64,000 nt of DNA from an uncultured Pelagibacteraceae bacterium. Its GTDB lineage: Bacteria > Pseudomonadota > Alphaproteobacteria > Pelagibacterales > Pelagibacteraceae. Below the pieces are notes generated by a model. The model worked only from the letters and a program-made list of their open reading frames with translations. It was not told the origin of the DNA and made no database searches. Each line of letters starts with the position of its first letter. Positions within the stretch are counted from its first letter, which is position 1. Where the stretch lies: NCBI GenBank assembly GCA_902620525.1, contig CACNIK010000002.1:62001-126000 (forward strand), in the 5' to 3' direction. The position numbers and the translations under genes are program-made. Of this stretch, positions 1 to 64,000 are shown piece after piece.

Positions 1-330
1 CGATAACGTCCTATCTTTGTCATAGAAAAACTGTTTAACTTTACTTTTTGTAAAATTAATTTCATCTAGGTGGGAATTGTAATACTTTCTTATAATTGCG
101 GGCTTAAACTTTCTTTTTTTTAGCAAGTTATAAATATAAATACTTAATGGAGTTTTACCTGTTCCACCAATAAAAATGTTACCAACGCAAATAACTGGAA
201 TATTAGACCTAAAACCTTTTATAAAATGCGTCTTAAAAATATTAAATATTATTGTAACTAAACATAATGGAAATAAACAGATAGATAAAAAATTTATATC
301 ATTCCAAAACTTAGGCTTTTTAAACTTCAT
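1..330 (-). CDS. lpxK: Tetraacyldisaccharide 4'-kinase LpxK, N-terminal part (cut by window edge)
   Basis: This frame is open from an ATG at 328-330 to the left edge of the window, so only the first 110 residues are visible. They show a hydrophobic N-terminal anchor (about residues 11-30), then a P-loop of the form GNIFIGGTGKTP. That motif is diagnostic of LpxK, the inner-membrane kinase that phosphorylates the lipid A precursor at the 4' position. The ATG overlaps the TGA of waaA (ATGA), so the two are probably translationally coupled. The order msbA-waaA-lpxK is a recognised lipid A/Kdo gene arrangement. The C-terminal part lies outside the window. Confidence 0.88.
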   Translation of the reverse strand, partial: MKFKKPKFWNDINFLSICLFPLCLVTIIFNIFKTHFIKGFRSNIPVICVGNIFIGGTGKTPLSIYIYNLLKKRKFKPAIIRKYYNSHLDEINFTKSKVKQFFYDKDRTLS

Positions 331-1592
331 TTACTTAATCTCAAAATCTCTTTTGTTGTTAAATTTAATATTTGTTCTCCATATAAATTAATTTGATCTA
401 TATTTCTTTTATTTTTTACATTTTTATTATTAAAGTCTTCAATTAAATTTTTAGTTAAATCAATTTCATTAGTAATTTCACATGCAATTTTTTTTTCTTT
501 TAAAAATTTATATATTTCTTTAAAGTTAGATATATAGGGCCCGTGATAAATCTTACATCCGCATTTGGCAGGCTCTATTGGATTTTGACCTCCAACTTTT
601 ATTAATTTCTTTGATAACGATTTTCCCATAAATATACTCTCACAATTTTGAAAATAATTAATCATTTCTCCAATTGAATTAACAATTAAGATTTCTGAGT
701 CTTTAGATATATCCTCAAACTTATTAATTATTTGGCTTTTAAGGTTAAAATCACCGCTAATTTTATTAATTTGACTAGATCTGTTTATATGGCGAGGAAT
801 AATTATTGTAACAATTTTTATTCCTTTTTGTTTTAATAAATTATGTGTTTTTAAAATTATTTTCTCTTCATCTGGATGAGTGCTTGCAGCACACCAAATA
901 TGATGTCTGATAAAAATAGACTTCATATCAATATATTTTTCATCGCTATTTATATTTGTACAGAATTTTAAATTACCAAAAAATTTTACGTTTTTTGCTC
1001 CTAAAGATTTCAAATTTTTCTCAGACTCTTTACTCGACGAAAGACATAAATCATATAAACCAAATAATTTTGATGATAAGCGAGACACCAACTTCCATCT
1101 TTTAAATGTTTTCATTGTAATTCGTCCATTAAGCAAAACTAAAGGTATTTTTCTTCTAGTTATTTCAAGGAGGTAATTAGGCCAAATTTCAGAATCTACA
1201 AATATCACTAGCTCAGGCTCCCAATGGTTAATAAACTTTTTTACTAAAAATTGAACATCCAAGGGAAAGAAACGGTGTTGAACATTATCTCCATTGAATT
1301 TTTTTCTCTCTATTAGTCGACTGGAACTCAACGTTGTTGAAGTAAGTAAAATAAAAACGTCCTCATTTTCTTTTGTTAGCTTTGAGATTAAAGGAAAAAC
1401 ACTGTTTGTTTCACCTATACTTGAAGCATGTATCCATATAATTTTTTTATTTTTGGGTAAAAAATAATCATTCACTGATATCTTTTCGATAAATCTTTTT
1501 TTATCTTCTTTATTGAAATACCTTCTAAAAAAAATAGTTAATACAAAAATTGGGAACAAAAAAAAAGTTAAAGCTCTATAGAAAAAAATCAT
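327..1592 (-). CDS. waaA: 3-deoxy-D-manno-octulosonic acid (Kdo) transferase WaaA
   Basis: 421 residues, the usual length for WaaA/KdtA, which adds Kdo from CMP-Kdo to lipid A precursors at the cytoplasmic face of the inner membrane. Visible features are a single N-terminal membrane anchor (about residues 6-22), the N-domain motif HASSIGE at 55-61 whose glutamate is the expected catalytic base, and a C-terminal donor-site stretch GGQNPIEPA. It lies 6 bases downstream of msbA and overlaps lpxK by 4 bases, forming an outer-membrane lipid operon. The start chosen is the only ATG that keeps the membrane anchor. Confidence 0.93.
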   Translation of the reverse strand: MIFFYRALTFFLFPIFVLTIFFRRYFNKEDKKRFIEKISVNDYFLPKNKKIIWIHASSIGETNSVFPLISKLTKENEDVFILLTSTTLSSSRLIERKKFNGDNVQHRFFPLDVQFLVKKFINHWEPELVIFVDSEIWPNYLLEITRRKIPLVLLNGRITMKTFKRWKLVSRLSSKLFGLYDLCLSSSKESEKNLKSLGAKNVKFFGNLKFCTNINSDEKYIDMKSIFIRHHIWCAASTHPDEEKIILKTHNLLKQKGIKIVTIIIPRHINRSSQINKISGDFNLKSQIINKFEDISKDSEILIVNSIGEMINYFQNCESIFMGKSLSKKLIKVGGQNPIEPAKCGCKIYHGPYISNFKEIYKFLKEKKIACEITNEIDLTKNLIEDFNNKNVKNKRNIDQINLYGEQILNLTTKEILRLSK

Positions 1593-1598
1593 AAATCC

Positions 1599-3341
1599 TT
1601 ATTTTAATTGTTTTTCATATAGTAATTTGTAATAGTCACAATTTTTAATTAGTTCTTCGTGAGTACCCGAGTCTACTAAATTTCCTTTTTTTATTACAAA
1701 AATTTTATCTGCATTATGAATAGTTGATAATCTGTGTGCTATAACAAGTGTTGTTTTATTTTTTGTTAAATTTTTAATAGCATTTTGAACGACTTCTTCT
1801 GACTCTGCGTCTAATGATGAAGTTGCTTCATCAAGAAGAATTATTGGGGATTTTTTAAGAATGGCTCTAGCAATTGAAAGCCTTTGTTTTTGACCACCAG
1901 AGAGTCTTATGCCATTTTCACCTATTAAAGTATCGTGTTTTTGAGGCATATCTCTAATAAACTCATCAGCAGCAGCGAATTTACATGACTCAAAAAACTC
2001 TGCCTCTGAGGCATCTTTATTGGCATATAAAATATTTTCTTTAACTGAATTGTCAAAAAGTATTACATCTTGGCTAACAAGTGAAATTGATTTTCTTAAA
2101 GATTTTAAGTTTACAGACCTAGTGTTTTGCCCATCAATATAAATCTCACCATTTTGAGGGTCGTAAAATCTTGGTAGCAAGTTAATTATTGTACTCTTAC
2201 CTGCACCGCTATGACCTACGAACGCTGCCATAGATCCACCTTTAATATCAATATTTATATCTTTTATCGCTTTATCATTTGAGTTTTCATATTCAAAACT
2301 AACATTAGAAAATTTTATATTTCCGGTAGATGGTTTAAGATCAGGAAGATTCTGATCGTTGTTAATCGTGATTGGTTTATCAATTACTTTGTAAATTCTT
2401 TTAGCTCCTGCCGCGCCAGAAAAAACTATCATATTAATTGTGGCTAACGAACGTATAGGTTGATAAGCAAGCATCATTGCAGCTAAAAATGAAAAAAATT
2501 GATTTACTTGTAATTCGCCAGAAGAAATTAATGATCCAGAAAAAAATATAAACCCAGCAATCATAAATCCAGTTAATATTTCCATTAATGGTGTTGCTCT
2601 AACAATGATTGAAGATATTTTTGCACCTTTATTAACCATTTCAAAAATAATATTTTTGGATTTTTGAAATTCGACCTCCTCTTTTTGGTAAATTCTGATC
2701 ATTTTTGATGCTTTTAAAATTTCGGATAAATGAGCAGTTAATCTTCCTGATATTTCCCCAGCCTCTGAAACAGCTTTACCTATTCGTTTGCCTAGGGATT
2801 TTGCTAAACCAGCTGCTAAAGGCATCATTATCAATGCAAATAAAGTAAGTTTCCAGTTTTGGTAAAGCATTACACCAACTAAAGCAATTAATGTCATGGA
2901 GTCTTTCATTACATTAAGTATACCAGTGCTACATAAAGAATTAACCTGTCCAGCATCAAAATTAATGTTTGAAATGAATTTACCCGAGTGTTTTTTTTCA
3001 ATTGTTGCAATATCAGTATTTAATATGTATTTAGCAACTTTTGTTTGAAGTTCACCTGAAATTTCTTGGCCAGTTTTAATAAGCAAAATTCTTGCTACGT
3101 ATAAACAAACACCTTTGGATGAAAATGCTATTATAATTGCAAGCGGTATTACCCAAGCAAAAGTTTGATTGTTTTCAATAAATATTTTTTTTACAGCTGG
3201 ATCTAATAACCAGGCTATAGCCGAAGTGCTCAAAGAAACTATTAAAGATAAAAAAAGTGATAAAAAAATTCGATTTAAGTACCTATTTACATGATCCCTA
3301 TAAAGTCTTTTCAAGATAATTTTTAATTCTTTAAATTCCAT
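1599..3341 (-). CDS. msbA: Lipid A export ABC transporter MsbA (fused permease/ATPase)
   Basis: 580 residues in the half-transporter layout: about six membrane segments in the first 310 residues, then a nucleotide-binding domain. The Walker A motif GHSGAGKST is at 376-384, the signature LSGGQ at 480-484, Walker B IILLDE at 500-505, and the switch histidine near 536. The family flips lipid A-core or other lipids across the inner membrane as a homodimer. Placement directly before waaA and lpxK supports MsbA over a drug exporter, since sequence alone cannot fully separate the two. It follows ubiA with a 1-base gap. Confidence 0.88.
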   Translation of the reverse strand: MEFKELKIILKRLYRDHVNRYLNRIFLSLFLSLIVSLSTSAIAWLLDPAVKKIFIENNQTFAWVIPLAIIIAFSSKGVCLYVARILLIKTGQEISGELQTKVAKYILNTDIATIEKKHSGKFISNINFDAGQVNSLCSTGILNVMKDSMTLIALVGVMLYQNWKLTLFALIMMPLAAGLAKSLGKRIGKAVSEAGEISGRLTAHLSEILKASKMIRIYQKEEVEFQKSKNIIFEMVNKGAKISSIIVRATPLMEILTGFMIAGFIFFSGSLISSGELQVNQFFSFLAAMMLAYQPIRSLATINMIVFSGAAGAKRIYKVIDKPITINNDQNLPDLKPSTGNIKFSNVSFEYENSNDKAIKDINIDIKGGSMAAFVGHSGAGKSTIINLLPRFYDPQNGEIYIDGQNTRSVNLKSLRKSISLVSQDVILFDNSVKENILYANKDASEAEFFESCKFAAADEFIRDMPQKHDTLIGENGIRLSGGQKQRLSIARAILKKSPIILLDEATSSLDAESEEVVQNAIKNLTKNKTTLVIAHRLSTIHNADKIFVIKKGNLVDSGTHEELIKNCDYYKLLYEKQLK

Positions 3342-3342
3342 T

Positions 3343-4203
3343 TTATAAAGATAAAGTTAAAAAAGTTAAAAATAAATAAAATCCAGAAAAGTTATTTATC
3401 TTAAATGCTTCCATACATGTTTCTGGTTTTCTTTTGTTAAAAATATTTATTTGATAAAATAAGGTTGTAAAAAAGACCAATAATGGAAATAAAAAGTAAA
3501 AAGAATTCATATTAAAATAAAAAAATATTAATAGTATAAGAAAACTCATCACGTAACATAACAAAACAAATTTTTTTAACATTGATTTAAATTTAATTGA
3601 TGTTGACTTTACTCCTATAATTTCATCGTCTATAATATCTTGAGACCCATAAATAGTGTCATATCCCAATGTCCAAAATATGGCCGCTAAATAAATTAAA
3701 AATATATCTATATTTAAAAAATCAGTAATAGATGCCCAAGCCATTATTATTCCCCAATTGAATGTCAAACCTAAAAAAAGTTGTGGCCAGTAAGTAATTC
3801 TTTTCATAAAAGGATAAGTAAAGGCAAGTGTCATAGAGGCAAGACCTAAAAAAATTGTTAAAAAATTAAATTGAATTAATATGCAAAATGCTAAACCACA
3901 GAGTACAATTACATATATTATTGCTCTTTTAACAGATATTAAATTTGCAGCTAATGGTCTGCCTTGTGTTCGCTTAACTTTTTTGTCTAGTTTTCTATCA
4001 ACTATATCATTTACAATACATCCGGCACTTCTCATTAAAACAGCACCTAAAAAAAATAAAACAATGTAAAATAAAAAAGTTTCTATATCCTCATTAAAAG
4101 AATAGGCATAAGCTAATCCCCAACTGCAAGGCCAAAATAAAAGCAAATAACCAATTGGCCGATTTAATCTGGTAAGATTAATGAATATTTTTAAATCTTT
4201 CAT
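3343..4203 (-). CDS. ubiA: 4-hydroxybenzoate polyprenyltransferase UbiA
   Basis: 286-residue polytopic membrane protein with the two aspartate-rich motifs of the UbiA superfamily: NDIVDRKLD at 65-73, and a second cluster around residues 180-195 containing YDTIYGSQD and IIDDE. UbiA attaches the polyprenyl tail to 4-hydroxybenzoate, the committing membrane step of ubiquinone synthesis. That fits the cytochrome oxidase and bc1 operons elsewhere in the window. The early NRPIG stretch is typical of 4-hydroxybenzoate enzymes rather than the heme O synthase branch. It is the first gene of the minus-strand envelope block. Confidence 0.92.
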   Translation of the reverse strand: MKDLKIFINLTRLNRPIGYLLLFWPCSWGLAYAYSFNEDIETFLFYIVLFFLGAVLMRSAGCIVNDIVDRKLDKKVKRTQGRPLAANLISVKRAIIYVIVLCGLAFCILIQFNFLTIFLGLASMTLAFTYPFMKRITYWPQLFLGLTFNWGIIMAWASITDFLNIDIFLIYLAAIFWTLGYDTIYGSQDIIDDEIIGVKSTSIKFKSMLKKFVLLCYVMSFLILLIFFYFNMNSFYFLFPLLVFFTTLFYQINIFNKRKPETCMEAFKINNFSGFYLFLTFLTLSL

Positions 4204-4247
4204 TTAAATATGCCTTGTAAATACCAAACGTAATATACATAATCAAT

Positions 4248-4667
4248 TTGATTCGTATGGATATTGATTACACAGTAGCAGCCTTAATGTTTCCAGCTAT
4301 TCCTTTAATGATGACGATGTATAGCAATCGATTTCATACATTAAGTGCTCTGATAAGGAAAATACACGATCAATATACTTTTGAAAAAAAAGTTCCTCCA
4401 GAGTGGGAGAACCAACTTCATGTTTTAAATAAAAGAACAAACTATTTGAAATACGTTATGGGTTTTGCATCTTTTGGTTTTCTTTTTAATATGCTAACAG
4501 TTTTACTGCTTTATCTAGATCTTGTTTTTCAAGCTAGATTAAGCTTTGCTTTTTGTTGTCTTTGTATGATTTTATCTATTTTTATATTTTTACAAGAAGT
4601 AAGACTATCTAACGAGGCATTAAAGTATCATTTAAGCGACATGGCCTCAATGAAAAAAGATTTATAA
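4248..4667 (+). CDS. DUF2721-family small membrane protein
   Basis: 139 residues. A hydrophobic N-terminus containing ALMFPAIPLMMTMYSNRF is followed by a basic linker and two more membrane segments (about residues 70-90 and 97-115). This resembles the DUF2721 family, whose function is unknown. The longest reading starts at TTG (4248). The ATG at 4257, giving a protein beginning MDIDYTV, is the more likely start. The stop codon abuts that of the convergent DUF1289 gene (TTATAA at 4662-4667). It is a lone plus-strand gene between ubiA and a minus-strand redox cluster. Confidence 0.7.
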   Translation: MIRMDIDYTVAALMFPAIPLMMTMYSNRFHTLSALIRKIHDQYTFEKKVPPEWENQLHVLNKRTNYLKYVMGFASFGFLFNMLTVLLLYLDLVFQARLSFAFCCLCMILSIFIFLQEVRLSNEALKYHLSDMASMKKDL

Positions 4668-4928
4668 TTTTTTATTTAACAAATTTTTTTTAAATAAAGA
4701 AATACCATTCTTAATTTTATGATTGTAAGACTCCTTAAAGGTATTTAGTTGCCAACCTTTCATTCTAGAAATAATATCCTCTAAGTTTTTTGATTTCCAT
4801 TCACTAGTTGTTTTCTCATCTTTCCATAAAATTTTTTCTTCATCAGTTCTTGCACAACCATAACAATATCCTGTTACTGGATCAGTTTTACATATACTAA
4901 TACATGGAGAAATTATTTTTTCACTCAT
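4662..4928 (-). CDS. DUF1289-family small cysteine-rich protein
   Basis: 88 residues with four cysteines near the N-terminus (C9, C13, C22, C25) in the pattern SPCISICK...YCYGC, followed by a W..K..E stretch. This matches the DUF1289 family, often labelled a predicted Fe-S protein. The biochemical role is not established. It overlaps the stop region of the upstream quinone oxidoreductase gene by one base and is probably co-translated with it. The last 25 residues are lysine/asparagine-rich and poorly conserved in appearance. Confidence 0.82.
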   Translation of the reverse strand: MSEKIISPCISICKTDPVTGYCYGCARTDEEKILWKDEKTTSEWKSKNLEDIISRMKGWQLNTFKESYNHKIKNGISLFKKNLLNKKL

Positions 4929-5902
4929 TAAGGAATTAAAATTGCTGGACCTAATAATTTTCGAGCTTCTAAGTCAGCATGAGCTTGTTTAGCTTCTGCT
5001 AACTTATATTTTTTTGATATCTTAATTTTTATTTTCCCAAATTTTATTTTTTCGAATATTTTATCCGCACCTTCCTGAAGTTCTTTTCTATTTGTAAAAT
5101 ATTGTGCAATTGAAGGCCTTGTTAAATATAAACCTTTTGGCTGAATATCCTTTGGTACATTTACAGGATCTAACGGACCAGACGCATTACCGAAACTTAT
5201 CATCATACCCCTAGTTTTTAGACAGTTTAAAGATCCATAAAATGTTTTTTTACCTACACCATCGAATACCGCAGGCACACCCTCGTTATTGGTAATTTTT
5301 AGAACTTCTTTTGAAAAATCATCTTTAGTATAATTTATAACGTGTGAATAACCATTTTCCTCAGCAACTTTTATCTTATCATCTGATCCTACTGTTCCAA
5401 TTACTTTTGCCCCAATGCTATTAGCCCACTGAGCAAAGATTTGGCCTACGCCACCAGCTGCTGCATGAAATAAAACTAATTCACCAGCTTTCAACTGATA
5501 AGTTTTTGTCAATAAGTAGTTTGTTGTTAAACCTTTTGTTATTAAAGTAGCAGCAATTTCATGAGAAATACCTTCTGGAACTTTTATAGCAATTTTTGCA
5601 GGAATTATTCTTTGTTGAGCGTATGCTCCAAGCGGAATAGAAGCATATGCAATGTTATCCCCTTTATTAAACTCAGTTACATTACTTCCAACTTCATCAA
5701 CTTTTCCTGCAGCCTCTAAACCAATACCGCTTGGTAGTTTTACAGGATACAAACCCGATCTATGATAAGTATCAATGTAATTTAAACCGATGGCATGATT
5801 AGTCACCTTAATTTCATCTGGGCCAGGAGCACCTACATTTACATCTTGTAGTTCTAAAACTTCAGGGCCACCATTCTTTGTAATAATTATTGATTTAGGC
5901 AT
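4928..5902 (-). CDS. qor: Zinc-independent quinone oxidoreductase (MDR family)
   Basis: 324 residues, the usual length of the QOR branch of medium-chain dehydrogenases. It has the Rossmann nucleotide-binding segment AAAGGVGQ near residues 148-155, the early Y..R.G.YP.. substrate-domain stretch, and no structural or catalytic zinc cysteines. Family members reduce quinones or alkenals with NADPH. The natural substrate here cannot be read from sequence. It lies between pirin and DUF1289 genes on the same strand. Confidence 0.88.
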   Translation of the reverse strand: MPKSIIITKNGGPEVLELQDVNVGAPGPDEIKVTNHAIGLNYIDTYHRSGLYPVKLPSGIGLEAAGKVDEVGSNVTEFNKGDNIAYASIPLGAYAQQRIIPAKIAIKVPEGISHEIAATLITKGLTTNYLLTKTYQLKAGELVLFHAAAGGVGQIFAQWANSIGAKVIGTVGSDDKIKVAEENGYSHVINYTKDDFSKEVLKITNNEGVPAVFDGVGKKTFYGSLNCLKTRGMMISFGNASGPLDPVNVPKDIQPKGLYLTRPSIAQYFTNRKELQEGADKIFEKIKFGKIKIKISKKYKLAEAKQAHADLEARKLLGPAILIP

Positions 5903-5926
5903 TTGAAGTGAAACGTACTTGAACTT

Positions 5927-6769
5927 TTAATATTTAGCAAATGTTCCGTTATTATAATCTTGAATAGCTTCAAGTATCTCTGCTTTTGTGTTCATTACAA
6001 ATGGACCACCCCTAGCAATAGGTTCTCCAATAGGCTTGCCTGCTATAAATAAAAATTCTGTGTTTTTTTCTGCTTTTATTTTAAGTTCACTTCCTCGCTC
6101 TAATAAAATTAAATTTGAGTCACCGGCCTTTTCGTGAATCTTTTTTCCAATTTTTAAATCCCCTTTAAGAATATAAACAAAAGAATTATGACCAGATGGA
6201 ACCTCACATTTAAATTCTTTTCCTTCTTTCAATATTACATGAAAATAAATTGGCTCAACATTATGGTTTTTTTCCGGTCCCTCTACATTCATATATTTTC
6301 CTGCAATTACTTTCACAGTTTTCTCCTTATCTGAGTGAATACCAAGTTCTTTACTTTTTATATAAATGTATTCAGGTTTATTTTTTTTCAATTTAGCTGG
6401 CATATTTATCCAAAGTTGAAAACCTAATAACTTTCCTCCTGACATTGCTGGCATCTCTGAATGAATAATTCCTCTTCCAGTCTTCATCCATTGAACATCT
6501 CCTGGGGCCATTATTCCTTTTGCGCCGGTACTATCTTGATGTTCAAATTCACCATTTAACATATAAGTAACTGTTTCGATTCCTCTATGAGGGTGAGGAG
6601 GAAATCCTGCAATATAATCGTCTTTGTTTTCGGAACCAAACTCATCTAGCATTAAAAAAGGGTCAATATAATCTGCTTCTGGAGTTCCAATGCTTCTTTT
6701 TAATTTTACCCCAGCACCGTCCGAAGCATTAATAGCTTTGATAATTTTTTTTATTTCTATTTGTGACAT
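5927..6769 (-). CDS. Pirin family bicupin protein
   Basis: 280 residues with two cupin domains. The N-terminal cupin carries the full pirin metal site: H59 and H61 in HPHRGIE, then H103 and E105 in IIHSEMP, with EFEHQD between them. Bacterial pirins bind Fe(II) and some have quercetin 2,3-dioxygenase activity. Others act as regulators, so the precise role is open. The C-terminal cupin is shorter, with the SFVYILKGDL segment. It sits 24 bases upstream of qor in a set of redox-related genes. Confidence 0.9.
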   Translation of the reverse strand: MSQIEIKKIIKAINASDGAGVKLKRSIGTPEADYIDPFLMLDEFGSENKDDYIAGFPPHPHRGIETVTYMLNGEFEHQDSTGAKGIMAPGDVQWMKTGRGIIHSEMPAMSGGKLLGFQLWINMPAKLKKNKPEYIYIKSKELGIHSDKEKTVKVIAGKYMNVEGPEKNHNVEPIYFHVILKEGKEFKCEVPSGHNSFVYILKGDLKIGKKIHEKAGDSNLILLERGSELKIKAEKNTEFLFIAGKPIGEPIARGGPFVMNTKAEILEAIQDYNNGTFAKY

Positions 6770-6789
6770 AAATTAAATATATCTTAAGT

Positions 6790-7449
6790 TTACACTATAT
6801 CAAGTAGCTGCGTTAAGTTGCCAATTTCATTCTTTGGATAATAATCAAGGTTGTCAAAATGAGATTTACCTCTGTTAACCCAGACTGAGTTATATCCGTA
6901 GTTTCCACCACCCGACACATCCCAAGTATTAGCACTTAAAAAAATTATTTCTTCAGGTTTTATTTTATATTTTTTAATTGGAAGATCATAAACCTTAGAA
7001 TTTGGTTTATAAATTTTTACTTCCTCTACAGAAAAGAGATCATCAAATAAATTATTTAAATTATTGCTTTTTACAAGCTCTTCGAGAAGTTTTGGAGTAC
7101 CATTTGAAAGAATTGCTAATTTAAATTTTTTTTCTTTTAGATTCGTTAAAACCTTTTTCACTTCAGGATAAGGAGATAAAATTTTATAAAGATTTAATAA
7201 TTCGTTTTTTAAACCACTTTCAATATTGAAAACTTTCATTGACTTATCCAAACTATCTTCAGTTACCTGCCAAAAATCTTTATGTTTTTTCATTAAACTT
7301 CTTAGCCAAGTATATTCAAGTTGAGTGGTTCTCCAGAAGTTTGCAAAATTTTCCCATTTACCACCTATTTTATTCTTACATTTCTCAGCGGCTGAATTAA
7401 CATCAAATAGAGTACCGTATGCATCAAATACAATAGCTTTTGGTTTCAT
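6790..7449 (-). CDS. HAD-family hydrolase, haloacid dehalogenase type II-like
   Basis: 219 residues. Motif I is FDAYGTLFD with nucleophile D9, the signature of type II L-2-haloacid dehalogenases within the HAD superfamily. Motif II is LSNGTP, and the late SANTWDVSGG stretch matches the dehalogenase motif containing the conserved lysine/asparagine region. Family members hydrolyse 2-haloacids or act as small phosphatases, and the physiological substrate is unknown. The stop is 3 bases from the CDGSH gene start region and the two are likely co-transcribed. Confidence 0.85.
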   Translation of the reverse strand: MKPKAIVFDAYGTLFDVNSAAEKCKNKIGGKWENFANFWRTTQLEYTWLRSLMKKHKDFWQVTEDSLDKSMKVFNIESGLKNELLNLYKILSPYPEVKKVLTNLKEKKFKLAILSNGTPKLLEELVKSNNLNNLFDDLFSVEEVKIYKPNSKVYDLPIKKYKIKPEEIIFLSANTWDVSGGGNYGYNSVWVNRGKSHFDNLDYYPKNEIGNLTQLLDIV

Positions 7450-7452
7450 AAA

Positions 7453-7692
7453 TTATTTTAAGTTATGGGATCCATCACACAATGGTTGATCTTTTGTTTG
7501 TTTACAGGTGCAGAAAAAAACTTTTTTAGATTGCTCAGCTTTAAAAACTAAAGGTGAAAATTCTGTCTCTTTATGAGATCCATCACAAAAAGGCTGCTTT
7601 AAACTTTTTCCGCATGTGCACCAGAAGTATGATTTACCCTCTAATACATCTACTCCCACTGGAGAGTTTCCTGCTCTTTGTGCCTTGGTCAT
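7453..7692 (-). CDS. Double CDGSH iron-sulfur domain protein
   Basis: 79 residues composed almost entirely of two CDGSH motifs. The first has ligands C25, C27, C36 and H40, the second C61, C63, C72 and H76. Each 3Cys-1His set should hold a redox-active, pH-sensitive 2Fe-2S cluster, as in the mitoNEET/MitoNEET-related family. The two-domain, soluble architecture resembles the Miner2/CISD3 type and not the membrane-anchored form. It is the first gene of the minus-strand run toward DUF1289 and is divergent from rsmE. Confidence 0.93.
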   Translation of the reverse strand: MTKAQRAGNSPVGVDVLEGKSYFWCTCGKSLKQPFCDGSHKETEFSPLVFKAEQSKKVFFCTCKQTKDQPLCDGSHNLK

Positions 7693-7743
7693 AAAGTTTA
7701 TCCTTTAATTAATTTTAATTTGTTTTTAATATGTATTTTAATT

Positions 7744-8454
7744 ATGAATATTAGATTATATCACCCCAATAGTATAGTTGAAAACTCAACAAATTTATTA
7801 TCAAAAGAGCACACCCACTATGTTGCAAATGTTATGAGATTAAAACGAGGATCAATTGTAAATTTATTTAATAGTGAAGGTGAATGGGAAAGTGAAATAA
7901 TCTTTTGTGAAAAAGAAAGAGTAGAAGTAAAATTTTTGAAAAAAATTAAAGAGCCTCAAAAAAAAAATAAAATTGAACTCGCTATCTGCTTAGTAAAAAA
8001 AAATCCTATGGAAATAATTTTACAAAAAGCAACGGAACTTGGCGTTAGTAAAATTATTCCAATAATTTCAGAAAGGACAGAAGTTAAAGAATTAAATTAT
8101 GATAGAGCAAAAAAGATAACTATTGAGGCTACAGAACAATCAAATCAAATGTTTCCACCTGAAATTTTAGAAGCGGTTAAATTAAAAGATTTTTTAAAAA
8201 ATTTAGATAAGACTACTAAACTTTTATTTGCTGATGTTAACTCAAAAGATAATTTGAGTTTTAAAAAATTAAACAATTTCAAATCTTTAAGTATTTTAAT
8301 TGGTCCAGAAGGTGATTTTTCCCCATCAGAACGAGAGACCATTTTATCATTTCCTCAAGTTGTACCATTTACATTATCCAAAAATATACTGAGATCGGAC
8401 ACTGCTGTTATAAGCGCTATTTCTCTAGTTAATTTTATCAATAATTTACCTTAA
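7744..8454 (+). CDS. rsmE: 16S rRNA (uracil-1498-N3)-methyltransferase RsmE
   Basis: 236 residues from the ATG at 7744. The frame is open further upstream to a TTG at 7678, but that would overlap the CDGSH gene and add an atypical hydrophobic tail, so 7744 is preferred. The N-terminal PUA-like domain is followed by a SPOUT methyltransferase domain with CLVKKNPMEIILQKATELGV, the GPEGDFSPSE cofactor loop and the C-terminal LRSDTAVISA knot motif. It methylates U1498 in the decoding region of 16S rRNA. It precedes the cytochrome oxidase operon on the same strand. Confidence 0.93.
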   Translation: MNIRLYHPNSIVENSTNLLSKEHTHYVANVMRLKRGSIVNLFNSEGEWESEIIFCEKERVEVKFLKKIKEPQKKNKIELAICLVKKNPMEIILQKATELGVSKIIPIISERTEVKELNYDRAKKITIEATEQSNQMFPPEILEAVKLKDFLKNLDKTTKLLFADVNSKDNLSFKKLNNFKSLSILIGPEGDFSPSERETILSFPQVVPFTLSKNILRSDTAVISAISLVNFINNLP

Positions 8455-8472
8455 TTGTCGCATTTATTGAAT

Positions 8473-8507
8473 TTGTTAAAGTATTAAAAAGTTGTATAAA
8501 AATTAAA
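8473..8507 (+). promoter_or_regulatory. Possible coxB promoter, TATAAA 7 bases before the start codon
   Basis: In the 53-base gap before coxB, a TTGTTA (8473-8478) is followed after 16 bases by TATAAA (8495-8500). The coxB ATG begins at 8508. With normal sigma-70 geometry transcription would begin at or next to the ATG, giving a leaderless or near-leaderless message. No Shine-Dalgarno sequence is visible. The AT-rich background makes chance matches common. Confidence 0.35.
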
Positions 8508-10942
<2,435 letters not shown>

Positions 10943-10943
10943 A

Positions 10944-11867
10944 TTGATACAGGCAGGCATTAGAGAAAAAAATATTAAGCAGTCTAACTTTTACTTTGAC
11001 TCATTTTTCAATTTAATGAAACCTAGGGTAATGTCTTTGGTATTATTTACCTGTATGGTCGGACTTATAATAGCACCAAACCAAGTTAGTTATTTAAATT
11101 CTGTTTTATCTTTAATTGCTGTTGCTCTAGGCGCGGGAGCTGCCGGAACTTTAAACATGTGGTACGAGTCTGATTTAGACGCTTTAATGACTAGAACTTG
11201 TTTAAGACCAATACCAACAGGCCAGGTGACAAAAAACCAGGCATTGTTTTTTGGAGTTTTACTATCAATAGGATCTGTCTCGTTATTATACTTTTCATCT
11301 AATCTAATGTCTGCATCTTTATTGTTATTAACTATATGTTTTTATTTTTTCATTTACACAGTTTGGTTAAAAAGAAGAACACCACAAAACATTGTTATAG
11401 GTGGCGCAGCTGGTGCTCTTCCTCCAGTCATAGGATGGACTATTGCAACTGGCTCATTATCTTTAGAACCTTTGATACTATTTTTAATTATTTTTCTATG
11501 GACCCCGTCTCACTTTTGGGCATTGAGTATTTATAAGTCTAAAGATTACAAAAAAGCCAAGATACCTATGCTCCCTATAATTTACGGAATCGAAAAGACA
11601 AAAAAAAATATATTTATCTACTCTCTTTTAATGTTACCAACAATATCTGCCCCGTATTATATGAGTTTCCTCTCTAAAATTTACTTTTATCCAACTCTAG
11701 CGCTAACGATTTATTATATCTATTTGTGCGGAACCCTTTTAAAAGTAAAAAAAAGTAAAGAAGTAAATACTTTAGCTAGAAAAATATTTTTGTACTCTAT
11801 TTTTTACTTGTTCGTAATTTTCTTATTAATTTTATCAGACCATTTTTTAATGAGGTTTTATGGATAA
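10944..11867 (+). CDS. ctaB: Protoheme IX farnesyltransferase (heme O synthase)
   Basis: 307 residues, polytopic, with the prenyltransferase motifs NMWYESDLDALM and the later YKSKDYKKAKIPMLP. The LKPRV-like segment FNLMKPRVMSLV is at about residues 22-33, where it sits in heme O synthases. The enzyme farnesylates heme b to heme O for subunit I. The start is a TTG at 10944, one base after the coxA stop. Any ATG further in would remove part of the conserved N-terminus, so the TTG is accepted with moderate certainty. Confidence 0.93.
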   Translation: MIQAGIREKNIKQSNFYFDSFFNLMKPRVMSLVLFTCMVGLIIAPNQVSYLNSVLSLIAVALGAGAAGTLNMWYESDLDALMTRTCLRPIPTGQVTKNQALFFGVLLSIGSVSLLYFSSNLMSASLLLLTICFYFFIYTVWLKRRTPQNIVIGGAAGALPPVIGWTIATGSLSLEPLILFLIIFLWTPSHFWALSIYKSKDYKKAKIPMLPIIYGIEKTKKNIFIYSLLMLPTISAPYYMSFLSKIYFYPTLALTIYYIYLCGTLLKVKKSKEVNTLARKIFLYSIFYLFVIFLLILSDHFLMRFYG

Positions 11868-11970
11868 AAAAAAGAAAAATATAATTACTGCTCTTTTGTT
11901 AGTTGTATTTATGTTATTTTTATTTTTGCTTACCTTTTATAATATTGGAATATATAATAGGGAAATTTAA
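11860..11970 (+). CDS. 36-residue single-helix membrane protein in the cox operon (CoxF-like position)
   Basis: A 36-codon ORF, too short for most gene callers, starts at the ATG at 11860 inside the end of ctaB (8-base overlap) and ends with TAA exactly before the ctaG ATG at 11971. The protein has a basic start (MDKKKKN), one hydrophobic helix of about 20 residues, and a short tail ending YNREI. Many alphaproteobacterial oxidase operons carry a small membrane ORF at this position between heme O synthase and CtaG, sometimes called coxF. The assignment here rests on position and shape, not sequence identity. Confidence 0.72.
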   Translation: MDKKKKNIITALLLVVFMLFLFLLTFYNIGIYNREI

Positions 11971-12516
11971 ATGAACAAAAAAACTCTTACACCTATTGTG
12001 CTTGCAGGAATATTTTTTTTGATGCTAGGTTTATCTTTTGCAGCAGTTCCACTTTACGATTTGTTTTGTAGGGTAACTGGGTTTGGGGGCACAACACAAA
12101 ACGCTGAAAATAAAGAAATACCAAATATTGTAATTAACAAAAATTACAAAATACGGTTTGATACAAATTCAAATGGAGCCTTAGATTGGAAATTTTATCC
12201 AGAGAAAAACACAATGAATTTAAAACCTGGAGAAGTACATACTGTAAAATTTTTCGTGGAAAATGAGTCTAATCAACCGACATCCGGGTCAGCTACTTTT
12301 AATGTTTCTCCATCACCTTTTGGTGTATATCTAAACAAAATTGGTTGCTTTTGTTTTGAAAAACAAACTTTAAACCCAGGGCAAAAAAGGAACTTTGTAT
12401 TAACATTTTTCTTGGATCCAAAAGTTGTAGATGATAATAAAACTAACAATATTTCTGACGTTACATTATCATTTACTTTTTTTTCGTCAGATTATTACAA
12501 AAAGGGTAGCGCTTAA
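11971..12516 (+). CDS. ctaG: Cytochrome c oxidase assembly protein CtaG (Cox11 copper chaperone)
   Basis: 181 residues: one N-terminal membrane helix (about 8-27), then a periplasmic immunoglobulin-like domain with the Cox11 copper motif CFCF (C126, C128) and a further conserved cysteine C33 in LFCRVTGFGG. It delivers copper to the CuB site of subunit I. An AGGGA ribosome site lies just ahead, inside the 36-residue ORF. The gene is immediately followed by coxC with no gap (stop 12514-12516, start 12517). Confidence 0.95.
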   Translation: MNKKTLTPIVLAGIFFLMLGLSFAAVPLYDLFCRVTGFGGTTQNAENKEIPNIVINKNYKIRFDTNSNGALDWKFYPEKNTMNLKPGEVHTVKFFVENESNQPTSGSATFNVSPSPFGVYLNKIGCFCFEKQTLNPGQKRNFVLTFFLDPKVVDDNKTNNISDVTLSFTFFSSDYYKKGSA

Positions 12517-13308
12517 ATGTCATCAGGAGAAAAAAAGCACGATTACCACTTAGTTGATCCTAGCCCATGGCCGATATTTACATCATTTGCTTGTTTGGTT
12601 TTAGCAATAGGTGCAGTTTATTATTTTCATACTAAAGCTTTGTGGTTGTTATTAATCGGAACAGCATTTTTAATTTATGGATCTTTTATGTGGTTTAGAG
12701 ACGTTGTTGATGAAGCAGAAAAACAAGGTCATCACACTATGGTAGTTCAGATAACTCATAGATATGGAATGACACTTTTTATTGCTTCAGAAGTTATGTT
12801 TTTTGTTGCCTGGTTCTGGGCATTTTTTAATGCGAGCTTATTCCCAACAGAAGCGATCGGGAAAATATGGCCTCCTGCGGACATAAAAACTTTTGATCCA
12901 TGGGACATACCGCTGATAAACACATTAATCTTATTACTATCAGGTACGACAGTAACTTGGGCACATCATGCAATGATTGAGAATGACAGAAAAGCTTTAG
13001 TTAACGGATTAATTGCAACTGTATTTTTAGGTTTTGTATTTTCCTGTTTCCAGGCATATGAATATCATCATGCCACTTTCACGATAGATGGAAATATTTA
13101 TGGATCAACTTTTTATATGGCTACAGGTTTTCATGGTTTTCATGTTATCATAGGAACAATTTTTTTAGCGGTATGCCTTTATAGATCAATTAAAGGTCAT
13201 TTTAAACCAGATCACCACTTTGGATTCGAGGCAGCAGCTTGGTACTGGCACTTTGTAGATGTCGTTTGGTTATTTCTTTTTGCTGCAATCTATATTTGGG
13301 GAAGTTAG
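12517..13308 (+). CDS. coxC: Cytochrome c oxidase subunit III
   Basis: 263 residues with seven predicted membrane helices. It has the subunit III hallmarks HDYHLVDPSPWP at the N-terminus, EVMFFVAWFWAFF in helix III, the ATGFHGFHVIIGT segment and the terminal WHFVDVVWLFLF. Subunit III stabilises the oxidase core and the proton uptake path. The N-terminal DPSPWP sequence that positions lipids is intact. The gene directly follows ctaG without a gap, a standard alphaproteobacterial order. Confidence 0.97.
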   Translation: MSSGEKKHDYHLVDPSPWPIFTSFACLVLAIGAVYYFHTKALWLLLIGTAFLIYGSFMWFRDVVDEAEKQGHHTMVVQITHRYGMTLFIASEVMFFVAWFWAFFNASLFPTEAIGKIWPPADIKTFDPWDIPLINTLILLLSGTTVTWAHHAMIENDRKALVNGLIATVFLGFVFSCFQAYEYHHATFTIDGNIYGSTFYMATGFHGFHVIIGTIFLAVCLYRSIKGHFKPDHHFGFEAAAWYWHFVDVVWLFLFAAIYIWGS

Positions 13309-13314
13309 AAATAT

Positions 13315-13968
13315 TTGAGAAATATATCTTTTAATATTTTTGTTTTTTTTTCCATAATACTTTTTTGTTCACTTGGTACTTGGCAAGTCTATAGATTACA
13401 ATGGAAACTTGATCTCATTAGTGAAATTAATTATGGATTAAATTCTGAACCTGTATTTTACTCAAACTCAAATTTAGTAAACTATCAAAAAGTAAAATTT
13501 AATGGAATTTTTGACTTTGAAAAACAAATATATCTTTATAGTTTGAATAGCAAAGGAACCCCAGGATTCGATATAATTACCCCACTAAAGATTAATTCTA
13601 ACGAAATTCTTCTTGTTAATAGAGGTTGGATCAATAAAGATCTTAAAGGAAATAAAAATATTAATAATATTAAATCTAAATCTTTTGAGGGTATTGTAAA
13701 AAAGATAACTAAACCCAATCTGTTTAAACCTGAAAACGATATTAAAAATAATATATGGTATTCTTTAAAACTAGAGGATCTTGAAAGTTTTACGGGATAT
13801 AAACTAAATAACTTTGTTTTGTTTTTGCAAAACAGTCAAAGTAGTTTAATTAAGAATAAAATTGTCAGCCCAGATTTGCCTAACAATCACCTCAAATACG
13901 CTATAACTTGGTATTCTGTAGCACTTTCAATATTATTATATTTTTTATATTTTAGAAAAAGACAATGA
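13315..13968 (+). CDS. surf1: SURF1-family cytochrome oxidase assembly protein
   Basis: 217 residues with membrane helices at each end (about 5-23 and 195-212) and a periplasmic domain between, the SURF1 layout. The family motifs GTWQVYRLQWK near residue 21 and VNRGWI near residue 101 are present. SURF1 assists heme a insertion into subunit I. It begins at a TTG (13315), 6 bases after coxC. No better in-frame start retains the first helix. It overlaps thrC by 4 bases. Confidence 0.9.
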   Translation: MRNISFNIFVFFSIILFCSLGTWQVYRLQWKLDLISEINYGLNSEPVFYSNSNLVNYQKVKFNGIFDFEKQIYLYSLNSKGTPGFDIITPLKINSNEILLVNRGWINKDLKGNKNINNIKSKSFEGIVKKITKPNLFKPENDIKNNIWYSLKLEDLESFTGYKLNNFVLFLQNSQSSLIKNKIVSPDLPNNHLKYAITWYSVALSILLYFLYFRKRQ

Positions 13969-15332
13969 ATTACATAAGCACTAGAAATAAATCTTTAAAT
14001 TTTGATTTTAGTAGCATTTTTTTAAGAGGTTTAGCTCCAGACGGGGGCTTATTTCTACCTAACAAAATAAAAAAATTCAGTGAAAAAGAATTAAAAGACC
14101 TGAGTAAACTTAATTACATAGACTTAGGTGCTGAGATTATATCAGAGTTTTGCGTACCTGTTTTAAATAAGAATAAAATCAAATTAATTCTTGAAAAAGC
14201 TTATTCAAATTTTAATACAAAAAATATTGTTGAAATTAAAAAAATAGACAATATTAATTTGCTTGAGCTTTACCACGGTCCAACTTTAGCATTTAAAGAT
14301 ATTGCAATGCAGGTAATTGGATTAATGTACGAAGCACTAAATTTAAACGAAAAAAAAATAAATATAATAGTTGCAACATCAGGCGATACGGGTTCTGCAG
14401 CAATAGCTGCACTAAAAGAAAAAAAAAATATCAACCTGTTTGTTTTGCACCCTCACGAAAAAATTTCTAACATTCAACGCAAAATAATGACAACATGTGT
14501 TTCTAATAATATTTATAATTTAGCCGTTAAAGGAAATTTTGATGACTGCCAAAAAATTGTTAAACAAATGTTTAATGATGAACAATTTAGAAAAAAAATA
14601 AATATGTCTGGTGTAAATTCAATTAATTGGGCAAGAATTATTTGTCAGATTGTTTATTATTTTTACGCATATTTTCAAATGTCATCTAAGGTAAATTTTT
14701 CTGTTCCAACTGGAAACTTTGGAGATGTTTACGCGGGCTATATTGCTAAAAAAATGGGATTGCCTATAGATAAGTTAATAGTAGCAACAAATGAAAACGA
14801 CATATTATGCAGAGTAATAAACTCTGGAGAATATAGACCATCTGAAGTGAAACCATCTCTTTCTCCAAGCATGGATATTCAAGTAGCAAGCAATTTTGAA
14901 AGATTATTATTTGACGTACAGAAGGGCGATGATCAAAAAGTTGCAAAGTCAATGAAAAATTTAAGTGACAATGGTTTTTTTAAATTAGAAAAAGATGAGT
15001 TAAAAAAAATAAGAGAAAATTTTTCTGCTGAAAAAGTTAGCGACGCAGATACATTAAGAATTATAAAAGATTTTTTTATAAATTACGGATTTATTTTAGA
15101 CCCACATACCGCAACTGCTTTAGGCGCATCATATAAAATAAAAAATAATTCAAAAACTATTGTATTAGGTACAGCACATCCCTATAAGTTTTTAGAAACA
15201 ATTAAATTAGCAATAGGAAAAAATGTTGATCCACCCAAACAGTTTTCAGATTTGTCGAAAAAAATTGAAAAATTTGAAATAATTGATAACAAGTTAGAAA
15301 ATTTAAAAAAATATATTATTGAAAAAAATTAA
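13965..15332 (+). CDS. thrC: Threonine synthase
   Basis: 455 residues, the length of the long bacterial/fungal type of threonine synthase. The pyridoxal-phosphate lysine is K111 in GPTLAFKDIAMQ. The phosphate-binding region ATSGDTGSAA and the late PTGNFGDVYAGYIAKKMG are intact. It converts O-phosphohomoserine to threonine. The homoserine kinase gene thrB is only about 900 bases away but on the other strand. Translation is coupled to surf1 by an ATGA overlap. Confidence 0.95.
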   Translation: MNYISTRNKSLNFDFSSIFLRGLAPDGGLFLPNKIKKFSEKELKDLSKLNYIDLGAEIISEFCVPVLNKNKIKLILEKAYSNFNTKNIVEIKKIDNINLLELYHGPTLAFKDIAMQVIGLMYEALNLNEKKINIIVATSGDTGSAAIAALKEKKNINLFVLHPHEKISNIQRKIMTTCVSNNIYNLAVKGNFDDCQKIVKQMFNDEQFRKKINMSGVNSINWARIICQIVYYFYAYFQMSSKVNFSVPTGNFGDVYAGYIAKKMGLPIDKLIVATNENDILCRVINSGEYRPSEVKPSLSPSMDIQVASNFERLLFDVQKGDDQKVAKSMKNLSDNGFFKLEKDELKKIRENFSAEKVSDADTLRIIKDFFINYGFILDPHTATALGASYKIKNNSKTIVLGTAHPYKFLETIKLAIGKNVDPPKQFSDLSKKIEKFEIIDNKLENLKKYIIEKN

Positions 15333-15820
15333 TGAAAATAAAAGTTGGAGAAAAATTACCTAATTCTGAAATATTTTTTCTTGATCAAAACAATGATGTC
15401 CAAAAGGTTGATATTTTAGATTTATGCAAAGATAATAAAACTATAATTTTAGGTATGCCAGGTGCATTTACTAAAACATGCTCTGCAATTCATTTACCTG
15501 GTTTTGTAAAAAATTTTGATTTAGCTTTAAAAAAAGGAATTACAAAAATTATTTGTATAGCAGTAAATGATCCTAATGTTATGAAAGCGTGGGGTGAAAA
15601 TCAAAATGTAGGAACAAAAATTTTGATGGCTGGTGACCCTTTTTTAAAATTTACAAAGTCTATAGGTGCTGAAGTTGATAAATCAGCCAAGGGATTAGGT
15701 GTCAGATCAAATCGTTATACAATGCTTATAGAAAATCAAGTTTTAAAAAAGGTAGTAGAAGAAAAAGAGACAGCTTCTTGTGAATTATCCGGAGCGGAGA
15801 ATTTTTTAAAATCTATTTAG
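15332..15820 (+). CDS. Peroxiredoxin, Prx5-type
   Basis: 162 residues of the redoxin/AhpC-TSA superfamily, with peroxidatic cysteine C50 in PGAFTKTCS and the downstream arginine in GLGVRSNRYTM. This is the Prx5 pattern, found free-standing or fused to glutaredoxin. It reduces H2O2 and organic peroxides using thioredoxin or glutaredoxin. The final segment ETASCELSGAENFL contains a possible resolving cysteine. The start shares a base with the thrC stop, and the 3' end overlaps convergent rnhA by 8 bases. Confidence 0.92.
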   Translation: MKIKVGEKLPNSEIFFLDQNNDVQKVDILDLCKDNKTIILGMPGAFTKTCSAIHLPGFVKNFDLALKKGITKIICIAVNDPNVMKAWGENQNVGTKILMAGDPFLKFTKSIGAEVDKSAKGLGVRSNRYTMLIENQVLKKVVEEKETASCELSGAENFLKSI

Positions 15821-16235
15821 CTTTAGAAACAGCTAACTCGTCTACTAAATTATTAAATTTATTACTGGCGTGGGCTTTAACCCACTTCCAACTTACATTG
15901 TGTTTTTGGCAGTGATTATCTAATTTAACCCAGAGATCTTTATTTTTTACTGGTTTTTTATTTGAACTTTTCCAATTATTTAATTTCCACTTTTTTATCC
16001 ATTCAGTTATTCCATCTTTTACGTATCTTGAGTCTGTATAAATTGTAATTTCTGACTTAATTTTAATTTTCTTTAAGGCCATTATAGGAGCCATCAATTC
16101 CATTCTATTATTTGTAGTTTTATTTTCACTACCAGAAATACTTGATTGATTTTCCCCGTCTAATATAATTGCGGCCCAACCTCCTTTGCCGGGATTTCCT
16201 GAACAAGCTCCATCAGTGTAAATTTTAAACTTCAT
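15813..16235 (-). CDS. rnhA: Ribonuclease HI
   Basis: 140 residues with the complete RNase HI active site: D8 in YTDGACSGNPG, E46 in NNRMELMA, D68 in YTDSRYV and D132 in LVDELA, plus the helper H122. It removes RNA from RNA-DNA hybrids such as R-loops and primers. It is the last gene of the long minus-strand run. Its start overlaps the thrB stop by one base, and its end overlaps the convergent peroxiredoxin gene. A type II enzyme (rnhB) is also present at 31554-32135. Confidence 0.96.
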   Translation of the reverse strand: MKFKIYTDGACSGNPGKGGWAAIILDGENQSSISGSENKTTNNRMELMAPIMALKKIKIKSEITIYTDSRYVKDGITEWIKKWKLNNWKSSNKKPVKNKDLWVKLDNHCQKHNVSWKWVKAHASNKFNNLVDELAVSKAK

Positions 16236-17203
16236 TAAAAGAAATAGTCCTCGTAATTTTTTGAATTTTTATGAAATTCCAATCTCTTTAAATACTCGAT
16301 TGGGTCTTTAATTTTGACTATAGCTCCTTCAACAGTATTAAGTGCATCAAATACTCTAGTTAGCAAAAACCTCAAAGCAGCCCCTTGAGACAAAACTTTA
16401 ATATTATTTTTTTCTTTTTCATTAAGTTTTCTTACTGAAGTGTATCCGTCAATGAAATTTTTTGCTTTTGTAACATTAAAACTTAAGTTATCTTTTAATC
16501 CATCAAAACAAAGAGCGTTAAAACAAATAGCTATTTCAAAAGCAAAAAAATCTTCACAAGAAAAATAAAAATCAATTATGCCACTAAATTTGTCTTGAAT
16601 AAAAAAAATATTATCATGAAATAAATCTGCATGAATGATCCCACGAGGCAAATCATTTGGCCAATTTTTCTCTACATCTTTTAGATTTTCCTCTATTAAT
16701 TTTGGAAGATCTTTATGAATTTTTGAGCATTTGCCTTTAACAGAATCAAATAAATTTCTCCATGATTTTACAGAAAGATCGTTTTCTCTACTAAATTTAA
16801 AATCTTTAGTAATTTTGTGCATTTTTGCAATTTCAATTCCAATTGATTTACAATTTAAAGGAGATAAGTTTTGCTTTGCCTTACCTTCAAGAAAAGAGAC
16901 TATCATTAATTTTTTACCTTCAAAATCTGTAATAGTTTTATTTTGTTTATTTATTATTGGCGCAGGGCACTTAAAATTAGATTTATTTAATGAGGACATT
17001 AGGTCAGAAAAAAATGGTAGATCCTCAGATTTTACCCTTTTTTCATAAATTGTAAGAATGAACTTTTTCTTTTCAACGGACAAAAAATAATTTGTATTTT
17101 CTATTCCTTCTTCAATACCCTTGAATTGATCTAGTTTGCCTAAATCATAGTAAGATAAAATTTTCTCTATTTTATCACGATTAAATTTTGTATAGACAGC
17201 CAT
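16235..17203 (-). CDS. thrB: Homoserine kinase (ThrB, APH-fold type)
   Basis: 322 residues with an aminoglycoside-phosphotransferase fold, not the GHMP fold. Brenner-type catalytic motif HADLFHDNI is followed by the metal-binding GIIDFYFS. This type of homoserine kinase is common in alphaproteobacteria and makes O-phosphohomoserine for ThrC, encoded nearby on the other strand. Conserved family features include GIEEGIENTNYFL near residues 25-38. Start and stop each overlap a neighbour by one base (ispH and rnhA). Confidence 0.92.
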   Translation of the reverse strand: MAVYTKFNRDKIEKILSYYDLGKLDQFKGIEEGIENTNYFLSVEKKKFILTIYEKRVKSEDLPFFSDLMSSLNKSNFKCPAPIINKQNKTITDFEGKKLMIVSFLEGKAKQNLSPLNCKSIGIEIAKMHKITKDFKFSRENDLSVKSWRNLFDSVKGKCSKIHKDLPKLIEENLKDVEKNWPNDLPRGIIHADLFHDNIFFIQDKFSGIIDFYFSCEDFFAFEIAICFNALCFDGLKDNLSFNVTKAKNFIDGYTSVRKLNEKEKNNIKVLSQGAALRFLLTRVFDALNTVEGAIVKIKDPIEYLKRLEFHKNSKNYEDYFF

Positions 17204-18147
17204 TAGTTAAGCTCTTTTGGAAGTTTAAAAACAACTTTTTCTTCAGCCACAACTACTTCTTCTATGGATACCTTCCTCTCTTTTTTAATATTGTTTAGTA
17301 ATGTTTGTACTAATTTTTCTGGTGCTGAAGCTCCTGAAGATATTCCTATAGTATTCGAATTATTTATTTCTTCGAATGGAATTTCTTTTTCTGAGTGCAT
17401 CAATTGTGAATTTTTACAACCTGCCTTTTTGGCAACTTCTACTAATCTTACAGAATTTGATGAATTGCGACTTCCCACTACAAAAAACATATCACATCTT
17501 GAAGCTATTTTTTTAACTGCTGCTTGTCTATTTGTTGTTGCATAACAAATATCTTCCTTTATTGGACCTCTAATGTTTGGAAATTTATTTTTAAGATAAT
17601 CAATTATTTCAGCTGTATCATCTACTGAAAGTGTCGTTTGAGTTATGTAGGCTAAGGGTTTTTTAAATTTTTTAATTTCGAGCGCTTCAGCATCTTTTTT
17701 TGTTTCAATGAGTTTTATAGATCCTTCTGGCAACTGACCCATTGTTCCTATAACTTCTGGGTGATTTTTGTGTCCTATAAGTAAAATTTCAAAACCTTTT
17801 TTGTGTAATTGTTCAGACTCCCTATGCACTTTAGATACTAGAGGACAAGTAGCGTCTACAAAGGATAAATTTTTTAATTTTGCTTCTTGCGGTACTGACT
17901 TGGGGACGCCGTGAGCAGAAAAAATTACTGGCCTTTTTTCATTCTCTATATCAGATAATTCGTCAACAAAAATTGCTCCCTTTTTTTTTAGTTCTTCAAC
18001 AACTTGTTTATTATGTACTATTTCATGCCTCACATATACTGGGGACCCAAACTTGTTGATTGATTTTTCAACAATGTCTATTGCTCTTTTTACTCCAGCA
18101 CAAAATCCCCTTGGCGAAGCTAAATAAATTTTAAGTTCTTTTTTCAT
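17203..18147 (-). CDS. ispH: 4-hydroxy-3-methylbut-2-enyl diphosphate reductase IspH (LytB)
   Basis: 314 residues with the three cluster cysteines of IspH: C16 in SPRGFCAGVKRAID, C101 in VDATCPLV, and one near residue 200 in EDICYATTNRQ. Also present are the HEIVHN and SAHGVP histidine motifs. It performs the last MEP-pathway step, giving IPP and DMAPP, the precursors for the carotenoid genes directly upstream (blh/crtY/crtB/crtI) as well as for quinone tails. The gene overlaps blh by 17 bases, strongly suggesting co-translation with the retinal cluster. Confidence 0.96.
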   Translation of the reverse strand: MKKELKIYLASPRGFCAGVKRAIDIVEKSINKFGSPVYVRHEIVHNKQVVEELKKKGAIFVDELSDIENEKRPVIFSAHGVPKSVPQEAKLKNLSFVDATCPLVSKVHRESEQLHKKGFEILLIGHKNHPEVIGTMGQLPEGSIKLIETKKDAEALEIKKFKKPLAYITQTTLSVDDTAEIIDYLKNKFPNIRGPIKEDICYATTNRQAAVKKIASRCDMFFVVGSRNSSNSVRLVEVAKKAGCKNSQLMHSEKEIPFEEINNSNTIGISSGASAPEKLVQTLLNNIKKERKVSIEEVVVAEEKVVFKLPKELN

Positions 18148-19036
18148 TTTTTTCTAAAAGATATTCTAACAATATATGCGGAAAAGTGAGGGACGCCAAA
18201 CCAATAAAAATCACCTTATAAATAGCCTCATCAAGCTTATAAGAACTATTTAAAAAAAATATTGCTAATAAAAATATAACTCCAGTCACGATAGTTAAAG
18301 GGATAGCTTTTTTTATAAACTTTTTAAGACCTGGTTTGAATGAATTGTCCAGTTCAAAAATAAGAGAAATCGAATGCCTTATAGAGTGAAGAAAACAAAA
18401 ATAAAGAGTAAAAGCTAAAATAGGTGATAAAAAAAGATTTAATATTATTAAAGAAAGCAAGTCTACGATCATAACGCTTTTTATGTCCGTATTTTCTTTT
18501 TTTGAAATATAAAAAGAGGCCAAAAAACTTAGACACAACATAACAATTAAAAATTCATTACTAAAGAATTTTGCTTCAAAAAAATTAAAATTAAGAATTT
18601 TAAATATTTCATTTGTTTCTTCTCTATTGAGCAATAATGGGGCTATAATTACCGCAGAACCTTTTAAAAATAATAAACATTCAGATATGAAAAATTTTTC
18701 TCTAAAAGTAAATACAGTGTCTTCCTTACCAAAATGATAGGCCGCAACTACTAAAAATAAGAATAAAACTGTGTTGGGAAAAAACAGCCAGAATATTATT
18801 ATTAATAATGAGATAAACATATAGGCAAGATAAAAAGAAATTATATGTTTATATCCGAATAATTTTAAAAGCTTCGCTCCTTTAACATTATCCAACGCTC
18901 CATGAGAGATTCCAAGAATTAATATTAAAAACAAACAAAATATTATTGGTTCAAAATTTAGCATTAAATACATTGGGCTTATCAAAATACAAAAATTAAA
19001 AAATATAATTGAATGTTTAAAGTTAATATTTTTCAT
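18131..19036 (-). CDS. blh: Beta-carotene 15,15'-dioxygenase, Brp/Blh family (retinal synthesis)
   Basis: 301-residue polytopic membrane protein with the histidines expected of the Brp/Blh family: GISHGALDNVKG, AAYHFGKEDT, LHSIRHS and FPHILLEYLL. These bind the non-heme iron that cleaves beta-carotene into two retinal molecules. In SAR11 the product is the chromophore of proteorhodopsin (established for the family). The opsin gene is not in this window. The start shares a base with the crtY stop and the end overlaps ispH by 17 bases. Confidence 0.93.
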   Translation of the reverse strand: MKNINFKHSIIFFNFCILISPMYLMLNFEPIIFCLFLILILGISHGALDNVKGAKLLKLFGYKHIISFYLAYMFISLLIIIFWLFFPNTVLFLFLVVAAYHFGKEDTVFTFREKFFISECLLFLKGSAVIIAPLLLNREETNEIFKILNFNFFEAKFFSNEFLIVMLCLSFLASFYISKKENTDIKSVMIVDLLSLIILNLFLSPILAFTLYFCFLHSIRHSISLIFELDNSFKPGLKKFIKKAIPLTIVTGVIFLLAIFFLNSSYKLDEAIYKVIFIGLASLTFPHILLEYLLEKNEKRT

Positions 19037-20103
19037 TAATTAAATAATGCCTTTAAAAAAATTAATTTAGGCATTTTGCTTATAATTTTAATGTCTTCAA
19101 TTAAATTACTTTTGTTTGATAAAAATTTAATTATTGTATTTGATGATGTTTTGAACATGTTTAAAAATATTTTAGGCATTTTTTCAGGGTATCTTTTTAA
19201 AACTCTAAGAAATACTTTATCTAAAAAATGATATTTTTTTCCTAGTTCGAATATTTTTACTTCATTAATTTTATCAATATTTTTCACGATATATTTACTG
19301 TGTTCCTGAATATTTAAAAAGGTATAACCAGTGCTTAACCGGGTCATCCCTCCTGCGGACCCAATATTAATTACCTTTTTATTATTTTTGATTGAGGGGT
19401 AAAAAAGGGGAATAGCTCCTTTTTCAGTAAAATTTATTTTATAGCTTTTGATACCTAAATTATTTTTTATGTAATTTTCTAATTGAAGGTCATAATCCAT
19501 AAGATTCTGATTTTCCAAGTCTGATAACCAAGTTGTTTCAACTAAAGCTTTGTTTTTACTGAATGGTAATGTATAAAAAAAATGAACATCATTTCTCTGA
19601 TCACAATTAAAATCCATTAAATTCATAATTTCCTCATCAAAAATTTTATTTGTTGTCTCTATCTCAATACCTTGAAAATGTTGCCACAAACCAGATTTAT
19701 CAGGATGTTTTTCAAAAACGCTATTAAAAATTATTGAATTTTCTGAATTGATTTCTTTAAGATTATCGTAAAAACTGACATTAGAATTAGTTGAAAGCTT
19801 AGATCTTATTTTGCTATAAAATTTACCACTATCAATACTTTGATAAGGAAATTCTTTATTAGTCAATTCATGAGAAATTTCTGAGGTATTGATTGTAAAA
19901 CTGTTCCAACTTTTAATTACACAATCATCAAAGTTATGATCAAAAACCTTCCAGAAGGACCATGTTTTATCTCTTTTATATTCTTTGCGATTTTCAATAA
20001 TTGCAAGCGTTTTGTCTTTTAATCTATCATTAATTTCTAGTTCATAAGCCAAAGATAATCCAGCACACCCACCACCAATTATTATGTAGTCAAATTTTTT
20101 CAT
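19036..20103 (-). CDS. crtY: Lycopene beta-cyclase
   Basis: 355 residues of the CrtY/CrtL flavoprotein type. The N-terminal dinucleotide-binding motif is IIGGGCAGLSLA (about 8-19), followed by DKTWSFW. A second conserved region has GSAGGMTRLSTGYTF near residue 255. It closes both ends of lycopene into beta-ionone rings to give beta-carotene, the Blh substrate. It overlaps crtB by 14 bases. The last 60 residues are lysine/leucine-rich, as in other proteobacterial CrtY. Confidence 0.94.
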   Translation of the reverse strand: MKKFDYIIIGGGCAGLSLAYELEINDRLKDKTLAIIENRKEYKRDKTWSFWKVFDHNFDDCVIKSWNSFTINTSEISHELTNKEFPYQSIDSGKFYSKIRSKLSTNSNVSFYDNLKEINSENSIIFNSVFEKHPDKSGLWQHFQGIEIETTNKIFDEEIMNLMDFNCDQRNDVHFFYTLPFSKNKALVETTWLSDLENQNLMDYDLQLENYIKNNLGIKSYKINFTEKGAIPLFYPSIKNNKKVINIGSAGGMTRLSTGYTFLNIQEHSKYIVKNIDKINEVKIFELGKKYHFLDKVFLRVLKRYPEKMPKIFLNMFKTSSNTIIKFLSNKSNLIEDIKIISKMPKLIFLKALFN

Positions 20104-20938
20104 TTAAATTTACTTCCTTTTCCAGAATAGTATGATTTGCATGATTTTTGTAACTTAATTCTTTTACGAATAATAATTTTATAAAATCAAAAAAAGACAA
20201 AAAAGTCTGAATTATTTTTTCAAAAACTGGCACATATATTTTTCCCGCATTATTATAATTTTCAATATTTTTTTGTTTGAGGATATAATCTCCAATTTTT
20301 CTATAAACGCGTCTAGCTACTATTACTGAAAATCTTGATTTTAGAGGAATACTGCTAATTGAGTAAAAAGATTTATCATAAAATATTTGAGACTCATTTA
20401 TTATCTCTGTTATTGAAAAAAAATCATGTTTAACATACTGCCTATTGCGTGCTTTATCTTCACAAACATCACGAGCAATATTAGTAAATTGCATCGCAAT
20501 TCCAAGATCAATAGCACCTTTCAGAGCTTCTTTATTATTCACTTTTAAAATTTTTGACATCATCAACCCAACTGTTCCAGCAACTCTATATGAATATATT
20601 AACAATTCCTTTTTTGAATTAATTTTAACTTTTTCTTCCAGGTCTGTTTGAACTCCATCAAATAAGTCTATCACTACCTGTTTAGAGATATTTTCTTCAT
20701 TTATTACTGACCACATTTCTTTGATAATAGGATTATTGATATCTTTATTTATAAAATCTTTTTTAAACTTCAAAAAGTTTTCTTTTTTAATTTCCAATTC
20801 TTTATCATCGTCAACTATATCATCCAATGTTCTGCAAAAATTATATAGGGATGAACACTTTTTAAATACTGATTTAGATAAAAAAAAACTTGCCCAGTAA
20901 AAAGATTTTGCGTGTTTTTTTATTAAGTTATTCATCAA
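20090..20938 (-). CDS. crtB: Phytoene synthase
   Basis: 282 residues of the trans-isoprenyl diphosphate head-to-head synthase family. Two aspartate-rich motifs are visible: TLDDIVDD at 38-44 and NIARDVCEDKARN near residue 155. It condenses two geranylgeranyl diphosphates to phytoene. The GGPP synthase (crtE) is not in this window and must be encoded elsewhere. The start overlaps the crtI stop by 4 bases and the end overlaps crtY by 14, consistent with a tightly coupled operon. Confidence 0.95.
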   Translation of the reverse strand: MMNNLIKKHAKSFYWASFFLSKSVFKKCSSLYNFCRTLDDIVDDDKELEIKKENFLKFKKDFINKDINNPIIKEMWSVINEENISKQVVIDLFDGVQTDLEEKVKINSKKELLIYSYRVAGTVGLMMSKILKVNNKEALKGAIDLGIAMQFTNIARDVCEDKARNRQYVKHDFFSITEIINESQIFYDKSFYSISSIPLKSRFSVIVARRVYRKIGDYILKQKNIENYNNAGKIYVPVFEKIIQTFLSFFDFIKLLFVKELSYKNHANHTILEKEVNLNEKI

Positions 20939-22401
20939 AATAGTCTATCCAATACCTTAGCAGATGATAGAACACCTGGCATTCCTGCTCCAGGATGTGT
21001 TCCAGCTCCCACAAAGAATAAATTATTAAAAACCTCTGATTGATTATGAAATCTAAAATAAGCTGACTGCGAAAATTTTGGTTGTATTGAAAATCCTGAT
21101 CCATGTAAGGTTGCTAAGTCTTTTTCAAAGTAATCAGGTGTTAAATAAAAATCACTTACAACATTTTCTTTTATTCCGGGAAGCACTGTCTTATCCATTT
21201 TATCTAAAATTAGATTTTTAAATTTTTCCCCCTCTTCAGACCAATTTATATTTGATAAATTATTTGGAACTGGAACTAAAACGTAAAATGCATCTTGATT
21301 TTTTGGTGACATATTTGGATCTGTAGCGGAAGGTCTGTGTAAGTAATAACTAATATCTTCAGACAGAACTTTTTTTTCAAATATTTTATTTAAATGCCTT
21401 TCATAAGATTTACCAAAGTAAATAGTATGATGAGCCACGTTATCGTACTGTTTTTTAGATCCGAAATAATAAACAAACAATCCCATTGAATAATCCATTC
21501 TTTTCATTTTTCGTTTAAACAAAAAATTGTAATCATTTTTTGATTTAATCAAATTTTGATAAACATTTGGAGGGTCAGAATTACAAATAATATAATCACA
21601 ATTAATAATTTTAGAATTATTTATTTTAACACCTTGTACTCTTCTATCATTTGTAATTATTTCGGTTACTTCAGCACCTTTAATAATTTCTATATTTTCC
21701 TCTCTCATTAATTTTTCAAGAGCCAAAACAACATTACCCGTTCCACCCATCGAGTAATGGATACCCCATTTTTTTTCTAAAAATAAAATCAAGGTATAAA
21801 TTGAAGTTGTTGTAAAAGGATTTCCACCCACTAAAAGAGGATGCATACTAAATACTCTTCTTAGTTTTTCGTTTGAAATATAATTTGAAACTAATTGATA
21901 TACAGATTTGTAGCTCTTTAAATTTAATAATGATGGAATCTGTTTTAACATGAAAATAATATCATTAAACGGCTTATCTGACAAATCTGTAAAACCTTTG
22001 TTAAAAATTTTTTCAGTAAAATTGACTAAATTTTTGTATCCCTCGAAATCTTGATCTGAAAACTTTTTTACTTCTTTTTCCATCGACATCTCATTACCAG
22101 AGTAATCAAAAGTTTGGCCATCGCTGAATACAAAACGGTACCAAAGATCTAATGGAACAATTTGAACATAATCAGTAATTTTCTTATTAAATAAAGAAAA
22201 CAATTCTTCGAAAAGATAAGGAGCGGTAATTACAGTTGGACCACCATCATAGATAAAATTTCCTTTTTTAAACACTCTTGCTCTACCGCCTAAATCTGGG
22301 TGTTTTTCTAACAAAGTAACATCGTAACCTTTAGCTTTACATCGAAGGGATGAAGCTAAACCACCAAAGCCTGAGCCTATAACTATAATTTTTTTTACCA
22401 T
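20935..22401 (-). CDS. crtI: Phytoene desaturase
   Basis: 488 residues, standard CrtI length. The N-terminal FAD motif VIGSGFGGLASSLRC is followed by LEKHPDLGGRARVF. The C-terminal family signature FFVGAGTHPGAGMPGVL is near residues 463-479. It converts phytoene to lycopene in the membrane. It begins only 16 bases after the atpF stop, and that gap has no visible terminator or strong promoter, so it may be read through from the F0 ATP synthase genes (inference). Confidence 0.96.
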   Translation of the reverse strand: MVKKIIVIGSGFGGLASSLRCKAKGYDVTLLEKHPDLGGRARVFKKGNFIYDGGPTVITAPYLFEELFSLFNKKITDYVQIVPLDLWYRFVFSDGQTFDYSGNEMSMEKEVKKFSDQDFEGYKNLVNFTEKIFNKGFTDLSDKPFNDIIFMLKQIPSLLNLKSYKSVYQLVSNYISNEKLRRVFSMHPLLVGGNPFTTTSIYTLILFLEKKWGIHYSMGGTGNVVLALEKLMREENIEIIKGAEVTEIITNDRRVQGVKINNSKIINCDYIICNSDPPNVYQNLIKSKNDYNFLFKRKMKRMDYSMGLFVYYFGSKKQYDNVAHHTIYFGKSYERHLNKIFEKKVLSEDISYYLHRPSATDPNMSPKNQDAFYVLVPVPNNLSNINWSEEGEKFKNLILDKMDKTVLPGIKENVVSDFYLTPDYFEKDLATLHGSGFSIQPKFSQSAYFRFHNQSEVFNNLFFVGAGTHPGAGMPGVLSSAKVLDRLF

Positions 22402-22417
22402 GTTATTTTGGCTTATT

Positions 22418-22915
22418 TTAACTGGATTTCTTTTGAAGTGCTAACTTTGTTTCTTCTATACTTTGACTATAAATCTTATCTAGTTTGCTTTTATCCAAAG
22501 AATTAAGCAATAGTTTTTCAATACTTTCAAAAGCTATTTTAACCGAAGCATTTTTAATGTCTTTAATAGCTTGATTCTTTAATTGTTTAATTTTTTCCTC
22601 AGTATTCTTTTTTTTGATTTCAATTAATTTATGAAAAACTTCGTTTGACTTAATTATATTTTTTTCCGCTTGATCATTAGCTTCTTTAATCATTTTATTA
22701 ACTTGTGACTTAGAGTCTCCAATTCTTTTTTCATATTCAGCCAATTGTCTTTTAGCTTCCTCTTTTAATTTTTCAGATTCGTCAACTTGATTTTTTATTT
22801 TATTTATATTTTCGTCTAATATATTTTTAACTTTTGACGGAATTTTAAAATAAATTAAGAGAATTATGAAAATTAAAAAAGAAATTGCTACCCAAAACGT
22901 TGCGTCAATTATCAT
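22418..22915 (-). CDS. atpF: F0F1 ATP synthase subunit B
   Basis: 165 residues: one N-terminal membrane helix (about 5-24), then a long charged coiled coil rich in K, E and A. It forms the peripheral stalk with the B' subunit encoded just upstream. Having two different b-type subunits is usual in alphaproteobacteria and phototrophs. It overlaps the B' gene by 4 bases. The order atpI-atpB-atpE-atpF'-atpF is the separate F0 operon. F1 subunits are not in this window. Confidence 0.92.
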   Translation of the reverse strand: MIIDATFWVAISFLIFIILLIYFKIPSKVKNILDENINKIKNQVDESEKLKEEAKRQLAEYEKRIGDSKSQVNKMIKEANDQAEKNIIKSNEVFHKLIEIKKKNTEEKIKQLKNQAIKDIKNASVKIAFESIEKLLLNSLDKSKLDKIYSQSIEETKLALQKKSS

Positions 22916-23487
22916 AAATATTTTCCAATCTTATTTTTTGATACCTCTGCAACTGAAGCTTTAATACTACTATTATTTAATTTATCACCAGTAACATCTT
23001 CAATTATTTTTGCTGAGATTTCTTCAGCAATTAGATTAATTGATTTAGAAGAACCTTTTTTAAGATCTAAAATTTCTTTTTCTGCTTTATTAATTTCCTT
23101 CTCTAACTCTTTTTCAAATTGTTCTTTTTTTTGACTTATATTTTTATCAAGCTGTTTCTTGGACTCAGATATTATTTTGATAACCTCTTTTTTTGCATTC
23201 GATATTTCATTTTCATACTCCAAGCTTTTCTTCTCTGCCAACTCAGAAAGTTCTTTTGCTTCATCAAGATTATCTTTAATTTTTTTTTCTCTATCATCTA
23301 AATTATCTTTTATTTTGGGTATAAAAAATTTTGAAAGCGATAGATAAAGTAATAAAAAAATTAAAATTAACCAAAACGATTGTGAGAACCAATATTTAGA
23401 GTCCAGCTGAGGCATTCCCGCCTCAGCTGCAAACAATAATGTTTCAAACCAATATATAAAAATTATAAAAGGTATTTTTAGTCTCAT
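22912..23487 (-). CDS. atpF': F0F1 ATP synthase subunit B'
   Basis: 191 residues with a signal-like hydrophobic start, the GMPQLDSKYWFSQSFWLI segment typical of alphaproteobacterial B', one membrane helix (about 36-54) and a long lysine/glutamate-rich coiled coil. It pairs with AtpF in the peripheral stalk. It begins 8 bases after atpE and overlaps atpF by 4 bases. The MPQLDS region before the helix separates it from ordinary subunit B. Confidence 0.92.
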   Translation of the reverse strand: MRLKIPFIIFIYWFETLLFAAEAGMPQLDSKYWFSQSFWLILIFLLLYLSLSKFFIPKIKDNLDDREKKIKDNLDEAKELSELAEKKSLEYENEISNAKKEVIKIISESKKQLDKNISQKKEQFEKELEKEINKAEKEILDLKKGSSKSINLIAEEISAKIIEDVTGDKLNNSSIKASVAEVSKNKIGKYL

Positions 23488-23495
23488 ATTTATCT

Positions 23496-23723
23496 CTAAA
23501 ATGCAAATAAGATAATAAGTGCAACTACAAGTCCGAATAAACCTGTCGCCTCTGCTAAAGCGAAACCTAAAAGTAAATTAGGGAATTGCTTTTGCGCTGC
23601 AGACGGGTTTCTCATGGCACCTGATAAGTAGTTACCGAAAATAATTCCGATACCAACCCCAGCACCTGCCAATGCGATTGCAGCTAATCCTGCTCCAATC
23701 ATTTTTGCTGCTTCTAACTCCAT
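23496..23723 (-). CDS. atpE: F0F1 ATP synthase subunit C (c-ring)
   Basis: 75-residue two-helix hairpin. The polar loop MRNPSAAQ separates a glycine-rich first helix from the second helix, which carries the ion-binding carboxylate E58 in GFALAEATGLFG. The residues around E58 fit the proton-binding type, without the extra Na+-type polar ligands. Many copies are needed per enzyme, and the gene has the best ribosome-binding site noticed in the window (AGGAGG at 23728-23733). Confidence 0.96.
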   Translation of the reverse strand: MELEAAKMIGAGLAAIALAGAGVGIGIIFGNYLSGAMRNPSAAQKQFPNLLLGFALAEATGLFGLVVALIILFAF

Positions 23724-23727
23724 TTTT

Positions 23728-23733
23728 CCTCCT
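23728..23733 (-). promoter_or_regulatory. Perfect Shine-Dalgarno AGGAGG before atpE
   Basis: On the minus strand AGGAGG ends 4 bases before the atpE ATG (23721-23723). Most other genes in this window have weak or no recognisable ribosome site. A perfect site on the c-ring gene fits the high copy number of subunit c relative to subunits a, b and b' made from the same transcript. Confidence 0.8.
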
Positions 23734-23738
23734 TTTTT

Positions 23739-24473
23739 TTAATGGTGAAGATTTAATGCATCATTTAAATAGATGCAGGTTAAAATTGCAAAAACATAAG
23801 CTTGTAAAAAAGCTACTAATATTTCTAAGCCAGTTAATGCAACTGAAAAACTAAGTGGTAACCAGCCACCTAAAAAACCTAAACTTATAACAAAACTTCC
23901 AAAAACTTTTAACATAGTATGCCCGGCCATCATATTAGCAAACAATCTAACAGAGAGGCTTACCGGTCTACTTAAATAAGAAATAATTTCAATTATCGTA
24001 ATTAAAGGCAACAATATAACTGGTACACCTTTAGGGACGAATATAGACAAATATTTAAAACCATGTTTAATGAATCCAATAACTGTTACTGCAAAGAATA
24101 TAAATAACGCCATAACAAGTGTTACAATTATATGACTAGTTACTGTAAAAGAGTAGGGTAGCATTCCAATCATATTGCAGAGCAAAACAAACATGAAAAG
24201 AGTAAATATAAATGGAAAATATGGCTTTGCTTTAGAGCCTGCTGTATCACTAATCATTTTTGCTATAAAATTATAAAACAGCTCTGCGATTAATTGTAAT
24301 CTATTTGGTATTATACTTTTTTGTTTTGAGCCAAAATATAGAAATAAACAAATTGTAAGAGCACTTATTAGCATGAATAAACTTGCGTTAGTAAATGACA
24401 AGTCTACATTTCCTAATTTAATTTCAGGTCCAATTTTGTAGACTTTAAATTGATGCATCGGATTAGTTGCCAT
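23739..24473 (-). CDS. atpB: F0F1 ATP synthase subunit A
   Basis: 244 residues, five to six membrane helices. The helix with the essential arginine reads LSRPVSLSVRLFANMMAGH, and the C-terminal helix AFLQAYVFAILTCIYLNDA carries the conserved glutamine/tyrosine proton-path residues. It forms the proton half-channels against the c-ring. It lies between atpI (12-base gap) and atpE (15-base gap). The N-terminal MHQFKVYKIGPEI is the usual alphaproteobacterial form. Confidence 0.96.
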   Translation of the reverse strand: MATNPMHQFKVYKIGPEIKLGNVDLSFTNASLFMLISALTICLFLYFGSKQKSIIPNRLQLIAELFYNFIAKMISDTAGSKAKPYFPFIFTLFMFVLLCNMIGMLPYSFTVTSHIIVTLVMALFIFFAVTVIGFIKHGFKYLSIFVPKGVPVILLPLITIIEIISYLSRPVSLSVRLFANMMAGHTMLKVFGSFVISLGFLGGWLPLSFSVALTGLEILVAFLQAYVFAILTCIYLNDALNLHH

Positions 24474-24485
24474 AATTTAATTCAC

Positions 24486-24770
24486 CTATTTATCTTCCTT
24501 TTGCATGTTATTTGCTACTCTGATAACATTTAGTATCCCAGCTATCACACCTATAAAAAAAAATGTTATAATAAACCAAGGTTTAGTATCAAACCAATTA
24601 TCTAAAATAAACCCAATAATTGTCCCAACTGCTACAGCCGCAACTAATTCTGTTCCTAATCGAAAGGCTGAACCCATAAAAAGTCCTCTTTTTTCATTTT
24701 CATTTAAACTCTTTTTCAATATTTCTTTTTTTGCAATCCTGAGGCGAGTTTTAAAGTTATTGTTGTCCAT
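24486..24770 (-). CDS. atpI: AtpZ/AtpI-family ATP synthase accessory protein
   Basis: 94 residues: a charged N-terminal half, then two membrane helices (about 37-53 and 62-82) with the glycine-rich GSAFRLGTELVAAVAVGTIIG. This matches the AtpI/AtpZ family found at the head of bacterial F0 operons, linked to c-ring assembly or Mg2+ supply. Position immediately before atpB supports the call. It starts 4 bases after the smc stop. Confidence 0.86.
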   Translation of the reverse strand: MDNNNFKTRLRIAKKEILKKSLNENEKRGLFMGSAFRLGTELVAAVAVGTIIGFILDNWFDTKPWFIITFFFIGVIAGILNVIRVANNMQKEDK

Positions 24771-24774
24771 TTAA

Positions 24775-27210
24775 CTAAGCTACAAGCTCTTCTGCTTTCT
24801 CTAAGTCAACAGCAACTAATTGACTTATACCTTTTTCGGGCATGGTGATACCATATAATCTGTGCATCCTAGACATTGTTAAAGCATGGTGAGTAATAAT
24901 TATGAATCTAGTTCTAGTAATATTTGTTAGTTCATCAAGTAAAGAGCAAAATCTTGTAACATTTGCGTCATCTAAAGGTGCATCAACTTCATCCAAAACA
25001 CATATTGGTGAAGGGTTTACTAAAAACACTGCAAAAATTAGGGATAATGCTGTAAGTGCTTGTTCTCCTCCAGATAATAAAGTAATTGATTGTAATCTTT
25101 TTCCCGGAGGAGAAACAAACATTTCCAGTCCAGCCTCTAATGGATCTTCAGAGTCCACTAGTTCTAATTTAGCGCTGCCACCACTAAAAAGTTTTGTATA
25201 AACCTCGTTAAATTTTCTATTAACTTTTTCAAATGCATCCAAAAGTCTTTCCCTTCCTTTTTGATTTAATTCTTCAATGCTAGACTTAAGTTTTACTATT
25301 GCAGAATAAAGATCGGCTCTATCATCTTCCATTTTTTTTATTTCGTCTTCAAACTTTTTTGTTTCAATGTCAGCTCTTAAATTTACTGTTCCCATTGACT
25401 CTCGTTCTTTCCTTATTTTTCCAACGAGTGAAATCTGATCATTTATTGAAGGCAATTCATTTATATTTAATTCTGACAATGATAAAAGCTTTGACTCTTC
25501 TGATATGTTCAATTCTGCATTAATTGAATAAAACAAATCTTTTTTTCTTGTTGCTATACCTTCCAATGTCGCTTCATTTCTAGCTTTGTCTTCACGCAGC
25601 GTTGCCAGCTTTTCTTGAATTTCTTGAATGTTATTATTTATTTTATTAAATTTTTCCTCAGCAGAACTAAGTTCTTGCTCAAGTTCATCACTTCTTTTTC
25701 TAGTGTTTTCAAGATTTTGTATATTTTGACCTTTAGTGGTTGCAATAATCTCAGGATTTTTTTGATTTTCTTTCATTTCGGTATTAATTTTCTTTTTCCT
25801 CTCTTGTAAATTATTTATCATTTTCTCAGAATTTATTTTTAAACTTTTCCAATTTTCCAATTCAATATCAATATTTTTAATTCTTTCTTTTCTTTTTATC
25901 GAATCACTTTTGACAGTCTCGTTCTTGCTAAAATTAGTTCCATATTTTTCATGCGCGGACGTTATTTGATCTATTAATTTTTTTATATCATTAAATAAAT
26001 CTTTTGATATTTTTCTTTCTTCGTCAATAAATTTTCCAATTTCAAAAATCAAACTTTCCAGTTCTTTTTTCAGACTATCCAAATTTCTTTTTGATATCTC
26101 CAAGTTTTCGTTTATTTCTACTTCAGTAGTTCCAAAGGATTTTTCAGTTTTTATTAGCTCATCTTTTTCTTCCAAGATTCTCTTCTCGTTTAAAGATGCA
26201 TCTAAAGAGATACTTTTTTCTCTTTCTAAATCAGACTCAATTGTGGCTAATGAATTTTCAAGCTTTGTGGATAGTTTTTTAATTCTTTTTTCTTCCTCTT
26301 CTAAGTTAGCCATATCTAAATTTATTTTTTGAAGTTTAGCTAAACTTTCTAACTTTTTATCTCTAAGAGGTGTTAATTTTGCATTTTCCTCATTAAGTAA
26401 TTCGGTATTATGGTTCAAATCTATTTTAATAGCGCTTATCTCATCATCTTGCTCATTCACACTTTCTGAAATTTCTTTTTTATTTTTTTCTATTTCTATT
26501 AATTTTAGATAATACAATCCTGCTTCAGCTTTTCTTATTTCTTTTGAAATCTCTTTATATTTTGTTGCTTCTTCGGCTTGTTTTTTTAAGTTATCTAACT
26601 GTTTTTGTTGTTGTTTTTTAAGTTCATCCGCTCGTTTAAGATTATTTTCTGCTGCATTTAATCTTGTTTCAGCCTCATGTCTTCTTACATGTATTCCGGC
26701 GATACCTGCGGCTTCTTCTAAAATGGCTCTTCTTTCTACTGGTTTAGCAATTACTAATTGGCCAATTTTACCTTGACTAATCAAGGATGGAGAATGAGCT
26801 CCAGTAGATAGATCTGCAAAAAAAGTTTGAGCATCCCTTGCTCTAACTTCCTTTTCATTTAAGTAATATTTGGAACCTTTGTTTCTTTCAATTTTTCTTG
26901 TTATTAAAATTTCATCTAAATTATTATATTGGTCGGGACCACTTTTATCTTTGTTGTCTATTAACAATGATACTTCAGAGAAATTTTTTTCTGGTCTGTT
27001 AGATGTTCCAGAAAATATAACATCCTCCATTCCGGTACCTCTCATACTTTTGGCAGATGTTTCTCCCATGCACCATCTTAAAGATTCAACAATGTTTGAT
27101 TTTCCACAACCATTTGGACCTACAATTCCAGTCAAACCATCTTCAATATAAAAGGTAGTTTTATCGAAGAATGACTTAAAGCCAGTAAGCTCCAATTTTT
27201 TAAACTTCAT
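24775..27210 (-). CDS. smc: SMC-family chromosome segregation ATPase, short form without obvious hinge
   Basis: The two ATPase half-heads are complete: Walker A GPNGCGKSN at 31-39, the Q-loop SLISQGKIGQ near 140, the signature LSGGEQ at 712-717 and Walker B ICVLDEVDA at about 736-744. SMC compacts and segregates the chromosome. The protein has only 811 residues against roughly 1,100-1,200 in most bacteria. The segment between the heads (about 170-650) reads as continuous charged coiled coil, with no globular, glycine-rich hinge that I can recognise. The frame is uninterrupted, so this is not a frameshift. A RecN- or SbcC-type protein is less likely given the GAHSPSLISQGKIGQ and MGTVNLRA joint motifs. 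Confidence 0.88.
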   Translation of the reverse strand: MKFKKLELTGFKSFFDKTTFYIEDGLTGIVGPNGCGKSNIVESLRWCMGETSAKSMRGTGMEDVIFSGTSNRPEKNFSEVSLLIDNKDKSGPDQYNNLDEILITRKIERNKGSKYYLNEKEVRARDAQTFFADLSTGAHSPSLISQGKIGQLVIAKPVERRAILEEAAGIAGIHVRRHEAETRLNAAENNLKRADELKKQQQKQLDNLKKQAEEATKYKEISKEIRKAEAGLYYLKLIEIEKNKKEISESVNEQDDEISAIKIDLNHNTELLNEENAKLTPLRDKKLESLAKLQKINLDMANLEEEEKRIKKLSTKLENSLATIESDLEREKSISLDASLNEKRILEEKDELIKTEKSFGTTEVEINENLEISKRNLDSLKKELESLIFEIGKFIDEERKISKDLFNDIKKLIDQITSAHEKYGTNFSKNETVKSDSIKRKERIKNIDIELENWKSLKINSEKMINNLQERKKKINTEMKENQKNPEIIATTKGQNIQNLENTRKRSDELEQELSSAEEKFNKINNNIQEIQEKLATLREDKARNEATLEGIATRKKDLFYSINAELNISEESKLLSLSELNINELPSINDQISLVGKIRKERESMGTVNLRADIETKKFEDEIKKMEDDRADLYSAIVKLKSSIEELNQKGRERLLDAFEKVNRKFNEVYTKLFSGGSAKLELVDSEDPLEAGLEMFVSPPGKRLQSITLLSGGEQALTALSLIFAVFLVNPSPICVLDEVDAPLDDANVTRFCSLLDELTNITRTRFIIITHHALTMSRMHRLYGITMPEKGISQLVAVDLEKAEELVA

Positions 27211-27214
27211 ACTA

Positions 27215-27808
27215 CTATAATAATTTATCTATCTGTTTTTTGAAAGATTTGAATTCGTGCTTATCCTCATATTTCTTATCATTAATATAAATGGTAGGTG
27301 TAGATGTTATATTATATTCCTTTTGTGCCTCAATTCTCTCTTTTAAAATTAATTCTTGAGTTTTTTCATTATCTAAACATTTTCTGAGTTCATTTTCACT
27401 TAATTTAGAATCGCTTCCGATGTTAATTAAGAATTCATTAATTTTTTTAATATCTGATCCTAACGCCCATTTTTTCTGTTTATTGTAAATTTTTGTTAAA
27501 AGTTTAAATTTGGATTCTGAGTTTGGGGCACATCTTACTATCTTCTCGGCATTAAGAGCAGCAAGATCTAAAGGGAAAGCATGATGTTCAAATTTAACCA
27601 AATTTTTATCAATATAATTTCTTTTTAATTCTTCATAAATTTTTTCGTGAAATGATGCGCAATGTGGACATGTTAAAGATGAAAAAACTTTTACCGTTAT
27701 CTTTGCATTTTCATTACCAATTTTCAGAACATCGCCCAAAACTACTGATGACGCAAATAACTGAAAAAAAATTGATATTATTATTAAACTAAGTTTAGCT
27801 CTTTTCAT
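27215..27808 (-). CDS. Periplasmic DsbA-family thiol-disulfide oxidoreductase
   Basis: 197 residues with an N-terminal signal peptide (hydrophobic stretch about 8-25 ending SSVVLG). The thioredoxin-fold active site is CPHC in SSLTCPHCASFHEKI, and TSTPTIYIN contains the cis-proline TP of the DsbA/DsbG-like clade. It probably oxidises or isomerises disulfides in secreted proteins. Copper-chain assembly of CoxB is one possible client in this genome (inference). It overlaps dciA by 14 bases and ends 5 bases before smc. Confidence 0.9.
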   Translation of the reverse strand: MKRAKLSLIIISIFFQLFASSVVLGDVLKIGNENAKITVKVFSSLTCPHCASFHEKIYEELKRNYIDKNLVKFEHHAFPLDLAALNAEKIVRCAPNSESKFKLLTKIYNKQKKWALGSDIKKINEFLINIGSDSKLSENELRKCLDNEKTQELILKERIEAQKEYNITSTPTIYINDKKYEDKHEFKSFKKQIDKLL

Positions 27809-28283
27809 TGTATGCTTTAATTAATCTTTCTAATTTATTTTTTAAATTAATATTTTCGACTTTTTTTAAATTATTAATGAAACTTTTTTTATTTATTTTT
27901 GTAGTTTGATTTTTCAAAGAGTCTTTAAATTTTGTATTAATAACTTTAACATGAATATTTTTTATTAAGGAATAGCCGAAGTATGAATTAATTTTATCTA
28001 TGATCTTTTTTTTATTGTATTCAATATCTATCTCTTTACCATGAATAACATTAAGTATTAACGTTACATATTTTGAGTTGCCTTGAGCTTTAATATTAAT
28101 GGGATAACAACTACTTGAAATATCATTTCCTATAATTTTAGTCCAATTATCAACAATCGAAGACAAGTTAAATCCATTTTTCTTTAAAACTTTTTTTATT
28201 TGAGTGGGCAAAGTGTTTGATAGAGGTCTAAGGCCTTGAATGAAATTTTTAGTTAAACTATTATTAATTCTTTTTTTATGCAT
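27795..28283 (-). CDS. dciA: DciA-like protein (DUF721), probable replicative helicase loader
   Basis: 162 residues. The first 110 follow the DUF721 pattern, with LSNTLPTQIKKVLKKNG, a conserved W in VDNWTKIIG, and a LILNVIHGKEIDIEYNKKKIIDKIN region. DUF721 proteins were renamed DciA after being shown to load DnaB in bacteria lacking DnaC-type loaders. The C-terminal 50 residues are lysine/asparagine-rich and probably disordered. Its ATG is part of ATGCAT at 28278-28283, shared head to head with mutY, so it has no intergenic promoter. Confidence 0.8.
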   Translation of the reverse strand: MHKKRINNSLTKNFIQGLRPLSNTLPTQIKKVLKKNGFNLSSIVDNWTKIIGNDISSSCYPINIKAQGNSKYVTLILNVIHGKEIDIEYNKKKIIDKINSYFGYSLIKNIHVKVINTKFKDSLKNQTTKINKKSFINNLKKVENINLKNKLERLIKAYNEKS

Positions 28284-29276
28284 ATAAAATTTAACTTAAC
28301 AAAAAAAATTTTAGCTTGGTATGATAATAACAAGCGCACCTTACCTTGGCGTGTTGGTAAAAATTCACCCAATAGGCTTTATTATAGGGTATTAAGTGAA
28401 TTTATGTTACAACAAACACAAGTTAAAACAGTTATTCCCTATTTTGAAAAATTTATAAAAAAATATGAAAATTTTAACTCACTATCTAAAGCTAGTGAGA
28501 ATAAAATTCTTAAGTTGTGGGAGGGTTTAGGATATTACAGAAGAGCTAGAAATCTTTTAGCTACATCAAAAATTATAGTTAAAAAATATAATTCTAAACT
28601 CCCTCGACGGATAGATGAAATTAAAACTTTACCAGGCATCGGAGATTATACTTCAAATGTTTTAGCCGCTCTAATTTATAATACACCAACATTAGCATTA
28701 GATGGAAATGTGAAAAGAGTAATATCTAGAATTTTAAACAAAGAAATTAATAAAATAAATTTTAAACACTTTAAAAATATTAATAAGAAAAATTTATTTA
28801 ATACAAATAGAAACGCAGACTTTGTAGAAGCGATGATGGAATTTGGTGCCCTAGTTTGTAATGCAAAAATTCCAAAATGTGAAATGTGTCCCTTTAAAAA
28901 GAATTGTAGATTTTATAATTCTAAGAAAAAAATTAAACAAATAAAAAAAGAAATTATAAATAAAAATTTAAATATTTTTTGTTATTTATCAAAAAAAGGT
29001 GAAATAGCCCTAACTAAAAAAAATAGTTTAGGTTTTTTAAACGAATTTAATTTACCAAAAGTAGAAACTAACAAATGTAATACAAATTTTAAAAACTGGA
29101 AATTATTATCAAAATATAAAAATTTTATTTCAAATAAAAAACTAAATATAAATTTGTATTATCAGTTCTCAGAAAATATACCAAGTAATTATTCTTGGTA
29201 TTCTATAAAAAATAATAACGAATTTATGCCTTCATTCACAAAAAAAATATTTAAACAAGTATCAGTTTTATTTTAA
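28278..29276 (+). CDS. mutY: A/G-specific adenine glycosylase MutY
   Basis: 332 residues. N-terminal WYDNNKRTLPWR and EFMLQQTQVKTV are the MutY catalytic-lobe motifs. The helix-hairpin-helix LPGIGDYTS precedes the catalytic aspartate in ALDGNVKRV. The 4Fe-4S ligands C-X6-C-X2-C-X5-C appear in VCNAKIPKCEMCPFKKNC. The C-terminal NUDIX-like 8-oxoG domain is present but reduced. It removes adenine opposite 8-oxoguanine. The start codon lies in the ATGCAT shared with divergent dciA. Its stop overlaps the next gene start by one base. Confidence 0.95.
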   Translation: MHIKFNLTKKILAWYDNNKRTLPWRVGKNSPNRLYYRVLSEFMLQQTQVKTVIPYFEKFIKKYENFNSLSKASENKILKLWEGLGYYRRARNLLATSKIIVKKYNSKLPRRIDEIKTLPGIGDYTSNVLAALIYNTPTLALDGNVKRVISRILNKEINKINFKHFKNINKKNLFNTNRNADFVEAMMEFGALVCNAKIPKCEMCPFKKNCRFYNSKKKIKQIKKEIINKNLNIFCYLSKKGEIALTKKNSLGFLNEFNLPKVETNKCNTNFKNWKLLSKYKNFISNKKLNINLYYQFSENIPSNYSWYSIKNNNEFMPSFTKKIFKQVSVLF

Positions 29277-30406
29277 TGAAAAAAAAATTTGCAATTATTG
29301 GATCTGGAATTGCTGGTTTAACTTTAGCAAACCTCTTACATAAAGAAAAAAAAAATGATTTCATGGTTTATGAAAAAAATGAAAGCCTACCTCTTGATGA
29401 GGGATATGGTATACAACTTTCTACAAATAGTATTAGAATTTTAAATGAAATAAACTTTGATAAAATTAGTAGTGAAAACATATATCATCCAAAGGGTGTA
29501 GACTTTTATAATATTCAAAATAAAAAAATATGTGATTTGGATTTAATCCAATTTAACACAAACAATAACAAATATACAACTTTGCAAAGATCTACTTTAA
29601 TTGAATTTTTAAAAGACGATATTTACACTCAGCATCTAAGGTTTGGAAAAAGAATTAAACAAGTTTCTGAATTAAAGGGTAAAGTTTTAATAAAATTTGA
29701 TGATAACACAAATGATCTTGTAGATTATGTTATTGGCGCTGATGGAATTTTTTCTAACACACGCACATTTTTTGAAAAGAAAAAAAATAAACCAGTGTTT
29801 AAAAATGCCATTGCAATAAGGACAATTCTAAATTCAACATCAGGGTTGGATATTGATCAATCTAAAATTAGTCTAATGATGGGTAAAAATTGTCATTTAG
29901 TTATTTACCCAATTAATAAAAACAAAATACTAAATTTTGTTTGCATATTGAGACATAAGTATGCAGATCCCGATAATGTTAAAACTTTGCTGGAAGAAGT
30001 TATCAAACAAAATTCTAATTTAAAAAAAGCTTTTGAGAAAAATTTAAAATCTTGGCCCTTATACGCAACTCCTAAAATACTTCCTTCATCTAATAGTAAA
30101 GTTTTCTATATTGGTGATGCATTTAATGGTTTTTTACCAACATTAGCCCAAGGTGCGGGACAATCAATAGAAAGTGCTTTTGAATTGTATAAATTAATAA
30201 AAAATGAAAGAGTGGATATACAAAATATTTATTTTCAAGATAGGTCAAAAAGAGCAAAAATAATTAAAAGAAGATCAAACTTTAATTTTTTTATATTTCA
30301 TTTATCAAGCAAGATTATGCAAGAGATAAGAAACTATTTTATGAAATTTTTATTAAAAAGGAAAAGTTTTATTAATTCTTATTTAGGCACAGTTTATAAA
30401 AATTAA
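29276..30406 (+). CDS. FAD-dependent monooxygenase (UbiH/salicylate hydroxylase-like)
   Basis: 376 residues of the class A flavoprotein hydroxylase family. The N-terminal FAD motif is IGSGIAGLTLANLL, the mid-protein motif VIGADGIFSNTR carries the conserved DG, and the second FAD motif is YIGDAFNGFLPTLAQGAGQSIE. Such enzymes hydroxylate aromatic rings, including ubiquinone precursors. A role in quinone synthesis is possible but not shown by sequence. It is translationally coupled to mutY (TAATG) and converges on ccrM with a 2-base gap. Confidence 0.82.
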   Translation: MKKKFAIIGSGIAGLTLANLLHKEKKNDFMVYEKNESLPLDEGYGIQLSTNSIRILNEINFDKISSENIYHPKGVDFYNIQNKKICDLDLIQFNTNNNKYTTLQRSTLIEFLKDDIYTQHLRFGKRIKQVSELKGKVLIKFDDNTNDLVDYVIGADGIFSNTRTFFEKKKNKPVFKNAIAIRTILNSTSGLDIDQSKISLMMGKNCHLVIYPINKNKILNFVCILRHKYADPDNVKTLLEEVIKQNSNLKKAFEKNLKSWPLYATPKILPSSNSKVFYIGDAFNGFLPTLAQGAGQSIESAFELYKLIKNERVDIQNIYFQDRSKRAKIIKRRSNFNFFIFHLSSKIMQEIRNYFMKFLLKRKSFINSYLGTVYKN

Positions 30407-30408
30407 AT

Positions 30409-31476
30409 TTATTTTTGTGTAATAAACTTTTGTCTAAGACTATCAATTAGAACAGTTGATCCATTAAAATTATAATGCCAATAAGTCCAACCATTACAGC
30501 TTTCAGCACCCATTATTTTTGCGGCTACTTTATGGATTGAACCTTCGGACTCTTTATATTTTATACTTCCATCTGCCATTATTTTTGCGTTAATTTTTTT
30601 CTTAGCATCAAATAGAGATGTTCCTGGCTTTAACATTCCTAATTCTACAAGTGAGCCAAATGGTATTCTCGGTTTTGACTTGTTATTTTTTATTGTATCA
30701 AGATAACTATCATTAATGACTTTTGTATTTTTAATTCTTTCGTAAGCAGCATTAAAATATTTTTTCTCTTTCTCTATCCCGTAGTAATTTCTCCCTAATT
30801 TTTTTGCAACAACAGCTGTTGTTCCGGTACCTAAAAAGGGGTCAAAAATGCTATCCCCTTTATTTGTAGTAGCTAGTATAATTCTATGAATTAATGCTTC
30901 TGGTTTTTGGGTAGAATGAACTTTTTTTCCATTTTTCTTCAATCTCTCCTTTCCATTACAAATTGGAAATACCCAATCGGACCTCATCTGCAAATCATCA
31001 TTTAAACACTTTAAAGACTGATAATTAAACGTATATTTTGACTTTTTATCTTTTGATGCCCAAATAAGAGTTTCGTGAGCATTTGTAAATCTAGTACCTT
31101 TAAAGTTAGGCATTGGATTGTTTTTTCTCCAAATTATATCATTAAGAAGCCAGAAATTTAAATTTTGTAAGTGGTAACCCAAACGAAAAATATTATGATA
31201 AGAACCTATGACCCAAATGCTTCCATTTTCTTTTAAAGTCCTTTTACATTCCGTAAGCCATGTTTTACAGAAATCATCATAATCTTTAAAGCTTTTAAAC
31301 TGATCCCATTTATCTTTTACTCCATTTACTTTGCTTGTGTCCGGCCGAGTTAATTTTTCTCCTATTTGCAAATTGTAAGGAGGGTCGGCAAAAATTAAAT
31401 TGAATGAATTATCTGGAATTTTTTTTAATTCTTTTAAACAATCTCCGTTTATAATTTTATTGAGAAACTTTAACAT
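30409..31476 (-). CDS. ccrM: Adenine-specific DNA methyltransferase CcrM (GANTC type)
   Basis: From the ATG at 31476 the protein has 355 residues. The catalytic motif DPPYNL is at about 35-40, and the AdoMet motif FDPFLGTGTTAVVAKKLG lies C-terminally, the beta-class order. The extra C-terminal domain of about 80 residues (LVELGMLKPGTSLFDAKKKINA through AESCNGWTYWHYN) is the one that distinguishes CcrM from HinfI-like enzymes. CcrM methylates GANTC and times the alphaproteobacterial cell cycle. A TTG at 31488 could add four residues, but it lies inside the candidate promoter, so ATG 31476 is chosen. Confidence 0.94.
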   Translation of the reverse strand: MLKFLNKIINGDCLKELKKIPDNSFNLIFADPPYNLQIGEKLTRPDTSKVNGVKDKWDQFKSFKDYDDFCKTWLTECKRTLKENGSIWVIGSYHNIFRLGYHLQNLNFWLLNDIIWRKNNPMPNFKGTRFTNAHETLIWASKDKKSKYTFNYQSLKCLNDDLQMRSDWVFPICNGKERLKKNGKKVHSTQKPEALIHRIILATTNKGDSIFDPFLGTGTTAVVAKKLGRNYYGIEKEKKYFNAAYERIKNTKVINDSYLDTIKNNKSKPRIPFGSLVELGMLKPGTSLFDAKKKINAKIMADGSIKYKESEGSIHKVAAKIMGAESCNGWTYWHYNFNGSTVLIDSLRQKFITQK

Positions 31477-31480
31477 TTTT

Positions 31481-31511
31481 AGATTCAACCTTAAATTGAA
31501 TCTCAGGTCAA
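31481..31511 (-). promoter_or_regulatory. Candidate ccrM promoter with GANTC inverted repeat
   Basis: On the minus strand TTGACC (31506-31511) is followed after 17 bases by TTGAAT (31483-31488), a plausible sigma-70 pair whose start point would fall on the A of the ccrM ATG (31476). An inverted repeat with 8-base arms, AGATTCAA (31481-31488) and TTGAATCT (31496-31503), separated by 7 bases, overlaps it. Each arm contains one GANTC site (31482-31486 and 31498-31502), the expected CcrM target. This suggests methylation-sensitive self-regulation. Confidence 0.55.
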
Positions 31512-31553
31512 TTATTTTTACGTGAAAAAAAAAGTTTTTTAGTTGGATTAAAA

Positions 31554-32135
31554 TTATTTTAACAACATCTTGTGTATTGGATTAAAATTCTTTCTATGCA
31601 TTGTGGTTAATCCATATTTTTTCAATCCCATAATATGTTGTTTAGTTCCGTATCCAAAGTTTTTATTCCAATTATAATTTTTGAATTTTTTTGACATTCT
31701 TATCATTATTTTATCTCTGTAAACCTTTGCAAGAATAGAAGCTGCACTAATACACTTAATTTTTTCATCTCCTTTAATGACGGTCTTACATTTATATAAA
31801 ATTTTAGGGGCAAAAATACCGTCTACTAAGACTAAATCTGGCTTTTTAGATAAACTTAAAATAGCTCTTTTCATAGACAATAGTGATGCTTGCAAAATAT
31901 TTAATTTTTCAATTTCTTTGACTGTAGCAACTCCAATTGAAAACAAAGATTTATTTTTGATATCTTTTGAAATTTCTATTCTTTGTTTAAAAGTGAGTTT
32001 TTTAGAGTCTTTTAAGTTTTTAATTAGTGCACCTTTTTTTAAAATTACTGCTGCAGAAACAACCGGCCCAGCCAAGCATCCTCTCCCGACTTCATCGACA
32101 CCAGCAATAATTTTATTTTTTGTAAATCTTTTCAA
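31554..32135 (-). CDS. rnhB: Ribonuclease HII
   Basis: 193 residues with AGVDEVGRGCLAGPV at 11-25 carrying the catalytic D14 and E15, VLVDG for the third acid, and AASILAKVYRD for the fourth. It cleaves at ribonucleotides embedded in DNA and in RNA-DNA hybrids. In alphaproteobacteria rnhB is commonly next to ccrM, as here. It overlaps the UDG gene by 4 bases. A 12-base direct repeat TTGGATTAAAAT occurs at its stop codon and again 34 bases further in. Confidence 0.95.
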   Translation of the reverse strand: MKRFTKNKIIAGVDEVGRGCLAGPVVSAAVILKKGALIKNLKDSKKLTFKQRIEISKDIKNKSLFSIGVATVKEIEKLNILQASLLSMKRAILSLSKKPDLVLVDGIFAPKILYKCKTVIKGDEKIKCISAASILAKVYRDKIMIRMSKKFKNYNWNKNFGYGTKQHIMGLKKYGLTTMHRKNFNPIHKMLLK

Positions 32136-32827
32136 AGCTTCTTTAATTTCTCTCTTATCATTTTTAAGTCAATCCAAGAATATTTTTTTTGTTCCGGTTG
32201 TCTTAAAAGATAAGCCGGGTGAAACGATACTATCGAATATATTTTTAATTTGTTAATCTCAAATTTGTACCATTTCCCCCTCACTTTTGAAATAACGTCT
32301 GTATTCCCTAAAATAGCATTCATTGCTGTACTGCCTAAAAGTAAGATAATTTTTGGGTTTACAATTTCTATATGTCTTTTAAGGAATGGGAGATAACGTT
32401 TTACTTCTTTCTCTGTAGGCTTTCTATTTTCGGGTGGTCTATAGTTTACAACATTTGTAATGTAAACTTTAGTACGATTTAAATTTATAGCATTAAGCAT
32501 TTTGTCTAACAGCTGACCAGCTCTGCCAACAAACGGAAAACCTTCTTTATCCTCGTTAGCTCCGGGGCCTTCTCCAATAATCATGACTTTTGAATTAGGA
32601 TTTCCGTCTGAAAATACGAGATTTGAAGCGCTCTCTTTTAACTTACAATTTTTTATATCTTTAATTTCATCTCTAAGTTTTTTTAAACTTTGAGCTTTAT
32701 CTTTTTGTATATTAGGTTGCTTTTGGCTGTATCTATTTATTGATTTATTTTTAAGAATTAAATTGTGATTAATTAAACTATAGTATTTAATTAATTTAAT
32801 TAATTTGGTATTTATATTTTTAGACAT
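32132..32827 (-). CDS. Family 4-type uracil-DNA glycosylase lacking the Fe-S cysteines
   Basis: 231 residues with the family 4/5 motifs: GEGPGANEDKEG with motif I at 85-93, FVGRAGQLLDKML, and the C-terminal HPAYLLR. These enzymes excise uracil from DNA. Classical family 4 proteins carry four cysteines binding a 4Fe-4S cluster. Here only one cysteine is present in the whole protein (C61 in NCKLKESASN), and the usual E.CLPFL position reads KRYLPFL. The first 50 residues are a lysine/asparagine-rich extension. Its ATG is separated from the divergent TPR gene start by one base. Confidence 0.85.
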   Translation of the reverse strand: MSKNINTKLIKLIKYYSLINHNLILKNKSINRYSQKQPNIQKDKAQSLKKLRDEIKDIKNCKLKESASNLVFSDGNPNSKVMIIGEGPGANEDKEGFPFVGRAGQLLDKMLNAINLNRTKVYITNVVNYRPPENRKPTEKEVKRYLPFLKRHIEIVNPKIILLLGSTAMNAILGNTDVISKVRGKWYKFEINKLKIYSIVSFHPAYLLRQPEQKKYSWIDLKMIREKLKKL

Positions 32828-32828
32828 T

Positions 32829-34547
32829 ATGAATAATTTTTTTAAACTAAATAAATTAATTTTACAAATCTTCTTTTTATATATTGTGTTATTAACCAGT
32901 CCTGGTATTAGCTTAGAAAAGTATTATAAGGGAGATTCGGTATCAAATTATTTTTCAGGCATTCTTTCCTTACAAAATAATAAGTATAAAGAGTCATATA
33001 ATTTTTTTAAAAAACTTGAAAATCTTGAGGATAATCATTTCGAATATTCAAGGTCATTTTTAGAGACTTTGGTAAATAATTCAAAAATAAATGAGGCTTT
33101 TAAATATTCTAAAAAGCTTCAAATAAAAAAAATAAATTTTTTTCAAAGCGATCTTGTTATTATAAGTAAATACGTGAAAAGCAATGACTTTGAAAAAGCA
33201 AATAACTTTCTAACCACAATCAACAAAAACAAATACATATCTCTAGAAGAATTGATGAGCCAAATAATACTTAACTGGGTACAAGTTAAAAAATTTGATT
33301 TAAATTATTATGAAGCTAATGAAAAATTTAAATTAATAAGTCCTCAGTACGAAAATATAAAAAAAATTAATAATATTTTTCTTAATTGCTACTTTGATAC
33401 AAAAAACCTAGAAAGAGAGTTTCAAAACCTAATCAGTGATAAAACGACTGACTTTTCAAGATACACATTTTTTTATGCTAATTATTTATATAAAAAAAAC
33501 CTAACAAAAAAGGCAAGTTTAATTCTAAGTGAAAAATTGGCCAAACATCCGAGAAATCTATTACTTAATCAACTTTATTCTGACATCAAATTAAAAAAAC
33601 AAAACCATTTACAAAATAATTTTGAATGCACAAACGTCTCAAATATAATTGCCGAATTATTTTATATTACAGCAAACGCATTAGCTTCACAAAATTTTTA
33701 TTCCTTATCAAACTTTTATATAAATCTTGCAAAATATTTGAATCAAAACTTTTATTCTTACAATACATTACTTGCTGAAAATTTCGTAAGAATAGAAAAT
33801 TATCAAAAAGCAAAAAAAATTTACTTTTTATTAGATAATTTTGGAGAATATTATAGTTGGCATTCTTCAAAACAAATTGCTTTATTAGATATTGAAAATT
33901 CCAAAATAAAGGAAGCGTTAAAAAATTTAAAAAAGAGTTACGATAATTTAAATACACCATCTGTATATCAAACTTATGATTTTGCTCAATTTTTAAAAAA
34001 TAATGAAAAATTTGAACAATCTATAAAATTTTATTCGAAGGTATTACAAAGCATTCCGAAGTCACATGAATTATATCCCAGAGCTAAAGATGGGAGAGGA
34101 ATAGCGTATGAACAAATAGGCAATTGGGTAAAAGCTGAAAAAGATTTTTTAGACTCACTTGAAGCAAAACCAGATCAAGCTTATGTCATAAATTATTTAG
34201 CATATAGTTGGATTGAAAAAGGAATTAAAATTGAAAAATCTTTAGAAATGTTAAAGAAAGCAAATAAATTAAGATCAAATGATGGTTACATAACTGATTC
34301 TTTGGGATGGGCGTTGTACAAATTGAAAAAATATAAAGAAGCTAAAGTTTATTTGAAAAAAGCTGTCCAATTGATGCCATCAGATCCTATAGTCAATGAT
34401 CATTTTGCAGATATCTTGTGGATGAATGGAAATAAGTTACAGGCTAGGTATTATTGGAAATACGTTTTGAAATTAGAGGAAACTGATATGAACCTTAAAA
34501 AGAAAATCAATCAAAAAATATTGAATGGCCCATCTTCTTTAAATTAA
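32829..34547 (+). CDS. Secreted/periplasmic TPR-repeat protein
   Basis: From the ATG at 32829 the protein has 572 residues. A signal peptide (about 8-24, ending TSPGISLEKY) is followed by helical repeats. The C-terminal third (from about residue 400) has clear TPR units, for example RGIAYEQIGNWVKAEKDFLDSLEAKPD and SLGWALYKLKKYKEAKVYLKKAVQLMPSDP. Similar proteins are widespread in alphaproteobacteria next to ispE, and their function is unknown beyond a likely scaffold role. A longer reading from 32805 would overlap the UDG gene more and spoil the signal peptide. It overlaps ispE by one base. Confidence 0.85.
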   Translation: MNNFFKLNKLILQIFFLYIVLLTSPGISLEKYYKGDSVSNYFSGILSLQNNKYKESYNFFKKLENLEDNHFEYSRSFLETLVNNSKINEAFKYSKKLQIKKINFFQSDLVIISKYVKSNDFEKANNFLTTINKNKYISLEELMSQIILNWVQVKKFDLNYYEANEKFKLISPQYENIKKINNIFLNCYFDTKNLEREFQNLISDKTTDFSRYTFFYANYLYKKNLTKKASLILSEKLAKHPRNLLLNQLYSDIKLKKQNHLQNNFECTNVSNIIAELFYITANALASQNFYSLSNFYINLAKYLNQNFYSYNTLLAENFVRIENYQKAKKIYFLLDNFGEYYSWHSSKQIALLDIENSKIKEALKNLKKSYDNLNTPSVYQTYDFAQFLKNNEKFEQSIKFYSKVLQSIPKSHELYPRAKDGRGIAYEQIGNWVKAEKDFLDSLEAKPDQAYVINYLAYSWIEKGIKIEKSLEMLKKANKLRSNDGYITDSLGWALYKLKKYKEAKVYLKKAVQLMPSDPIVNDHFADILWMNGNKLQARYYWKYVLKLEETDMNLKKKINQKILNGPSSLN

Positions 34548-35377
34548 TGAAAATAAAATCTTTTTCAAAAATTAATTTAACATTGAGAGTTTTAAACAAA
34601 TTAGAAAATGGGATGCACGATATTGAGACTAATTCAACTTTGGTTGACCTTTCTGATGAAATAAATATTAAAAGAAATAAGAAAAATATAGTTACTTTTT
34701 CTGGAAAATTTAAAAATCAAGTAGATATTAAAAAAAACTCAGTCAAAGATACATTATTATTACTTGAAAAAAACAAGATTATAAAAAACTTCTATAAAAT
34801 AAGAGTAAAAAAAAATATTCCTGTTTTTGCAGGCTTAGGCGGTGGAACAAGTAATTCTTTTAGTATTGCTAGTCATTTCATGAACAATAAATTTAGCGAA
34901 AAAATAATAAGAATTTTTGAAAAAAAAATAGGATCTGATTTTAGATTGTTTTTGAACAAATACTCCTTCCAAAAAAAATTGAAAAAGGTTTTAAAGACTA
35001 AAAATAGTATTAACTCATATATTTTAATTGTTTTTCCATACATAAACTGTAAAACAAAAAATATATATAAGATGGTAAAAAACTTTAGTTTTTCGTCAGG
35101 CAACAATTATACTAAAAATATTAAAAGGAAAAAATTTATTAACACATTAAAAAATGATCAAAATGATTTACAAAAATTGGTAGAGAAAAAATATCCTAAA
35201 ATTTCTCGACTAATTCTTTCTATTAATGGGCAGGAGGGTTGTATTTTTTCTAGAATGACTGGATCGGGATCAGCTTGTTATGGAGTCTTTAAATCAAAAA
35301 AAACTGCAAAAATTGCTATTGCTAAATTAAAAAGAAAATACCCTAAATATTGGTGCGTTATTACTAAAACTATTTAA
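34547..35377 (+). CDS. ispE: 4-diphosphocytidyl-2-C-methyl-D-erythritol kinase
   Basis: 276 residues of the GHMP kinase family. It opens with KSFSKINLTLRV, has H-containing GMHDIETNSTLV, the ATP loop PVFAGLGGGTSNSF near residues 92-105, and the C-terminal MTGSGSACYG motif. IspE phosphorylates CDP-ME in the MEP isoprenoid pathway, the same pathway finished by IspH at 17203-18147. The start codon overlaps the stop of the TPR gene by one base. Lysine content is very high, in line with the base composition. Confidence 0.92.
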   Translation: MKIKSFSKINLTLRVLNKLENGMHDIETNSTLVDLSDEINIKRNKKNIVTFSGKFKNQVDIKKNSVKDTLLLLEKNKIIKNFYKIRVKKNIPVFAGLGGGTSNSFSIASHFMNNKFSEKIIRIFEKKIGSDFRLFLNKYSFQKKLKKVLKTKNSINSYILIVFPYINCKTKNIYKMVKNFSFSSGNNYTKNIKRKKFINTLKNDQNDLQKLVEKKYPKISRLILSINGQEGCIFSRMTGSGSACYGVFKSKKTAKIAIAKLKRKYPKYWCVITKTI

Positions 35378-35410
35378 TTTAAATCTTTTATGATATATGA
35401 AGCAAAGTAT

Positions 35411-35484
35411 TGGGGCATAGCCAAGCGGTAAGGCAGTGGTTTTTGGTACCACCATCCTAGGTTCGAATCCTAGTGCCCCAGCCA
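35411..35484 (+). tRNA. trnQ: tRNA-Gln, anticodon UUG
   Basis: A cloverleaf folds with acceptor stem TGGGGCA/TGCCCCA, D-arm GCC...GGC, anticodon stem GTGGT/ACCAC enclosing the seven-base loop TTTTGGT (anticodon TTG), and T-arm CTAGG-TTCGAAT-CCTAG. The discriminator base is G and the 3' CCA is encoded (35482-35484). It reads CAA and, by wobble, CAG. It sits in a 112-base stretch between ispE and cca. A TATGAT at 35389-35394 could be its -10 element, but no good -35 is seen. Confidence 0.97.
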
Positions 35485-35489
35485 GAATA

Positions 35490-36749
35490 ATGAAAAAAAA
35501 AATTGAAAATTTAGTTTTAAATATAAAAAAATATTTTTTTCCATTTTATAATTCTAAAAACATCAAACTTTTATTTAAAAATTTAGAAAAGGGTGAGTCA
35601 AAAGAAAAAGAAGTTGCAATGTTTGTAGGGGGCTGTGTGAGAAATTATCTGCAGTCAAAAAAAATTGGTGATATTGATATGGCAACTATATTTACACCCG
35701 ACGAAATAAAAAAGAAATTACAAAATTCCAAATTTAAAGTAATCGATACTGGACTTGAACACGGATCAGTAACAGTTGTACTTGATCATAATAAATTTGA
35801 ATTAACAACTTTAAGAAAAGATGTAAAAACTGATGGAAGACACGCTGAAATTAAAACCATTGACGATTGGAAAGAAGATTCTAAAAGACGAGATTTTACA
35901 ATAAATGCAATTTACTTAAATAAGAGGGGAAAGATATTTGATCCTCAGCAAGGAGTGAACGATCTTAAAAATAATATTGTGAAATTTATTGGTGATCCTC
36001 AAACTAGAGTTGTAGAGGATTTTCTCAGGATAATAAGATTTTTAAGGTTTACTATACAATATAAATCATCAATCGAACGTTCTACTGTTCAAGCAATAAA
36101 ACTTAATTTAAATGGTGTTAAAGCTCTTTCGAAAGAAAGAGTTTTATCCGAATTACTGAAAATACTTAAAATAGAAAATTTTTCTGAATTGATAGACACA
36201 AAAGAATTAAGCGAAATCTTTTTATTAGTTTTTCCAGAATTAAAATATTTAAATAGATTTAAAAATTTCAGCTTAATTCGAAATCATATTGAAAATTCAG
36301 ACATTTTATTATTGTCAATTCTTTTGATAGATTTAAAGGATAATCATGAGTATTTTTGTCATAAATATAAAGTATCTAATAAAACTCGAGATAATTTAAA
36401 ATTGTTAGGTAGTAAGTTTAGAGAGCTTCAAACCGATAAAGAGTTTTTTAAAAAAAATTTAAAAAATAATGCATACAATATGGGATTGAAGAACCTTAAA
36501 ATATTATTTACTCTTAACCTATTAAATAAAAAGAAAATTTCTGATAAAGAAGTCAGCATTTTTAAAGTAATAGAAAAAATATCAATTCCTAAATTCCCAT
36601 TTGATGGAAAATTTTTATTAAAAAAAGGTGTTCAAGAGGGAAGAAAAATTGGTATCATATTAAATGAGGCTGAAAAAATTTGGGTTAATAATAATTTTAA
36701 TCTATCACCTAAAGATTTCGAGACAATTATAAAGAAAAATACAATTTAA
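35490..36749 (+). CDS. cca: CCA tRNA nucleotidyltransferase / poly(A) polymerase family
   Basis: From the ATG at 35490 the protein has 419 residues. The class II nucleotidyltransferase motif VGGCVRNYL...IGDIDMAT carries the two catalytic aspartates, followed by TLRKDVKTDGRHAE, RRDFTINAI and the RFLRF helix. It adds or repairs the 3' CCA of tRNAs; some relatives polyadenylate RNA. The frame stays open upstream through the tRNA gene, but that is fortuitous. The ATG lies 5 bases after the tRNA-Gln CCA, leaving no separate ribosome site. Confidence 0.92.
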   Translation: MKKKIENLVLNIKKYFFPFYNSKNIKLLFKNLEKGESKEKEVAMFVGGCVRNYLQSKKIGDIDMATIFTPDEIKKKLQNSKFKVIDTGLEHGSVTVVLDHNKFELTTLRKDVKTDGRHAEIKTIDDWKEDSKRRDFTINAIYLNKRGKIFDPQQGVNDLKNNIVKFIGDPQTRVVEDFLRIIRFLRFTIQYKSSIERSTVQAIKLNLNGVKALSKERVLSELLKILKIENFSELIDTKELSEIFLLVFPELKYLNRFKNFSLIRNHIENSDILLLSILLIDLKDNHEYFCHKYKVSNKTRDNLKLLGSKFRELQTDKEFFKKNLKNNAYNMGLKNLKILFTLNLLNKKKISDKEVSIFKVIEKISIPKFPFDGKFLLKKGVQEGRKIGIILNEAEKIWVNNNFNLSPKDFETIIKKNTI

Positions 36750-36751
36750 AA

Positions 36752-37228
36752 TTAAATATAATCTACTTTTAATATCTCAAAATTTCTCTCTCCCGAAGGT
36801 GTTTTGACACTAATCATTTCTTTACAACTTTTTCCAATTAAGGCCTTTCCTATAGGACTTTGAAAATAAATTAAATTCATACTGATATCAGCCTCATCTC
36901 TTCCAACTAATTTGTATTTAATTTTTTTTTTTGTTTCTAAATTCTCTACAGTTATGGTTGAGCCAAATATTACTTTGCCGTTATTTTCTAATTTTGTAAC
37001 ATCAATGACATTTGCTCTAGCAATCGTGTCATTTATTGATAAAACTCTACCCTCAATTTTAGCCTGTTGTTCTTTAGCTGCATGATATTCTGCATTTTCT
37101 TTTAGATCACCATGTGATCTTGCTTCAGAAATTGCTTCTACAATTTTTGGTCGCTCAATATTTTTTAAATTTTCTAACTCTTTTTTTAATTTTTCAAGAC
37201 CATCTTTTGTAATAGGTTCTTTATCCAT
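36752..37228 (-). CDS. greA: Transcription elongation factor GreA
   Basis: 158 residues, standard GreA size. The N-terminal coiled-coil hairpin contains the acidic tip signature ARSHGDLKENAEYHAAKEQQ, and the C-terminal FKBP-like domain has YFQSPIGKALIGK. GreA inserts its coil into the RNA polymerase secondary channel and stimulates cleavage of backtracked transcripts. It begins 6 bases after hemF and converges on cca with 2 bases between stop codons. Confidence 0.97.
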   Translation of the reverse strand: MDKEPITKDGLEKLKKELENLKNIERPKIVEAISEARSHGDLKENAEYHAAKEQQAKIEGRVLSINDTIARANVIDVTKLENNGKVIFGSTITVENLETKKKIKYKLVGRDEADISMNLIYFQSPIGKALIGKSCKEMISVKTPSGERNFEILKVDYI

Positions 37229-37233
37229 TCATT

Positions 37234-38058
37234 TTACCATTTAGCCTGAGGAGGTAAGGACATTAAAATTGCTTGAGTGTTACCGCCAGAATTTAATCCA
37301 AATTTAGTTCCTCTATCATATAATAAATTAAATTCCACATACCTTCCTCTTTTCAAAAGTTGTTTTTCTTTATCCTCATTGTTATATTTCAGCTTCATTT
37401 TTTTTTTAATAATCTTTTTTGATATCTCGATAAAACTCATGCCTACTTCTCTTACAAATTTAAAATCTTTTTCCCAATTTTTATTTTCATAATCGAAAAA
37501 GATACCTCCTATACCTCTTGGCTCATTTCTATGAGGTAAATAAAAATATTTATCACACCAATTTCTTAATTTATTATAATTCTTGTTGTTTTCTTTACAA
37601 ACTTTTTTTAAATTATTATGAAAATAAACTTCCTCTTTTTTATCTTTAAAACTAGGTGTTAAATCTATACCACCTCCATACCAACTTTTTGAGGTTACTA
37701 TAAATCTTGTATTAAAATGAATAGCCGGAACTTTAGGATTTGTCATATGTGCTACTACTGAAATTCCAGAAGCCCAATATTTACCATCTTTTTGGGCTCC
37801 AAGAATATTCTTGCGAAATTTTTTTGAGAAAATACCTGAAACTGTAGATTTATTTACACCCACTTTATCAAATACTTTTCCATTTTTTAATATTTTATAA
37901 GTTCCTCCCCCTTCATTAATTTTTTTGGACCAGTCAGTTGAAATAAATTTTTTTGAACTTTTGGAGTCGTTTTCAATTTTTTCAAAATGGTTACAAATTT
38001 GTGCTTGTAAGTACGAGAACCATTTTTCTGAGTATAATTTTTTATCTTCTAAATCCAT
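37234..38058 (-). CDS. hemF: Oxygen-dependent coproporphyrinogen III oxidase
   Basis: 274 residues, slightly shorter than typical HemF. The family signature appears as WYGGGIDLTPS, with the preceding KVPAIHFNTRF and the later EPRGIGGIFFDY and GRYVEFNLLYDRGTKFGL. It oxidatively decarboxylates coproporphyrinogen III in heme synthesis and needs O2, in keeping with an aerobic life style and the cytochrome genes nearby. It lies 2 bases after trmL. Confidence 0.95.
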   Translation of the reverse strand: MDLEDKKLYSEKWFSYLQAQICNHFEKIENDSKSSKKFISTDWSKKINEGGGTYKILKNGKVFDKVGVNKSTVSGIFSKKFRKNILGAQKDGKYWASGISVVAHMTNPKVPAIHFNTRFIVTSKSWYGGGIDLTPSFKDKKEEVYFHNNLKKVCKENNKNYNKLRNWCDKYFYLPHRNEPRGIGGIFFDYENKNWEKDFKFVREVGMSFIEISKKIIKKKMKLKYNNEDKEKQLLKRGRYVEFNLLYDRGTKFGLNSGGNTQAILMSLPPQAKW

Positions 38059-38059
38059 A

Positions 38060-38515
38060 TTAAAATTTTTTAATTTGTCTTAAAGCTTCTGCAGCTGATA
38101 TTGAAGCCGCAATTGCCACATTCAAAGATCTTGTTTTATAAGATATTGGAATTTTCAATTTATTTTTAAGCTTTCTATGAATATTCTCAGGCACACCTTT
38201 ACTCTCCCTACCTAAGAGAATTATATCATTTTTTTTAAAATTAAATTTAAATAAAGATTTTTTTGCTTTTGTAGACATTAAGATTACTCTCGATTTTTTA
38301 TTTTTATTTAAAAGTTCTTTAAAATTATCATATCTAATAATACTACTCTGATTTATATAATCCATTATTACTCTTTTAAATCTAGAGTCGTTTAAATTAA
38401 AACCGCATGGTTCAATAATATGCATTTTTAATCCCAAACATGCACAAAGCCTTAAAATTGAAGCTGTGTTTTGCGGAATATCAGGTTTATAAAGCGCAAT
38501 GCTTATCATTTTCAA
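38060..38515 (-). CDS. trmL: tRNA (cytidine/uridine-34-2'-O)-methyltransferase TrmL
   Basis: 151-residue minimal SPOUT methyltransferase. Recognisable knots are ALYKPDIPQNTASILRLCACLG at the start, ILLGRESKGVPE in the middle, and IPISYKTRSLNVAIAASISAAEALRQ at the end. TrmL methylates the ribose of the wobble base in two leucine tRNAs. It is divergent from petA, and the 77-base gap between them holds two inverted repeats. Confidence 0.94.
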   Translation of the reverse strand: MKMISIALYKPDIPQNTASILRLCACLGLKMHIIEPCGFNLNDSRFKRVIMDYINQSSIIRYDNFKELLNKNKKSRVILMSTKAKKSLFKFNFKKNDIILLGRESKGVPENIHRKLKNKLKIPISYKTRSLNVAIAASISAAEALRQIKKF

Positions 38516-38540
38516 TAATATTATGTGTCATTCTGACCCT

Positions 38541-38592
38541 AGAAAATATTAATTTTCTGTCTTATTTAATAAATAAGAGTATAAACATCAAT
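38541..38592 (+). promoter_or_regulatory. petABC upstream region: two adjacent inverted repeats and a TATAAA
   Basis: Two back-to-back inverted repeats lie in the trmL-petA gap: AGAAAAT/ATTTTCT (38541-38547 and 38552-38558) and TCTTATTTA/TAAATAAGA (38560-38568 and 38570-38578, single-base centre). TATAAA follows at 38580-38585, 7 bases before the petA ATG. The second repeat spans the region between presumed -35 and -10 elements, a natural place for a repressor or activator. AT-rich palindromes arise easily by chance, so this is a candidate only. Confidence 0.4.
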
Positions 38593-39114
38593 ATGAACAA
38601 ACCAGAAAAAAAGACAACAAGAAGAGACTTTTTATTTACCACGAGTTATACGGTTGGTGCGGTAGGTTTAGGTGCAGTTATATGGCCCTTAATAGACCAA
38701 ATGAATCCAGATAAAGCTCAAAAGGCTCTTGCAACAACAGAAGTTGATATAAGTCAAATTGAACCAGGAAAATCTATTACTGTTTTATGGAGAGGAAAGC
38801 CTGTTTTTTTAAAAAGACGAACTCAAGAAGAAATTTTGGAGGCAAGATCAGTTTCATTAGAAGAGCTTCCTCATCCAGAAAAAGATGAAGAGAGAGTTAA
38901 AAATGGAAAAGATGAGTGGCTTGTTATGTTGGGAGTTTGTACACATCTTGGATGTGTCCCTCTTTCAAATAAAGGAGATTATAAAGGATGGTTTTGTCCA
39001 TGCCATGGTTCGCATTATGATTTGTCAGGCAGGATTAGGAAAGGTCCGGCGCCTAAAAATATGGAAATACCAAAATATGAATTTGTTGACGCTAACACAA
39101 TTAAGATTGGATAA
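38593..39114 (+). CDS. petA: Ubiquinol-cytochrome c reductase, Rieske iron-sulfur subunit
   Basis: From the ATG at 38593 the protein has 173 residues. A twin-arginine signal-anchor [10 protein letters not shown] is followed by a membrane helix, as expected for Tat-exported Rieske proteins. The 2Fe-2S ligands are in CTHLGCVP and CPCHGSHYD. It transfers electrons from ubiquinol to cytochrome c1. The open frame extends upstream to 38440 through trmL, but this would bury the Tat signal, so the later ATG is used. Confidence 0.96.
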
Positions 39115-39119
39115 AATTT

Positions 39120-40379
39120 ATGAGTGAACAAGAATACGTACCAAAATCGAAAGCTGGAAAATGGTTTAATGACAGATTGCCTTTATTATCATTGGCATCT
39201 CATTTAACAGATTACCCAACTCCTAAAAATTTGAATTATTGGTGGACCTTCGGTGGTATATTAACTTTTTGTTTGTTGACCCAAATTATTACTGGAATAG
39301 TTTTAGCTATGCATTACGTAGCACACGCAGATTTAGCTTTTGCAAGTGTTGAACATATTATGAGAGATGTTAATTACGGATGGTTAATTAGGTATATCCA
39401 TAGTAACGGAGCATCGATGTTTTTTCTAGCAGTTTATATCCATATATTTAGGTCACTATTTTATGGATCTTATAAGTCTCCGAGAGAGATTATATGGATA
39501 ATAGGTTTAATGATATATCTTCTTATGATGGCTGCTGCTTTCATGGGCTATGTTTTGCCTTGGGGCCAAATGAGTTTTTGGGGAGCTACAGTTATTACAA
39601 ATTTATTTAGTGCAATTCCATTGATTGGTGATAGCATTACCACATGGTTGTGGGGTGCGTACTCGGTTGACAATCCTACTTTAACAAGATTTTTTAGCTT
39701 ACATTATTTAATACCTTTTTTAATTTTAGGTTTAGTGGTTCTACATATATGGGCATTACATGTACCAGGAAACAACAATCCAGTCGGGATAGATATTAAA
39801 AAACCGTCTAAGGATACCGTGCCTTTCCATCCGTATATTACTATAAAAGATGCTTTCGCATTACTTTTGTTTATGATTATTTTTGCTGGCTTCGTATTTT
39901 TTGCTCCAAACGTTCTAGGGCATTCGGATAACTATATTCAAGCAAATCCAATGGTAACTCCAGCACACATAGTTCCTGAATGGTATTTGCTACCTTTCTA
40001 CGCAATTTTAAGATCAGTTCCAGACAAACTTGGTGGTGTAATTCTCATGTTTGGGGCAATATTCATTTTATTTGTTCTACCATGGTTAGATACTTCGAAA
40101 GTGAGGTCTGCAGTATTTAGACCAATTTATAGACAGTTTTTTTGGATTTTAGTTATAGATGTGTTAGTTCTAGGTTACGTAGGAGCAATGCCAGCTGAAG
40201 GCATTTATTTAGTTTTAGCCAGAGTTGGAACTATTTATTATTTCCTTCACTTTATAGTAGTATTACCAGTAGTTGGATATTTAGAAAAAACCGAACCTGT
40301 TCCTTTAAGTATATCTGATCCAGTCCTATCAGGTTCGGCTGATTATTCAATGGCGAAGAAGGATAATGAAAAAATTTAA
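39120..40379 (+). CDS. petB: Ubiquinol-cytochrome c reductase, cytochrome b subunit
   Basis: 419 residues with eight membrane helices, the undivided cytochrome b of alphaproteobacteria and mitochondria. The heme histidines are in [10 protein letters not shown] and [10 protein letters not shown] (helix B) and LHYLIPFL and [11 protein letters not shown] (helix D). The quinol-site [14 protein letters not shown] (PEWY) is intact. It carries both quinone sites of the bc1 complex. It begins 5 bases after petA and overlaps petC by 14 bases. Confidence 0.97.
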
Positions 40380-41142
40380 ATTATTCTTTTGTATACTATT
40401 ATCTCTCACAATTTTTAATACTTTAAAATCCGCAGAGCAAATAGATCCAATTAAAGTAGACTGGAGCTTCAAAGGTTTACTAGGCAAATTTGATAGAGCC
40501 TCGTTACAGAGGGGGTATCAAGTGTACAATGAGGTCTGCGCTTCTTGTCATTCTATGCAGTATTTAAGTTATAGAAATCTAGGCGAACCTGGAGGACCAG
40601 AGTTCTCAGAGGAGGAAGTTAAAGCTATAGCTGCAGGTTTTGAGGTGACCGATGGTCCAGACGCACAAGGGGAAATGTTTACTAGACCAGGAAGGCCTTC
40701 GGATAAATTTGTGAGTCCTTACCCAAATGTTAATGCAGCAGCAGCAGCTAATGGAGGAGCATATCCTCCTGACATGTCTGTATTAGTAAAAGCAAGAAAA
40801 GGAGGGGCTAATTATATTTACTCAGTTTTAGTTGGTTATGAAGATCCACCTCCTGGAGTAACATTAGATGAGGGTGTTTATTATAATAAATATATGATTG
40901 GCAATAAGATCAAAATGCCAAATAATTTGTCAGATGGTTTAATAGAGTATGCTGATGGTACAGAAGCAACAGTTGATCAAATGGCAAAAGATGTTACTAC
41001 TTTTTTAAGCTGGGCTGCTGAACCAGAATTAGAAAGCAGACACAAAACTGGAGTTAAAGTAATTTTATATCTTGTTTTGCTTTCAATATTAGTTTTTTTA
41101 AGCATGAAAAAAATATGGTCAAGGGTTAACCCTGAAATATAA
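40366..41142 (+). CDS. petC: Cytochrome c1
   Basis: 258 residues: a signal peptide (about 5-23), the heme c site CASCH (C58, C61, H62) followed by [10 protein letters not shown], a methionine ligand probably within the [13 protein letters not shown] stretch, and a C-terminal membrane anchor (about 230-247). It accepts electrons from the Rieske protein and passes them to soluble cytochrome c. An alanine-rich insert ([10 protein letters not shown]) is usual for the family. The 3' end overlaps convergent ychF by 24 bases. Confidence 0.96.
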
Positions 41143-42189
41143 TACGTCACCATCTTTAACAATATAATCTTTACCTTCAATTCTTAATTTTCCATTTTCT
41201 TTACATTTTTCAGCACTACCAAATTTTATGAAATCTGCGGTATCGACAGCTTCAGCTCTAATAAAATTTTTTTCAAAGTCGGTATGAATAACGCCAGCAG
41301 CTTTCGGAGCTGATGTATTTTTTCTTACCGTCCAAGCCCTGCTTTCCTCTTTTCCAGAAGTAAAAAAAGTTTCTAAATCAAGCAAATCATATCCTTCTTT
41401 AATAAGCTTAGTAATACCCATTTTTTTAAGACCTATCTCTCTCATAAAATTTGATTTTTCTTCTTCTGTTAAACTAGAGAGTTGATCTTCAATATCTGCA
41501 CAAATTGTTATCACTTTTTCTTTTGGATAAGCATTTATTATACTTAAGGTGTGTGCATTTCCCTCCTTTAAAGTTTCTTCGTCAACATTGCATACAATTA
41601 TTTTGGGTTTTAAGCTAAGTAAGCCGGTTTGACGTAAAAATATTTTAGATAATTGATCTAAAGAATTAAGTTCATTTCCACTATTAAGTGTTTCTAGTGA
41701 TTCTTCCAAAATCTCTATTTCTTTTTTAGAAAGTAGTTTTTTTTTTGATTTTTCTAGTTTCTTTTGAATAGTCTCAATATCAGATAATGCAATTTCTGTT
41801 TTAATTGTTTCAAGATCCTCAACTGGATTTACCTTATTATTGACATGCTGGATATTTTGATTTTCAAAACATCTTACTAAGTGAATGATAGCATCAACCT
41901 CTCTGATATGAGATAAAAACTTGTTGCCTAATCCTTCTCCTTTTGATGCACCTTTTACCAATCCAGCAATATCTACAAAAGTAATTGTGGTATAAATTTT
42001 TTTTTTTGAATTTGATAATTTTGCAAGGGCATCTAAACGATTGTCCGGTACTTCTACTATCCCAATATTTGGATCAATTGTACAGAAAGGAAAATTAGCT
42101 GCCTCAGCATTTTTTGTTGAAGTCAGTGCATTAAATAAAGTCGATTTTCCTACATTGGGCAAACCAACAATACCACACTTAAATCCCAT
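41119..42189 (-). CDS. ychF: Redox-regulated ATPase YchF (OLA1/Obg-like)
   Basis: 356 residues with G1 GLPNVGKS at 9-16, the G3-type DIAGLVKGASKGEGLG and the altered G4 that lets YchF prefer ATP over GTP. A coiled-coil insert (about 125-165) and a C-terminal TGS domain (KNTSAPKAAGVIHTDFEKNFIRAE) complete the family layout. It binds ribosomes and affects stress responses. Pairing with pth is widely conserved. It overlaps pth by 11 bases and petC (opposite strand) by 24. Confidence 0.96.
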   Translation of the reverse strand: MGFKCGIVGLPNVGKSTLFNALTSTKNAEAANFPFCTIDPNIGIVEVPDNRLDALAKLSNSKKKIYTTITFVDIAGLVKGASKGEGLGNKFLSHIREVDAIIHLVRCFENQNIQHVNNKVNPVEDLETIKTEIALSDIETIQKKLEKSKKKLLSKKEIEILEESLETLNSGNELNSLDQLSKIFLRQTGLLSLKPKIIVCNVDEETLKEGNAHTLSIINAYPKEKVITICADIEDQLSSLTEEEKSNFMREIGLKKMGITKLIKEGYDLLDLETFFTSGKEESRAWTVRKNTSAPKAAGVIHTDFEKNFIRAEAVDTADFIKFGSAEKCKENGKLRIEGKDYIVKDGDVLYFRVNP

Positions 42190-42751
42190 TTAAATTTTGA
42201 TTAACTTTACTTGAAAATAAATCTATTTTTTTGTCTATTAAAGTTGGAACTAATTTTACGATATTTTCAGTAATCTCTTTTATTCTTTCTTCTTCGTCAT
42301 CTTTAAAATCTTCGAGAACGTGACTATTAACCCTTCTTTTTTCCTTTGGGTGACCTATGCCCACTCTCACTCTTGAGTAATCTGTACCAATAAATTTGTC
42401 TATAGATTTTATTCCGTTGTGACCAGCACTTGTTCCACCAACTTTAGCCTTAACTTTACCAAAATCAATATCCAAATCATCATGAAATACGATTACATTT
42501 TTTGCATCTATTTTAAAATAATCAATCAATTCTTTTATTGCTGTTCCTGAATTATTCATGAAGGTTAAGGGTTTAATAGCATAAACTTTTTTAGATTCGA
42601 TATTTCCAGTTGTTAGAAGCCCTTTAAATTTAGGTTTTTGTTTCGAAAGTTTAAAATGAGAATTGATTGCATCGATTATTTTAAACCCGATGTTATGTCG
42701 ATTATTCTCACTATCAGGTCCTGGATTTCCTAGTCCAACTAATAAAAGCAT
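42179..42751 (-). CDS. pth: Peptidyl-tRNA hydrolase
   Basis: 190 residues with the Pth active-site elements: N10 in LVGLGNPG, H19 in NNRHNIGF, and the D of VFHDDLDIDFGKVK. The GGTSAGHNGIKSI motif follows. It frees stalled peptidyl-tRNAs by cleaving the ester bond. It is located 5 bases after rplY and overlaps ychF, in the common order rplY-pth-ychF. Confidence 0.96.
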   Translation of the reverse strand: MLLLVGLGNPGPDSENNRHNIGFKIIDAINSHFKLSKQKPKFKGLLTTGNIESKKVYAIKPLTFMNNSGTAIKELIDYFKIDAKNVIVFHDDLDIDFGKVKAKVGGTSAGHNGIKSIDKFIGTDYSRVRVGIGHPKEKRRVNSHVLEDFKDDEEERIKEITENIVKLVPTLIDKKIDLFSSKVNQNLNGI

Positions 42752-42756
42752 ATTAT

Positions 42757-43521
42757 TTATTTTTTCTCAGCAGGTTTTTTCTCAGCAGGTTTTTTGTCTG
42801 CAGGTTTTTTGTCAGGTGACGCATCTTTGCCTTTATCATCTTTTTTAGCTGGTTCACCTTCTTTACCAGATGTTTCTGCAGTCGCTTCTACTCCCTCAGC
42901 CGCAGCTTCACCCCCAGCACCTTCAGCAGCTTCTCCTTCTGCAGGTTTTTCAGGTTCCTTAATAATGGTTGGCGCTGCTACCGTTGCAATAACAAAGTCT
43001 CTGTCAGTAATTACCGGTGTAACATTTTCTGGCAATTTTACAGATGAAATTTTTATGCTTGTTCCTATATCTGTACCAGCTAGATCTATAGTAATATCTT
43101 CTGGTATATTATCTGCTGGGCATCTCAATTCTACTTTCCTTCTGACTATATTGAGAACGCCTCCTCTTTTAAGACCGGGTGAATCGTTATTATTTATAAA
43201 TTTAACTGGAATTTCAATTACAATTTTAGTTCCAGAGACTATTCTCATTAAATCCAAATGTATCGGCTCATTTGTAGTTACATGGTAAGCAACGTCTCTA
43301 GGCAAAACTTTTTCTTTTTTACCATTGAGGTCTATTTCAAATACAGTAGATAAAAAAGAATCATTTTGAATAAAATTTTTTAGATCTTTTTTTGCTATAG
43401 ATATTTTCTCGTTAGGGTTTTTTCCACCATATAATATGGCGGGAATAAAACCATCTAATCTTAATTTATTGGTAAAACCTGTTGTAGACTTTTCTCTTTT
43501 GTTAGCTTTTATATTAATCAT
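42757..43521 (-). CDS. rplY: 50S ribosomal protein L25 (CTC/TL5 form) with a long charged tail
   Basis: 254 residues. Residues 1-95 are the 5S rRNA-binding L25 domain, and about 96-185 form the CTC/TL5 second domain. The last 65-70 residues are a low-complexity Ala/Glu/Lys/Pro tail ending in repeated KKPAEKK units, encoded by three 15-base tandem repeats. Long CTC forms are common in alphaproteobacteria, and the tail is unusually GC-rich for this window. It sits at the head of rplY-pth-ychF. Confidence 0.93.
   Translation of the reverse strand: MINIKANKREKSTTGFTNKLRLDGFIPAILYGGKNPNEKISIAKKDLKNFIQNDSFLSTVFEIDLNGKKEKVLPRDVAYHVTTNEPIHLDLMRIVSGTKIVIEIPVKFINNNDSPGLKRGGVLNIVRRKVELRCPADNIPEDITIDLAGTDIGTSIKISSVKLPENVTPVITDRDFVIATVAAPTIIKEPEKPAEGEAAEGAGGEAAAEGVEATAETSGKEGEPAKKDDKGKDASPDKKPADKKPAEKKPAEKK
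42766..42810. repeat. Three tandem 15-base repeats in the rplY 3' end
   Basis: The unit CTCAGCAGGTTTTTT occurs at 42766-42780 and 42781-42795, and a variant GTCTGCAGGTTTTTT at 42796-42810. On the coding (minus) strand these encode repeats of K-P-A-E/D-K at the C-terminus of L25. In-frame tandem repeats of this kind can change copy number by slippage, altering tail length without a frameshift. Confidence 0.85.
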
Positions 43522-43575
43522 AAATTATTTATTTTGAGAAAGCTATTTAACTCAACTTTAAAAATAAAACAAGTG

Positions 43576-44508
43576 TTAATTAAACAAATCTGACACAGAT
43601 GTTGAGTTAGAAATTCTTTTTATGGCTTCTGCCATTAATGAAGATATAGATAATACCTCAATTTTATTGTTATTCTTTATTTTTTGTGAGTTATCAATTG
43701 TGTCTGTTATAATTAATTTTTTTATTTTTGACTTTTTAATTTTGTTAGCAGCATCACCACTTAAAACAGCATGAGTAATAAATACATAAACTTCGGTTGC
43801 TCCACTCTTTTTTAAAGCATCAACTGCATTTACAATTGTTCCTCCACTGTCAATTATATCATCAACAATAATACAAGTTTTTCCTTTTACATCACCTATT
43901 ATATTCATCACTTGAGACTTACCTGGTTTTGGTCTTCTTTTATCAATAATCGCCAGGTCAGCTTTAATCTTTGTTGCAAGACCTCTAGTTCTTTGAACTC
44001 CACCAACATCTGGTGAAACACATATTAATTTTTTGTTTTTTAATTTTTTTTTGATATACCTTGCAAATAAAGGGGTTGTAAAAAGGTTATCAACGGGCAT
44101 ATCGAAAAATCCTTGAATTTGACCTGCATGTAAATCTACTGTAACCACTCTACTAGCTCCAGCATTTGTAATTAAATTAGCAACAACTTTTGCAGAGATA
44201 GATGTTCTTGGAACTACTTTTCTATCCTGTCTAGCATATCCATAGTAAGGAATAACTGCAGTGATATTTTTTGCCGAAGATCTTCTCAAAGCGTCTATAC
44301 ACAATAGCAACTCCATTAAATTGTCATTTGCTGGATTTGAAGTTGATTGAATTACAAATACACTATTTCCTCTAATATTTTCATTTATTTCAATATAAAT
44401 TTCTCCATCAGAAAATCTTTTAATATTCGTATTAACAAGTTTGAGTTTAAGCAGCTTTGAAATTTCTTTGCTTAATTTAGGATTACTTGTTCCAGATAAA
44501 ATTTTCAT
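43576..44508 (-). CDS. prs: Ribose-phosphate pyrophosphokinase (PRPP synthetase)
   Basis: 310 residues of class I PRPP synthetase. Present are GTSNPKLSKEI at the start, FSDGEIYIEI, the ATP/divalent region RQDRKVVPRTSISAK, VDLHAGQIQGFFD, and the PRPP-binding loop CIIVDDIIDSGGT. It makes PRPP for nucleotides, histidine and tryptophan. It is separated from the upstream pgeF by 109 bases, the longest gap in the window, which contains palindromic sequence. Confidence 0.97.
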   Translation of the reverse strand: MKILSGTSNPKLSKEISKLLKLKLVNTNIKRFSDGEIYIEINENIRGNSVFVIQSTSNPANDNLMELLLCIDALRRSSAKNITAVIPYYGYARQDRKVVPRTSISAKVVANLITNAGASRVVTVDLHAGQIQGFFDMPVDNLFTTPLFARYIKKKLKNKKLICVSPDVGGVQRTRGLATKIKADLAIIDKRRPKPGKSQVMNIIGDVKGKTCIIVDDIIDSGGTIVNAVDALKKSGATEVYVFITHAVLSGDAANKIKKSKIKKLIITDTIDNSQKIKNNNKIEVLSISSLMAEAIKRISNSTSVSDLFN

Positions 44509-44579
44509 GAAATTTAATTATATATACAATTATTTTTTAACCTTTTCCAGCTGTTCTTAATCAATTTGTTGTTGAAGAT

Positions 44580-44600
44580 TTAACGTTAAAGAGCTTTAAC
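44580..44600. promoter_or_regulatory. Nested palindromes upstream of prs
   Basis: TTAACGTTAA (44580-44589) is a perfect 10-base palindrome that overlaps the inverted repeat GTTAAAG-AG-CTTTAAC (44585-44600). The pair gives TTAA at 44586-44589 and TTAA at 44596-44599, close to the CtrA-type pattern of two TTAA half-sites but with 6 rather than 7 bases between. There is no T-run after the stem on the minus strand, so a terminator is unlikely. The rest of the 44509-44617 gap shows nothing clear. Confidence 0.35.
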
Positions 44601-44617
44601 AATTATAAATATAACGA

Positions 44618-45388
44618 TTAATTTTGGCTAAACTTTGTCAAAGCAATTACAGAAATACATCTTCCATAATCATTTTGACCTAGTTTTTGAGACCTTCTGT
44701 AACTAAAAAAATTACTTTTTTCTCTGAAAGTATCTTTGTTTATATTATCTACTACAACATTTAATTTGATCAACTTATCATTTACATATTTTCGAAGGTT
44801 AAATAATTTTTTATTTTTTCTTTTATTTATAAAATAGATGTTATTTTTTTTGGTTTTTGAAATAAATTTTTTATAAAAAATTAAGTCAACTTCGTAACTT
44901 TTATTTCCTATACAAGGACCGATAGCAGCATATATTCTATTATTTATACTTATTTTTTTAAATCGTTTAATTGTGTTTTCAATAATTCCAGAAAAGGCAC
45001 CTTTCCAGCCAGCATGTATGCATCCGATGATATGATTTTGCTTATCAAATAGAATAATTGGTACACAATCTGCTGTAACCACACCTAAACCTATTCCCCT
45101 AATTTTTGTAATTATAGCATCAGACTTAAATTTATTTAAACTTTTATTTTTTTTAGTAATTACAATTACTTTATTACTGTGTGTTTGATGCATTAAATAA
45201 AGTTTTTTTTTATTAATTTTAATTTTCTTAGAGACGAAGTTTAAATTTTTACTCACATTTTTTTTGTTATCCCTTGATCCTTGACCACAATTAAGACTTT
45301 TATATATGCCCTTAGAACACCCACCTTTTCTTGAAAAAAAACAATGATTAATGTTTTTAAATTTTTGGAATTTTTTTGAATAATACAT
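44618..45388 (-). CDS. pgeF: Peptidoglycan editing factor PgeF (multicopper polyphenol oxidase fold)
   Basis: 256 residues of the YfiH/PgeF family. The zinc/copper ligands lie in MHQTHSNKV, TADCVPIILFD and CIHAGWKGAFSGI, followed by AAIGPCIGNKSYEVD. PgeF removes misincorporated L-Ser from muropeptide precursors, and laccase-like activity has also been reported for relatives. The C-terminal RRSQKLGQNDYGRCISVIAL is family-typical. It shares one base with midA and is the end of the lgt-midA-pgeF run. Confidence 0.9.
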   Translation of the reverse strand: MYYSKKFQKFKNINHCFFSRKGGCSKGIYKSLNCGQGSRDNKKNVSKNLNFVSKKIKINKKKLYLMHQTHSNKVIVITKKNKSLNKFKSDAIITKIRGIGLGVVTADCVPIILFDKQNHIIGCIHAGWKGAFSGIIENTIKRFKKISINNRIYAAIGPCIGNKSYEVDLIFYKKFISKTKKNNIYFINKRKNKKLFNLRKYVNDKLIKLNVVVDNINKDTFREKSNFFSYRRSQKLGQNDYGRCISVIALTKFSQN

Positions 45389-46434
45389 TATTTAAATCCT
45401 AGATTAAATTTAGTTTTGTTTTTTGAAGCAAATAAAACTTTAAATAAACTGCCCATTTTTTTTTCACTCAAAAGCCTTTCTAGTCTATAATATAAATCAA
45501 CCTTTTCTTTGAAACTTATATTCTTGGATAATATTTCTGCTCTTTCTATTATGCCCAATTTTTTTAAAAAGAAATTTTGGCTTACTATTTTATTTAAAAT
45601 AAGTTTTTTATTTGCAAAAAAATTATTTAAAAGTCCAAAATTCACTAAATATGTGATATCAGCTTTTCCAATATTTTCATAAAACATATTTTTTTTGTGT
45701 GACTTTATTGATTGTAAAGTATCATTACCCTGAGCTTTTGTATAACCATAGTCAATAAGCAAAATACCTCCATTTAACTTATTAATTTTTTTTACAATTG
45801 TTTCCAGAATTTTTAAACCCTTCTGAGGGTATTCAATAATTCCTTTTTTTCTAAGCAAACCTAATTTTTTTAATTTTTTTTGAGTGTTTGGTGATATTTT
45901 TTTAAAAATAAATCTATTAAATCTATCGTTTTTAAATTCAACAAATTTCTCATAAACAGAGGAATTTTTTATTTCAAATTGTTTTATTGGTATAGAGTCA
46001 AAAAATTCATTGCCAAAAAAAAGAGTTGGTCCTTTCTTTATCTGACTCAAGTTTTTTATCCAAGCAACCCTTTTATTTTTTACCGTATTTTTTTGAATTT
46101 TAATAAGTGTTTTACTTCTTTCAAATAAAAATATTTTGACTGAGTTTTCAAACGAGGGAAATTTTTTTAAACTATTACAAAAAGTTTTACAAAAACTTCC
46201 GTCTCCAGGACCAAGCTCAACCAAAAAAAATTCCTTTGGTTTACCAAGATTTATCCAATAAGAAATCACCCATACCAATATCATCTCACTGAACAGCGGA
46301 GATATTAATGGCGCGGTTATAAAATCACCTTGTTTTCCAAATGGATTTTTTTTTGAGTAATAACCGTAATTTTTGTCATATAGAGCACTCTCTATAAATT
46401 TATCAATTGAATGAGTTCCATTTAAATTATTCAT
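45388..46434 (-). CDS. midA: SAM-dependent methyltransferase, MidA/NDUFAF7 family
   Basis: 348 residues of the DUF185 family. The AdoMet motif is FLVELGPGDGSF, followed by FGNEFFDSIPIKQFE with the NE-FFD signature, and the N-terminal YDKNYGYYSKKNPFGKQGDFITAP. In mitochondria NDUFAF7 methylates an arginine of NDUFS2 during complex I assembly. The bacterial role is presumed similar (inference). It overlaps lgt by 4 bases and pgeF by 1. Confidence 0.88.
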   Translation of the reverse strand: MNNLNGTHSIDKFIESALYDKNYGYYSKKNPFGKQGDFITAPLISPLFSEMILVWVISYWINLGKPKEFFLVELGPGDGSFCKTFCNSLKKFPSFENSVKIFLFERSKTLIKIQKNTVKNKRVAWIKNLSQIKKGPTLFFGNEFFDSIPIKQFEIKNSSVYEKFVEFKNDRFNRFIFKKISPNTQKKLKKLGLLRKKGIIEYPQKGLKILETIVKKINKLNGGILLIDYGYTKAQGNDTLQSIKSHKKNMFYENIGKADITYLVNFGLLNNFFANKKLILNKIVSQNFFLKKLGIIERAEILSKNISFKEKVDLYYRLERLLSEKKMGSLFKVLFASKNKTKFNLGFK

Positions 46435-47210
46435 TTGATCTTAAAATACATCGCAATTCCGATACAAAACATAAAAGAACTTAACAAAGATCCCATGCTT
46501 ATATAGTTAAAAATGTAACCTATTTGTAAATCGGGTTCTCTAAAAAATTCTGAAAAAATTCTAAACAAAGAATAAAATATCAAAAACGCAGCAGCACATA
46601 CACCTTTTTTATAAGGCATCTTTTTTATTATTAGATTTAAAATTAAAAATAATAAAGCTCCTTCTAGAAATGCCTCATAAATTTGTGAAGGATGCCTACC
46701 AAAATCGTCAACTAATGGAAAAATTACTGCCCAAGGAAGATCAGTTGGTTTTCCGTAAAGCTCACCATTTATAAAATTAGCTAATCTTCCGAAAAAAATT
46801 CCAATAGGCGCAACACATGAAACTACATCAAGTAGAACCATTTTATCACAACCTCTTCTCTTTGAAAATAATATAGTGGCAGCAAATATACCTAATAGAC
46901 CCCCATGGAACGACATGCCCCCCTTCCAAATAAAAAAAATTTCTATAGGATTCGAAATAAAATAGCTTAAGTTATAAAATAAAACGTAACCTAATCTACC
47001 TCCAATAATTATGGAGATAATTACATAAGTTATATAATCATCAAATAAATCTAATTTAAAATTATTATTATATTTATTATTGATAAATAGAATAATTTTT
47101 TTTCCATACCACCAACCAAATATTACGCCAAATAAATAAGCTAGAGAGTACCATTTTAGGGACAGGATACCAAAATCAAATATTATTGGATTTAAATTAT
47201 GAATATACAT
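46431..47210 (-). CDS. lgt: Prolipoprotein diacylglyceryl transferase
   Basis: 259-residue polytopic membrane protein with about seven helices. The family motifs are all present: WYSLAYLFGVIFGWWYG, GGMSFHGGLLG with the catalytic HGG, and the Lgt signature GRLANFINGELYGKPT. It transfers diacylglycerol from phosphatidylglycerol to the lipobox cysteine. The phosphatidylglycerol itself depends on pgsA at 50849-51433. First gene of the minus-strand lgt-midA-pgeF set. Confidence 0.96.
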   Translation of the reverse strand: MYIHNLNPIIFDFGILSLKWYSLAYLFGVIFGWWYGKKIILFINNKYNNNFKLDLFDDYITYVIISIIIGGRLGYVLFYNLSYFISNPIEIFFIWKGGMSFHGGLLGIFAATILFSKRRGCDKMVLLDVVSCVAPIGIFFGRLANFINGELYGKPTDLPWAVIFPLVDDFGRHPSQIYEAFLEGALLFLILNLIIKKMPYKKGVCAAAFLIFYSLFRIFSEFFREPDLQIGYIFNYISMGSLLSSFMFCIGIAMYFKIK

Positions 47211-47263
47211 TATAAAATTAATAACATAATTGAAATAAATTTACTTATCAAATATGATAGGGC

Positions 47264-47503
47264 GTGTCAGACAAAGAAAAAATATTAAAAACTCTATCAA
47301 GCTTGTTAGAAACTGGAATTTTGACTGTAAATGATGTCAAAAAGGAACTTACAACTAACTTAAAATTTAAAAAAGATAGTATTGTTAATAAATTAAATCT
47401 TGTTTCTAGAGAAGAGTTTGAAATACTTAAAAAGCTAGTGGAAACACAAGATGCAAAAATCAAAAAATTGTTAAAAAAAACTAAAAAGGCAAAGAAATCT
47501 TAA
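47264..47503 (+). CDS. ubiK: UbiK-family accessory factor (BMFP domain)
   Basis: 79 residues starting at GTG (47264). The first half matches the YqiC/UbiK/BMFP pattern, with helix LLETGILTVNDVKKEL. A C-terminal coiled coil, LVSREEFEILKKLVETQDAKIKKL, ends in a lysine-rich tail. UbiK assists the ubiquinone-biosynthesis complex and forms coiled-coil trimers that bind lipids. The gene is alone on its strand, and its last 23 bases overlap the end of the convergent histidine kinase gene. Confidence 0.82.
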   Translation: MSDKEKILKTLSSLLETGILTVNDVKKELTTNLKFKKDSIVNKLNLVSREEFEILKKLVETQDAKIKKLLKKTKKAKKS

Positions 47504-48800
47504 CTTGCAAACCACCCAATTCACTTTTTGATAACTGAATGTTTCCTCCATGAGAATGGACAATATCTTCAACTATTGCTAAACCCAAACCTACTCCAGA
47601 CTTGTTTAAACTTCTACTTTTATCAAGCCTAAAAAAAGGTTTAAAAACGTTTCTGTAATGTTCAGGAGGAATACCAGGTCCGTCATCATCAAATAAAATT
47701 ACTGCTCTATTAGAACTTTTTTGTACAGTAATATTTATTTTTTCTCCATACATTAGACTGTTGTTTATAACATTGGAAAAACATCTTTGAAGTGCATTCT
47801 TTCTTCCATAAAAAGAAACATCACTTTCAATTTTTACATTTACATTTGAATTTTTAATTCTTTTCTCAATAATATTAAATAAATCTTTTAAACTAACTTT
47901 TTCAGTATTTTCTTTAGCTTGAGTCTTAGCGAATTGAAGGTAATCGTTTAACATATTTTCCATCTCATCTATATCTTTAGACATATTACCTGAAATATTT
48001 TTGTCGCTGACCATTGCTAATTGTAGCTTTAATCTTGTAAGTGGTGTTCGTAAATCATGACTTATGCCAGAAAGCATTTCAGATCGTTGATTTAAATGTC
48101 TATTTATTCTTTTTGCCATTCTATCAAACTCATAAGCAGCATTTCTTATTTCTCTAGCGCCAGACGGTCTAAATTCATTTATATAGTCTCCTTTACCAAA
48201 TCTCTGAGCTGCTTTAGCTAAATTAGTAAGTGGCTTGGTTTGATTTTTTAAAAAAAGTATTGCTATAAGAATAAGAATAATAGAAGGCAATGTTATCCAT
48301 AAAACAAACAGTCGAACAGAAGATGTCGCTATTCTCTCTTTTGGAAAGAAAAATTGTAAATGTTTGTTTCCTGATCTTATTCTTACTTCAACAATATCTA
48401 GATAATTTACTGTATTAAACCAGTAGTTATCATTTCCAAAGGTCGACTTTAATTCACGTCTAAGAGATCTATCCATAGGACTAAATCTTCTTTCGAAAAC
48501 TTCTTTAGGAATTTTTTCGTCTATGGTGTTAATAACAAAGTCAAAATTTTTCTTATAAATATCAGTTAAGTAATTAATTTGGTTTTTATTGTCAGAATTG
48601 TAAACGTCGCTTAAAGTTTTAATTTCGCCTACAAGCGATCTAGTCATTCCTTTGTTGGCCTTAATCCATATACTGTCAAAAAAAACAATAGTCACGATTA
48701 ATTGTAAAAGAATTGTAGGGGCCGCAACAATTATTAATGATCTATAAAATAAACCTTTTGGTAAAAATCTTTTAAAAAAATTATTCAATCCAGAGAACAT
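47481..48800 (-). CDS. EnvZ-like sensor histidine kinase
   Basis: 439 residues: two membrane helices (about 23-43 and 163-184) flanking a periplasmic sensor of about 120 residues, a HAMP segment (about 185-235), the phospho-acceptor H248 in GISHDLRTPLTRLK, and an ATPase domain with the N-box NNSLMYG, the DDDGPGIPPE loop and GVGLGLAIVEDIV. The input signal cannot be read from sequence. It overlaps the response regulator gene by 20 bases, so the two form a cognate pair. Confidence 0.93.
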   Translation of the reverse strand: MFSGLNNFFKRFLPKGLFYRSLIIVAAPTILLQLIVTIVFFDSIWIKANKGMTRSLVGEIKTLSDVYNSDNKNQINYLTDIYKKNFDFVINTIDEKIPKEVFERRFSPMDRSLRRELKSTFGNDNYWFNTVNYLDIVEVRIRSGNKHLQFFFPKERIATSSVRLFVLWITLPSIILILIAILFLKNQTKPLTNLAKAAQRFGKGDYINEFRPSGAREIRNAAYEFDRMAKRINRHLNQRSEMLSGISHDLRTPLTRLKLQLAMVSDKNISGNMSKDIDEMENMLNDYLQFAKTQAKENTEKVSLKDLFNIIEKRIKNSNVNVKIESDVSFYGRKNALQRCFSNVINNSLMYGEKINITVQKSSNRAVILFDDDGPGIPPEHYRNVFKPFFRLDKSRSLNKSGVGLGLAIVEDIVHSHGGNIQLSKSELGGLQVKISLPF

Positions 48801-49455
48801 AGCCTGAGCCCCTTATAGTTTGTAAGTATTTCGGATTTTTTGGATTTACCTCAATTTTTTGTCTTAAACGAGTAATCATTACATCAATAGATCTTTCCTG
48901 CGATATTCCAGATATATCACCAATTTGAGATCTTGAGTAAGTTTTTCCAGGATTAGATAACATTTCTATTAAAATTTTCTTTTCAGTTACATTAATCTTT
49001 CTCTCAGAACTATTTAATTTTATTACCATTTTATTTAAGTCAATAACAGCTTCACCTACTGAATATTTTTTTTCAAGGTCTATCTTAATATTTTTTGAAA
49101 TAATATTATTTATTCTCAAAAGAAGCTCTTTAGGCTCAAATGGTTTACCAATATAATCGTCCGCTCCTAGTTCTAGACCTTTAATTCTATTTTCAACCTC
49201 CCCTTTGGCCGTAAGTAAAATGATAGGCGGACAATTGTCACTTTTAATTTCTTTTACAAGTTCATAACCATTTTGGCCAGGCATCATAACGTCAAGAACA
49301 ATTAAATCAAATTTAAAATGGCTCAACTTAATTTTGGCTTCCTCTGAATTTGAAGCTGTAGAAACAACAAAATGTTTTTCGTTTAGATACTCTTTTAGAA
49401 GACTTCTTATACGATCGTCATCATCCACTACTAAGATATGATTTAAATTATCCAT
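48781..49455 (-). CDS. OmpR/PetR-type response regulator
   Basis: 224 residues. The receiver domain carries acidic residues D11-D13, phospho-acceptor D55 in LIVLDVMMPG and the switch lysine in LLTAKG. The winged-helix domain follows (about 125-224, ending GSGYVLWIE). It is an OmpR-family DNA-binding regulator paired with the adjacent kinase. Together with the upstream marR gene and the neighbouring ilvE it recalls the petP-petR locus described in Rhodobacter, where both affect bc1 synthesis. That link is an inference here. Confidence 0.93.
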   Translation of the reverse strand: MDNLNHILVVDDDDRIRSLLKEYLNEKHFVVSTASNSEEAKIKLSHFKFDLIVLDVMMPGQNGYELVKEIKSDNCPPIILLTAKGEVENRIKGLELGADDYIGKPFEPKELLLRINNIISKNIKIDLEKKYSVGEAVIDLNKMVIKLNSSERKINVTEKKILIEMLSNPGKTYSRSQIGDISGISQERSIDVMITRLRQKIEVNPKNPKYLQTIRGSGYVLWIE

Positions 49456-49885
49456 TTATAATTTTTTTTAAAACCTCTTTAAATTTAACGACAGACTCTG
49501 GCTCAGAATTTTTCAAAGCATTAAATATTCTTTTTTTTTGTTTTCTATATATAGTTTCAAAAAATATCTTTCCATCTTTATCAAGATATAATTTTTTTTT
49601 TCGTGTATCGGCGTCATCTTTTAATTGTTTTATCATTTTTGATTTTAATAAATCCCTAATAACTCTATTAATACTTTGCTTAGTAATTTTAAGTTTATAT
49701 ATAAGTTCTCCCAAACTTATACCTGGGTTACTCTCAATTAAATTTAATGCTCTAAGATGCGCAGGGCCAAAAAATTTTTTTGATAATATATCTTTTGGAT
49801 CTGAATAGGTTTCTCTGTATGCATAGTAAAGTAATTGTATAAAATCTTTAATTTGCTCGTCTTTAAGATAAAGTAAGTCCTTCAT
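49448..49885 (-). CDS. MarR-family transcriptional regulator (PetP-like)
   Basis: 145 residues with the MarR winged helix: HLRALNLIESNPGISLGELIYKLKITKQSINRVIRDLLKSKMI, then the wing DDADTRKKKLYL with the DxR motif. It overlaps the response regulator gene by 8 bases, so three regulatory genes form one transcript. A GTCAA-N5-TTGAC palindrome lies 5 bases upstream of its start codon and is a candidate operator. No small-molecule pocket can be inferred from sequence. Confidence 0.9.
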   Translation of the reverse strand: MKDLLYLKDEQIKDFIQLLYYAYRETYSDPKDILSKKFFGPAHLRALNLIESNPGISLGELIYKLKITKQSINRVIRDLLKSKMIKQLKDDADTRKKKLYLDKDGKIFFETIYRKQKKRIFNALKNSEPESVVKFKEVLKKIING

Positions 49886-49890
49886 AAATG

Positions 49891-49927
49891 GTCAACTATA
49901 TTGACTTATTCTAATAAGAAATATACT
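49891..49927 (+). promoter_or_regulatory. marR-ilvE divergent control region with inverted repeat
   Basis: The 79-base gap contains the inverted repeat GTCAACTATATTGAC (49891-49905, arms GTCAA/TTGAC). Its right arm also forms a TTGACT -35-like element for ilvE, with TATACT at 49922-49927 (15-base spacing, slightly short). A dimeric MarR-type protein bound here would sit next to its own start codon and over the ilvE -35. Confidence 0.45.
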
Positions 49928-49964
49928 TTTTTCTAACAAAAAAAAAGATATATTATTTTTTTCT

Positions 49965-50852
49965 ATGGAAATGATACCTTACGATAAAAGATCTGGTAAA
50001 ATCTGGTTTAATGGCAAAACAATAAACTGGAAAGATGCCCAAATTCATGTGTTAAATCATGGACTGCATTATGCTAGTTGTGTTTTTGAAGGAGAAAGAG
50101 TTTACGACGGGGAAATATTTAAACTTGAAGAGCACACAGAAAGATTATTTTATTCTGCTAAAAGAATGGGAATAGCTATTCCTTTTAATCAAACAGAAAT
50201 TAACGAAGCTTGTAAAAATATAGTAAATATACAAAAAGTGAAAAATGGATATGTAAGACCGGTTATTTGGCGAGGGAGCGAAATGATGGCTATTTCAGCA
50301 CAAAAAAATAAAGTTCATGTAGCAATTGCAACATGGGAGTGGGGATCATATTTTGACCCAAAATTAAAAATAGAGGGAATAAAATTGAATATATCAAAAT
50401 GGAGACGTCCAGCACCGAACACTATTCCTTGGGATACCAAAGCTGCAGGATTATATATGATATGCACTTTATCTAAACATGAGGCAGAAGAACAAGGATT
50501 TACAGACTCATTAATGTTAGACTTTGAGGGAAACATTGCTGAAGCAACAGGAGCAAATATTTTTTTTAAATCAGCAGATGGTCAACTACATACTCCTGTA
50601 CCGGACTCATTTCTTGACGGTATAACAAGAAGAGCTGTTATTGAAATAGCTAAGTCTAAAAATATTAAGGTTAATGAAAGAAAAATTGCTCCAGACGAAA
50701 TGAAAAAATTTGTGGGCTGTTTTTTAACAGGGACTGCGGCAGAAATTACTCCTGTTTCTAAAATTGATAAATTTGATTTCAAGGTTTGTGAGCTTATTAA
50801 AGATCTAAGCAATAGTTATCAAAATATCGTTAGAAAAAAATCTGCTGCCTAG
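49965..50852 (+). CDS. ilvE: Branched-chain amino acid aminotransferase
   Basis: 295 residues of fold-type IV PLP enzymes. N-terminal WFNGKTINWKDAQIHVLNHGLHY and FEGERVYDG are typical. The PLP lysine lies in PWDTKAAGLYM near residue 164. LDFEGNIAEATGANIFF and GITRRAVIEIA follow. It performs the last step of Ile, Val and Leu synthesis. Located divergent to the marR gene, an order also seen in other alphaproteobacteria. The stop codon interlocks with the pgsA stop in CTAG (50849-50852). Confidence 0.95.
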   Translation: MEMIPYDKRSGKIWFNGKTINWKDAQIHVLNHGLHYASCVFEGERVYDGEIFKLEEHTERLFYSAKRMGIAIPFNQTEINEACKNIVNIQKVKNGYVRPVIWRGSEMMAISAQKNKVHVAIATWEWGSYFDPKLKIEGIKLNISKWRRPAPNTIPWDTKAAGLYMICTLSKHEAEEQGFTDSLMLDFEGNIAEATGANIFFKSADGQLHTPVPDSFLDGITRRAVIEIAKSKNIKVNERKIAPDEMKKFVGCFLTGTAAEITPVSKIDKFDFKVCELIKDLSNSYQNIVRKKSAA

Positions 50853-51433
50853 GATTTATCATCCTCGCTCAAAGCATGATCTATTCCTTTTATCATATAA
50901 CCATAACCTGTATATAAAGTTATGGCTGCCGATAACCACAAAAGAATAATTCCAATAGTCTGAGCGTTATAGTCCTGAAAGTTAACAATTTTATTCCCGA
51001 AATCTCCTGTTAAAAGAACAGCTATTGCAAACATTTGTATAAACGCTTTAAGTTTAGATAAGCTTGTTACAGGCATGGATATACTCCCTTTAGCTAAGAA
51101 TTCTCTTAAACCAGAAATTATAATTTCACGAGTTATAATTATTATTGCTGCGATTACCTCAAAATTTTTAATTGTACCATTCATTATAAGTAAAAGGAGA
51201 GCAGTAGAGACAAGAATTTTATCAGCAATAGGATCTAATAACTCTCCTAGTTTAGACTCCTCTTTAAATAGTCTGGCTAGAAGCCCGTCTAAATAATCTG
51301 TGAAACTTGCTAAAACAAAAAGAAAAAAGGGGATTAGATCACCAAAAAATCCTGGCAGAAAGAAAGTAAATATAAATATTGGAACTATTATTATTCTACC
51401 TATTGTTAATATATTTGGAATTTTAAATTTCAT
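50849..51433 (-). CDS. pgsA: CDP-diacylglycerol-glycerol-3-phosphate 3-phosphatidyltransferase
   Basis: 194-residue membrane protein with four or more helices and the CDP-alcohol phosphotransferase motif D-x2-D-G-x2-A-R-x8-G-x3-D-x3-D, visible as TDYLDGLLARLF...LGELLDPIADK. It makes phosphatidylglycerophosphate, leading to phosphatidylglycerol, the lipid donor for Lgt. It starts 2 bases after the uvrC stop, a pairing frequently seen in proteobacteria. Confidence 0.95.
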   Translation of the reverse strand: MKFKIPNILTIGRIIIVPIFIFTFFLPGFFGDLIPFFLFVLASFTDYLDGLLARLFKEESKLGELLDPIADKILVSTALLLLIMNGTIKNFEVIAAIIIITREIIISGLREFLAKGSISMPVTSLSKLKAFIQMFAIAVLLTGDFGNKIVNFQDYNAQTIGIILLWLSAAITLYTGYGYMIKGIDHALSEDDKS

Positions 51434-51435
51434 TT

Positions 51436-53274
51436 TTATTCGTGAAAGTAATCATAAATTTTCTTTGCCATACTTTCTTCAATACCTTCTACAGATTTTA
51501 AATCTTCTAGGCTAGCAGATTCTACTGATCTAGCTGACCCAAAATGATTAAGTAAAGACCTTTTCCTTTGTTTTCCTATTCCATCAATTTGATCTAATAA
51601 AGATTTACTTAACCCTCTTTTTCTTTTTGCTCTATGAGTGCTTATGGCAAATCTATGAGCTTCATCTCTTAATCTTTGTATAAAAAATAATAAAGGATCA
51701 TTTTTTTTTAAAATATATTCTTTATTTTCATGGTATATTTTTTCTTCACCTGCATTCCTGTTTTTACCTTTTGCAACAGCTAATATTGGTAAATCATGTA
51801 AACCTAGCTCATTTAATACTTCTTTACTTACTGAGTATTGTCCCTTACCACCATCTATTAAAATTAATTCTGGCAAGGAAAGGGAACCAGATTTTTCTTT
51901 TACTGCTTTTGAAAACCTTCTAAATAAAACTTCCTTCATCATACCATAATCATCATTTTTGACTTTTTCATTCTTAATATTAAATTTCCTATACCGTTTT
52001 TTAATAAAACCTTCGTTGCCAAAACATATTAGAGCTCCAATAGAATCACTACCTTGATTATGACTATTGTCATAAACTTCAATAAGATTAATATTATTAT
52101 TCAAATTAAATTTGTTGGCTAAACTTTCTATCAAATTGTTATTACTTTCAGTCTGATAAAGTTTTTGGGTTAAAGCTTGTTTAGCATTTTTCTCTGCTAA
52201 TTTTGATATATTAATTTCATCCTTGCTCTTTGCTTTTTTTATTAATACATCTCGCTTTTCTTTTTGGGAAAAGGCATTTTCTAAAAGCTTTAAATCTTTG
52301 ACTTCAGTATTCGTTATTATCATACTTGGTACCACTTTATTTTCATAAAATTGTGTTAAAAAAGAAGTCATGATTTCTTTTATATTATCATCAGTGTCGT
52401 GCTTTGGGTAAAAAGCTTGATTACCCCAGTTTTGTTTTGATCTAAAAAAAAATACTTGTACACACGTTTTTCCTGACTCCTTATAAATACTTACAACGTC
52501 AGCTTCATTTAAATTAGTTTGATTTATTTTTTGTGATGTCTGAATTTGAGTTAAGGCTTTTATTCTATCTCTAGCTATTGCAGCTTTTTCAAAATCTAAT
52601 TCTTTACTTGCTAGCTCCATGTCCTTAGATAAAGATTTTTGTATCCTTCTTGATTTTCCAGAGATAAAATCTATAGCATTAGATACAGTTCTTTTATATT
52701 GAGACTCTTCAATGTGCCCGACGCATGGACCAGAACATCTTTTGATTTGATATAATATACATGGTCTCTCTCTATTTTTAAAAACAGTATCATCACAAAC
52801 TCGTATTTGGAAAATTTTTTGTAAAATTTTAATTGTCCAATTTGCAGACCCTATTGAAGCGAAAGGTCCAAAATAATAACCATTTCTTGATTTTTTTCCA
52901 CGAAGTTTAGTCAGTTGAGGCCATTTATCTTTGTGACCGATATAAATATATGGAAACGATTTATCGTCCCTCAACAAAATATTAAATCTTGGTTTATGTT
53001 TTTTGATAAGGTTGGCTTCTAGAAGAAGAGCCTCGCTCTCATTACTAGTAGTAGTTACCTCAAGGTTATGTGTTAGAGAAAGCATTCTTTCAGTTCTTAT
53101 TGGTAAGTTTGTGTCGGAAACATAACTTTTAAGTCTATTTGGAATATTTTTAGCTTTTCCAATATATAAAATTTCTCCGGAAACACTTATCATTCTATAA
53201 ATACCAGGATTTTTCGGTATAAGTGGAATTTTTTCTTTTATAACTTTCTTTCCTAACTCTAAACTATTATTCAT
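51436..53274 (-). CDS. uvrC: Excinuclease ABC subunit C
   Basis: 612 residues with the UvrC domain order: GIY-YIG nuclease (NPGIYRM...[10 protein letters not shown], about 22-45), a UVR/UvrB-binding motif ([18 protein letters not shown], about 208-225), the EndoV-like nuclease with [20 protein letters not shown] and DGGKGQYS, and tandem helix-hairpin-helix at the C-terminus ([13 protein letters not shown] and [12 protein letters not shown]). It makes both incisions in nucleotide excision repair with UvrB, encoded close by. It overlaps folB by 8 bases. Confidence 0.97.
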
Positions 53275-53665
53275 CTCTACTTTTTGACACCTCTATACCC
53301 ACAGACTCTGTATTCTTGATTATATCTAACTTCTCTAATTTCAGATTAACTTTTTTTACTATCTTATTTTCAAAAATTATATCAAAAATATTTTCTGCTA
53401 AATCTTCTAAAAGTTCATGGTGTTTTTTTTCTGTAATATAGGTTATTTTGTTTATAGTATCCTCATAATTTACTATAGATGCCAAATTATTATTATTAGG
53501 CTTAATATTTGAGTTAGTCGAAATATCAATATTAAATCTCACTCTTTGCTTCTTCTTCTTTTCAAAATCATGAAGACCTATTGAAATTTTCAATATTAAG
53601 TTTTTAATACTTACTTTTCTTTTATATTTATATTTTTTTTTATCTTTAAATTTAATTATTTTCAT
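53267..53665 (-). CDS. folB: Dihydroneopterin aldolase (FolB) family
   Basis: 132 residues matching the FolB tunnelling fold: [28 protein letters not shown], then [12 protein letters not shown] and [12 protein letters not shown] with the conserved glutamate. The second-strand region ends in VGIEVSKS. It cleaves or epimerises dihydroneopterin in folate synthesis. It overlaps the SDR gene by 4 bases and uvrC by 8. The N-terminal lysine-rich extension of about 20 residues is unusual. Confidence 0.85.
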
Positions 53666-54417
53666 TCTTTAACGTTAATTATATCAGGCGTTAACCACGC
53701 TAGTCTTTGGCCGCTGTCAACATTTATAATTTCTCCTGTTATATTGTCATTTTTTATAAGAAATTTTACTGTTTCACTAATGTTTTCTAAATTCACTTGC
53801 TTTTTTAATAAAACCGATTTCCATTGTTTTTTAAAATGAGATTCTGATTGTCTTTTATTCTTAATTGTTGGACCAGGAGATATAGCATTCACTCTAATAT
53901 TAGGAGCTAATTTCATAGCTGAAGTTATAGTAAGCGTTCCTAAAGCTGATTTACTTAAAGTGTAGGATAGAAAATAAGGCGTTAATTTTTCAATTCTTTG
54001 ATCAATAATATTAATGATAATCCCATAGTTTTTTTTTACATATTTTTTAAAATTTTGAGTTAATAAGGCTGGGGCTTTTAAATTAACATTCATGTGTTTT
54101 GAAAAGCTTTTATTGTTAAAGTTATTGAGGTTATCATTTTCAAAAACTGAAGCATTGTTAATAAGGCAGTCTAAACCTCTCATTTTATTAAAAGCATCTC
54201 TTATTAATTTTTTTACTTGATAAGAATTATTTAAATCAGCCTTAATTAAAAACACACTGCTACCTAAATCTTCTAATTCTTTTTTTAATTTATTAGCCAG
54301 ATTTATCGATTTATTATAGTGAATTGCTATATAAATACCGTAACCTGCTAAACTTTTTGCGATAGCAGCGCCAATTCTTGTTGCACCACCTGTAATAATT
54401 ATCTTTTTGGCTTCCAT
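53662..54417 (-). CDS. Short-chain dehydrogenase, pteridine reductase/FolM-like
   Basis: 251 residues. The cofactor motif reads [13 protein letters not shown], where an arginine replaces the usual hydrophobic residue, as in the pteridine reductase branch with NADPH preference. The catalytic [12 protein letters not shown] and CLINNASVF are intact. [12 protein letters not shown] before the active site is typical of FolM/PTR1-like enzymes. Such enzymes reduce dihydropteridines or dihydrofolate. Coupling to folB by a 4-base overlap supports a folate or pterin role (inference). Confidence 0.8.
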
Positions 54418-56570
54418 TTTTTTATTGCTTTTCTAGGCTTAGTGCCTGGCATTCCCATTGATGATCTACCTTTAGGGTATACTTTATTTTTTAATTTGTA
54501 CTGGTTTATTTTAGGATTTAAAGATATCTCTAATTCACTTGCTTCCAATTTTCTTATTTCATCACGGATTTTGGCAGCTTCCTCAAATTCTAAATTAGCA
54601 GCGGACTCTTTCATTTTTCTATTTAAAGCCTTTAAATGTTTCTTAAGATTTCCACCAACATTTGAACCCTCGCTTATTTTTACATAGTCTTTCTCATAAA
54701 CTGACTCTAAAATATCACTTATTTCTTTTTTAACTGACTCTGCTGTAATTTTATTTTTTTTATTATATTGTAATTGCTTATTTCTTCTTCTATCAGTTTC
54801 TTTGATGGCCTTATCTATGCTTTTTGTGACTTTGTCTGCGTATAAAATTACCTTTCCATCTACATTTCTAGCAGCTCTTCCTATTGTTTGAATTAAAGAT
54901 GTTTCTGATCTTAAAAACCCTTCTTTATCTGCATCAAGTATTGCAACCAGTGCACATTCAGGAATATCCAATCCTTCTCTTAATAAATTTATTCCAACCA
55001 AGATATCGAATACACCCATTCTCAAATCCCTTATAATTTCTATTCTTTCCAGTGTATCGATGTCAGAATGCATATATCGAACCTTTAATCCATTTTCATG
55101 AAGATACTCTGTTAAATCTTCAGCCATTTTTTTTGTTAACGTTGTAGCTAAAATTCTGAAACCTTTTTTTACGATTTCTTTTGCTTCGTGCATTAAATCG
55201 TCAACCTGAGTTTTTGCTGGCCTTATTTCAACTGGTGGATCTATCAAACCTGTAGGACGGATAATTTGATCTATAAATTCATTCTTTGTTTGTTTCAATT
55301 CCCATGGTCCAGGAGTAGCAGATACGAATATTGTTTGAGTCCTCATTAAATCCCATTCTTCAAACTTTAAAGGTCTATTATCCATACATGATGGAAGCCT
55401 AAAACCATATTCAGCTAATGTACTTTTTCTGGTTCTGTCACCTTTGTACATTCCGTTAAGCTGTGGCACAGTGACATGACTTTCATCAACAAAAATAATT
55501 GTATTATCAGGAAAGTACTCAAATAATGTTGGTGGAGGTTCTCCAGGTTTTCTTCCAGACAAAAATCGTGAATAATTTTCAATTCCAGCACAAGTTCCTG
55601 TTGCCTCAATCATTTCTAAATCAAATTTTGTTCTTTCTCTTAATCTCTGAGCCTCTAATAATTTGTTGTTGTCCTGATGTTTTTTTAAAGTGACTTCTAG
55701 TTCTTTTTTTATCCCTTGAATAGCCTGATCGATTGTTGGTTTAGGAGTAATATAATGACTGTTAGCATAAATTTTAATAATTGAAAAATCATTAGTCTTA
55801 TCTCCAGTTAAAGGATCAAACTCTTCAATTTTTTCTAATTTATTTAAATTTAAACTTAATCTCCAAGCCCTATCTTCCAAATGTGATGGAAATATTTCTA
55901 AATTTTCTCCTCTAACTCTAAATGTGCCTCTAAAAAAATTTTGGTCATTTCTTTTATATTGTAAGTTAATAAATGCCCTAATTAATTGATCTCTGTCATA
56001 CTCATAGTTTTTTTTTAGAGTTATAGTCATTTTTGAATAAGCCTCTACAGATCCAAGACCATAGATACATGAAACACTTGCAACAATTATTACATCATCT
56101 CTTTCCAATAATGACCTAGTTGCTGAATGTCTCATTCTATCTATTTGTTCATTAATAGATGCCTCTTTTTCTATGTAAGTGTCAGATCTTGGAACATAAG
56201 CTTCTGGAGTGTAATAGTCATAATAAGACACAAAATATTCAACAGCGTTATTAGGAAAAAAATTTTTAAACTCTCCATAAAGCTGTGCGGCCAACGTTTT
56301 GTTTGGAGCGAGAACCAAAGCTGGTCTGTTAGATGCTTCGATGACTTTTGCCATTGTGAAAGTTTTTCCAGAGCCTGTAACACCAAGTAAGACTTGTTCG
56401 TTCTTTTGACCTTTAAGATTAGTAATCAGTTTTTTGATAGCTTGAGGCTGGTCTCCAGCAGGTTGAAAATTACTTTTAATTTTAAATTTAATGCCTCCCT
56501 CTAATTTTTTATTTATAGAGTTGTTAGTATTTTCTAAATCTAATATTTTTTCTTGATACGTATTTTGCAT
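54399..56570 (-). CDS. uvrB: Excinuclease ABC subunit B
   Basis: 723 residues: an N-terminal extension of about 28 residues, then Walker A GVTGSGKT, the beta-hairpin region [20 protein letters not shown], motif [16 protein letters not shown], motifs V-VI GLDIPE and QTIGRAARN, and the C-terminal UVR domain that contacts UvrC ([22 protein letters not shown]). It loads onto lesions delivered by UvrA. The 3' end overlaps the SDR gene by 19 bases. Confidence 0.97.
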
Positions 56571-56610
56571 TCTGTGATATTAATAATTAAAAAAAACATT
56601 ATAAAATTCA

Positions 56611-57801
56611 ATGAGCATAATTTCCAACAATTTAAAACGTATAAAACCGTCGCCTACCATAGCAGTTACCACAAAAGCCAGGGAAATGCGGGCAAGTGGG
56701 AAGGATGTTATAGGGTTAGGTGCTGGAGAGCCAGATTTTGACACCCCAGATAATGTTAAAGATGCCGCTATAGAAGCTATCAAAAAAGGTGATACCAAGT
56801 ACACAGCAGTTGATGGAACTACAGATTTAAAAAAAGCTATTGTTGAAAAGTTTAAAAGAGAGAATAATTTAAATTATACAACTGACCAAATTACAGTCGG
56901 AACAGGGGGCAAGCAAGTTATATACAATACCTTCATGGCAACATTAAATAAAGGAGACGAAGTAATTATACCTGCACCCTTTTGGGTTTCTTACCCTGAT
57001 ATGGTTTTGTTAGCTGGTGGCACTCCTAAGATTGTAAAGTGTGAGGAAAAAGATGGCTTTAAACTTTCAGCAAAAAAATTAAAAAAAGCAATATCTAAAA
57101 AAACAAAATGGCTTATTTTAAACTCTCCATCTAATCCGACTGGAGCAGGATACACAAAAAAAGAAATAGAAGATTTATCAAAAGTATTACTTAAACATAA
57201 AAAAATTTTTATTTTAAGTGACGATATTTATGAACATATTAGATACGAGGGCTTTAATTTTTTTACAATCGCTCAAATCTCGAAACTCAAAGAGAGAACT
57301 TTGACCATGAATGGGGTTAGCAAGTCTTACGCTATGACAGGTTGGAGAATTGGTTATGCGGCAGGTCCTAAAGAAATAATTAATGCAATTAGAAAGATAC
57401 AATCTCAATCTACTTCAAATCCTTCATCTATTAGCCAGGCAGCAGCAGTTGAGGCATTAAATGGGCAACAAAATTTTATTAAAGAAAGAGCAGAAGCCTT
57501 CAAAGAGAGAAGAGATTTTGTTGTAAATAGTTTAAATAATATAAAAGGTATCAATTGCTTAAATCCAAATGGAGCTTTTTATGTTTTTCCAAGCTGTAAA
57601 GGGCTATTAAATAAAAAAACTAAACTTAAAACTGATACTGAATTTGTTCAAAAATTATTAGAAAAATCTATGGTTGCTGTAGTTCAAGGATCAGCCTTTG
57701 GATTAGATGGTTATTTTAGAATTTCTTATGCAACCTCTATGGAAAATTTAAAGAAAGCCATAACAAGAATTAAAGATTTTTGTGATAGCTTAAATAATTA
57801 A
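56611..57801 (+). CDS. aspC: Aspartate/aromatic-type aminotransferase (class I, fold I)
   Basis: 396 residues of the I-gamma aspartate aminotransferase type common in alphaproteobacteria (AatA). Seen are GLGAGEPDFDTPD, YTAVDGTTDLKKAI, LNSPSNPTGAGY, and the PLP lysine in NGVSKSYAMTGWRIGYAAGP near residue 234. It interconverts aspartate and oxaloacetate, and some homologues also act on prephenate. TATAAA at 56600-56605 lies just 5 bases before the ATG. The stop interlocks with the next gene in TTAA. Confidence 0.92.
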   Translation: MSIISNNLKRIKPSPTIAVTTKAREMRASGKDVIGLGAGEPDFDTPDNVKDAAIEAIKKGDTKYTAVDGTTDLKKAIVEKFKRENNLNYTTDQITVGTGGKQVIYNTFMATLNKGDEVIIPAPFWVSYPDMVLLAGGTPKIVKCEEKDGFKLSAKKLKKAISKKTKWLILNSPSNPTGAGYTKKEIEDLSKVLLKHKKIFILSDDIYEHIRYEGFNFFTIAQISKLKERTLTMNGVSKSYAMTGWRIGYAAGPKEIINAIRKIQSQSTSNPSSISQAAAVEALNGQQNFIKERAEAFKERRDFVVNSLNNIKGINCLNPNGAFYVFPSCKGLLNKKTKLKTDTEFVQKLLEKSMVAVVQGSAFGLDGYFRISYATSMENLKKAITRIKDFCDSLNN

Positions 57802-58745
57802 TTTTGTCTCAAAATTCTTTCAGCTGCATCTGTTTTTTTTACCCATGATTTTGGAATAGATCCCACTCCTTTTAATGCCGCATAATATGCTCCAATAAAG
57901 TTTACTCTAGAACAATTACATCCTCCTGCTTTAATTGTTTTTAAAACAGCACTTTTATAACTAGAGGAGGTTAAAATAGAATGAATAGAGCTCTCAAAAG
58001 TACCGGGATAACTACAAGCCATTCCAAGTTTTTTTACTACTTCAGGATGAGGTTTCTTTTTTAATCGTTTTATTTTATTTATGTTCTTAACGATGTTTTT
58101 AAAATATGATTTATTTTTGTATTTTAAAGCAAACTCTTTTATGGGATTTTTTGAACCTTTAAGAGCCAAATCTATTAAATGAAATTTAGCCAAAGCATAC
58201 CTTAGACTAATTTTTGAAACCGTGACTAATGAAATAATTTTTTTAAGATTTTTAAAACTATGACCATATAAAAAGTAAGGTAGTGCTGCACAGAAACCAT
58301 CCGACTCATTTACTTTTCTTCCTCCTGTTAATTTTTTTCCCTTTTTTATATTTTGAACTGTCTCGATTATATTTTGATGTATCCAAGGTCCTTTAATTAT
58401 TCCACGCCAGTCTTTAACCTTTCTATATTTTGCTCTTAGACTATAATTTTTCCAATATACACTTCCAGGGCCAAAATTTTTAATAATATTTTTTTTAAAT
58501 CTACCCTCAATATTTTTATGTCCCTCAATTAATGTTTTGAACATGACTTGACCAATATCATTGTAACCAGAAACTTTACCAGTTTTAATGGTATAAAAAG
58601 GGCTTTTATTTATTTTTAAAAAGGCAAAATCTTTTTTTCCTCTAATGTAATTCAGTAATTTTTTTTGATTATATACCCAATGCAAAGGTCTTGCAGCTGC
58701 ATCTGCAACAGTAGAACCTAAAAATACATGTAAATTGTTTTTCAC
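57798..58745 (-). CDS. ADP-ribosylglycohydrolase-fold protein, J1-crystallin-like, probably not a classical hydrolase
   Basis: 315 residues. GSTVADAAARPLHWVYN near the N-terminus and GGCNCSRVNFIGAYYAAL near residue 281 correspond to the ADP-ribosylglycohydrolase fold, in the form seen in J1-crystallin-like proteins. The di-magnesium acids of true hydrolases (TDDT and GGDTD-type motifs) are not conserved: the second motif has C where D is expected. An enzymatic role is therefore uncertain. It follows trxB by one base. Confidence 0.7.
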   Translation of the reverse strand: MKNNLHVFLGSTVADAAARPLHWVYNQKKLLNYIRGKKDFAFLKINKSPFYTIKTGKVSGYNDIGQVMFKTLIEGHKNIEGRFKKNIIKNFGPGSVYWKNYSLRAKYRKVKDWRGIIKGPWIHQNIIETVQNIKKGKKLTGGRKVNESDGFCAALPYFLYGHSFKNLKKIISLVTVSKISLRYALAKFHLIDLALKGSKNPIKEFALKYKNKSYFKNIVKNINKIKRLKKKPHPEVVKKLGMACSYPGTFESSIHSILTSSSYKSAVLKTIKAGGCNCSRVNFIGAYYAALKGVGSIPKSWVKKTDAAERILRQN

Positions 58746-58746
58746 T

Positions 58747-59694
58747 TTATTTACTAGATAAATGCTTTTCAGCTTCCAGTGCAGCCATACAACCCATGCC
58801 AGCAGCAGTGACTGCTTGCCTAAAAATTTTATCTTTCACATCTCCAGCAGCAAATACTCCTGGTATATTTGTAATGGTTGAGTCTGGTTTAGTAATCAAA
58901 TAACCTTCTTTATCCATTTTTAATTGATCTTTAAATAAAGCCGTAGCCGGGTCGTGACCTATTGCTATAAATAAACCATCAACTTTAAGCTCAGATGTTT
59001 TATTAGTTTTGACATTTTTGATTTTTATTCCATTAACTCCTTTGGGTTCGTTTGTTCCCATAACTTCTTCAACAACACTATCCCAAATAATTTGAATTTT
59101 TTTGTTAGCTTTAAGCTTTTCTTGCAATAATTTTTCTGCTCTTAACTCATTTCTTCTATGTATCAAATGAACTTTAGAGGCAAATTTAGTTAAAAACATT
59201 GCTTCCTCTACTGCAGCGTTTCCACCACCAACAACTGCAACTTCTTTTTCTTTAAAGAAAAAACCATCACATGTTGCACAAGCAGATACTCCAAACCCTC
59301 TAAATTTTTGTTCGGACTCTAAATTTAACCATCTTGCTTGAGCGCCTGTGGAAATAATAATGCTATCTGCAGTATAAATTTGACCACTGTCGCCATGAGC
59401 CGAAAAAGGTTTTTTTGAAAGATCAACTTTTTTAATATGATCTTGAATCATTTCGGTGCCCACAGCTTTCGCCTGGCCTTTCATTTCTTCCATCAACCAC
59501 GGTCCTTGAATTACTTTTGCAAAACCCGGAAAATTCTCAACATCTGTTGTTGTTGTAAGTTGTCCACCCGGCTCAGACCCAAAAACTAATATTGGTTTAA
59601 GAAGGGCTCTGGCAGCATATATAGCTGCAGTATAACCTGCTGGTCCTGATCCAAGAATCAACACTTTTGTATGTTTAGATGATATATTATTCAT
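58747..59694 (-). CDS. trxB: Thioredoxin reductase
   Basis: 315 residues from the ATG at 59694; an upstream ATG at 59718 would add eight atypical residues. FAD motif LILGSGPAGYTAAIYAARA, the redox site CATC in GVSACATCDGFFF, the NADPH motif VAVVGGGNAAVEEA and the C-terminal GVFAAGDVKDKIFRQ are all present. It reduces thioredoxin with NADPH and thereby supports peroxiredoxin and DsbA-linked chains. Divergent from the ELM1-like gene. Confidence 0.96.
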   Translation of the reverse strand: MNNISSKHTKVLILGSGPAGYTAAIYAARALLKPILVFGSEPGGQLTTTTDVENFPGFAKVIQGPWLMEEMKGQAKAVGTEMIQDHIKKVDLSKKPFSAHGDSGQIYTADSIIISTGAQARWLNLESEQKFRGFGVSACATCDGFFFKEKEVAVVGGGNAAVEEAMFLTKFASKVHLIHRRNELRAEKLLQEKLKANKKIQIIWDSVVEEVMGTNEPKGVNGIKIKNVKTNKTSELKVDGLFIAIGHDPATALFKDQLKMDKEGYLITKPDSTITNIPGVFAAGDVKDKIFRQAVTAAGMGCMAALEAEKHLSSK

Positions 59695-59718
59695 TCTAAT
59701 GAAGGTATATAGTAACAA

Positions 59719-60669
59719 ATGTCAAAATTAAAAGCACTCCTTTTAACGCAAGGTATGCACGGTATGGTTAGTCAGGTTGAAGGCTTAGCAAAAGCTTTGA
59801 ATTTAAACTATAAACATCAAGAAATTAAACTTAAAAAGTTTTGGAATTTTATACCACCATTTCTTACACCTATATCTATGAGCATTCTTGAAAGTCAATT
59901 TATATTTGATTCGAAAGTAATTATTTCTTGTGGAAGAAAGAGTGTAATCCCTTCTTTAGCTTTAAAAAAAAAATATAAAGAAAAAATCTTTACGATTCAT
60001 ATTCAAGATCCAAAAGTTTCATTAGACAAATTTGATTTAATCATTTGCCCTGAACATGATAATATAATAGGCGCTAATGTTATCAAAACAACCGGAGCAA
60101 TTCATTATCTTTCTGAAAAAGAAATTTCAAAAGAAAACAATTATTTAAAGATTGATAAAGAAAACAAAAAAATAATTGCTTTTATTATTGGTGGGCCAAA
60201 TAAATATTATAGTTATTCAGAAAAAGAGATTGATTTTTTATTTAACAAAATAAAATCTATTTTTACTAGAGATAAATACAAATTGATCGTAATACCTTCT
60301 TATAGGACTCCATCAGACATAATTAAAAAAGCTTTTAATTCTTTTGGTCACGATCACATGGTTGTAAAAGATGTAGATAAAAAATCTTACTTGTCTGCGC
60401 TTTCAATCTCAGATTATATTGTTGTAACTTGCGATTCTACTTCTATGATTTCTGAAGCTGCAATTACTGGAAAACCGATTTATGTGGCACAAATGAAACC
60501 AAATAAGAATAATTATAGATTTCAAAAATTTTTCTCCCAATTTAAACAATTAAATATAATAAAAGATTTGACAGATAAAATTGATTTATGGTCATATAGT
60601 AAACTTGACGAGGTAAACAGAATATCACCTTTGATTAACGAAAAGATAAAAAAAAATGGAATTATTTAA
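59719..60669 (+). CDS. ELM1-like protein (DUF1022 family)
   Basis: 316 residues resembling the bacterial DUF1022 family, related to plant mitochondrial fission protein ELM1. Landmarks are LLLTQGMHGMVSQVEGLAKAL, SCGRKSVIPSLAL, FTIHIQDPKVSLDKFDLIICPEHD, IIGGPNKYYSY and VVTCDSTSMISEAAITGKPIYV. The layout resembles GT-B glycosyltransferases, with a C-terminal nucleotide-binding-like half, but bacterial function is unknown. It overlaps the following 2OG oxygenase gene by 14 bases, indicating a linked role. Confidence 0.8.
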   Translation: MSKLKALLLTQGMHGMVSQVEGLAKALNLNYKHQEIKLKKFWNFIPPFLTPISMSILESQFIFDSKVIISCGRKSVIPSLALKKKYKEKIFTIHIQDPKVSLDKFDLIICPEHDNIIGANVIKTTGAIHYLSEKEISKENNYLKIDKENKKIIAFIIGGPNKYYSYSEKEIDFLFNKIKSIFTRDKYKLIVIPSYRTPSDIIKKAFNSFGHDHMVVKDVDKKSYLSALSISDYIVVTCDSTSMISEAAITGKPIYVAQMKPNKNNYRFQKFFSQFKQLNIIKDLTDKIDLWSYSKLDEVNRISPLINEKIKKNGII

Positions 60670-61318
60670 GTCATTAGAGAACAGAACTAAATCGTTCAAC
60701 GATCCTTTTGAACACTTTGAAATTAATAAACCATTAACCAAAGAAGCTATTGAAGAAATCAGTAATGCAGATATTGTCGACCCTAAAAAACAAAACTTAA
60801 ACTACGACGGTACTAGAGCACTTGATGGTGGAGATGGTGCTTTTCGCTCAGGCATCAAAGATGGCGGAAAGGCAAAAAAAATAAGATGCTACGTAACTAA
60901 AGAAAATGCAAATCAATTTCCGCACCTTAAAAATTTTATTGAGGAGCTGAGATCTCCTAAAGTTTACAATAAAATTGGTAGCTTAATAAGAAAAGATTTA
61001 AGCAACTCTTTCGTCAGGCTAGAAGTTATTTGTGATAGAGAAGGTTTTTGGCTTAAACCCCATTGTGATATTAAAGAAAAATTAATGTCTTCAATAGTTT
61101 TCATCAACCTTCATAACGAATCTGAAAACTTAGGAACAGATTTTTACGATACTAAATTAACCAAAGTAAAAACAGTTCCGTATAAACATAATTATGGATA
61201 TTTCTTTACCAGTGGACCAAACTCCTGGCATGGTATGGAAAAAAAAGATATTAAAAAAGAGCGTAGATGTATTCAAATTAACTACGTCACTTTCGAGACT
61301 GATTGGAAAGTAAGATAA
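60656..61318 (+). CDS. 2-oxoglutarate/Fe(II)-dependent oxygenase-like protein
   Basis: 220 residues with the iron-binding facial triad of 2OG oxygenases: an H-x-D in KPHCDIKEK, a distal histidine in NSWHGME, and a downstream arginine in ERRCIQINYV that could bind 2-oxoglutarate. The first 90 residues are less typical. The substrate is unknown. The 14-base overlap with the ELM1-like gene suggests both act on the same envelope or sugar substrate, which is inference only. It converges on carB with a 4-base gap. Confidence 0.78.
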   Translation: MELFKSLENRTKSFNDPFEHFEINKPLTKEAIEEISNADIVDPKKQNLNYDGTRALDGGDGAFRSGIKDGGKAKKIRCYVTKENANQFPHLKNFIEELRSPKVYNKIGSLIRKDLSNSFVRLEVICDREGFWLKPHCDIKEKLMSSIVFINLHNESENLGTDFYDTKLTKVKTVPYKHNYGYFFTSGPNSWHGMEKKDIKKERRCIQINYVTFETDWKVR

Positions 61319-61322
61319 AATC

Positions 61323-64000
61323 CTAAATATCTTGCAGAGAAGTTACTTTAATTTCTTTATTTTTGAGAGACTTAATACCTTCAATACAAACTTTTGCTGT
61401 CGACATATTTGTACAATAAGGGACTTTATTTGCTAAAGTTGCTCTTCTTAATGCTAAAGCATCGTTTAGTTGTTTTTCACTATTACCTCCACCAGTATTA
61501 ATTACTAAAGCAATTTTTTTTGCATTAAGTACATCGACAATATGAGGTGATCCTTGATTGACTTTATTTATTTTTTTACATTTAATTCCATGCTTGTTAA
61601 TATATTCAGCTGTTCCTCCAGTACCGCAAAGTTTGAAGTTAAGCTTATTTAACTGTTTTGCTAAATCAACACCTTCGTTTTTATGGCTATTTTTTAGTGA
61701 TATAAATGCTAAACCTTTTGTAGGAAGCGAGTTTGAAGCTGCCATTTGACTTTTGGCAAAAGCCATACCAAAATTTTCATCGAAACCCATTACTTCTCCA
61801 GTAGATTTCATCTCTGGACCAAGTATAAGATCACTATTAGGAAATTTATTAAATGGGAATACCGCCTCTTTTACCGCAAACATTTTTTTTGTTTTACTTC
61901 TTAAATTAAATTTGGATAATTTTTCACCGGCCATTACTCTAGATGCAATTTTTGCTAATGGAAGATTTTTTGCTTTTGACACAAATGGAACAGTTCTGCT
62001 TGCCCTAGGGTTAACTTCAATAACAAATATTTCATCATGCTTAATTGCAAATTGTACATTCATAAAACCTTTTACCTTAAGTGCTAGGGCCAACTTTTTA
62101 GTTTGGCTCTCAATCTCTTTAATTAAAAAAGGTTTAATAGAAACTGGAGGCAAACTGCAAGCTGAATCACCAGAATGAATACCTGCCTCTTCAATATGCT
62201 GCATGATACCTGCAACAAATACTTGCTTGCCATCTGATAGCGCATCAACATCTACTTCCATCGCATTATCTATAAATTTATCGATTAAAATTGGATTTTT
62301 TTCTGCCGCCTTAAATGCCTCCTGTACAAAATTCTTAAGTTGCTTTTTTTCATGTACAATTTCCATTGCTCTTCCTCCTAAAACATAGGAAGGTCTAACC
62401 ATAAGCGGTAATCCAATTTTTTCAGCTATTTTAAATGCTTGTGAAAATGTTTTTGCTATTCCACTTTTTGCTTGCTTTAATTTTAATTTATTCAAAAGAT
62501 TTCTAAATCTATCTCTATCTTCAGCTAAATCAATCGAAGTATATTGAGTCCCTAATATTGGAAGTTTGTTTTCATGCAAGAACTTGGCCAACTTTATAGG
62601 TGTCTGTCCACCAAATTGAGTTATGACGCCCACCAATTTTCCTCTAACTTTTTCTCTTTTAATAATATTAAAAACAAATTCTTCTATTAATGGCTCAAAA
62701 TACAATCTGTCGCTCGTATCATAATCTGTTGAAACAGTTTCAGGATTACAATTAACCATTATTGTTTCATACCCAGCTTTTTTCAAAGCAAAACTAGCTT
62801 GACAACAACAGTAATCAAACTCAATACCCTGGCCAATTCTATTAGGCCCACCTCCAAGAATAATAATTTTTTTTCTATTAGACGGATCCGCCTCACACTC
62901 AGAGTCAACGGAAAAATTTCTCTGATAAGTAGAGTACATATATGGGGTAAATGATTTAAACTCAGAGGCGCAAGTATCTACTTTTTTATAAACAGGAAAA
63001 ATTTTCAATTTTGATCTTATTTTTCTGATATTATCCTCTGTGGTATTAGCTAATTCAGAAAGTTTTTTGTCTGAGAAACCTATTGATTTTATATAATTAA
63101 ATTCATTAAACGTTTTTGGCAAACCATTTTTTTTAATCTTATTTTCTTCATCTACAATTTCTTTTATTTGATTTAAAAACCAGTTATCAATTTTTGAAAG
63201 TTTTTGTATTCTTTTAAAATTGATTTTTTTTCTAAAAGCCTCACCAATTAGCAATATTTTATTAGGTATATTTTCTGCAAGTTTTTTTTCAATTTGTTTG
63301 ACTTTTAAATTGAATATTTGGTCTACACCCGAAAAACCAGTTTCAAGAGAAACCAAAGCTTTTTGCAAGGACTCCTTAAAGTTTCTACCTATAGCCATAG
63401 CTTCACCAACTGACTTCATAGATGTGCCTAAAACTGCAGCAGATGTTGAAAATTTTTCAAAAGTAAATCTTGGGATTTTAGTTACAACGTAGTCTATTGT
63501 TGGTTCAAAAGAAGCTGGAGTGACTTTAGTAATCTCGTTTTTTAACTCATCTAAAGTATAACCCACAGCAAGTTTGGCAGCTACTTTAGCAATTGGAAAT
63601 CCAGTAGCTTTTGACGCTAAAGCAGAAGATCTTGAAACTCTTGGATTCATTTCTATGATAACCATTCTTCCATCTTTTGGATTTATTGCAAATTGAACAT
63701 TTGAACCTCCAGTTTCAACACCTATTTTCCTTAAACAAGCTATCGATGCGTTTCTCATCAATTGATATTCTTTATCTGTAAGAGTTAATGCAGGGGCGAT
63801 AGTTACCGAGTCACCAGTATGAATTCCCATAGGATCGACATTTTCAATCGAACATATAATTATACAGTTATCATTTTTATCTCTTACCACTTCCATTTCA
63901 AACTCTTTCCAGCCCTCTAGACATTCTTCCACTAAGACCTGGTTAACGGGTGACTCATGTAGTCCATTTTTTAATATTTTAAAAAATTCTTTTTTATTTT
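61323..64000 (-). CDS. carB: Carbamoyl-phosphate synthase large subunit, partial (5' end outside window)
   Basis: The frame stays open to the right edge. The visible part begins within the first ATP-grasp domain ([19 protein letters not shown]) and runs to the natural stop. Recognisable are [35 protein letters not shown], the second ATP-grasp [14 protein letters not shown], and the C-terminal allosteric MGS domain with [11 protein letters not shown]. CarB makes carbamoyl phosphate for pyrimidines and arginine. About 200 N-terminal residues are missing from the window. Confidence 0.96.

Follow-up and report, generated by a model that had tools for sequence, protein, structure and literature searches.

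A predicted near-leaderless ccrM promoter of Pelagibacterales that may sense methylation by its own gene product

Does the methyltransferase CcrM govern its own synthesis in SAR11 bacteria by marking the promoter of its own gene? SAR11 cells rank among the most numerous in the ocean and possess few regulators. Both CcrM and GcrA are widespread in Pelagibacterales (matched in 226 and 231 of 248 genomes, respectively), and a promoter that reads the mark of CcrM itself would show a streamlined cell timing methylation to replication without CtrA. The question is raised by one stretch of 64,000 nt (the window) from an uncultured Pelagibacteraceae bacterium (GCA_902620525.1, contig CACNIK010000002.1, positions 62,001-126,000 of the forward strand). 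A preliminary description had placed TTGACC-N17-TTGAAT directly before the ccrM ATG, together with an 8-base inverted repeat that sets one GANTC in the spacer and another over the -10. Both are present, the former on the minus strand and ending 6 nt before the ATG, and the comparison with relatives reported below confirms and strengthens this observation. The features of the locus are as follows.

30409-31476, minus strand: ccrM, 355 aa, GANTC adenine methyltransferase (family profile and structure match)
31477-31482, minus strand: 6-nt gap (CTAAAA) from the -10 to the ATG (31476-31474); transcription is proposed to begin at the ATG or beside it (sequence)
31481-31503, no strand assigned: inverted repeat AGATTCAA-N7-TTGAATCT, with 8-bp arms at 31481-31488 and 31496-31503
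31482-31486, minus strand: GANTC site 2 (GAATC on this strand), overlapping the -10 (site scan)
31483-31488, minus strand: putative -10 TTGAAT, N17 from the -35, also the right-arm core of the dyad (sequence)
31483-31501, no strand assigned: core dyad ATTCAA-N7-TTGAAT, the conserved inner part of the inverted repeat
31498-31502, minus strand: GANTC site 1 (GATTC on this strand), in the -35/-10 spacer (site scan)
31506-31511, minus strand: -35 element TTGACC of ccrM (sequence and conserved TTGAC)
31554-32135, minus strand: rnhB (ribonuclease HII), upstream of ccrM on the same strand and 77 nt away

The ccrM product has the CcrM model NF050803 as its top NCBIfam match (570.7 bits, under the model cut-off of 830) and aligns with PDB 6pbd, named CcrMI, at E=2.6e-135. 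Its putative -10 has four of the six consensus bases and is without the usual second A, and we take it to be a weak one. The ATTCAA and TTGAAT core arms contain all four adenines that CcrM would methylate, and the sole bases of the two sites outside these arms are the outer G of the first and the outer C of the second. These two outer bases would decide whether each arm of the dyad is methylatable.

The conservation of this layout can be judged from 161 ccrM loci of Pelagibacterales, which reduce to 134 distinct upstream regions after removal of one locus with a GTG and no ATG (L180), one partial locus (L194), and 25 with a repeated, identical 100-nt upstream sequence. The loci come from the best 30 matches of a genus search with matches in 136 of 169 genomes, the best 80 of 340, the best 30 of an order search (the one matching 226 of 248 genomes), and 30 of 30 chosen genomes. 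The 134 regions are related and not independent, as many loci are the same genomes under different names and only identical upstream sequences were merged. In two loci (L184 and L187), neither of them of the window's type, the start codon is annotated too far downstream.

All 134 regions have a single TTGAC in the 75 nt that precede ccrM. The hexamer at N17 is TTGAAT in 83 of them, T[CT]TA[ATC]T in 40, and something else in 11. Between 0 and 30 nt from TTGAC, which we treat as the core promoter, there is at least one GANTC in 127/134 regions and at least two in 80/134, with none in the other 7. The 83 regions that share the window's layout (type A) have TTGAC-N18-TTGAAT with GANTCs at offsets 9 and 25. 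They were selected with TTGAC-N18-TTGAA, and selecting on the one TTGAC together with the hexamer at N17 returns the identical 83. The 40 regions of types B and C have TCTAAT or a similar -10, and in 36 of these a GAGTC at offset 20 abuts or overlaps it; the type C regions mostly have an extra spacer GANTC, and type B includes 14 regions that are one base off the B pattern, besides 6 regions of genera g2 and g5. The remaining 11 regions, from a second family (f2) and from genus g4, have GANTCs at offsets 8 to 10 and/or 19. A second candidate -10 exists in types B, C and f2, namely a TANNNN hexamer at N19 that rivals the one at N17. Core GANTCs occur in 8/9 genera and in both families sampled, and they are absent from g2 (2 regions). 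From these alignments, the 16-bp double-GANTC layout is one lineage's version, with different registers in other genera and in the second family. Some loci of the same genus (L011, L012, L016 and others) carry a second GAATC/GACTC pair approximately 40-80 nt before the ccrM ATG and after the rnhB stop. This pair is found in some members of the genus; neither the window nor its nearest relatives have it.

Within type A, the dyad ATTCAA-N7-TTGAAT is kept in 82/83 regions, whereas site 1 (judged by its outer G) is kept in 73/83 and site 2 (by its outer C) in 60/83. Conservation in close relatives had been set beforehand as a test of the preliminary description. Promoter and dyad are indeed conserved, as is the short spacing to the start codon, but the two GANTCs are not both required: type A regions have both in 53 cases, one in 27 and none in 3. 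These proportions approximate independent loss, so there is no sign among the 83 regions that at least one GANTC must stay, and for the same reason we rejected the idea that one site compensates for loss of the other. When changes are counted on the CcrM tree, every TTGAC and GTTGAAT column of type A has 0 changes, the ATTCAATTT columns have 0 except for one column with 1, and each dyad arm column has 0 to 1. A T-run and an A-run farther upstream hardly vary either. The outer G changes 9 times and the outer C 6 times, compared with mostly 11 to 30 for ordinary columns, several of which have 8-12, so that these two bases stand only at the low end of the ordinary range. Base identity at the outer G and C is a better sign of the putative selection than these tree counts: variable core columns are 12% G and 15% C, against the 73/83 and 60/83 given above. 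The identities thus exceed the column background, suggesting that methylatable ends are favoured and less strictly kept than the dyad.

The difference between the two levels of conservation has a further implication. Because the dyad persists in nearly every type A region while both GANTCs persist in fewer than two-thirds, the dyad seems to be under constraint in its own right, and since both it and the -10 are more conserved than the GANTCs, the latter may partly be a by-product. A similar pattern is seen in types B and C, where the inner bases of the -10 GANTC are mostly retained in 4 regions that lack the outer G; as these bases are retained despite loss of the site, they are under constraint for some other reason.

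The evidence for the predicted promoter layout is this conservation in relatives, rather than chance statistics. Inverted repeats with 8-bp arms and loops of 3-10 nt number 33 in the window compared with a mean of 38.4 in 40 dinucleotide shuffles. An inverted repeat with a GANTC in its arm occurs once in the window, in the ccrM promoter (shuffle mean 0.15 per 64 kb), and so does TTGAC-N2-5-GANTC-N5-12-GANTC when both strands are searched (shuffle mean 0.075). GANTC itself is depleted in the window, with 103 sites where dinucleotide shuffles predict 158. Throughout the window's own genome, two GANTCs at the offset seen in the ccrM promoter occur in 3 places, fewer than the 7 of a backwards-read control, and this offset alone is therefore not notable. 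When TTGAC in register is added to the two GANTCs, the ccrM promoter is the sole match without a mismatch in its own genome; with up to 3 mismatches, the TTGAC-anchored pattern is rarer than in the control (61 and 65 versus 91 and 96). Across 15 genomes, TTGAC plus two GANTCs has 17 matches, 13 of them at ccrM. The other 4 give no indication of further promoters of this kind in these genomes, given 8 matches in the backwards-read control.

The position of the promoter relative to the gene suggests that its transcripts are nearly leaderless. In type A, the -10 is separated from the ATG by 6 nt (37/83) or 7 nt (46/83), and TTGAC lies 35 or 36 nt from the ATG in 83/83. Such spacing is compatible with transcription that begins at the ATG or beside it. 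The distance from the rnhB stop to TTGAC spans 19-48 nt, but it is 41-44 nt in 75/83 type A regions, and because this upstream spacing is also fairly constant, the fixed distance to the ATG is only suggestive. The distance to the ATG is also short in types C and f2, and it is longer in type B. In f2, the ccrM start codon (GTG in L180) follows a TATTAT-like hexamer at N19 by only about 4-6 nt, a spacing that also suggests leaderless transcripts. An in-frame upstream TTG (31488) was considered as the start codon of ccrM and rejected, as the gap of 6 nt in 37 regions and 7 nt in 46 means that the same TTG is not in frame in both groups. Motifs resembling Shine-Dalgarno sequences are found upstream of 6/62 ORFs in the window, compared with 6 in a reversed control and 1 in a far-upstream control.

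A protein that could read the methylation state of such a promoter is encoded elsewhere in the same genome. GcrA is matched there by PF07750 with 140.5 bits (E=4.1e-41), and since a control search with this family also matches in Sulfolobus, PF07750 alone is not fully specific for GcrA. Residues 1-146, including both N- and C-terminal parts, also align with the GcrA of PDB 7ye1 (E=1.5e-27), which we take to be Caulobacter GcrA with RNA polymerase. The 17 of 248 Pelagibacterales genomes without a GcrA match are rated 86-99% complete. Among the seven regions without a core GANTC, five (L125, L173, L175, L179 and L181) are from GcrA-positive genomes. Four of these loci (L173, L175, L179 and L181) belong to genera g2 and g5, and two other g5 loci, L174 and L193, keep one core GANTC.

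A different result was obtained for CtrA. The window's genome, which is 96% complete, has four OmpR-class regulators by PF00486, and none of them reaches the cut-off of 350 for the NCBIfam CtrA model, whose name refers to Rhodobacterales; three score 105.6, 139.4 and 25.9 bits, and the fourth does not have CtrA among its top 25 matches. The one TTAA-N7-TTAA sequence in the 200 nt before ccrM, which resembles a CtrA box, lies across the rnhB stop (31548-31562) and is of a kind prone to arise by chance in AT-rich DNA. A histidine kinase, so assigned by reading alone, is paired with an OmpR-class response regulator at 47481-49455 on the minus strand of the window. The literature, including PMC7987155, likewise reports Ca. 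P. ubique or Pelagibacter to be without ctrA. As none of these four regulators qualifies as CtrA by score, the arrangement is not simply a compressed form of the Caulobacter circuit, as the preliminary description had proposed, and the interpretation given in that description is, as a whole, partly supported.

We interpret the locus, with moderate confidence, as a near-leaderless, methylation-sensed autoregulatory promoter of the sigma70 type, with GcrA as its likely reader. The SAR11 ccrM promoter usually carries CcrM target sites, so CcrM probably senses and adjusts its own production. If the promoter is active as its sequence predicts, the ccrM message would begin at the start codon or no more than a few bases away from it. 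Once the replication fork has passed, the promoter sites would be hemimethylated, and in this state ccrM would be transcribed while GcrA, or some other protein that binds the dyad, assists RNA polymerase. The CcrM made would then restore full methylation, which would lower ccrM transcription again. We infer this sign of the feedback by analogy with ctrA P1, and that hemimethylated DNA is the active state is a guess. The ccrM gene lies approximately 0.27-0.28 Mb from dnaA in three complete g3 genomes (G179, G181 and G188) and approximately 0.39 Mb from it in G169; dnaA serves here as a stand-in for the origin, and we base no claim about timing on these distances. According to PMC9516812, nearly all GANTCs of Pelagibacter are methylated in one culture (3477/3482), with less methylation near the origin. 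The natural variants, with both arms, one arm or no arm methylatable and the dyad fixed, offer a ready-made test series.

The main rival to this interpretation is favoured by the stricter conservation of the dyad. The dyad could be the operator of another dimeric regulator that overlaps the core promoter, in which case the GANTCs would be secondary or would tune the binding of that regulator, and GcrA would have no direct part. We regard this as possible, if unlikely. It would account for a dyad core kept in all but one type A region when both GANTCs are not, and for the fact that 127/134 regions have TTCWA-N7-TTGA in the 95 nt before ccrM (single-base shuffle rate 0.0023), at positions that differ relative to the core promoter. 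Against it, the right arm of this sequence is the -35 itself in types C and f2, so that the match is partly promoter and the plain shuffle overstates its significance. The genomic distribution of the dyad can be read in both directions. Its exact sequence occurs in 15 places in 17 genomes, and 10 of these are the ccrM promoter, but the other 5 are fewer than the 8 of the control. A relaxed pattern reveals no dyad regulon in the window's own genome, with 8 forward and 5 reverse matches versus 8 and 9 in the control, and no candidate for the regulator emerged.

A dedicated dimeric regulator bound to ATTCAA-N7-TTGAAT over the -10, with its binding set by CcrM methylation of both arms, would constitute a self-contained epigenetic switch, a proposal unlikely enough that we offer it as speculation. 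There is a parallel in the pap and agn43 switches of E. coli. If true, CcrM's own mark would latch ccrM, or time it once per replication, and sensitivity to methylation could be tuned through the outer G or C alone while the operator stays fixed.

It is quite improbable that the sequence is an ordinary constitutive promoter, in which the invariant bases are contacts of the core promoter or discriminator and the GANTCs and repeat are coincidental or inherited. This explanation draws on the abundance of 8-bp inverted repeats in AT-rich DNA, as counted above for the window, on the repeated loss of single GANTCs, and on the fact that a plain promoter adjoining the ATG would also fix the spacing. 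It does not account for core GANTCs that recur in several registers across nearly all genera and both families despite the depletion of GANTC in the window, and to our knowledge a plain sigma70 promoter would not be expected to have an invariant ATTCAATTT in its spacer. Least probable is an RNA element, in which a hairpin before the ATG limits ccrM translation in transcripts that read through from rnhB: the minus-strand RNA of 31474-31515 does fold into a 10-bp stem (-8.5 kcal/mol, z -2.75, with 2/200 shuffles as stable), and purines at right-half columns 20 and 21 in 82/83 and 83/83 rows keep U-A or U-G pairing, but a promoter inside the repeat would leave the repeat untranscribed from that promoter, the type C repeat sits at the -35, and the stem columns are invariant or nearly so, which leaves covariation beyond judgement.

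The proposed methylation-sensed ccrM promoter would work like the GcrA/CcrM promoters of Caulobacter crescentus. Those of ctrA P1, mipZ and podJ likewise have a GANTC in or near the -35/-10 region, as described in PMC3667746 and PMC4287350, and both C. crescentus and the SAR11 genome encode GcrA and CcrM. In PMC3667746, GcrA is described as dimeric and as drawn to methylated GANTC; its footprint on ctrA P1 is narrow on hemimethylated and wide on fully methylated DNA. In PMC4287350, GANTCs between the -35 and -10 of Caulobacter promoters mark start sites active at 40-60 min, and a GANTC lies within 50 bp at only 31% of GcrA-bound cell-cycle start sites. The SAR11 promoter differs from these in having two sites at opposite ends of a dyad, one of them over the -10, and in having ccrM as its gene; GcrA dependence is putative here. 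Neither of its GANTCs fits the extended Caulobacter GcrA motif YGAKTCK on either strand, which is why we compare it with these promoters and do not call it a member of their group. We do not treat the motif as defining; it is a species preference that is not seen in B. subvibrioides.

The ccrM gene of Caulobacter offers a second comparison. Its methylation feedback is called most probable in the introduction of PMC3973325, and what it would share with SAR11 is that the methylation carried out by CcrM probably affects expression of ccrM. In Caulobacter, CtrA activates ccrM, according to PMC3667746, whereas the SAR11 genome yielded four regulators, none with a CtrA-level score, and the SAR11 sites are inside the core promoter, with the start codon 6-7 nt from the -10. 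A likeness also exists to the locally hypomethylated GANTC promoters occluded by MucR (PMC5172544), where a DNA-binding protein is set against CcrM at promoter GANTCs; such a competition is hypothetical in SAR11, and its target would be ccrM.

A further precedent is a published prediction with the same gene and the same proposed reader. PMC7987155 predicts ccrM to be a core GcrA target across alphaproteobacterial orders, based on 13 species that include Ca. Pelagibacter ubique. Motif content was scored there from -200 to +100 regardless of the position of sites within the promoter, few P. ubique orthologues have a high probability, and section 11 of that paper contains no promoter architecture. 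The geometry of the SAR11 ccrM promoter, its dyad and its near-leaderless position were not found in print by a search that reached few subscription papers. Since ccrM has already been predicted in print as a GcrA target, the regulatory idea is not new, and what is added here is this geometry, the dyad and the near-leaderless position of the SAR11 promoter.
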